Assembly: GCA_001771935.1 (NCBI GenBank)
Contig: MERD01000040.1
Coordinates: forward strand, 106,572-139,732
Source: Betaproteobacteria bacterium RIFCSPLOWO2_02_FULL_67_26
GTDB lineage: Bacteria; Pseudomonadota; Gammaproteobacteria; Burkholderiales; SG8-41
DNA: 33,161 nt
Direction of reading: 5' to 3'
Positions 1-33,161 of the stretch are shown here, one piece after another. A program made the position numbers and the translations under genes. Under the pieces are notes generated by a model that was not told the DNA's origin, made no database searches, and saw nothing but the letters and a program-made list of their open reading frames with translations. Within the stretch, counting starts at the first letter, position 1; every line of letters begins with the position of its first letter.

Positions 1-1
1 G

Positions 2-286
2 CGAACGTTGCCCGGTCCGGTGCGCGCGCGCCTCATCGCCCTCGCCGGCCGCCGAGTCAGCCGCCTGGGCGTGCTGACCATCACCGCTCACCGTTTTCGC
101 AGCCAGGAACAAAACCGCCGCGACGCACTGGACCGGCTGATCACGCTGGTGCGGGCGGCGGCACACCCCCCCAAACCGCGAAGACCGACCCGTCCGCCAC
201 GGGCATCCCGCGCGCGCCGGCTGGAGGCGAAGCGGCGGCGCGGCGAAATCAAGCGTTCGCGCAGTGGCGGCCGTGATTTCATATGA
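2..286 (+). CDS. arfB: Peptidyl-tRNA hydrolase ArfB (YaeJ-type), 3' part only
   Basis: This is the C-terminal part of an ArfB/YaeJ-type ribosome-rescue factor; the N-terminus, including the catalytic GGQ loop, lies left of the window. ArfB enters the A site of ribosomes stalled without a stop codon and hydrolyses the peptidyl-tRNA. Visible are the end of the RF-1-like domain (ITAHRFRSQEQNRRDALDRL, matching the family's RSQ-x-NR-x-x-ALxRL) and then the basic tail (RRPTRPPRASRARRLEAKRR) that binds the empty mRNA channel. The frame is open to the first base, so the TTG at 8 is not a real start. The gene ends at TGA 284-286. Its C-terminal tail is as basic as in E. coli ArfB. The identity is firm from the RSQ block and the PTRPxRASxxRRL tail, although nothing can be said about the GGQ motif. 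Confidence 0.88.
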   Translation, partial: RTLPGPVRARLIALAGRRVSRLGVLTITAHRFRSQEQNRRDALDRLITLVRAAAHPPKPRRPTRPPRASRARRLEAKRRRGEIKRSRSGGRDFI

Positions 287-341
287 TGGAAGCGGGATGA
301 AAATCCGCCCTGCGATCCCGGAATAGACCCTCGGGGGCGAC

Positions 342-350
342 TGTTATAGT
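342..350 (+). promoter_or_regulatory. Probable extended -10 promoter of the cytochrome c' gene
   Basis: TGTTATAGT combines an extended -10 TGn motif with TATAGT (5 of 6 to TATAAT), 60 bp before the cytochrome c' start. The upstream -35 region has only a poor match (TAGACC at 324-329, spacing 15), so promoter strength would rest on the extended -10. The call comes from motif and position only. Confidence 0.45.
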
Positions 351-409
351 ATGCGTGCGGCGAATCCCCTGGCTCATCGCTGGCACGCCAACTCACAGAG
401 GAGGATTGC

Positions 410-874
410 ATGAACAAGAAACTCGTTTCGGCCGTTCTTGCCGTGGCCCTGGGCGCAGGCGCAGGCTATGCCCTGAACGCATACGCGCAGGCCAAGCCGG
501 CAGACGTGATCAAGTACCGCAAAGCAGTGATGACGGTCCAGTCGTGGAACATGCGCCCCATGGCGTTGATGGTCAAAGGCCAGCTGCCGTACGACGCCGC
601 CTTGTTCTCCTGGTACGCCGGGGTGGTTGAGCAAACCAGCCACATGCTGCCGGATGCATTCGCGCCCGGGTCGGACAAGGGAGCGGAAACGAAGGCCAGG
701 CCGGAAATCTGGAAAGACGCCGGCAAATTCACACAGGCGGTTGAGCGCTTCAAGGCCGACACGGCCAGCCTGGTCCAGGCGGCGAGCAAAGGAAATCTCA
801 ACGCCGTCAAAGGGCCCTTCGGAGCGGTGGCAAAGAACTGCGGCGGCTGTCACAAGCAATTTCGCTCGAAATAG
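410..874 (+). CDS. Cytochrome c' (class II c-type cytochrome), periplasmic
   Basis: A 154-residue exported haem protein. Residues 1-27 form a signal peptide (MNKK, then a hydrophobic core ending in NAYAQA). The mature part is a mostly helical chain of about 127 residues with the single haem site CGGCH at 144-148, almost at the C-terminus followed by KQFRSK. That placement is the hallmark of the cytochrome c'/c556 four-helix-bundle family. Members bind NO or CO, or shuttle electrons in the periplasm; which applies here depends on whether the first mature helix supplies a distal Met (several occur at 41-54), and the sequence does not settle it. The start has a strong ribosome site (AGAGGAGGA, 397-405) five bases before the ATG. 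A perfect hairpin terminator 24 bases after the stop suggests a monocistronic transcript, with an extended -10 promoter at 342-350. Confidence 0.88.
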   Translation: MNKKLVSAVLAVALGAGAGYALNAYAQAKPADVIKYRKAVMTVQSWNMRPMALMVKGQLPYDAALFSWYAGVVEQTSHMLPDAFAPGSDKGAETKARPEIWKDAGKFTQAVERFKADTASLVQAASKGNLNAVKGPFGAVAKNCGGCHKQFRSK

Positions 875-897
875 CGGGAAACCGGATCATGCGCGCG

Positions 898-919
898 AAC
901 CCCGCTGCGGCGGGGTTTT
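898..919 (+). terminator. Intrinsic terminator after cytochrome c'
   Basis: A perfect 8-bp stem (AACCCCGC 898-905 with GCGGGGTT 910-917), TGCG tetraloop and a short T run (TTTT, 916-919). It lies 24 bases after the cytochrome c' stop and ahead of the diheme cytochrome. It overlaps the far-upstream possible start (889) of the next reading frame, which argues that this start is not used. Confidence 0.75.
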
Positions 920-942
920 CGCTTTATGCATGCGCCCGGCTC

Positions 943-1812
943 ATGGCTCGCTCCGTTCGCTATCCGCTTGAGTCCGCCGCGCTCGCCCTGTTGCTCGGTG
1001 TCTGGACGGCGACCGCGCCGGCGCAGGGCGACGCGAAACGCGGCGAGTACCTGGTGAGGGCCGGCGGCTGCCTCGGCTGTCATACCGGGGAGAAAGAGGA
1101 TGCCGTTCCCTTCGCCGGCGGCCGCGCGCTCAAGACGCCGTTCGGGACATTCTTCGGCCCGAACATCACCCCCCATCCACAGGCCGGCATTGGACGCTGG
1201 TCCGAGGCCGACTTCGTCCGGGCGATGCGGCATGGCGCGCGCCCTGACGGAGCGAATTATTTTCCGGCGTTCCCCTACCCGTCGTTCACGAAGATTTCCG
1301 ACGGCGACCTGCGCGACCTCTGGGCCTACCTGCGCACGCTGCCGCCGAGCAGCCAGCCCAGCCGGGAGCACGACCTGTGGTTCTTCTTCGGCTGGCGCTT
1401 CCTGGTCACGGTGTGGAAGTGGTTTTTCTTCACGCCCGGCCCGTTCGTGAACCCGCAGGGCGTCTCCGCGATCGTGAATCGCGGCGCGTACCTGGTGCAG
1501 GCCCTGGGCCACTGCGGCGAGTGCCACACGCCGCGCAACTTCCTGGGCGGTCCGAAACGCGGCCGCTTTCTGGCCGGCGGCAAGTTGCCCGATGGCGAGG
1601 ACGTCTCGAACCTGACGCCGGCGCAACTCAAGAAGTGGAGCGACAGCGAACTGGCCGATTTCCTGACGATCGGCACCACGCCGGACGGCGACGTGCCCTC
1701 CGAGTCGATGGGCGAAGTGATCCGCAACACCACCAGCCAGCTGACGCCGCAGGACCTCGCGGCGCTGATCGCCTACCTGCGCTCGCTGCCGCCGCTCCCC
1801 GACGAGAAGTGA
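943..1812 (+). CDS. Diheme cytochrome c, exported
   Basis: A c-type cytochrome with two class I haem domains: CLGCH at residues 43-47 and CGECH at 191-195 (numbered from 943). Residues 1-28 look like a signal peptide or uncleaved anchor (RSVRYP, hydrophobic core, ATAPAQG). Domain 1 has GPNITPHPQAGIGRW and YFPAFPYPSFTKISD, domain 2 GHCGECHTPRNFLGGPKRG. This is the pattern of cytochrome subunits that accept electrons from periplasmic alcohol, aldehyde or aldose dehydrogenases, but those have three haems and lie beside their dehydrogenase; here there are two haems and no dehydrogenase. The partner is therefore unknown. The usual axial-Met slot in domain 1 reads AFPY rather than AMPY, as in some relatives. 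The frame is open from ATG 889, but that start lies before the hairpin at 898-919, so 943 is preferred; it lacks a clear ribosome site. Confidence 0.8.
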   Translation: MARSVRYPLESAALALLLGVWTATAPAQGDAKRGEYLVRAGGCLGCHTGEKEDAVPFAGGRALKTPFGTFFGPNITPHPQAGIGRWSEADFVRAMRHGARPDGANYFPAFPYPSFTKISDGDLRDLWAYLRTLPPSSQPSREHDLWFFFGWRFLVTVWKWFFFTPGPFVNPQGVSAIVNRGAYLVQALGHCGECHTPRNFLGGPKRGRFLAGGKLPDGEDVSNLTPAQLKKWSDSELADFLTIGTTPDGDVPSESMGEVIRNTTSQLTPQDLAALIAYLRSLPPLPDEK

Positions 1813-1816
1813 TGGT

Positions 1817-2035
1817 TCAACCCTGGTATTTGAACGACAGCGCGACCCGGGCGCGGTACGCCACGACCTTGCCGTTCTCGATGACGACGTCGGTCTTCGT
1901 CACTTCCGCCACGCGCAGGTCGCGCAGCGTGCGCCCCGCGGTCTCCACGGCGTTGCGCGCGGCATCTTCCCATGAGCTCCTGCTGGTGCCGACCAGTTCG
2001 GTGACGCGGTAGACACTGCCTTTGCTTTTTGCCAT
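1817..2035 (-). CDS. Dodecin, flavin-binding small protein
   Basis: A 72-residue protein covering the whole dodecin fold. It reads KGSVYRVTELVGTSRSSWEDA, then a helix, then LRVAEVTKTDVVIENGKVVAYRARVALSFKYQG, i.e. the beta-alpha-beta-beta unit that assembles into a hollow dodecamer binding FMN/FAD (in some homologues CoA). Dodecins store or buffer flavins in the cytosol. The length is typical (about 67-72). The ATG at 2035 is preceded by a strong ribosome site (AAGGAGGGGG on the minus strand). A possible -10 (TATGAT) lies at 2084-2089. The gene is convergent with the diheme cytochrome, whose stop is four bases away, and lies downstream of aas on the same strand. Nothing links it functionally to either neighbour. 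Confidence 0.9.
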   Translation of the reverse strand: MAKSKGSVYRVTELVGTSRSSWEDAARNAVETAGRTLRDLRVAEVTKTDVVIENGKVVAYRARVALSFKYQG

Positions 2036-2112
2036 GGCCCCCTCCTTGCGGTTGACGGCGGCCGGCGCTGCGCCGCCGAAACCATCATAGCACCGCCGCG
2101 GCGGGCGCCGGT

Positions 2113-4266
2113 TCAGCCTCTCCGCCCGCCGCCCGCGGCGTTGTCTCCGGCCAGGGACTTGAGCGTGACGTAGTCGGTCTTGCCGCTGCCCAGCAGCGGC
2201 AGCGTGGCAACGTGAACGACGCGCCGCGCGACCGCGAGGTCCTGCGCCCCGAGCTCGCGCGCCGCTTTTTGCAGTGCAATGCGGTCGAGACGCGGGTCAG
2301 TGGTGAACAGCACGGTGCTTTCTCCCGCCTGCGACGCGAGTTCCAGCGTTGCCGCGTGCTGATAGCCGCGCGAAGCGTGATACGCGATGTGCTCCACGAC
2401 CTCGAGCGAGACCATCTCGCCCGCGATCTTGGCGAAGCGCTTGACCCGGCCGTGGATGGTGACGAACCCTTCGTCGTCCACGTCGACGACATCCCCGGTG
2501 TTGTACCAGCCCTCCCCCAGTTCGGAGCCCGGCGGCCGCAGCACCTCCGGATTCTCGTACAGATAGTACCCGCGCATCAGGTTGGGCCCGCGAACGTGGA
2601 GCACGCCGCCGCGCGCGATGCCGGCCAGCGGCACCAGGCGGTGCTCGATGCCCGGGAGCAGGCGCCCGACGGTGCCCGGCCGGTAGAGCAGCGGCGTGTT
2701 GAGGCTCAGCACCGGCGCGCACTCGGTCGCGCCGTAGCCCTCCATGATGCGCAGCCCGAACTTGCCGAGCCACAGGCCCGCCACTTCCGGATTGAGCTTC
2801 TCCGCGCCCGACACCACGACCCGCGCCTTGTGGAAGTCGTAGGGATGCGCCTGGCGCGCGTAGTGCGCGAGGAAGGTGCTGGTGCCGAAGATGTAGGTGC
2901 AGCCGCGCGTGTACGCGAGCTCCGGGATCACGTGGTAGTGCAGCGGCGTCGTATACAGGTACAGGCGCGCGCCCGAGAGCAGCGGCAGGAGTATGCACGC
3001 CGTCAGACTGTAGGCATGATAGAGCGGCAGGCTGGAAAGGAATTTGTCGTTGGGGCCGAAGTCGATCACGGCGCCCATCTGCGCGATGTTGGCGAGCAGC
3101 GCGCGGTGGCTCAGGGCGACCCCTTTCGGCCGCGCTTCCGAGCCGGAGGTGAACAGCACGACCGCGGTCTCCTCCGGGTCGCGTCCGCGCATCGCGGCGC
3201 GCGGGCGCCACAGCGCCCATCCGATCAGCCAGAGCTTGTCGAGCAGCCCGAACCGGGCGCGCAAATCCTCCAGGTAGACGATGCGAACCGTGCTCAGCGC
3301 GGCGATGGAGCTCGCGAGCCGCGCGACCTCGACGAAACGGCGGGACGTGACTACGGTCTTGATCCCGGCCGCGATGCACGCGCTGCGCAGGGCGTCGGGC
3401 CCGGCGGTGTAGTTGAGCAGCGCGGGGATGCGCCGCATCGCGCCCAGGCCGAGCAGGAGCGCGACCGTGGCCGCCAGGTTCGGCATCAGCACGCCGACGA
3501 TCTCGCCCTCGCCGGCGACCTTGGCGCCCAGCCGTCCCAGCGCAAGGCTCGCCTTGACCAGGTCGCCGTAGGTATGCTCCCGCTGCGTGTCCTCCATGAT
3601 GCGCGTCCGGCGGCCGTGCACGGCGGCGGCATCGAGCAGCGCCGTGAACAGCGTGCGCGCCGGCCGGGACGCGAACATCATGTCCTGCATGATCCGCAGC
3701 AACGCGTCCGCGAGAAGGCGTCGTCTCTGCTTTCCCGGCAGTGCCGTCGGCGCCGGCAAGCGCTCGGCTGGCAGGATCCTGATGGTGACCCGCGGGAAGC
3801 GGCGCTTCGGGAACAGGCCGCCCACCGCGGCGAAACCGGTGTATAGCGTCCCGGTGATGCGCACCGGCACGATGCGGGCATTGCAGTGCGCTGCAATGAC
3901 CGCGGCAGAATCATAGATCTTCGTCAGGCTGCCGGTGGCCGTCGCCGGTCCCTGGGGAAACACGACGACGGGCTGGCCACGCTCCACGAGCCGGATCAGC
4001 CGCTTCAATGTCAGCGGGCTGCGCGGATCCAGGATCACGTGCGGCACCCAACGCATCAGCAGGCGCACCAGCGGACTTCTCATCCCGTCACCGGCAACGG
4101 CGACGGTGATATCCACGGGCAGGAACAGTCCCAGCAAGGCACCATCCAGGCTCGAATCGTGGTTGGCCACGACCAGGACCCGGCCGTCGCGCAACTGCGA
4201 CACGTCCCCTTCCACGCGGACGCGATACACCAGGCGCAGGACAAATCTTAAAAGTTGGATAACCAC
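2113..4266 (-). CDS. aas: Bifunctional 2-acylglycerophosphoethanolamine acyltransferase / acyl-ACP synthetase
   Basis: A 717-residue protein matching E. coli Aas (719) along its length. Residues 1-195 are a PlsC-type acyltransferase with the catalytic H-x4-D (NHDSSLD, H36/D41). Residues 220-710 are an adenylate-forming domain with P-loop LFTSGSEARPKG (about 364-378), YGATECAP, WYNTGD and the C-terminal hinge RFAKIAGEMVSLE. Aas re-acylates lysophospholipids at the inner membrane and activates free fatty acids to acyl-ACP. Oddity: the second acyltransferase motif is FPQG (Q105) where E. coli has FPEG, so acyltransfer may be weakened while ligation looks intact. The usual partner, lysophospholipid flippase LplT, is not in this window. 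Instead the gene is divergent from the DSF synthase, where Xanthomonas keeps the acyl ligase rpfB. The start is GTG 4266 with a weak ribosome site. Confidence 0.9.
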   Translation of the reverse strand: MVIQLLRFVLRLVYRVRVEGDVSQLRDGRVLVVANHDSSLDGALLGLFLPVDITVAVAGDGMRSPLVRLLMRWVPHVILDPRSPLTLKRLIRLVERGQPVVVFPQGPATATGSLTKIYDSAAVIAAHCNARIVPVRITGTLYTGFAAVGGLFPKRRFPRVTIRILPAERLPAPTALPGKQRRRLLADALLRIMQDMMFASRPARTLFTALLDAAAVHGRRTRIMEDTQREHTYGDLVKASLALGRLGAKVAGEGEIVGVLMPNLAATVALLLGLGAMRRIPALLNYTAGPDALRSACIAAGIKTVVTSRRFVEVARLASSIAALSTVRIVYLEDLRARFGLLDKLWLIGWALWRPRAAMRGRDPEETAVVLFTSGSEARPKGVALSHRALLANIAQMGAVIDFGPNDKFLSSLPLYHAYSLTACILLPLLSGARLYLYTTPLHYHVIPELAYTRGCTYIFGTSTFLAHYARQAHPYDFHKARVVVSGAEKLNPEVAGLWLGKFGLRIMEGYGATECAPVLSLNTPLLYRPGTVGRLLPGIEHRLVPLAGIARGGVLHVRGPNLMRGYYLYENPEVLRPPGSELGEGWYNTGDVVDVDDEGFVTIHGRVKRFAKIAGEMVSLEVVEHIAYHASRGYQHAATLELASQAGESTVLFTTDPRLDRIALQKAARELGAQDLAVARRVVHVATLPLLGSGKTDYVTLKSLAGDNAAGGGRRG

Positions 4267-4294
4267 AAAGACTTACTCGTTATTCTTAATGCAG

Positions 4295-4324
4295 ATTATC
4301 AACTCTTGGCACTAACGGCGTCAA
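4295..4324 (-). promoter_or_regulatory. Probable sigma-70 promoter of aas
   Basis: On the minus strand TTGACG (4324-4319, 5/6 to consensus) is followed after 18 bp by GATAAT (4300-4295, 5/6). It would start RNA near 4288, about 20 bases before the aas GTG. The call comes from motif quality and position only. Confidence 0.5.
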
Positions 4325-4444
4325 ACCGTGAGCCCGAGCCGTGTGAAAAACCTGTTGCGCCGCGCACCACACCGGGCGCAAAAACCGCTTGAAACGATGC
4401 CGCGCTGGCATTTCGTTAATCCCTGTTTCTAAACCAGAAAGTTA

Positions 4445-4467
4445 AAATCTATCAAAATGTTAGATTT
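4445..4467. promoter_or_regulatory. AT-rich dyad upstream of rpfF, possible operator
   Basis: A perfect inverted repeat, AAATCTA-N9-TAGATTT, in the AT-rich part of the aas/rpfF divergent region. Just downstream is a weak promoter-like pair, TTGATT (4466-4471) and TTAAAT (4490-4495). The size and symmetry suit a dimeric regulator; the MerR-type protein encoded two genes downstream is one candidate, but there is no direct evidence. The remaining bases of the 290-bp region (4267-4556) show no other structure that I can support. Confidence 0.3.
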
Positions 4468-4500
4468 GATTTGTAATGCAAACTGGGCATTAAATCGAAG

Positions 4501-4516
4501 TGTGACATAGATCACA
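4501..4516. promoter_or_regulatory. CRP/Clp/Vfr-type binding site upstream of rpfF
   Basis: TGTGACATAGATCACA is a perfect palindromic match to TGTGA-N6-TCACA, the core shared by CRP, Vfr and the c-di-GMP-responsive Clp. Its centre is about 48 bp before the rpfF ATG. If the weak promoter at 4466-4495 is used, the site covers the start of transcription and would repress. A class II activator position would leave almost no leader, so the sign of regulation is open. Confidence 0.6.
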
Positions 4517-4556
4517 CACGCGTTTTTCATCAGTTATCTCTCAGGGGAGAGCCACC

Positions 4557-5486
4557 ATGGAAATGCTCGTTCCGCCAGCAGTACTGGAAGCCCGCCATAT
4601 TCCCACCGTCCAGCCACTCGCCACCGGCGTCGCGCTCGATTTCTCGCGACAACTGCGCGTTCATTACGACAAGGAGACCTGCGCGATATGGTCGCGCTGG
4701 GCGCCGGAACCGCGCCCGTGCTTCAACCCCGCGGTGCTTGCCGATATCCGCACCTACTACGACTTCCTCGGCTCGAGCCAGGCACGCATTGATTGCTGCG
4801 GCGAGGAGCATGCCATCGAGTACGTGGTGCTCGCCTCGGCCACGCCGGGCGTGTTCAATCTCGGCGGAGATCTCGACCTGTTCAAGCAGCTCATCGGCGT
4901 GCGGGACCGGCCGGGCCTGGTGCGCTACGGGCGCGCCTGCATCGATGTCCTTTACCGCAACTACATCGGGCACGAGCTGCCCGTCACCACCCTCTCTCTC
5001 GTGCAGGGCGAATGCCTCGGCGGAGGATTCGAGGCCGCATTGTCGAGCGACGTCATCATCGCGGAGAAGAGCGCGCGGTTCGGCTTTCCCGAGATCCTGT
5101 TCAACCTGTTCCCGGGAATGGGCGCCTACTCGTTCCTCGAGCGCCGCCTCGGCCAGCGCGGCGCGGAAAACCTCATCACCAGCGGCAAGATCTACAGCGC
5201 GGAGGAAATGGCCGCGTTGGGGGTGATCGACTGCGTGACCGACGACGGCAACGGGGAAGCCGGGGTGGCGGACCTGATCCGGCGCCGCGGCCGCAGCCGC
5301 AACGGGCTCGCCGCCCTGGCGGCGGCGCGGCGACGCGTGCACCGCGTCGAGTTCTCGGAGCTGCTCGACATCGTGCAGATCTGGGTGGACAGCGCGCTGC
5401 GGCTCACTCCGCGCGACCTCAAGCTCATGCAGCGGCTCGTCTCGCGCCAGAACGGGCTGAGCGAGCCCCGCCACCAGATCCATTGA
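4557..5486 (+). CDS. rpfF: DSF synthase RpfF (crotonase-family acyl-ACP dehydratase/thioesterase)
   Basis: A 309-residue crotonase-fold enzyme that closely follows RpfF of Xanthomonas and Burkholderia. Family blocks include EPRPCFNP (51-58), VFNLGGDLDLF (99-109), GECLGGGFEAALSS (151-164) and FPEILFNLFPGMGAYSF (177-193). The two catalytic glutamates fall at E159 and E179, twenty apart as in Xanthomonas RpfF (E141/E161). RpfF dehydrates 3-hydroxyacyl-ACP to the cis-2-enoyl form and releases the free acid, the DSF-type quorum signal. The N-terminal 35 residues are longer than in Burkholderia RpfF. ATG 4557 has a ribosome site (AGGGGAGA, 4543-4550). A perfect CRP-type site lies upstream, aas is divergent, and a MerR-PAS-GGDEF-EAL gene follows after 158 bp, as rpfR pairs with rpfF in Burkholderia. 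No rpfC or rpfG is present here. The chemical signal made cannot be told from sequence. Confidence 0.9.
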   Translation: MEMLVPPAVLEARHIPTVQPLATGVALDFSRQLRVHYDKETCAIWSRWAPEPRPCFNPAVLADIRTYYDFLGSSQARIDCCGEEHAIEYVVLASATPGVFNLGGDLDLFKQLIGVRDRPGLVRYGRACIDVLYRNYIGHELPVTTLSLVQGECLGGGFEAALSSDVIIAEKSARFGFPEILFNLFPGMGAYSFLERRLGQRGAENLITSGKIYSAEEMAALGVIDCVTDDGNGEAGVADLIRRRGRSRNGLAALAAARRRVHRVEFSELLDIVQIWVDSALRLTPRDLKLMQRLVSRQNGLSEPRHQIH

Positions 5487-5644
5487 GTCATCGGCCAGGT
5501 CCGGCGGTCCGCGCCCTTGCCGGGAAGCGGCGGCGCCAATGGCCAACCCATGACAGCTTTGATAGACTCATGAGCCACATCAAGCAACATCGCCCGCGGC
5601 CCGGGGCCGCGGTCAAGAAGCGGGTGCCTGACAGGGGAGCCAGG

Positions 5645-7582
5645 GTGGGCAGCTCGGAGATGGAATACACCATCCAGCAGGTGTCGGAGATGCTCGGCAT
5701 CCCGATCCAGAAGCTGCGGCGCTGGGACGAGCAAGGCGTCCTGGTCGCCGGGCGCACCCACGGGGGCCACCGCCGCTACTCCAGGGAGCTGATCGACCGC
5801 CTGACCGGCTCGGGCCCCGCCACCGCGAACGACAAGGACCGGGAACTGGCGACGATCCGCAAGTCGCTCGCCGAGAAGCGCCGCATCATCCAGCTCCTGC
5901 TGGATAGCGAGAACCGCTACCGCGACCTGGTCGAGACCTCGCACGACCTCATCTGGACGACCGACGCGCAGGGACGGTTCACCTACCTCAACGCGGCGGC
6001 CCAGGCCATCTTCGGACTCGCGCCCAAGGACCTGATCGGCCGCTGCTTCTTCGATTTCGAGGCCGGCACCTCGCACCTGTCCAACCGGCGCTTCCTGGCG
6101 ACGCTGAAGCGCCACAACGAAGTGAAGCACTACGTGACGCGGCTGGTGACCGCCAGGGGTGAAGACCGCTGGATCGGCATCAATGCGCGCGCGCTGGCGG
6201 ACGAGAACGGCGGCATGCTCGGCATCCGCGGCACGGCCCGCGACATCACGGAGGAGCATCTGGCGACGATGCGCATCGAGCATCTCGCGCTGCACGACGC
6301 GCTCACGGACCTCCCCAACCGGCACAGCCTGCAGCGCCGCGTCGAGGCGGCCCTGCAAGCCGGGGGCGTCGGGGCGCTGCTGTTCCTCGACATCGATCAC
6401 TTCAAGTACGTCAACGACAACTTCGGGCACCGCACCGGCGACCAGCTGATCGTGGGGGTCGGCAGCGTGCTGTGCGATCTCGCGCGCAACCTCGACGGCG
6501 AGCTGTTCCGCCTCGGCGGGGACGAATTCGCGATCCATCTGCCCTCGGCGCTGCGCAAGGAAGCCGTCCAGATCGCGGAGCAGGCGCTCGACGCCGTGCG
6601 CCGCTATCGGTTCCAGGCGGCCGACAACAAGGTGATCTCCAGCCTGGCCGCCTCGACGGGCATCGCGCTCTACCCGTTCCACGGGGCCGACATGCTGGCG
6701 CTGCTCGCGAACGTGGACATCGCGATGTACCAGGCCAAGGAGCTCGGCCGCAACCGCCACGTGCTGTTCGACCAGGCGTCCGAGGGCCTGCGCAGCACCC
6801 ACCGGCGCATCCACTGGGCGAAGAAGCTGCGCGACGCCCTCGACGAGGACCGCCTGGTGCTGTTCCAGCAGCCGGTGGTCAGGCTGAAGGACCGCAGGAC
6901 CGTGCATCATGAAATTCTGGTCCGCATCCGCGACGAGGGCGGCGGCTACATCCTGCCCGGCAACTTCGTCGAGCTGGCCGAGTCGCTGGGCCTGATCCAG
7001 GAAATCGACATGCGGGTGGTCGAGAAGCTGCTCGCCTACCTGCGCTCGAGCGGCCAGGCCAACCGCAAGCTCCGCTACTTCGTCAACCTGTCGCGGGTCT
7101 CGATCTCGGACCACCACTGGATCCAGAGCTTCCTCGCGATGCTGCGCGACAGCGGCGTCAATCCCAACCAGCTGGTGTTCGAGATCACGGAGACGGCGGC
7201 GATGTCGGAGATCGACGTCACGCTCACCTTCATCCGGCGGTTGAAGGAGATGGGCTGCCGTTTCGCGCTCGACGATTTCGGCGCGGGCTTCAGCTCGTTC
7301 TACTACCTGAAGCGCTTCGACGTCGATTACCTCAAGATCGACGGCAGCTTCATCCGCGACCTGGCGACCGACGAGGGCAGCCGCATATTCGTGCGCGCCC
7401 TGACCGACGTCGCGCACGGTCTCGACAAGCAGGTGATCGCGGAGTGGGTGGAAAACCCCGAAGTGCTGAACCTGCTGCTCGGGATGGGCACCCAGTTCGG
7501 CCAGGGGTTCCTGTTCCAGCGGCCGGTTCTGCTCGAGCGGGCCGCGATGCCTGCCCTCGCCCGCGGCGCCAGCGCCGCCTGA
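5645..7582 (+). CDS. MerR-PAS-GGDEF-EAL protein, candidate DSF receptor and c-di-GMP enzyme
   Basis: A soluble 645-residue multidomain regulator without membrane segments. Residues 6-52 are a MerR-type winged helix (YTIQQVSEMLGIPIQKLRRW, then GGHRRYS). Residues 60-88 are a charged helical linker, 88-205 a PAS domain with PAC tail, 215-375 GGDEF with intact GGDEF at 291-295, and 395-640 EAL. The EAL metal site looks complete: E423 (in EIL rather than EAL), the N of FVNLS, E of EITET, D543/D544 of DDFGAG, K of LKIDG, E600/E603 of AEWVE, and QG. The allosteric RxxD is absent (NLDG). The order PAS-GGDEF-EAL beside rpfF is that of the Burkholderia receptor RpfR, but RpfR starts with an RpfF-interaction domain, not a DNA-binding one. 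Start: GTG 5645 has the best ribosome site (AGGGGAG, 5633-5639); ATG 5570 and ATG 5660 are alternatives. Ligand and targets are inferred. Confidence 0.88.
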   Translation: MGSSEMEYTIQQVSEMLGIPIQKLRRWDEQGVLVAGRTHGGHRRYSRELIDRLTGSGPATANDKDRELATIRKSLAEKRRIIQLLLDSENRYRDLVETSHDLIWTTDAQGRFTYLNAAAQAIFGLAPKDLIGRCFFDFEAGTSHLSNRRFLATLKRHNEVKHYVTRLVTARGEDRWIGINARALADENGGMLGIRGTARDITEEHLATMRIEHLALHDALTDLPNRHSLQRRVEAALQAGGVGALLFLDIDHFKYVNDNFGHRTGDQLIVGVGSVLCDLARNLDGELFRLGGDEFAIHLPSALRKEAVQIAEQALDAVRRYRFQAADNKVISSLAASTGIALYPFHGADMLALLANVDIAMYQAKELGRNRHVLFDQASEGLRSTHRRIHWAKKLRDALDEDRLVLFQQPVVRLKDRRTVHHEILVRIRDEGGGYILPGNFVELAESLGLIQEIDMRVVEKLLAYLRSSGQANRKLRYFVNLSRVSISDHHWIQSFLAMLRDSGVNPNQLVFEITETAAMSEIDVTLTFIRRLKEMGCRFALDDFGAGFSSFYYLKRFDVDYLKIDGSFIRDLATDEGSRIFVRALTDVAHGLDKQVIAEWVENPEVLNLLLGMGTQFGQGFLFQRPVLLERAAMPALARGASAA

Positions 7583-7596
7583 TTACCCCCGTGAGG

Positions 7597-7614
7597 GCGG
7601 GAGGGCTCTCCCGC
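7597..7614. terminator. Possible hairpin between convergent genes
   Basis: A perfect 7-bp stem GCGGGAG (7597-7603) / CTCCCGC (7608-7614) with a GGCT loop, 14 bases after the EAL gene stop and before the convergent Nudix stop. There is no clean T run on either side, so termination is only plausible. Confidence 0.35.
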
Positions 7615-7639
7615 GCTCCCGCTCTCCCGTCTTTCCGAC

Positions 7640-8197
7640 TCAACGGCAGAACTTGTCGGCCCACATGAGGCCGATGATGGTCTTGACGTCGGTGAGGGTG
7701 CCGTCCCTGACCCGGCGCAGGGCCTCGGCAAGGCCCAGGGGCGCCACCTCGATGAACTCGCCGTCGTCCGGCGCGTGGCCGACGTCGGTCAGCTGGCGCG
7801 CGAGGTAGAGCTCGATCCGCTCGTCGGAATAGCCGATGCAGGGATGCAGCGTGGTCAGGTGACGCCACTCCCCGGCCTCGTAGCCGCACTCCTCCCGCAG
7901 CTCGCGCCGCGCGGTCTGCAGCGGGTCCTCGCCGTGGTCGATCTTGCCCGCGGGGATCTCGTGGAAATGCCGCCCCAGGGAATAGCGGAACTGGCGCACC
8001 AGCACCACTGTCCGCGCGTCCAGGAACGGCACCATCGCGACCGCGCCGGGATGCTTTATGGTTTCGCGCCGGGCCGGCTTGCCGTCGGGCAGCCGCACGG
8101 CGTCCTCCAGCACATGGAGCAGCCGGCCGCGATAGACCGTTTTCGAGGAAACGGTTGTTTCGGTGAAATCCAGCGGTTTGGGGTCGGTCGCGGGCAC
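7640..8197 (-). CDS. Nudix hydrolase, ADP-ribose pyrophosphatase type
   Basis: A cytosolic hydrolase with a textbook Nudix box at residues 84-106: G84-x5-E90-x7-R98-E99-L100-x-E102-E103-x-G105. The N-terminal strand pattern (VYRGRLLHVLEDAVRLPDG) and PGAVAMVPFLDARTVVLVRQFRYSLGRHFHEIPAGK are those of the ADP-ribose/NDP-sugar pyrophosphatase branch (NudF/YffH-like), which splits ADP-ribose to AMP and ribose-5-phosphate. The frame is open to GTG 8227. I prefer GTG 8197, because it overlaps the nuoN stop as TAGTG, giving 185 residues and suggesting translational coupling. As the last gene of the nuo operon it fits a housekeeping role in clearing NAD breakdown products, an arrangement seen in other betaproteobacteria. 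The exact substrate cannot be read from the sequence. Confidence 0.85.
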   Translation of the reverse strand: MPATDPKPLDFTETTVSSKTVYRGRLLHVLEDAVRLPDGKPARRETIKHPGAVAMVPFLDARTVVLVRQFRYSLGRHFHEIPAGKIDHGEDPLQTARRELREECGYEAGEWRHLTTLHPCIGYSDERIELYLARQLTDVGHAPDDGEFIEVAPLGLAEALRRVRDGTLTDVKTIIGLMWADKFCR

Positions 8198-9645
8198 TAC
8201 AAGGAAACCTGGATCGAGTAGAGGCACAGCGCCAGCAGCGGCTCGGGCAGGATGCCGAACAGCAGCACGGCGAGCCCGTTCAGGCTGATCAGTATGCGGA
8301 AATCACCGCGCGGCGCGATGGGCGCCGTATCGGCGGGCGCATCGAAGTACATGAGCCTGACCAGCCGCAGGTAGTAGAAGGCCCCGACCAGCGAAAACAG
8401 CACGGCGACCACGGCGAGCCAGACGTAGCCGGCGTTGATGACCGCCTGCAGCACCGTGAGCTTCGCGTAGAAACCCACCGTCGGCGGCACGCCCGCCATG
8501 GAAAACATCAGGAGCAGCATGAGGAAGGCATACCACGGGCTTCTCTGGTTGAGCCCCTTGAAATCCTCGAGGTTCTCCGCCTCGAAGCCGCTGCGCGAGA
8601 GCAGCAGGATCATGCCGAAGGTGCCGAGATTCATCAGCACGTAGACCACGACGTAGAACATGCCCGCCCCGTAGCCCGTCAGGTTGCCCGAGAGGATGCC
8701 GAGCAGCAGGTAGCCCATGTGCCCGATGGTGGAATAGGCGAGCATCCGCTTCAGGTTGGTCTGCGCGATGGCGGTGACGTTGCCGATGGCGAGGGAGAGC
8801 ACCGCCATGACGATCAGCATCTGCTGCCACTCGCCGACCAGCTGCTCCGCGCCGAGTCCCTGCACCAGCAGCCGCATGATGAACGCGAAGGCGGCGAGCT
8901 TGGGGGCCGAGCCGATGAACAGCGTCACCGCGGTCGGCGCGCCGTGGTAGACGTCCGGCACCCACATGTGAAACGGCACCGCGCCGATCTTGAACCCGAG
9001 CCCCGCGACGATGAATACCAGTGCGAACACCAGCACCACGTCCCGCGCGCCGCCGTAAAAGATGGTGTCCGCCAGCTGCGCGATGCCGAGCGTCCCGGTC
9101 GCGCCGTAGAGCATGGACATGCCGTAGAGCAGCATGCCGGAGGCGAGCGCCCCCAGCACGAAATACTTCATCGCCGCCTCGGTTGCGACCGGCGAATCGC
9201 GCTGCAGGGCCACCATCGAATAGAGCGAGAGGGAAAGCAGCTCCAGCCCCAGGTACAGCGTGAGCAGGTGGCTGGCGGAGATCATGACCATCATGCCCAG
9301 CGTCGCAAACAGCACCAGCACGAAAAACTCCCCGCGGTAGAGGCCGCGCGCCGCGATATAGGCGCGCGAGTAAACCAGCATCGTCGCGACCCCGATATAG
9401 GTGAGCAGCTTCAGCACGTCGGACATCAGGTCGTCCACGAACATGCCGCTGAACGTGGTGACCGGCTCCGCGCTGGCCGTCACGTAGGTGAGCACCAGGG
9501 CGCCGGCGAGCGCGAGCTGGGTCAGCGCGTAGGTGACGATGCGATGGTCGTCGCTCAGGAACAGGTCCACGACCAGGATCACGCACACCATCACGAGCAG
9601 GAACACTTCCGGATAGGCCGGCAGGAGAGGCGTGATGTAGGGCAT
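8197..9645 (-). CDS. nuoN: NADH-quinone oxidoreductase subunit N
   Basis: A 482-residue antiporter-like membrane subunit of complex I, equivalent to ND2, about the usual length (480-490). It is a chain of roughly 14 hydrophobic helices with family blocks such as [61 protein letters not shown] and [20 protein letters not shown]. The conserved Glu of ELLSL and the Lys residues of [10 protein letters not shown] and NLKRMLAYS belong to its half-channel for proton pumping. ATG 9645 is preceded by a GGAAGAAAG ribosome site after the nuoM stop 18 bases upstream. It is the last subunit gene and overlaps the Nudix start. Confidence 0.96.
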
Positions 9646-9663
9646 GGCCGGCGCTTTCTTCCG

Positions 9664-11151
9664 CTACCTCAGCTTGCTTTGCGCGACGTGGTTCAGGAGC
9701 TCGTTGACCGGCGTGTGCAGGACCTCGGCGAACGGGTTGGGCCAGACGCCCATCGTCAGCACCGCCAGGGCGAGCAGGCCCAGCACCAGGAACTCGCGCG
9801 CATTGAGGTCCGCCAGCGCGCCCACGCGGGGATTCGCGACCGCGCCGAAGATCACGCGCTTGTACATCCACAGCGTGTAGGCCGCGCCGAAGACGAGCGT
9901 GGTGGCCGCCGCGGCCGCGTACCAGAAGTTGGCCTTCACCGCCCCCATGATGACCAGGAACTCGCCGACGAAGCCGCTGGTGCCGGGCAGTCCCGAGTTC
10001 GCCATCGCGAACAGCATGAACAGCGCCGCGAACACCGGCATGGTGTTGACGACGCCGCCGTAATCGGCGATCTGGCGCGAGTGGATGCGGTCGTAGAGCA
10101 CGCCGACGCACAGGAACAGCGCGCCCGAGATGAAGCCGTGCGAGATCATCTGGATGATCGCGCCCTCGAGCCCGTGGGCGTTGAAGATGAAGATGCCGAG
10201 CGTGACGAAGCCCATGTGGGAGACCGAGGAATAGGCGATCAGCTTCTTCATGTCGGCCTGCACCAGCGCCACCAGGCCGATGTAGACCACCGCGATCAGC
10301 GACAGCGCGATCACGAACCCGGCGAGGGTATGGCTCGCGTCGGGCACGATCGGCAGCGAGATGCGGATGAAGCCGTAGGCGCCGAGCTTCAGCATGATGG
10401 CGGCGAGCACCACCGAGCCGCCGGTCGGGGCCTCGACGTGCGCGTCCGGCAGCCAGGTGTGCACCGGCCACATCGGCACCTTGACCGCGAACGCCAGCAT
10501 GAATGCGATGAAGATCATGATCTGCGGCGCGAGCGGCAGCGGGAGGCGATAGTAGTCGAGCAGCGAGAAGCTGCCGTCCGACACGTTGTAGAGGTAGATG
10601 AGCGCGACCAGCGTGAGCAGCGAGCCCGCGAGCGTGTAGAGGAAGAACTTGAACGCGGCGTAGACCCGGTTCGGCCCGCCCCACACGCCGATGATGATGA
10701 ACATCGGGATCAGCGTCGCCTCGAAGAACACGTAGAACAGCAGCGCATCCAGCGCCGAGAACACCCCGTTCATGACGCCGGAGAGAAACAGGAACGACGC
10801 CAGGTACTGGGAAACGCGCTCCTTGATGACCTCCCACCCCGCGATCACGACCAGCACCGTCGTGAAGCTGTTGAGCAGGATCAGGAGCAGCGATATGCCG
10901 TCGATGCCGAGATGGTAGTTGACGTTGAAGCTCTCGATCCACGGCGCGAAATAAGTGAACTGGAAGCCGGTGGCGAGCCGGTCGTAGCCGGTGTAGAGCG
11001 GCAGTGTGACGGCGAATCCCAGCACGGCGCCGATCAGCGCGATCACGCGCGCCAGGCGCGCGTTGCGGTCGGATCCGGTAACGAGCACCGCGACCCCGAA
11101 CGCGATCGGGATCCAGATCGCGAGATTGAGAAGATTGAAGCCGAGCAGCAT
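9664..11151 (-). CDS. nuoM: NADH-quinone oxidoreductase subunit M
   Basis: A 495-residue antiporter-like subunit (ND4 equivalent) of the distal membrane arm, normal in length. Diagnostic blocks are NYHLGIDGISLLLILLNSF near 100, the FYVFFEATLIPMFIIIGVWGG segment with the essential proton-path Glu, FAVKVPMWPVHTWLPDAHVEAPT, and KKLIAYSSVSHMGFVTLGIF. It pumps protons in series with NuoL and NuoN. ATG 11151 lies seven bases after the nuoL stop without a strong ribosome site, so translation is probably coupled to nuoL. A very long plus-strand open frame runs antisense to it but is Arg/His/Gln-rich codon-bias shadow, not a protein. Confidence 0.97.
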   Translation of the reverse strand: MLLGFNLLNLAIWIPIAFGVAVLVTGSDRNARLARVIALIGAVLGFAVTLPLYTGYDRLATGFQFTYFAPWIESFNVNYHLGIDGISLLLILLNSFTTVLVVIAGWEVIKERVSQYLASFLFLSGVMNGVFSALDALLFYVFFEATLIPMFIIIGVWGGPNRVYAAFKFFLYTLAGSLLTLVALIYLYNVSDGSFSLLDYYRLPLPLAPQIMIFIAFMLAFAVKVPMWPVHTWLPDAHVEAPTGGSVVLAAIMLKLGAYGFIRISLPIVPDASHTLAGFVIALSLIAVVYIGLVALVQADMKKLIAYSSVSHMGFVTLGIFIFNAHGLEGAIIQMISHGFISGALFLCVGVLYDRIHSRQIADYGGVVNTMPVFAALFMLFAMANSGLPGTSGFVGEFLVIMGAVKANFWYAAAAATTLVFGAAYTLWMYKRVIFGAVANPRVGALADLNAREFLVLGLLALAVLTMGVWPNPFAEVLHTPVNELLNHVAQSKLR

Positions 11152-11158
11152 GGCGGGC

Positions 11159-13132
11159 TCAGGCGATAAAAACCATCGTCAGCAGCAGCAGGATGCCGAT
11201 GATCATGGCGAAGGCGTAGTGATAGATGTACCCGGACTGCAGGGTGCGGAGGACGCCTGCGAACCAGCCCACCGCGCGCGCCGAGCCGTTGATGAATCCG
11301 TCGATCATCGCCACGTCCCCGCCCTTCCACAGGCCGCCGCCGGCCAGGCGCGCGCCGCCCGCGAAGAACCAGTCGTTGAACTCGTCGAAGCCGTATTTGC
11401 GCTCGAGGAGGGTATAGAGGTATCCCGCCTTACCCTTGATCACCGCCGGCAGGTCCGGGCGCAGCAGGTAGAGGAAGGTCGCCGTGGCGATTCCGCCCAC
11501 CGCCAGCCAGAACGGCGCGGTTCCGAGCGCATGGATCATCATCGCCACCACGCCCTGGTAGTGCCTGCCCATCTCGCCCAGCACGTCGTGCGGGGCAGCG
11601 ACCACGATCGCCCCGCCGAAATAGCCGCCGAACAGCACCGGGCCGATGAACCAGCCGGCGCAAATCGATGGGATCGCCAGCAGGACGAGCGGCACGGTGA
11701 CGACCGCGGGGGACTCGTGCGGCGCGTGGCCGTGATCGTCGTGGTGCTCCCCGCCCCGGAAGCGCTCGGGCCCGTGAAACGTCATGAACAGCAGCCGGAA
11801 GGTGTAGAGCGCCGTCACGAACACGGTGGTGAGCACGGCGAAATACGCGAATCCCGAGCCCGGCAGCTTCGAGAAATGCACCGCCTCGATGATCGCGTCC
11901 TTGGAGAAAAAGCCGGCGAACCCGGGTATGCCGGCGCTCGAGATGGCGCCGATCACCATCGTGAGATAGGTGACCGGCATGTATTTGCGCAGCCCGCCCA
12001 TGTGGCGCATGTCCTGCTGATGGTGCAGCGCGATGATGACCGACCCCGCCCCCAGGAACAGCAGCGCCTTGAAGAACGCGTGGGTGACGAGGTGGAATAT
12101 CCCCGCCGCGTAGGCGGAGGCGCCGAGCGCGACCGTCATGTAGCCCAGCTGCGACAGCGTCGAGTAGGCCACCACGCGCTTGATGTCGTTCTGCACGATC
12201 GCAATGAACGCCATGAACAGCGCCGTGATCGCGCCGATCACCATCACCACCGAGAGCGCGGTCTCCGAGAGCTCGAACAGCGGCGACATGCGCGCCACCA
12301 TGAAGATGCCGGCGGTGACCATGGTCGCGGCGTGGATCAGCGCCGAGATCGGGGTCGGCCCCTCCATCGAGTCGGGCAGCCACACGTGCAGCGGGAACTG
12401 CGCGCTCTTGCCCATCGCGCCGATGAACAGGAGGATGCAGATCAACGTCATCAAGGACCACTTGAAATCCCACCAGAAGAACGGGAGCTCGATGGAATTT
12501 CCCGCAAGCGTTTTCGCGGCCGCGAACACCGCGGCATAGTCGAGCGTCCCGAAGTACATCAGGACGAGCGCGATGCCGAGCAGGAAGCCGAAGTCGCCCA
12601 CGCGGTTCACCAGGAACGCCTTCAGGCTGGCGTAGATCGCGGTCGGGCGCGTGTACCAGAAGCCGATCAAAAAGTAGGACACCAGCCCGACCGCCTCCCA
12701 GCCGAAGAACAGCTGGAGGAAGTTGTTTGCCATCACCAGCATCAGCATGGAAAAGGTGAAGAGCGAGATGTACGAGAAGAAGCGCTGGTAGCCGGGATCG
12801 TCGGCCATGTAGCCGATGGTATAGATGTGCACCATCAGCGAGACGAACGTGACCACCAGCATCATCGTCGCGGACAGCCGGTCGATGAGGAAGCCGATCT
12901 GGAAGCTTACGTTCCCGGAGTCGAGCCACCTGTAGACCGTGACGTTGTCGGCGGCGCCGCCGAGCACGTCGAGAAACACGACGGCCGAGACGACGGTCGA
13001 GACGATCATCAGCAGGATCGTGATCCAGTGCGCGCCGCGGCGCCCGATCGCCCAGCCGAACAGGCCGGCAATCAGGGCCCCCACCAGGGGCGCCAGTGGA
13101 ACGATCAGGTATAGCAACTGCATTCTTGTCAT
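11159..13132 (-). CDS. nuoL: NADH-quinone oxidoreductase subunit L
   Basis: The largest membrane subunit (657 residues, ND5 equivalent), at the tip of the arm. Visible are the N-terminal segment YLIVPLAPLVGALIAGLFG, the GWEAVGLVSYFLIGFWY block with the proton-path Glu, GKSAQFPLHVWLPDSMEGPTPISALIHAATMVTAG, and NDIKRVVAYSTLSQLGYM. An extended C-terminal part supplies the long lateral helix typical of NuoL. A His-rich patch (GGEHHDDHGHAPHES) sits in a loop around residue 460 and is common in this family. The start is ATG 13132, with AGGG six bases before it. A TTG two codons earlier and ATG 13123 are alternatives differing by a few residues. Confidence 0.96.
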   Translation of the reverse strand: MTRMQLLYLIVPLAPLVGALIAGLFGWAIGRRGAHWITILLMIVSTVVSAVVFLDVLGGAADNVTVYRWLDSGNVSFQIGFLIDRLSATMMLVVTFVSLMVHIYTIGYMADDPGYQRFFSYISLFTFSMLMLVMANNFLQLFFGWEAVGLVSYFLIGFWYTRPTAIYASLKAFLVNRVGDFGFLLGIALVLMYFGTLDYAAVFAAAKTLAGNSIELPFFWWDFKWSLMTLICILLFIGAMGKSAQFPLHVWLPDSMEGPTPISALIHAATMVTAGIFMVARMSPLFELSETALSVVMVIGAITALFMAFIAIVQNDIKRVVAYSTLSQLGYMTVALGASAYAAGIFHLVTHAFFKALLFLGAGSVIIALHHQQDMRHMGGLRKYMPVTYLTMVIGAISSAGIPGFAGFFSKDAIIEAVHFSKLPGSGFAYFAVLTTVFVTALYTFRLLFMTFHGPERFRGGEHHDDHGHAPHESPAVVTVPLVLLAIPSICAGWFIGPVLFGGYFGGAIVVAAPHDVLGEMGRHYQGVVAMMIHALGTAPFWLAVGGIATATFLYLLRPDLPAVIKGKAGYLYTLLERKYGFDEFNDWFFAGGARLAGGGLWKGGDVAMIDGFINGSARAVGWFAGVLRTLQSGYIYHYAFAMIIGILLLLTMVFIA

Positions 13133-13147
13133 GTCCAACCCTGGGTG

Positions 13148-13453
13148 TCAGCCCTTGAGGCTGTCGAGGTCCTCGACATTGATGGTATTGAGGTTGCGGA
13201 ACAGCGCCACCAGGATCGCCAGGCCGATCGCCGATTCGGCGGCCGCCACGGTCAGGATGAAGAACACGAACACCTGCCCGGAGGGATCGTCGAGGAAATG
13301 GGAAAACGCCACGAAGTTCAGGTTGACGGCGAGCAGCATCAGCTCGATCGCCATCAGCAGCACGATCATGTTCTTGCGGTTGAGGAAGATGCCGATCACC
13401 GCGATCGCGAACAGCACCGCGCCCAGCACCAGGTAGTGCGACAGGGAAATCAT
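13148..13453 (-). CDS. nuoK: NADH-quinone oxidoreductase subunit K
   Basis: A 101-residue, three-helix membrane subunit (ND4L equivalent), exactly the family size. It carries the two conserved membrane glutamates, in [19 protein letters not shown] and in [18 protein letters not shown], which form part of the hydrophilic axis transmitting the redox signal to the pumps. ATG 13453 overlaps the nuoJ stop in an ATGA junction, indicating coupled translation. nuoL follows after 15 bases. Confidence 0.97.
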
Positions 13454-14061
13454 TCTTGTTCTTTCTTCTCCACCGGCATCTTCACGATCCGCACCCGCTC
13501 GCTCGCTCGCGCGGCAACCTGCCTTGCCGGATCGATGTACTTGCTCTCCTTGCGGCGCCGCAGCGTCAGCGCGATCGCCGACACGATCGCCACCAGCAGG
13601 ATCACCGCGGCGATCTCGAACGGGTAGACGTACTCGGTGTAGACCAGCCGCCCGAGCTCCTTGGTGTTGCTGTAGCCCGCGGGCAGCGGCGGCGGGCCCG
13701 GCATGTCGTGGAACCCGGCGTAGCGGCCGCCCAGCACGATCACCATCTCGGCCACCAGGAGCGCCGCGACCAGGCCGCCCAGCGGCAGGTAGCTCCAGAA
13801 GCCCTCGCGCAGCCGCGCCATGTTGATGTCGAGCATCATCACCACGAACAGGAACAGCACCATCACCGCGCCGACGTAGACCAGCACCAGCGTGATGGCG
13901 AGGAACTCGGCCTGCAGCAGCATCCAGATCGCCGCGGACGTGCAGAACGCCAGCACCAGCAGCAGCGCCGCATGGACCGGGTTGCGCGACGTGATCACCC
14001 CGAGCGCCGACAGCACCAGGATCGCGGCGAAGAAATAGAAAACGAATTCGCTGAATGTCAT
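13450..14061 (-). CDS. nuoJ: NADH-quinone oxidoreductase subunit J
   Basis: A 203-residue membrane subunit (ND6 equivalent) with five predicted helices. It starts [20 protein letters not shown] and includes the family block [26 protein letters not shown], containing the pi-bulge helix that moves during turnover. The last third is a hydrophilic cytosolic tail ([20 protein letters not shown]) that ends in charged residues, as in many betaproteobacteria. Its ATG follows the nuoI stop directly (TAGATG), and the stop overlaps nuoK. Confidence 0.96.
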
Positions 14062-14556
14062 CTAGCGGTATGCCGCGTCATCCTCGCGGTCCTTCGCGAT
14101 TTTTTCTTCGTAGCGGTCCCCCACCGCGAGCAGCATCGGCTTGGTGTAGATGAGGTCTCCCCGCTTCTCGCCGTGGTACTCGAGGATGTGCGTTTCCACG
14201 ATGGAATCCACCGGGCACGACTCCTCGCAGAAGCCGCAGAAGATGCACTTGGTGAGATCGATGTCGTAGCGCGTGGTGCGGCGCGTGCCGTCGGCGCGCG
14301 GCTCGGATTCGATGGTGATGGCGAGCGCCGGGCACACCGCCTCGCACAGCTTGCAGGCAATGCAGCGCTCCTCGCCGTTCGGGTAGCGGCGCAGCGCGTG
14401 CAGCCCCCGGAAGCGCGGGCTCATCGGCGTCTTCTCCTCCGGGTACTGCACCGTGATCTTGCGCCGGAACAGGTGCCGGCCGGTGAGCATCATGCCCTTC
14501 ACCAGCTCGACGAGCAGGAACGTCCTGAAGGCATCGCGGATGCGCTCGACGACCAT
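14062..14556 (-). CDS. nuoI: NADH-quinone oxidoreductase subunit I (two 4Fe-4S clusters)
   Basis: A 164-residue ferredoxin-like subunit (typical 162-164) linking NuoG to the final cluster in NuoB. Two classic CxxCxxCxxxCP motifs are present: C65/C68/C71/C75 and C104/C107/C110/C114, which hold clusters N6a and N6b. The N-terminal amphipathic helix ([20 protein letters not shown]) lies on the membrane arm. The reading frame is open far upstream, but only the ATG at 14556 gives the family length, and it overlaps the nuoH stop as TGATG. The longer open frame is an antisense-frame artefact over nuoH. Confidence 0.97.
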
Positions 14557-15701
14557 CACTTCCACCATATCCACAGCGGGGTCTGCATCCACGCGCCCAG
14601 CACCACGATGTAGGCAATCGTGAGCGGCAGGAACACCTTCCAGCCGAGCCGCATGATCTGGTCGTAGCGGTAGCGCGGGAACGTGGCGCGGAACCACAGG
14701 AAGCTCGACACCACGAGGAACAGCTTGACCAGGAGCCAGCCGAAATTCCCGGCGGCGAGCCACGGCAGCCCGATCGCCTCCGCGAGCGCCGCCGGAACCG
14801 GCGACAGCCAGCCGCCGAGGAACATGATCGAGGCCATGGTCGAGATCAGGATCATGTTGGCGTACTCGGCGAGGAAGAAGATGGCGAACGCCATGCCCGA
14901 GTACTCGACGTGGAAGCCGGCCACGATCTCGGATTCGCCCTCCGCGACGTCGAACGGCGCGCGGTTGGTCTCGGCGACCCCGGAGATGAGGTACACCAGG
15001 AAGATCGGGAACAGCGGGATCCAGAACCAGCCGAGGAAGCCCCAGCCGCCCTCCTGCATCCTGACGATGTCGCCCAGGTTCAGGCTTTGCGCCGCCATCA
15101 GCACGCACACCAGCGCGAACCCCATCGCCAGCTCATACGACACCATCTGGGCCGCGGAGCGCATCGCCCCCAGGAACGCGTATTTCGAGTTCGAGGCCCA
15201 GCCGGCGATGATGATGCCGTAGACCCCCATCGAGGTGATCGCCATCACGTAGAGCAATCCCGCGTCGATGTTGGCGAGGATGAGTTCGGGGCTGAACGGA
15301 ACCACCGCCCATGCCGCGAGCGCCGGCGTGATCGCCATGATCGGCGCCAGGATGAACAGCAGCTTGCTCGACCCGGTCGGGACGATGATCTCCTTCACCA
15401 GGAGCTTCAGGCCGTCCGCGACCGGTTGCGCCAGCCCGCCGAGCCAGGGTATGCCGAAAAACGTCACGCGGTTCGGCCCGATACGAATCTGCATCCAGCC
15501 GATCAGCTTGCGCTCCCACAGCGTGAGGTAGGCCACGGCGCCCATCAGCGGCGCGACGATGCAGACGATCAGCAGCAGCGTCTCGATGGTGAGCATCACC
15601 GCCGGAGCGAATTCCTGGCCGACGACCCAGACCACCGCCGCGGCCAGCAGCCCCCACAGCCAGTTGCCCAGGTTGACGATCGGGGCGAGCAGCGTGCTCA
15701 C
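14556..15701 (-). CDS. nuoH: NADH-quinone oxidoreductase subunit H
   Basis: A 381-residue membrane subunit (ND1 equivalent) with about eight helices, anchoring the peripheral arm and forming the quinone channel. Hallmarks are [17 protein letters not shown] (81-99 region), [16 protein letters not shown], and the acidic loop [26 protein letters not shown], which gives the E-channel glutamates. It is slightly longer than the E. coli protein (325) through N-terminal residues, common in this class. The start is GTG 15701, in a four-base GTGA overlap with the nuoG stop. No other plausible start precedes the conserved region closely. Confidence 0.96.
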
Positions 15702-18076
15702 ACCGCCACCTTTTCCCGCGCGGGAACGCGTTCGGCCGTGAGCGTGCCGGACATGGCGCCCAGCGCCGCCGTTTCGGCGCGGGCCGCCGCAACCCGCATG
15801 CAGCCGTCCGGCAGCTTGTCATCGATGCCGGCGGCCAGCACGGCCTCGCCGCGACCTTGCCGCACCCGCACGCCGTCACCGTCCTGCAACCCGAGCTTTC
15901 CGGCGAGCGCCCGGTTCATCCAGGCAACCGGTGGAGCGGCGTCCCGCGTCAACTGCAGCGCGCGGGCGCGGCGCACGATCGCGTCCGCGGCGTAGATCGG
16001 CACCTCGGCGACGCGCTGTATTCCGTCCGCCTGCGGCGGCGCGATAGCGTCAACGCGCGCATCCTTCAGGCGGTTGTCGAGCAGGGCGTCCACGCTTCTG
16101 CCGCCCAACGCCTCGCGCCTCACGTCTTCCGCGCTGTCCTGGTCGAAACCGCCCAGCTCGAGCAGGTTGCCGAGCACCCGCAGCACCTTCCACGCCGGGC
16201 GGGTCTCGCCGAGCGGCCGGACGATGCCGTTGAAATCCTGCACCCTGCCCTCCGTGCTGACGAAGGCGCCGGCGGTCTCGGTGAAAGGCGCGACCGGCAG
16301 CAGCACGTGCGCGTAGTCGAGCGCGCCGGCATGCTGGTACGGGCTCATCGCCACCACCAGCTCCGCCGACTTGAGCCCGGCCAGCGCCTGCTGCGGGTCG
16401 TGCGTGTCGAGTTCCGCCTCGACCCCGAGCAGGAGACAGGCCTTGAGCGGCTGCGCCAGCATCCCGGCGGCGTTTTTCCCCCCGGGCGCAGCGGTCGGGA
16501 CCGCGCCGGCAATGTAGCCGCCGACGCTGTTGGCCGCTTCGCCGAGGAATCCGAAGCGGGCGCCGGTCAGCTCCGCCAGAGCCTGCGCCAGCGCGTGCAA
16601 CTGCGAGGCCCGCGGGTGATGCTGTGCGTAATTGCCGAGGAAGACCGCCGCATCCTTGCCGCCGGCGAGACTCGCCGCGATACGCTGCGCGGCGTCGGTC
16701 ACCGTCACGCGCTCCACCGCGCCGCGCACCGCTTGCGGAACCTGCGCGCCCTTCAGCCCGGCGGCGGACTTGATCACCTGCGCCAGCATGTCGGGCATGG
16801 CGGCGGGCGCGACGATCGCCCGGTTCGCCACCCGCATCAGCAACTCGTCATCGAACGGATTGATGAAATTGAGCTGCACCACCCGCTTCGCGGCCTGCCG
16901 CAGGCGGTGGGCGATGAGCGGATGGTCTTTTCTCAGGGTCGAGCCGACCACCAGGACGCGGTCGAGCCTGGACAAGTCGGCGACCGGCATGCCGAGCCAG
17001 GGGGCGCCGCCAAGCCTGCCGTCGGCGCTGAAATCGGACTGGCGCAGCCGGAAATCCACGTTGCCGGAGCCGAGGCCCCGCACGAGCTTCTGCAGGAGGT
17101 AGAGCTCCTCGAGCGTCTGGTGCGGCGTGGCCAGTGCCCCGATCGCGCCCGCGCCGTGGCTGCCCTTGATGCGATTCAGCTCTTTCACCACGAAATCGAG
17201 CGCGACCGGCCACTCCACTTCCCGCCACGTCCCGCCCTGCTTCAGCATGGGCCTGGCGAGCCGCTGCTCGGAATTGAGGCCTTCGTAGGAGAAGCGGTCC
17301 TTGTCCGAGAGCCAGCATTCGTTGACCGCCTCGTTGTCGCGCGGCAGCACGCGCATGACGCGGTTCTGCTTCACCTGCACGGTCAGGTTCGTTCCCAGGC
17401 CGCAGTGCGGGCTCACGGAGGGCCTGCGCGTCAATTCCCAGGTGCGCGCGGTGTAGCGGAACGGCTTCGACGTCAGCGCGCCGACCGGGCAAAGGTCGAT
17501 CACGTTGCCGGAGAGCTCGGAATCCACGGTCTTGCCGACGAACGTGATGATTTCCGCGTGCTCGCCGCGGCCGATCATGCCGAGCTCCATGACGCCGGCG
17601 ATTTCCTGCCCGAACCGCACGCAGCGCGTGCAGTGGATGCAGCGGGTCATGTCGGTCGAGATCAACGAGCCGAGGTTCTTGTTGGTGACGACGCGCTTCG
17701 CCTCCTCGTAGCGGGAGCCGCTGGCGCCGTAACCGACGGCGAGATCCTGCAGCTGGCACTCGCCGCCCTGGTCGCAGATCGGGCAGTCGAGCGGATGATT
17801 GATGAGCAGGAACTCCATCACGCCGTTCTGGGCGTCCACGGCCTGCTTCGAGTGCGTCCACACCTTCATGCCGTTGGTGACGGGCGTCGCGCACGCCGGC
17901 AGCGGCTTCGGCGCCTTGTCCACGTGCACCAGGCACATGCGGCAGTTGGCGGCGATCGAAAGCTTGCGGTGGTAGCAGAAATGCGGGACGTAGACGCCCG
18001 CCTGGTTGGTGGCGTCCATGATGGTCGCCCCGTCCGCGACCTCCATCAGCTTGCCGTCGATCTCGATCTCAACCAT
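15698..18076 (-). CDS. nuoG: NADH-quinone oxidoreductase subunit G
   Basis: A 792-residue iron-sulfur subunit of the peripheral arm. Cluster ligands are visible in order: 2Fe-2S N1b (C34, C45, C48, C62), His-ligated 4Fe-4S N5 (H94, C98, C101, C107), and N4 in [13 protein letters not shown] with a distal CPVGAL. The rest is a molybdopterin-oxidoreductase-like domain without a cofactor site. The extra N7 cluster of E. coli appears missing: only one cysteine remains in SPHCGLGTN where a CxxCxxxC motif would be. That is normal for many betaproteobacteria. Start: the frame is open to 18097, but ATG 18076 begins the conserved [13 protein letters not shown] and follows the nuoF stop by 21 bases. The stop overlaps the nuoH GTG. 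Confidence 0.95.
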
Positions 18077-18097
18077 TTTCAGTCCGCCAGTCGCCAC

Positions 18098-19411
18098 TCA
18101 GAGGTAGTCGGGCACCAGGCATTTCTTGTGCTCGATGTGGTGCACGAATTCGTCCCGGAAGTGCTTGATGAAACTTTTCACCGGCAGCGCCGCGGCGTCG
18201 CCCAGCGCGCAGATGGTCCGCCCCGCGATGTTGTCGGACACGTTGTTGAGGCGCTCGAGGTCCTCCAGCTTGCCGTGCCCGTGCTCGATGCGGTCGACCA
18301 TGCGATAGAGCCAGCCGGTGCCTTCGCGGCACGGCGTGCACTGGCCGCACGACTCCTCGAAGTAGAAATAGGAGAGCCGCAGCAGGCTGCGCACCATGCA
18401 GCGCGTCTCGTCCATGACGATGACCGCGCCGGAGCCCAGCATCGAGCCCGCCTTGGCGATGGAGTCGTAGTCCATGTCGGTCTTCATCATGACCGCGGCC
18501 GGCAGCACCGGCATCGACGAGCCGCCGGGGATGCAGGCCTTGAGCTGGCGCCCGTCCCGCATGCCGCCCGCCATCTCCAGGAGCTTCGCGAACGGCGTGC
18601 CCAGTCTCACCTCGAAATTGCCGGGGCGCGCGACGTCGCCCGACACTGAGAAGATCTTGGTGCCGCCGTTGTTGGGCCGGCCGAGGCTCAGGAACGCCTC
18701 GCCGCCATTGAGGATGATCCACGGCACGGCGGCGAAGGTCTCCGTGTTGTTGATCGTCGTGGGCTTGCCGTAGAGCCCGTAGCTCGCCGGAAACGGCGGC
18801 TTGAAGCGCGGCATGCCCTTCTTGCCTTCGAGCGACTCCAGCAGCCCGGTCTCCTCGCCGCAAATGTAGGCGCCGTAGCCGTGATGCGCGTGCAGCTCGA
18901 AGGAAAAACCGCTGCCGAGTATGCCCTTGCCGAGGTAGCCCGCGGCGCGCGCCTCCGCGAGCGCGTCCTCGAACCGCTCGTAGACGTCCCAGATTTCGCC
19001 GTGGATGTAGTTGTAGCCGACCGGTATGCCCATCGCGTAGCCGCCGATGATCATCCCCTCGATCACGCTGTGCGGGTTGTAACGCATGAGGTCGCGGTCC
19101 TTGAAGGTGCCCGGCTCGCCTTCATCGGAATTGCAGACCAGGTACTTGGCGCCGGGGTACTGCCGCGGCATGAAGCTCCACTTGAGCCCCGTCGGGAACC
19201 CCGCGCCGCCGCGCCCGCGCAGCGCGGATTTCTTCAATTCGGCGATGATGGCCTCCGGGGCGATCTTTTCCGCGAGGACTTTCTTCAGCGCCGCGTAGCC
19301 GCCGCGCGCCTCGTAGTCCTTCAGCCGCCAGTTGAGGCCGTCGAGTCCCTTCATGATGATCGCCTCGGGGCCGAAGAGATCGGTGGCGAACGGGGGTATG
19401 GGCAGGCCCAT
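18098..19411 (-). CDS. nuoF: NADH-quinone oxidoreductase subunit F (FMN, NADH binding)
   Basis: A 437-residue flavoprotein that oxidises NADH and passes electrons from FMN to the N3 cluster. The FMN/NADH loop [15 protein letters not shown] is at 64-78, and [21 protein letters not shown] is the second nucleotide segment. The N3 4Fe-4S ligands lie in [15 protein letters not shown] (about 352-366) with a fourth cysteine near 399 (RTICALGD). The length is normal (about 430-445). ATG 19411 overlaps the nuoE stop as TAATG, so the two are coupled. nuoG starts 21 bases after its stop. Confidence 0.97.
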
Positions 19412-19911
19412 TACTTGAGCTCCTTAAGGAGCTGATCGAGCTTGTCGGGCGTCATCGCGCACAGCATGCGCTTGTCGTTCATCAGCAGGACCGGCGCGTC
19501 GCCGCACGCGCCGAAGCACTCGCCCTGCTTCAGCGTGTATCGTCCGTCGGCCGTGGTCTCGTTGAAGCCGATGCCGAGCTGCTTCTTGAGGTGCTCGGCG
19601 GCGACGTTCGCGCCCTGCAGCGCGCACGGCAGATTGGTGCAGATCGTGATCTTGTGCTTGCCGACCGGGTGTGTGTCGTACAGGGTGTAGAAGGAGGCCA
19701 CCTCGTAGACCGCGATCGGCGGCATTCCCAGGTAGTGGGCGACGAAATCCATGGTCTCGACGGACAACCAGCCGTTCTCGTCCTGCGCGACCGTGAGCGC
19801 CGCCATCACCGCCGACTGCCTCTGGCCGGGCGGGTACTTGGCGATGGCCTGGTCGATTTTCGCCAGGGCCGCGGGCGAGAGCACCGTGGAGTGAACCGAG
19901 GGCGCGTTCAC
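19411..19911 (-). CDS. nuoE: NADH-quinone oxidoreductase subunit E (2Fe-2S)
   Basis: A 166-residue thioredoxin-fold subunit carrying cluster N1a. Ligands are C91 and C96 (CTNLPC) and C132 and C136 (CFGAC). Upstream is the conserved helical part [26 protein letters not shown] with the [19 protein letters not shown] segment. The open frame extends far upstream across nuoD, but the sensible start is GTG 19911, overlapping the nuoD TGA in a GTGA junction and giving the family length (160-170). Coupled translation from nuoD to nuoF through nuoE fits the fixed stoichiometry of the NADH module. Confidence 0.95.
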
Positions 19912-21161
19912 CGGTCCACCTCCCCGAACACGATGTCCATGGTCCCGATGATCGCCACCGCGTCGGCGATCATGTGCCCGCGCGCCATTTCGTCCATCGC
20001 CGAGAGGTGCGCGAACCCGGAGGCGCGGATCTTCAACCGGTACGGCTTGTTGGCGCCGTCGGACACCAGGTAGATCCCGAACTCCCCCTTGGGGTGCTCG
20101 ACCGCGGCGTAGACCTCGCCGGCCGGCACGTGCATGCCCTCGGAGAACAGCTTGAAGTGATGGATCAGCTCCTCCATGTTGGTCTTCATCGCGACGCGGG
20201 AGGGCGGCGCCACCTTGTGGTTGTCGGCCATCACCGGCCCGGGATTCTTGCGCAGCCAATCGACGCACTGCCGGATGATGCGGTTCGACTGCCGAAACTC
20301 CTCGATGCGCACGAGGTAGCGGTCGTAGCAGTCGCCGTTCACTCCCACCGGGATGTCGAAATCCATGCGGTCGTAGGCCGCGTACGGCTGCTTCTTGCGC
20401 AGGTCCCACTCGACGCCGGAGCCGCGCAGCATCGGGCCGGTGAAGCCGAGCGCCACCGCGCGCTCCGGGGACACCACGCCGATGCCGACGGTCCGCTGCT
20501 TCCAGATGCGGTTGTCGGTGAGCAGCGTCTCGTACTCGTCCACGTACTTTGGGAACCGATTGGTAAAGTCCTCGATGAAATCGAGCAGCGACCCCTGCCG
20601 GTTCGCGTTCAGCTCGCGGACCGCGCCCGCGCCGTGTATGCGGGTCGCGGAGTACTGCGGCATCCGGTCCGGCAGATCGCGGAAGACCCCCCCGGGGCGG
20701 TAATAAGCCGCGTGCAGGCGCGCGCCCGAGACCGCTTCGTAGCAGTCCATCAGGTCCTCGCGCTCGCGGAAGCAGTACAGGAACACGGTCATCGCGCCGA
20801 TATCGAGCCCGTGCGCCCCGAGCCACAGCAGGTGGTTGAGGATCCGGGTGATCTCGTCGAACATGACGCGGATGTACTGGGCGCGCACCGGCGCCTCGAT
20901 GCCGAGCAGCCGCTCGATCGCCGTCACGTAGGCGTGCTCGTTCACCATCATCGACACGTAGTCGAGCCGGTCCATGTACGGCACCGACTGGATGAAGGTC
21001 TTGTGCTCGGCAAGCTTCTCGGTCGCGCGGTGCAGGAGCCCGATGTGCGGATCGGCGCGCTCGATCACCTCGCCGTCGAGCTCGAGCACGAGGCGCAATA
21101 CGCCGTGGGCCGCGGGATGCTGCGGCCCGAAATTCATCGTGTAGTTCCTGATTTCAGCCAT
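19908..21161 (-). CDS. nuoD: NADH-quinone oxidoreductase subunit D
   Basis: A 417-residue, 49-kDa-type subunit that forms the quinone-reduction pocket with NuoB. It contains the conserved N-terminal [14 protein letters not shown] with the quinone-site His, [10 protein letters not shown], the DRLDYVSMM block with the quinone-site Tyr/Asp region, and ends in the standard [12 protein letters not shown]. It is a separate gene here, not fused to nuoC as in E. coli. ATG 21161 overlaps the nuoC end by eight bases, and its stop overlaps the nuoE GTG. Confidence 0.97.
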
Positions 21162-21780
21162 CGGGCCGGCCCTTGCGCGGGCCTTCGGAGTCCGCGTAGT
21201 GCTCCTCGCGCACGATGCGCGGCGTGATCTCGCGCGGCTCGATGGTGACCGGCTGGTAGATCACGCGCTGCTGGTCGGGGTCGTAGCGCATCTCGACGTT
21301 GCCGGACAGCGGGAAGTCCTTGCGAAACGGGTGCCCGATGAAGCCGTAGTCGGTGAGGATGCGGCGGAGATCCGGGTGTCCCGTGAACAGGATGCCGTAG
21401 AGATCGAACGCCTCGCGCTCGTACCAGTTGGCCGAAGGCCAGACGCCGATGACGGATTCCACCACCGGGAAGGCGTCGTCCGGACAGAACACGCGCAGGC
21501 GCAGGCGCCGGTTGTGGACGATGCTGAGCAGATGATAGGCCACGGCAAAGCGCCGGTCCTGCCACGCGCCGTCGCCGTAGTCCCGGTAGTCCATGCCGCA
21601 CAGGTCGGAGAGCTGCCCGAATTTCAGCTCCGGGGCATCGCGCAGGATCGCGGCCGCGGGCAGCAGGTGCTCCGCTTTCACCACGAGGGTCACCTCGCCC
21701 AGCGCCGTGGTGGCGCTCACCACTCTGTCGCCAAGCGCCGCCTGGAGTGCGGCAATGAGTGATTCTGCGCGGGTGGCCAT
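21154..21780 (-). CDS. nuoC: NADH-quinone oxidoreductase subunit C
   Basis: A 208-residue, 30-kDa-type subunit of the connecting module. Family blocks are [31 protein letters not shown], the signature [29 protein letters not shown] (near 126-155), [12 protein letters not shown] and a basic C-terminus ending GPRKGRPDG. The open frame runs further upstream across the nuoB gap, but ATG 21780 starts [16 protein letters not shown] and has a ribosome site (AGCAGGAA). The preceding nuoB stop is 35 bases away. It overlaps nuoD by eight bases. Confidence 0.96.
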
Positions 21781-21815
21781 TTCCTGCTTACCGGGCGATC
21801 GTCTGAGCGAGATTT

Positions 21816-22295
21816 CTATCGAGCGATCGTGTTGGTTCGCTTGATCTTGTTCTGCAGCTGGATGATGCCGTAGAGCAGCGCCTCCGCCGTCGGCGGGCAG
21901 CCGGGCACGTAGATGTCCACCGGCACGATGCGGTCGCAGCCGCGCACCACGGAGTAGGAATAATGGTAGTAGCCGCCGCCGTTCGCGCACGAGCCCATCG
22001 AGATCACCCAGCGCGGCTCGGCCATCTGGTCGTAGACCTTGCGCAGCGCGGGCGCCATCTTGTTGCACAGCGTGCCGGCGACGATCATGACGTCGGACTG
22101 GCGCGGGCTCGGCCGGAACACGATTCCGAAGCGGTCGAGGTCGTAGCGCGAGGCGCCGGCGTGCATCATCTCGACCGCGCAGCAGGCGAGTCCGAAAGTC
22201 ATCGGCCACAGCGAGCCGGTGCGCGTCCAGTTGATCAGCGCGTCCGCCGTCGTGGTGACGAAGCCTCTATCGTGAAAACTTTCAGGAGCGCCCAT
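21816..22295 (-). CDS. nuoB: NADH-quinone oxidoreductase subunit B (N2 cluster)
   Basis: A 159-residue subunit holding the terminal 4Fe-4S cluster N2, which reduces quinone. The ligands have the canonical layout: tandem C38-C39 ([10 protein letters not shown]), C103 ([18 protein letters not shown]) and C133 ([15 protein letters not shown]). The conserved start [25 protein letters not shown] is present. Two in-frame ATGs exist: 22301 sits one base from the TGAGG ribosome site, while 22295 has a normal seven-base spacing and is preferred; the difference is two residues. The gene follows nuoA after a short gap. Confidence 0.96.
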
Positions 22296-22312
22296 AGGCA
22301 TGCCTCAACAGG

Positions 22313-22681
22313 TTATTCCCACTCCAACGCACCCTTCTTCCACTCGTAGATGAAGCCCACGACGAGGATGCCGAGGAACACCATCATCGCCATGAATCCG
22401 AAGAAGCCGATTTCCTGCAGCACGATCGCCCACGGGAAGAGGAACGCGATCTCCAGGTCGAACAGGATGAAGAGGATCGCGACCAGGTAGTAGCGCACGT
22501 CGAATTTCATGCGCGCATCCTCGAAGGCCTCGAAACCGCATTCGTAGGGGGAGAGCTTCGCGGCGTCGGGACGGTGCACGCCGACCAGCCGGCTCACGAC
22601 GCTGCCCGCGACGATCGGGGCTACGCCGACCGCCAGGCCGACGAAAATGAACATCAGGATCGGGAAGTAGTTTTCTAACAT
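22313..22681 (-). CDS. nuoA: NADH-quinone oxidoreductase subunit A
   Basis: A 122-residue, three-helix membrane subunit (ND3 equivalent), the first gene of the complex I operon. The Q-site loop motif [14 protein letters not shown] (44-57) carries the conserved Cys of the active/deactive switch, followed by [26 protein letters not shown]. The N-terminus [20 protein letters not shown] matches the family, so ATG 22681 is right. Oddly, only three bases (22682-22684) separate it from the CCA end of the tRNA-Leu gene and no ribosome site is present. If the tRNA is cut from a common transcript, the nuo mRNA would begin essentially at the AUG. Confidence 0.96.
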
Positions 22682-22684
22682 AAA

Positions 22685-22769
22685 TGGTGCCGACGGTGAG
22701 ATTCGAACTCACACGGCTTGCGCCGCCACCCCCTCAAGATGGTGTGTCTACCAATTCCACCACGTCGGC
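22685..22769 (-). tRNA. tRNA-Leu (anticodon GAG)
   Basis: An 85-base class II tRNA. The acceptor stem GCCGACG/CGTCGGC closes perfectly, and discriminator A and an encoded CCA follow. The anticodon stem CCATC/GGTGG holds loop TTGAGGG, hence anticodon GAG (reads CUC/CUU). The long variable arm is CGGC-GCAA-GCCG, and the T arm is GTGAG-TTCGAAT-CTCAC. The D region GTGGAATTGGTAGACAC is identical to that of E. coli tRNA-Leu(GAG). It lies between secG and nuoA on their strand and ends three bases before the nuoA start. Confidence 0.97.
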
Positions 22770-22777
22770 CATTAACC

Positions 22778-22861
22778 CCGTGATTCGTGGGTCGTGATTC
22801 GTGGGTCGAATTGGAGGAATCCATTGGCCTCGATCCACGACCCACTATCCACGATCCACGG
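22778..22861. repeat. Long imperfect inverted repeat with internal 14-bp tandem repeat
   Basis: The left arm 22778-22809 and right arm 22830-22861 pair at 25 of 32 positions around a 20-base loop. The left arm is itself two exact copies of CGTGATTCGTGGGT (22779-22792 and 22793-22806). The right arm abuts the secG stop codon. It could fold in the secG 3' end as a terminator or RNA-stabilising hairpin, or be a member of a dispersed repeat family. It lacks a U run for intrinsic termination in either direction. Confidence 0.75.
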
Positions 22862-23245
22862 TTACTTCGGTACGTCCTGCGCCTTCGACCCCGGATCGGC
22901 CGCTGGTGCCGGAGCGGGTGCGGCCTGCCCGGCCGGCGCCGTTGGCGGTATCTGGTCCGGCAACGTCTTCCGGGCGGGGGCCGGCTCCGGCCCCATCACA
23001 CCCTTGGGCTCCGTCTTCTGTCCCGAATAATAGGTCAGCCCCATGCTCGTCAGAAAAAACACCGCCGCCAGGACGGCCGTAGTGCGGCTCAGGAAATTGG
23101 CTGAGCCCGACGCCCCGAACAGGCTGCCGGAAGCGCCGCTGCCGAAAGCGGCGCCGACGTCGGCGCCCTTGCCGTGCTGCAGCAGCACCAGGCCGACGAT
23201 AGCCAGGGCCACCAGCACGTGTATAACCAAAATCAGGGTTTCCAT
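22862..23245 (-). CDS. secG: Preprotein translocase subunit SecG
   Basis: A 127-residue inner-membrane subunit of the SecYEG channel that helps the SecA-driven export cycle. Helix 1 (residues 2-20, TLILVIHVLVALAIVGLVLL) is followed by the family motif QHGKGADVGAAFGSGASGSLFGASGSANFLSRTT and helix 2 (TAVLAAVFFLTSMGLTY). The C-terminal 50 residues are a Pro/Ala-rich disordered tail (APAPAPAADPG), longer than in E. coli (110 residues) and variable in the family. ATG 23245 overlaps the tpiA stop as TGATG, so the pair is coupled. The upstream TTG 23248 is not needed. Confidence 0.95.
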   Translation of the reverse strand: METLILVIHVLVALAIVGLVLLQHGKGADVGAAFGSGASGSLFGASGSANFLSRTTAVLAAVFFLTSMGLTYYSGQKTEPKGVMGPEPAPARKTLPDQIPPTAPAGQAAPAPAPAADPGSKAQDVPK

Positions 23246-24021
23246 CAAATCCTCGCGGTTTCCTCGGCGCCCTGCGCAGCACGGCAGATCGCCACGAATT
23301 CATCGGCCACCAGGGACGCGCCCCCGATGAGCCCTCCATCCACGTCCGGCATCGCGAACAGCTGCGCCGCGTTGGCGCCCTTGACGCTGCCGCCGTAAAG
23401 AATCACCAGTGCATCCGCCAGCCGCCGATCCGCGGCGGCGATGCGGGCGCGGATGTACGCATGCACCGCCTGGGCCTGCTGCGGGGTCGCCGTCTTCCCG
23501 GTGCCGATCGCCCACACCGGCTCGTATGCGACCACGCTGCGTGCCAGCGTTTCCAGCCCGCCCTGTCGAATCACGGCATCGAGCTGGCGCGCCACCACCG
23601 CCTCCGTCGTTCCCGCCTCGCGCTCGGCGAGCGCCTCGCCGATGCACAGGATCGGCGTGAGCCCGTGACGCAGCGCCTGCGCAAACTTGGCTGCTGCAAC
23701 CTCATCGGTTTCGCCAAACACGCTGCGGCGCTCCGAATGCCCCACGAGCACGTAACGGCAACCGCAGTCCGCCAGCATCGCGCCCGATACCCCGCCGGTA
23801 TAGGCGCCGTCCTCGAACTGGCAGACGTCCTGCGCGCCGAGCGCCACATTCGACCCCTTCAGGGCCTGACCGACCGCGGCGAGATACGGATAAGGGGCGC
23901 AAACCGCGTAGCGAGCCCGTTTGAGGGCGGAAAGCGGCGGCATGATGGCTTTCAGCAACGCCTGACAGGAGGCCAGGCTGCCGTTCATCTTCCAGTTACC
24001 TGCCACCAGCTTGACGCGCAT
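23245..24021 (-). CDS. tpiA: Triosephosphate isomerase
   Basis: A 258-residue TIM-barrel enzyme interconverting dihydroxyacetone phosphate and glyceraldehyde-3-phosphate in glycolysis and gluconeogenesis. All catalytic segments are present: GNWKMNG (Asn and Lys, 8-14), VGHSERR (electrophilic His, near 94-100), the base Glu in AYEPVWAIGTGKTATPQQA (near 165, with flexible loop 6), and the phosphate-binding LYGGSVKGAN and GLIGGASL. The length is normal. It starts at ATG 24021; a possible -10 (TAAAAT, 24055-24050) lies about 30 bases upstream, just beyond the pst terminator, so tpiA-secG probably has its own promoter. tpiA-secG-tRNA-Leu-nuo is a familiar betaproteobacterial order. Confidence 0.97.
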   Translation of the reverse strand: MRVKLVAGNWKMNGSLASCQALLKAIMPPLSALKRARYAVCAPYPYLAAVGQALKGSNVALGAQDVCQFEDGAYTGGVSGAMLADCGCRYVLVGHSERRSVFGETDEVAAAKFAQALRHGLTPILCIGEALAEREAGTTEAVVARQLDAVIRQGGLETLARSVVAYEPVWAIGTGKTATPQQAQAVHAYIRARIAAADRRLADALVILYGGSVKGANAAQLFAMPDVDGGLIGGASLVADEFVAICRAAQGAEETARI

Positions 24022-24065
24022 GCCCCGCCTGACCAGCGTAAACCATTGAATTTTACAGGTGATTG

Positions 24066-24099
24066 ATCAAAAAGAAAACGCCCGGTCAAGCCGGGCGTT
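24066..24099 (-). terminator. Intrinsic terminator of the pst operon
   Basis: A perfect 9-bp stem (AACGCCCGG 24077-24085 with CCGGGCGTT 24091-24099) and a five-base loop. On the minus strand it is followed by TTTTCTTTTT. It lies 31 bases after the pstB stop, so the operon ends with pstB and does not continue into phoU. Confidence 0.88.
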
Positions 24100-24129
24100 C
24101 TGGAAATGCGGGGGAAGTCCGGCGCCCGC

Positions 24130-24951
24130 TCAACCGAAGCGGCCGGTGATGTAATCCTCGGTCTGCTTGTTCTTCGGCTTGATGAAGATCGTGTCGGTGA
24201 CGTCGAACTCGATCAGCTCTCCGAGGTACATGTAGGCGGTGTAGTCGGAGACGCGCGCCGCCTGCTGCATGTTGTGAGTGACGATCAGGATGGTCAGCTT
24301 CGCCTTCAACTCCCCGATCAGCTGCTCGATGCTGGCGGTGGCGATCGGGTCTAGAGCCGAAGTCGGCTCGTCGAACAGCAGCATTTCGGGTTCGGTTGCC
24401 AGCGCGCGCGCGATGCACAGCCGCTGCTGCTGCCCGCCGGACAAGTTGAACGCGAGATCGTTCAAGCGGTTCTTCACTTCGTCCCACAGCGCCGCCCCGC
24501 GCAGCGCGTCCTCGACCTTCTCGTCGATCATCGCGCGCTTGCGCTCGCCCCGCACCCGCAGCCCGTAGGCGACGTTCTCGTAAATGGACTTGGGAAACGG
24601 GTTCGGCTTCTGGAACACCATGCTGATCCGCATCCGCACCTCGATCGGGTCCACTTCCGGCTTGAGGACGTTGGTGTTGTCCGGGTAGAGCATGATCTGC
24701 CCCTGGTAGCGGTTGCCGGGGTAGAGATCGTGCATGCGGTTGAAGCAGCGCAGGTACGTGGACTTGCCGCAGCCCGAGGGCCCGATCAGCGCCGTCACCT
24801 TCTTCTCGTAGATCGGCATGCTGATGCTCTTCAGCGCCTGGAACGAGCCGTAAAAGAAATTGAGATCTTTCGATTCCGACTTCTTGCCTGGAACCGGGGC
24901 GGCTGCCGCGGCGGCGGCCGATGCAATCTCTGGGGCGGGGGTGCCTACCAT
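24130..24951 (-). CDS. pstB: Phosphate ABC transporter ATPase
   Basis: The 273-residue ATPase of the high-affinity phosphate importer. Walker [10 protein letters not shown] is at 57-65, the Q-loop follows in [19 protein letters not shown], the signature is LSGGQQQR, Walker B is [12 protein letters not shown], and the switch His is in VTHNMQQA. The first 27 residues are an Ala/Pro-rich extension ([16 protein letters not shown]) ahead of the conserved core, unusual but without evident function. The open frame extends upstream over pstA; ATG 24951 has a GAGGAAG ribosome site and overlaps the pstA end by seven bases. No phoU follows: the terminator lies 31 bases downstream. Confidence 0.96.
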
Positions 24952-25877
24952 TTGATGTTCTTCCTCAATCGGTAACGGATGTAGATTGCGAGCGCGTTCA
25001 TCGACAGCGTCATGATCAGCAGTATTACGCCCGCCGCCGCGGCGTTCAATTGAAACGCCGCCTCCGGCCGCGAGGTCCAGTTGAACATCTGGATCGGCAT
25101 GACCGTGAATCCCGACAGGAGCCACTCGAAAGAAACGAACGGCGGATCGGTCTGGAGCGGGGCCGGCGGCAGGAACGCGATGAACGTGAGCGCGCCCACG
25201 GTAATGATCGGGGCGGTCTCCCCTATCGCCCGCGCCAGGCCGATGATCACGCCGGTGAGTATCCCGGGCAGCGAGTAGGGAATGATGTGGTGCGCGGTGG
25301 TCTGCCACTTCGTCGCACCGAGCGCGTAGGAACCCTCGCGGATCGCGGCGGGAATCGAGCGTATCGCTTCCCTCGTCGCGACAATGATGACCGGCAATAT
25401 CAACAGCGCCAGGGTCAGCCCCGCCGTCAGCACGCTCTGTCCCAGGCCGAACTGATAGACGAACAGGCCCAGCGCCAGCAGGCCGTAAACGATGGACGGG
25501 ACGCCCGCCAGATTGGTGACGTTGATCTCGATGAGATCGGTCACCCAGTTCCCGGGCGCGTACTCCTCGAGATAAACGCCGGCGCCGACGCCGAGGGGCA
25601 CCGCCGTGCAGATCGTGACGAGCATCACCATGACGGAACCGACCCAGGCCGAAAGTATCCCCGCCTGGTCGGGCTTGCGCGACGGGAAGCTGGTCAGGAA
25701 ATCCCAGGTCAGGCGCGGCGCGCCGTCGATCAGCATGTCGAGAAACAGCGTCACGAAAGTCAGCACGCCGATCATCAGCGATATCACCCCGACGACGCTG
25801 AATATGACGTCCCAGCGCTTGTGCCGGACGATCAATTCGCGGATTTCCCGGACCTTGATGGCGGCAGGGTCGCTCAT
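24945..25877 (-). CDS. pstA: Phosphate ABC transporter permease PstA
   Basis: A 310-residue inner-membrane permease with six predicted helices. An N-terminal cytosolic segment ([22 protein letters not shown]) precedes helix 1. The ABC-permease EAA loop is [30 protein letters not shown], near residues 180-208, and contacts PstB. The [17 protein letters not shown] and [15 protein letters not shown] segments are typical of PstA. The periplasmic loop [31 protein letters not shown] is also family-like. The start is ATG 25877, two bases after the pstC stop; the open frame upstream of it is not conserved. Confidence 0.95.
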
Positions 25878-25879
25878 GG

Positions 25880-26830
25880 TCAATAGGCCTGGCGGTAACG
25901 CTTGCGCAACAGGTGGCCGAGCACGTTGAAGAGGAGGGTCATCAACGCCAGGGTCAGCCCGGCGGCGAAGATGGTCTGATAGCCGATGCTGCCGTGGGGC
26001 AGGTCGCCCAGCGCGACCTGCACGATGTAGGCGGTAATGGTCGCCGCGGGCTCCATCGGATTCCACGTCAGGTTGGGCTGCATGCCCGCCGCGACCGCGA
26101 GTATCATGGTTTCACCCACCGCCCGCGAGACCCCGAGTATGTACGCCGCCGCGATTCCCGAAAACGCGGCCGGGGTCACGACGCGGATCGCCGTCTGGAA
26201 GCGCGTGGCGCCCATCGCGTACGAGCCTTCGCGCAGGGCCATCGGCACGGCGCGCATGGCATCCTCCGAAACGGAGCTCACGTAGGGAATGATCATGATG
26301 CCCATGACCAGGCCCGCGGACAGGAGGTTGAATCCGGGCAGCTCCGGGAAGACGATCTGCAGCATCGGGGTCACGAACAGCAGCGCGAAATAACCGTAGA
26401 CGATGGTGGGTATGCCGCCGAGCAGCTCGAGGAACGGCTTGGCGATCTCGCGCACCGCGAACGGCGCGAATTCGGAAAGATAGATCGCGATGATGGTGCC
26501 GAGCGGGATGGCCACCAGCAGCGCCACGGTGGAGCTCACCAGGGTTCCCGACAGCAGCGGCATGATCCCGTAGTGCGCGTCGGAAAAGAGCGGCGTCCAT
26601 TGCGTGTCGGTCAGGAAGTCCCAAAGCGATACCACCTGGAAGAAATCGTAGGATTCCTTGAGCAGGATCAGGACGATCCCGACCGTTGTGGCCACCGACA
26701 CCAGGGCCGCGAGGAACAGGATGAACTCGATGATGCGCTCTTTGACGTGCCGCAGGCGCCGCCGCGAGAGCCGGTCGCTGATGAAGCTGTCCGCCACTTC
26801 TATCCTGTCGGCATGGGAGAGCGAGGTCAT
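25880..26830 (-). CDS. pstC: Phosphate ABC transporter permease PstC
   Basis: A 316-residue permease forming the channel with PstA. A hydrophilic N-terminus (residues 1-30, [22 protein letters not shown] is its start) precedes six helices. The EAA loop is [31 protein letters not shown], and [17 protein letters not shown] and [15 protein letters not shown] are the usual PstC blocks. ATG 26830 is the only start that leaves the family N-terminus intact. Upstream, a hairpin with a U run separates it from pstS, which would let some transcripts stop after pstS. Confidence 0.95.
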
Positions 26831-26885
26831 GCGTCTGCTTGGTGCGGGATTATTGCAGGTTGGAGCGGGCGAACCAACTCCTTTG

Positions 26886-26919
26886 AAAAAGCGGGAGGGG
26901 TGGATCGCACCCCTCCCGC
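26886..26919 (-). terminator. Hairpin/U-tract attenuator between pstS and pstC
   Basis: A perfect 12-bp stem (GCGGGAGGGGTG 26891-26902 with CACCCCTCCCGC 26908-26919), a five-base loop, and TTTTT immediately after it in the minus-strand reading direction (26890-26886). It lies 20 bases after the pstS stop and inside the pst operon, so partial termination would give more PstS than PstCAB. Confidence 0.8.
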
Positions 26920-26938
26920 GCCTCTAAGCTGCTGAAAA

Positions 26939-27949
26939 TTAGAGCTTGGCTTCGCGGTGCAGCAGGTCGTCCAGCTTGACGCCGACCTCCGCCTTTCCGC
27001 CGAACCCGGTGCCCAGCTTCCTGGCCTTGAAGTTCTTCAGCGCCAGGTCGTAGTGCTGCTTGCCCAGCGGCACGTAGCCCACTTCCTTGGACAGCTTGGC
27101 GCCGTGCGCGAGGTAGTACTCGACGAACTCCTTCACTTCGGGCCGCGCCATCGACTTGTCGCTGACGTAGATGAAGATCGGGCGCGCGAGCGGCTGGTAG
27201 GTGCCGTCCATCACGGTCTCCAGCGAAGGCATGACCGCTTTCGACGACCCCTTGTTGACGATGGGAACCGCCTTCAGCTTGTCCTTGTTCTCGACGTAGT
27301 AGGCCAGACCGAAGTAGCCGATCCCGCCAACGTCGCGCGAAACACCCTGCACCAGCACGTTATCGTCCTCGCTTGCGGTGAAGTCGCCGCGGCTGGCTTT
27401 TTCCTTGCCGTTGATGGCGTCCGTGAAGTAATCGAACGTCCCGGAGTCCGCACCGGGGCCAAACAGCTTGAGCGCTCGATCAGGCCAGCTCGGATTGACC
27501 TGTTTCCAGCTGGTCACCTTGCCCTGCGCGCCCGGTTCCCACATCTTCTTGAGTTCCTCGACCTTGAACTCCTTGATCCACGTGTTCTTCGGGTTGACGA
27601 CCACGGTGAGCGCGTCGAACGCGACCGGCAGTTCGACGTACTTGATGCCGGTTTCGGCGCAGGCTTTCATTTCCTTTGCCGTGATCGGCCGGGAGGCGTC
27701 GGAAATATCGGTCTCGCCGCGGCAGAATTTCTTGAAGCCGCCGCCGGTGCCGGAAATGCCGACCGTGACCTTGATCTTGCCCTGCTTGGACTTCTGGAAC
27801 TCTTCCGCCACGGCTTCCGAAATCGGATACACCGTGCTCGAGCCGTCGATTTTGACCGTCTGCGCCTGAGCGGAGATGGCCGGCGCGCCGAGCAGAGCCG
27901 CAACTGCCGCGGCCACACCCAATATCTTGAATTGCTTGAGCTTATTCAT
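26939..27949 (-). CDS. pstS: Phosphate-binding periplasmic protein PstS
   Basis: The 336-residue periplasmic receptor that delivers phosphate to PstCA. Residues 1-29 form a signal peptide (MNKLKQFKILG, then an Ala/Leu core, with SAQA cleavage). Phosphate-binding segments are visible: DGSSTVYPISEAVAEEF (35-51), GISGTGGGFKKFCRGETDISDASRPI, and the GADSGTFDYFTDAI loop. It belongs to the COG0226 branch with GSSTVYP, not the E. coli PstS branch. The frame is open to 27997, but ATG 27949 has an AGGAGA ribosome site and starts the signal peptide. A Pho box at 28012-28029 with a -10 ten bases on marks it as the PhoB-controlled first gene of the operon. Confidence 0.95.
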   Translation of the reverse strand: MNKLKQFKILGVAAAVAALLGAPAISAQAQTVKIDGSSTVYPISEAVAEEFQKSKQGKIKVTVGISGTGGGFKKFCRGETDISDASRPITAKEMKACAETGIKYVELPVAFDALTVVVNPKNTWIKEFKVEELKKMWEPGAQGKVTSWKQVNPSWPDRALKLFGPGADSGTFDYFTDAINGKEKASRGDFTASEDDNVLVQGVSRDVGGIGYFGLAYYVENKDKLKAVPIVNKGSSKAVMPSLETVMDGTYQPLARPIFIYVSDKSMARPEVKEFVEYYLAHGAKLSKEVGYVPLGKQHYDLALKNFKARKLGTGFGGKAEVGVKLDDLLHREAKL

Positions 27950-27995
27950 GTCGTTTCTCCTGTTATTGCGCCGACTTGGAGCAGGCGCTCCACGC

Positions 27996-28029
27996 ATGGT
28001 ACGGATGGCGTGTTACAGCTTCATGACAG
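27996..28029 (-). promoter_or_regulatory. Pho box and -10 of the pstSCAB promoter
   Basis: On the minus strand CTGTCAT-GAAG-CTGTAAC (28029-28012) matches the PhoB direct repeat (CTGTCAT-N4-CTGTCAT; 12 of 14 in the 7-mers). TACCAT (28001-27996) follows after 10 bases, the normal place for the -10 of a promoter where PhoB replaces the -35. RNA would start about 40 bases before pstS. Confidence 0.85.
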
Positions 28030-28050
28030 CTCCGTGCCCCGTCTGCGCGT

Positions 28051-29115
28051 TCAGGGCTGGCCGTGCGGCCCTGTGCCGGCTTCGTACCATCCTTTGCTGG
28101 CGTTGACGATTTTCACCACCACCAGCATCACCGGCACCTCGATCAGGACGCCAACCACCGTCGCCAGCGCCGCGCCCGATTCGAACCCGAACAGGCTGAT
28201 CGCCGCCGCCACCGCCAGCTCGAAGAAGTTCGACGCGCCGATCAGCGCGGAGGGGCAGGCCACGCTGTGCTTCTCGCCCACCTTGCGGTTGAGCCAGTAG
28301 GCGAGCGCGGAGTTGAAAAATACCTGGATCAGGATCGGCACCGCGAGCAGGCCGATGATGAGCGGCTGCTCGATAATCGCGTTGCCCTGGAAGGCGAACA
28401 GCAGCACCAGGGTGGCCAGCAGCGCCGCGACCGACCACGGCTGGATACGCGACAGCGTCGCGTCCAGCGTCGCTTGCCCGCGCGACAGCAATCGCCGGCG
28501 CCAGAACTGGGCGAGCGCCAGCGGGATCACGATGTACAAGACGACCGACGTCAGCAGCGTGTCCCACGGCACGGAAATCGACGCAACGCCGAGCAGCAGC
28601 GCAACGATGGGCGCAAAGGCAAACACCATGATGGTATCGTTCAGTGCAACCTGGGAAAGCGTGAAGTACGGGTCGCCACCGGTCAGCCGGCTCCAGACGA
28701 ACACCATCGCCGTGCAGGGCGCGGCGGCCAGCAGGATCAGGCCGGCGATGTAGCTGTCGATCTGCTCCGGCGGCAGCAGCGGCGCGAACAAATGGCGTAT
28801 GAACAACCACGCCAGCAGCGCCATCGAGAACGGCTTGACCGCCCAGTTGATGAAGAGGGTGACCGAAATGCCGCGCCAGTGCGACCTCACCTGGTGCAGG
28901 GCGCCGAAATCCACCTTCAGCAGCATCGGCACGATCATCACCCAGATCAGCGCGCCGACCGGCAGGTTGACCCGGGCGATCTCCATCCTGCCCAGCATCT
29001 GGAACAGCGCTGGAAACTGCTGCCCCAGGAACACGCCGGCGACGATGCAGAGCGCGACCCACAGGGTCAGCCAGCGCTCGAAAAAGCTGATGCCCGGCGC
29101 CGGCTGCGAATTCAT
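28051..29115 (-). CDS. acr3: Arsenite efflux transporter, Acr3 family
   Basis: A 354-residue inner-membrane protein with about ten helices that exports arsenite using the membrane potential or proton gradient. Acr3 rather than ArsB is shown by ALIWVMIVPMLLKVDF, the helix with the essential Cys (LLAAAPCTAMVFVWSRLTGGDP, C134), QVALNDTIMVFAFAPIVALLLG, and SALIGASNFFELAVAAA with the conserved Glu (E299). The length is typical (340-370). ATG 29115 overlaps the arsC stop in an ATGA junction, so the pair is translated together. No arsR is nearby. The only regulator site seen upstream is a Pho box. Confidence 0.95.
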   Translation of the reverse strand: MNSQPAPGISFFERWLTLWVALCIVAGVFLGQQFPALFQMLGRMEIARVNLPVGALIWVMIVPMLLKVDFGALHQVRSHWRGISVTLFINWAVKPFSMALLAWLFIRHLFAPLLPPEQIDSYIAGLILLAAAPCTAMVFVWSRLTGGDPYFTLSQVALNDTIMVFAFAPIVALLLGVASISVPWDTLLTSVVLYIVIPLALAQFWRRRLLSRGQATLDATLSRIQPWSVAALLATLVLLFAFQGNAIIEQPLIIGLLAVPILIQVFFNSALAYWLNRKVGEKHSVACPSALIGASNFFELAVAAAISLFGFESGAALATVVGVLIEVPVMLVVVKIVNASKGWYEAGTGPHGQP

Positions 29116-29627
29116 GCGTGCGGCGTTTCGGTGCCGATCCTGCCGATCTCGTCGAGCTTCTTTTGCAGCCCAAGCCGGTCGAGGTTGGTAAGCGGGAGAT
29201 TGACGAGGATCGAGAGCCGGTTGAAAAGCTGGCTGTAGGCGGTGAAGAAAGCCTTGCGCCGCGCCTCCTCACTTCCCGTGACGGCAGCGGGATCCGGGAT
29301 GCCCCAATGGGCGGTCATCGGCTGTCCCGGCCAGACCGGGCACACTTCGCCCGCCGCGGTGTCGCACACCGTGAAAACAAAATCCATCCGCGGCGCCCCC
29401 GGCCGCGCGAACTCGCCCCAGTCCTTGCTGCGCAGGCCGTCCGTGGGCAGCCGGTTCTTCTCGATCAGCTCCAGCGCGAACGGATGAACGCGACCCTTCG
29501 GATGGCTGCCCGCGCTGTAGGTCTTGAATCGGCCCTTGCCCATCGCATTGAGCAGCACTTCCGCCATGATGCTGCGCGCGGAATTGCCGGTGCAGAGAAA
29601 GAGGACGTTGTAGGCCTTGTCCGACAT
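29112..29627 (-). CDS. arsC: Arsenate reductase ArsC, low-molecular-weight phosphatase type
   Basis: A 171-residue cytosolic enzyme reducing arsenate to arsenite for export by Acr3. The P-loop CTGNSAR (C12-x5-R18) is the low-molecular-weight tyrosine phosphatase fold, and the redox relay cysteines are C88 and C96 (CDTAAGEVC), followed by PVWPGQPMTAHWGIPDPA. This is the thioredoxin/glutaredoxin-regenerated class; the reductant cannot be told from sequence. The helical C-terminus is longer than in B. subtilis ArsC (139), common in proteobacteria. ATG 29627 has a strong ribosome site (GAGGAGGA); longer open frames upstream cross glmM. It is the first gene of arsC-acr3, with a Pho box at 29705-29722. 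Confidence 0.94.
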   Translation of the reverse strand: MSDKAYNVLFLCTGNSARSIMAEVLLNAMGKGRFKTYSAGSHPKGRVHPFALELIEKNRLPTDGLRSKDWGEFARPGAPRMDFVFTVCDTAAGEVCPVWPGQPMTAHWGIPDPAAVTGSEEARRKAFFTAYSQLFNRLSILVNLPLTNLDRLGLQKKLDEIGRIGTETPHA

Positions 29628-29657
29628 GGTGCGCTCCTCCTCAGTGCGTTCTTTTGG

Positions 29658-29684
29658 TGACCGCCGTCGCGAGGAAGGGCGGCG
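29658..29684 (-). other. Hairpin in the arsC leader
   Basis: ACCGCCG and CGGCGGT can pair across about 13 bases in the short untranslated leader between the predicted start of transcription (near 29682) and the arsC ribosome site. It is not followed by a U run. It may affect mRNA stability; no regulatory role can be claimed. Confidence 0.3.
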
Positions 29685-29688
29685 GTTC

Positions 29689-29722
29689 CTTATAAGGCCC
29701 GCAGATGACAGCAATATTACAG
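29689..29722 (-). promoter_or_regulatory. Pho box and -10 upstream of arsC-acr3
   Basis: On the minus strand CTGTAAT-ATTG-CTGTCAT (29722-29705) matches the PhoB direct repeat at 13 of 14 positions of the two 7-mers. TATAAG (29694-29689, 5/6) follows exactly 10 bases later, as in known PhoB-activated promoters. It lies between the glmM stop and arsC and points only at arsC-acr3. PhoB control of arsenic genes is inferred from this site. Confidence 0.82.
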
Positions 29723-29761
29723 TGCGCGGAACGCGCGCCGGGCCAGCGGCTGGCGCTGACG

Positions 29762-31111
29762 TCAGGCTGACTTGCGCACGGCCGCGGCAATATGGTCGGC
29801 GAGACGCCGCACCGTGCCGCCGTCCCGCCCTTCGACCATGACCCGGATCAGCGGCTCGGTGCCGGAAGGGCGTAGCAGTACGCGCCCGCCGCCGTCGAGC
29901 TCGGTCTCCGCCTCCCGCACCGCCCGCTTGACCGCGGGGCTGGAAATCGGATTGCGTTGCTTCTTCATCGAGACGTTCACCAGGACCTGCGGGTAGAGCC
30001 CGAGCTGGCCGGCCGATTTCGACAGCGTCGTGCCCTGCTCCGCCAGCGCGCGCAGGACCTGCAGCGCGGAAATGATGCCGTCGCCGGTCGTGTGCTTGTC
30101 GAGGCACACGATATGGCCGGAGTTTTCGCCCCCCAACTGCCAGCGGCGTTTCAACAGCATCTCCAGCACGTAGCGGTCGCCGACGCTGGCGCGCGCAAAG
30201 GGGATCTTGAGCCGGGCGAAAGCATGCTCCAGCGCGAGGTTGGTCATCTGGGTGCCGACGACCCCCCCGCGCAGCTCGCCTTTCTGCCGGCGGTGGCGCG
30301 CGATGACGTAGAGCAGCTGGTCGCCGTCGTAGAGCCGCCCCGCGCCGTCCGCCATGACCAGGCGGTCGCCGTCGCCGTCGAGCGCGACGCCGAGATCGGC
30401 CTTGTGACGCTTGACCGCCGCCTGCAGCGCCTGCGGCGAGGTCGCGCCGACCTTGTCGTTGATGTTGAAGCCGTCCGGGTTCACGCCCACCGTCTCGACG
30501 TCGGCGCCCAGCTCGTGGAAGACGTGCGGCGCGACGTGATAGGCGGCGCCGTTGGCGCAGTCCACGACGATCCGCATGCCGCGCAGGTGCAGGCTCCCCG
30601 GGAACGTGGTCTTGCAGAATTCGATGTAGCGGCCCGCTGCGTCGTCGATGCGGCGCGCCTTGCCGAGCCGGCTCGAGGCCATGCACTTCAGCGGACGCGC
30701 CAGCTCGCGCTCGATCGCGGTCTCGGTCGCATCCGGCAGCTTCGCGCCGTCGCCCGAGAAGAACTTGATGCCGTTGTCGTCGTGCGGGTTGTGCGAAGCG
30801 CTGATCACGATGCCCGCGGACAGCCTGAGCGCCCGCGTGAGAAAAGCGACCGCGGGAGTGGGCATCGGCCCCACCAGCAGCACGTCCACGCCGGCCGCGG
30901 ACAGCCCCGCCTCGAGCGCCGATTCCAGCATGTAGCCGGAGACCCGCGTGTCCTTCCCGATCAGCACCGCGGGACGCTCCAGGCCCTTGCGCCGGATGCC
31001 CGCCAGCACCTTGCCCGCGGCATGGCCCAGCCGCATGACGAAATCGGGCGTGATCGGCTCACGCCCGACCTTGCCCCTGACGCCGTCCGTGCCGAAATAC
31101 TTTCTCGTCAT
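29762..31111 (-). CDS. glmM: Phosphoglucosamine mutase
   Basis: A 449-residue enzyme converting glucosamine-6-phosphate to glucosamine-1-phosphate for peptidoglycan and lipopolysaccharide precursors. The N-terminus [10 protein letters not shown] is diagnostic. The active serine loop is [12 protein letters not shown], with S106 phosphorylated in the active form. The metal loop DGDGDR is near 250, and the C-terminal phosphate-binding loop [15 protein letters not shown] is near 415-430. The length is as expected (445-450). ATG 31111 overlaps the folP stop in an ATGA junction. The ftsH-folP-glmM order is conserved in beta- and gammaproteobacteria. Confidence 0.97.
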
Positions 31112-31935
31112 GGGGTAATTTTAACCGCAGTCCACACGGCGAGCGCGTCGCGGGTCGCGGCGACGTCGTGCACCCGCACGATCTGCGCGCCGTTCTGCAC
31201 CGCGAGCAGCGCCGCTGCAATGCTTGCATGCACCCGATCCTGCGGGTCGCGGCCCGTCAGCCTGCCGAGCATGGCCTTGCGCGAAAGTCCCGCCATGAGC
31301 GCAACGCCGAGCGATCTGAACTCAGCGAGCGAGCGCAACAGCGCCAGGTTGTGCTCCAGCGTCTTGCCAAAGCCGAAACCGGGATCCACGACGATGCGGT
31401 CGCGCGCGATGCCGGCGGTTTCCGCCGCGGCGACTCTCTGCCCGAGGTAGCCGCGCACCTCGCGCACCACGTCGGCGTAGCTCGGATTGACCTGCATCGT
31501 GCCGGGTTCGCCCTGCATGTGCATGAGGCACACCGCTGCCGGCGTATTCGCCACCGCCTCCAGCGCGCCGGATGCGGTCAGCGCCGTGACGTCGTTCACC
31601 ATCGCCGCTCCGGCCGCGATCGCCTCGCGCATCAGCCCCGGTTTGCGCGTATCCACCGAGACCGGAACGCCGCCGCCCGCCAGTGCTTCGAGCACCGGCA
31701 ACACCCGCCGGCGCTCCTCGTCCAGCGTGACGGGCGCTGCTCCCGGCCGCGTGGACTCCCCGCCGATGTCGAGCAGGTCCGCGCCCTCCTCGATCAAGCG
31801 GCGGGCATGCGCCACCGCCTGCTGCGCGTCGGTGTGGAGGCCGCCGTCGGAGAACGAGTCGGGCGTGACGTTGACCACGCCCATGACGAGCGGCCGCTCA
31901 AGCGTCAGCTTGAAGCGGCCGCACTGGAGAATCAC
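31108..31935 (-). CDS. folP: Dihydropteroate synthase
   Basis: A 275-residue TIM-barrel enzyme joining p-aminobenzoate to the pterin pyrophosphate in folate synthesis; it is the target of sulfonamides. Signatures are [11 protein letters not shown] (22-32), [11 protein letters not shown] (56-66), [36 protein letters not shown] and RVHDV. The frame is open upstream across ftsH, but GTG 31935 overlaps the ftsH stop as GTGA and gives the family length. The stop overlaps glmM, so all three genes are coupled. The substrate loops show no obvious unusual change. Confidence 0.96.
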
Positions 31936-33161
31936 GCGCTCTGCGGCGGGGCGGCCGGTGCGGTGGCGGCCGGCTGCGAGCCCGGATCGCGGGGCTGCGC
32001 CGGCGCCGGCGCCGGCTTGGGCGGGCGCGGCGGCCGGCCTTCCATGATGTCGTTGATCTGGTCGGCGTCGAGCGTCTCCCACTCGAGCAGCGCCTTCGCC
32101 ATCGTCTCGACCTTGTCGCGGTTGTCCTCGATGATCTTCCGCGCGAGACCGTACTGCTGGTCGACGATGCGGCGGATCTCGGAATCCACCTTCTGCATCG
32201 TGGTCTCGGACACGTTCTTGTGCACCGTCACCGAGCGGCCGAGGAATACTTCCCCCTCGTTTTCGCCGTAGATCATCGGTCCCAGCTCGTCGCTCATGCC
32301 CCAGCGGGTCACCATGTTGCGCGCGAGCTCGGTGGCGCGTTCGAAGTCGTTGGAGGCGCCGGTGGTCATCTGGCCCATGAAGACTTCCTCGGCGATGCGC
32401 CCGCCGAACAGCACCGCGATGTTCTGCAGGATCATCTCGCGATCCATGCTGTAGCGGTCCTGCTCGGGCAGCTGCATGGTCACCCCCAGCGCGCGCCCGC
32501 GCGGGATGATCGTCACCTTGTGCACCGGGTCGGTCCTGGGCATCAGCTTCGCGACCACCGCGTGGCCCGATTCGTGATACGCCGTGTTCCTGCGCTCGTG
32601 CTCGGGCATCACGAGGGAGCGGCGCTCCGCCCCCATGATGACCTTGTCCTTGGCGCGCTCGAAATCGTCCATGTCCACGAGCCGCTTGTTGGCGCGCGCG
32701 GCGAACAGCGCCGCCTCGTTCACCAGGTTCGCGAGATCGGCGCCGGAAAAGCCGGGGGTGCCGCGCGCGATGATGTCGGCCTTGACGTCCGGCGCGATCG
32801 GCACCTTGCGCATGTGGACCTGCAGGATCTGCTCGCGCCCGCGGATGTCCGGCAGCGGCACCACCACCTGGCGGTCGAAGCGCCCCGGCCGCAGCAGCGC
32901 CGGGTCGAGCACGTCCGGGCGGTTGGTCGCGGCGATCACGATCACGCCGGAGTTGGTTTCGAAGCCGTCCATTTCCACCAGCAGCTGGTTCAGCGTCTGC
33001 TCGCGCTCGTCGTTGCCGCCGCCGAGCCCCGCGCCGCGCTGGCGGCCGACCGCGTCGATTTCATCGATGAAAACGATGCAAGGCGCGTGCTTCTTCGCCT
33101 GCTCGAACATGTCGCGCACGCGCGCCGCGCCGACGCCGACGAACATCTCGACGAAATCGGA
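31932..33161 (-). CDS. ftsH: ATP-dependent zinc metalloprotease FtsH, 3' part
   Basis: The last 409 residues of the membrane-anchored AAA protease. The N-terminal membrane segments and Walker A lie right of the window, and the frame is open to the final base. Visible are the pore region [14 protein letters not shown], Walker [17 protein letters not shown], the second region of homology [22 protein letters not shown], and the zinc motif HESGH (HExxH). [16 protein letters not shown] supplies the third metal ligand Asp region. The C-terminus is a Pro/Ala-rich tail ([13 protein letters not shown]). FtsH degrades misfolded membrane proteins and, in E. coli, LpxC and sigma-32. Its stop overlaps the folP GTG. 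Confidence 0.97.

Follow-up and report, generated by a model that had tools for sequence, protein, structure and literature searches.

The locus described here prompts the question whether a protein of the GGDEF-EAL kind can work as a transcription factor gated by a signal. The window (the whole stretch of DNA analysed, 33,161 nt) belongs to a 3.46-Mb assembly of 126 contigs, and the nearest named relatives of this genome are uncultured Betaproteobacteria, e.g., L042 (groundwater) and SG8_41. An earlier note on this DNA described an rpfF gene for synthesis of a DSF-family signal, followed by the gene of a PAS-GGDEF-EAL protein with a MerR-type winged helix-turn-helix (wHTH) at its N-terminus, and proposed that a single protein might carry the signal to the promoter.

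The rpfF gene and the receptor gene downstream

The rpfF-like DSF synthase gene lies at 4557..5486 (+) and codes for a protein of 309 aa with a crotonase fold, predicted to produce a cis-2-unsaturated fatty acid. The coordinates and the two catalytic glutamates given in the earlier note (E159 and E179) were confirmed in this ORF, and both residues are kept in 80/80 aligned RpfF relatives. The best solved relatives are the RpfF proteins of Burkholderia (5fus/6dgn) and Xanthomonas (3m6m), with E about 1e-52, and the next crotonase after the DSF synthases follows at E 2.5e-15. The score of 209 bits is below the NCBIfam RpfF equivalog cut-off (550 bits), but since the RpfR-linked and RpfC-linked RpfF proteins of the same order score 181–227 bits, this cut-off drops all RpfF of the order; that of PRK08788 is passed.

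The downstream gene, hereafter called the receptor gene, is on the same strand after a gap of 158–173 bases. Its ORF is open from 4793, and the likely start is either GTG at 5645, with AGGGGAG just upstream, or ATG at 5660, so that the gene spans 5645..7582 (+) or begins at 5660 (640 aa). Pfam matches to MerR_1 (5.9e-12), PAS (3.8e-17), GGDEF (8.3e-37) and EAL (5.2e-69) bear out the domain order described earlier. The MerR/BldC-type wHTH occupies residues 1–50 (5660..5809, +) and is followed by a linker and a long helix (5810..5935, +; helix 60–91 in the structure model) that is likely to be a coiled coil or signal helix. The PAS domain with its N-terminal helix (residues 76–205; 5885..6274, +) is 63–75% identical among the first 30 relatives; behind it are a GGDEF domain with intact motif (6287..6757, +) and an EAL domain, the motif of which reads EIL and the catalytic set of which is full (6821..7525, +). 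A model of residues 1–205 shows the wHTH topology, the long helix and the PAS domain, with low confidence at residues 51–63 and 85–93. The FI domain of RpfR is absent, and its place at the N-terminus is taken by the wHTH and helix.

Conservation and distribution of the gene pair

With RpfF as query, relatives were found in 47 of 250 genomes of the order, and all of the best 30 matches (54–70% identity, the window itself aside) have a wHTH-PAS-GGDEF-EAL gene directly downstream. In the reverse search, wHTH-PAS was found in 74 of 78 loci, and 71 of the 74 adjoin rpfF; a genome-wide search for rpfF in the case of the three that do not found none. Given the adjacency in 71/74 loci and in 30/30 matches, rpfF and the receptor gene form a conserved module, far beyond a chance neighbourhood. 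The earlier note had considered that the architecture might be common without rpfF neighbours, and this is not the case, the exceptions being losses of rpfF. The uncultured Betaproteobacteria that carry the module live in groundwater, soil and sediment.

No wHTH-PAS protein was found outside the order in the class and phylum samples, which contained only a related PAS in Gammaproteobacteria proteins of ~970 aa. In these proteins (L113, L114, L115 and further such loci) the PAS is 42–46% identical to that of the receptor, a wHTH is lacking, and no rpfF was found beside the genes of L113–L115.

The more distant RpfF proteins in the order are parts of different circuits. Those of L118–L131 adjoin hybrid histidine kinases, with an HD-GYP regulator in the cases examined (RpfC/RpfG type), and those of L132–L135 adjoin RpfR. 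In the tree, the wHTH-linked RpfF proteins are split from the RpfC- and RpfR-linked ones by a branch with a support of 97/100; L117 is the one divergent outlier, and the receptor of this locus contains a stretch that resembles an HTH but gives no Pfam match. Genome G065 carries both an rpfF of the wHTH type (L032) and a second one of the RpfC-linked clade (L128).

The winged helix and a dyad at the rpfF promoter

The wHTH resembles that of BldC, in which Arg30 and Lys26 read bases, Trp31 contacts the backbone, and the wing inserts His46, Arg47 and Arg48 into the AT-rich minor groove of a site that reads AATT-N4-C; binding is abolished by R30A and likewise by substitution of H46 (PMC5859096). 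R30, W31, H46, R47 and R48 of BldC correspond to R21, W22, H37, R38 and R39 of the receptor, all invariant in 22 relatives along with R20, G35 and Y40, and the Lys26 position is occupied by a variable residue (Q17 in the window protein). On these residues, DNA binding by the receptor is a well-supported prediction.

A candidate operator was found upstream of rpfF as a conserved 23-bp dyad, AAATCTATCA-AAA-TGTTAGATTT, at 4445..4467 (+). Its family consensus is AAAYCTAWCA-N3-TGTTAGATTTG: in 60 of 71 non-redundant regions upstream of rpfF, at least 15 of the 20 arm positions agree with it and the dyad overlaps the -35 element; shuffled sequences reach at most 14. Each arm (AAAT-CTAW-C-A) has the same spacing as the BldC half-site. 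The rpfF promoter, assigned by column conservation over the 60 sites, lies at 4466..4494 (+), with the -35 element TTGATT at 4466–4471, a 17-bp spacer and the -10 element ATTAAA at 4489–4494 (or TTAAAT if shifted by one; the family consensus is TTTAAT). These three parts are conserved in position, and the last bases of the dyad overlap the -35. A generic promoter scan missed this promoter, which is too far from consensus. The geometry is unlike that of classical MerR activators, where the dyad is found between -35 and -10 elements spaced by 19 bp, whereas here it lies upstream, overlapping the -35, and the spacer is 17 bp.

When the 250 genomes were searched for close matches to the dyad (at most one mismatch), sites were found in 20, all 20 of which encode the receptor, and the reversed pattern, used as a control, gave none (P about 8e-21 for the co-occurrence, 250 genomes, without phylogenetic correction). 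Checks of RpfC- and RpfR-type loci, and of genomes with the receptor but without rpfF, found no dyad, and in families f30, f40 and some of f19 it is degraded. The wHTH is the likely binder of the dyad, judging from the contact residues and the half-site spacing. A partial Mantel test for co-variation of wHTH and dyad gave no specific signal (-0.15), which is weak evidence against binding because both are nearly invariant. Since the dyad and rpfF co-occur, another regulator with the same distribution may own the dyad.

A second palindrome, the CRP-like TGTGACATAGATCACA (4501–4516, between the -10 element and the start codon of rpfF), was considered and rejected: apart from the window, a perfect copy occurs only in L042, the nearest relative, and matches in the other upstream regions occur in numbers close to those of shuffled sequences.

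The Aas-like gene and the shared fate of the module

Divergent from rpfF is a gene (2113..4266, -) for an Aas-like protein that combines an acyltransferase with an AMP-binding ligase, i.e., an acyl-CoA(ACP) synthetase. It flanks rpfF in this orientation in 60/74 loci, is absent from every locus that has kept the receptor and lost rpfF, and in L094 and L102 travels with the rpfF/receptor pair to a different neighbourhood, away from the nuo genes; it is a probable third member of the module. Xanthomonas RpfB is linked to DSF signal turnover, and by analogy the Aas-like protein is possibly a signal-turnover enzyme. Another fatty-acid ligase near DSF signalling is FadD1, an acyl-CoA ligase (PMC12754631).

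This association could also be read as lipid recycling rather than signalling, with RpfF and Aas acting together and the receptor sensing an Aas-like product, a free fatty acid or a lysolipid. The frequent divergent arrangement, and the absence of the Aas-like gene where rpfF is missing, would agree with such a role, but RpfF groups with the DSF synthases far above other crotonases and keeps both catalytic glutamates, and in family f48 rpfF, receptor and dyad are present although aas is absent, so that lipid recycling appears very improbable.

A receptor without a synthase is rare among the loci, and the two genes also decay together: G216 has only a remnant of rpfF, and its receptor gene is interrupted by stop codons. 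Six loci (L142, L143, L144, L090, L092 and L093) retain a receptor without rpfF, aas or dyad, and are possibly eavesdroppers or relics.

The PAS domain and its ligand

RpfR binds BDSF via S169, N172, Y183, R187 and N202 (PMC6361424), which align with N142, F145, K156, T160 and N175 of the receptor. The first four, which hold the carboxylate, are not conserved. N175 is invariant in the receptor family, and its match to N202 was considered as evidence for DSF binding and dropped, as ordinary PAS domains encoded in these genomes often have Asn at this position too. Residues specific to the family (RCFFxFE...NRRF) map to the part of the domain by which RpfR grips the carboxylate, and would agree with a different way of holding a fatty acid. 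Foldseek and VIA searches with the PAS model returned generic and LOV PAS domains as the nearest structures; the RpfR PAS was not among the best 50 matches of either, a result that speaks neither for nor against fatty-acid binding. From its linkage with rpfF, DSF would be the ligand of the PAS domain. The one-protein route proposed in the earlier note thus fares differently in its two halves: the direct promoter step gains from the BldC contact residues and the dyad on the rpfF -35, but the comparison of the PAS with RpfR that the note had called for went against an RpfR-like pocket.

The same PAS results would suit a sensor of redox state, light, oxygen or a generic metabolite, for which rpfF would be a mere target gene and the PAS ligand something other than DSF. 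The model is nearest to LOV/redox PAS domains, the RpfR pocket residues are absent, and Complex I genes are nearby. However, receptor and synthase are nearly always together and decay together, also away from nuo (L094 and L102), and the family-specific residues sit at the RpfR carboxylate stretch, which leaves this explanation unlikely.

The GGDEF-EAL part and loss of the enzyme

The EAL domain of the window receptor has all of its catalytic residues (E418, N476, E508, D538, D539, K559, E595 and Q615), and it probably degrades c-di-GMP; the GGDEF motif is intact and its RxxD is off-register. The phosphodiesterase (PDE) catalytic set is kept in 43 of 73 full-length relatives (window protein counted) and lost in the other 30. 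One clade reads GEDQF (GEDRF in one member) and EIF, with Lys at the position of the catalytic Glu595; L059 is a relative of this EIF/Lys type. Identity to the window protein in the EAL domain is 0.51 in the PDE-broken group versus 0.71 in the intact relatives, whereas in the PAS the two groups are alike (0.72 versus 0.73), and the broken group retains the wHTH and PAS and, in most cases, the dyad at rpfF. Since the PDE residues are lost while wHTH, PAS and mostly the dyad persist, c-di-GMP turnover is, on the sequences compared, optional, and ligand sensing and DNA binding are the conserved core. The coupling to c-di-GMP metabolism that had been envisaged may thus apply to the window protein without being central to the system. 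On whether these proteins amount to a LuxI/LuxR-like DSF system, in which a DNA-binding receptor descended from a c-di-GMP enzyme controls the operon of its synthase, and a whole clade has a dead enzyme and is left with the signal-responsive transcription factor only, our judgement is evenly balanced.

This pattern also bears on the possibility that the receptor is a DSF-controlled c-di-GMP enzyme like RpfR, with the wHTH in the role of the FI domain (RpfF contact or dimerisation) and the dyad belonging to some other regulator. The gene neighbourhood follows the same logic as RpfF/RpfR, the GGDEF and EAL motifs of the window protein are intact, and a wHTH-like fold can also have an architectural role or mediate protein contacts. 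Yet the DNA-contact residues are invariant, the dyad is confined to receptor genomes and is shaped like BldC half-sites, and the 30 relatives that lost their PDE residues keep wHTH and PAS, making an RpfR-like enzyme a distinctly unlikely account.

Further dyad sites and the proposed circuit

Candidate regulons were sought by dyad pattern search. With up to three mismatches, the window genome has only three places, at rpfF, C98:27497 and C98:33639, and certain genes have a second site in several genomes. One such gene, related to haem oxygenase/TenA (PF14518), has the dyad at its promoter in L186 (1984–2955), L184, L188 and L189; in L184 and L186 it is directly downstream of a PAS-GGDEF-EAL gene, and the -35 is TTGACA. 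Another codes for a small protein of 121–126 aa without Pfam family, found with a dyad at its promoter in the window genome (L206:7071–7436 (-); L182) and in G090 (L195:3152–3532). The third dyad of the window genome (L206:13641–13664) is upstream of an ORF of ~230 aa with no assigned family, and the gene after this ORF, read by eye, looks like a class III nucleotide cyclase with GAF-GAF-PAS domains.

A sensor with DNA-binding parts and a conserved site in the promoter of the synthase suggest direct gene switching on the signal. The features from which we argue (gene pairing, domain set, dyad and its restriction to receptor genomes, promoter geometry and enzyme loss) are all read from the sequence, and on balance we favour a DSF circuit of a third type that differs from both RpfF/RpfC/RpfG and RpfF/RpfR, its receptor doubling as the transcription factor for its own synthase operon. 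The PAS domain would bind the cis-2-unsaturated fatty acid made by RpfF, and a receptor dimer would bind, via its wHTH, the dyad over the rpfF -35 and a few other promoters, so that the signal would act on the transcription of target genes, those of the receptor's own operon among them, with no further effector in between. DNA binding by the window protein may be tuned by its EAL domain, as it is in PdeL and other trigger phosphodiesterases. For the sign of regulation we lean slightly to repression modulated by ligand, because the dyad overlaps the -35 and TTGACA is found at second sites.

If this circuit is real, it would be widespread in the uncultured Betaproteobacteria noted above, and a single protein would join fatty-acid signal, c-di-GMP and promoter. 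With a defined candidate operator, a candidate regulon of just three sites in the window genome and naturally occurring variants in which the enzyme is dead, the module makes the question posed at the outset directly testable.

Comparison with known systems

The closest parallel is RpfF/RpfR (BDSF; Burkholderia and Cronobacter), in which a DSF synthase gene is likewise beside a gene for a soluble PAS-GGDEF-EAL protein. RpfR differs in having an FI domain and no wHTH, and in the pocket residues S169, N172, Y183 and R187, which the receptor has not kept; in L132–L135 its gene is convergent with rpfF and a dyad is absent, whereas the receptor gene is on the same strand as rpfF. In Burkholderia, RpfR requires a separate regulator, GtrR (PMC12838280). 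The RpfF/RpfC/RpfG system of Xanthomonas, a type also present in the same order (L118–L131), shares a DSF synthase of the same family but uses a hybrid histidine kinase as receptor together with an HD-GYP regulator, and has neither a PAS-GGDEF-EAL protein nor a wHTH.

PdeL, a trigger phosphodiesterase of E. coli, has an HTH fused to an active EAL domain, binds promoters and autoregulates at an imperfect palindrome (PMC5052742). It resembles the receptor in combining HTH and EAL in one protein, the EAL domain of the window protein being predicted from its full catalytic set to be competent, but its HTH is LuxR-type and it lacks PAS, GGDEF and any link to a signal synthase. MerR-like wHTH regulators of the BldC/CarH type share the contact residues and the pattern of an AT-rich element, four bases and C; BldC differs in having no sensor domain and in binding direct repeats head to tail, whereas the receptor has PAS-GGDEF-EAL attached and an inverted repeat as its candidate site. 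DsfR of B. cenocepacia (PMC12838280) and FadD1 of P. aeruginosa (PMC12754631) are DSF-family receptors that bind promoters directly, but they are leucine-zipper proteins rather than wHTH-PAS-GGDEF-EAL, without a comparable autoinducer-receptor gene pair.

The literature searched (openly licensed PMC papers) contained no description of this architecture combined with a linked synthase and an operator, and to that extent the earlier statement that no characterised DSF receptor is built this way stands for the architecture. Direct promoter-binding DSF receptors (DsfR and FadD1) and an HTH-EAL fusion (PdeL) are already known; what is new here is a 23-bp dyad at the rpfF promoter that is restricted to genomes with the receptor.
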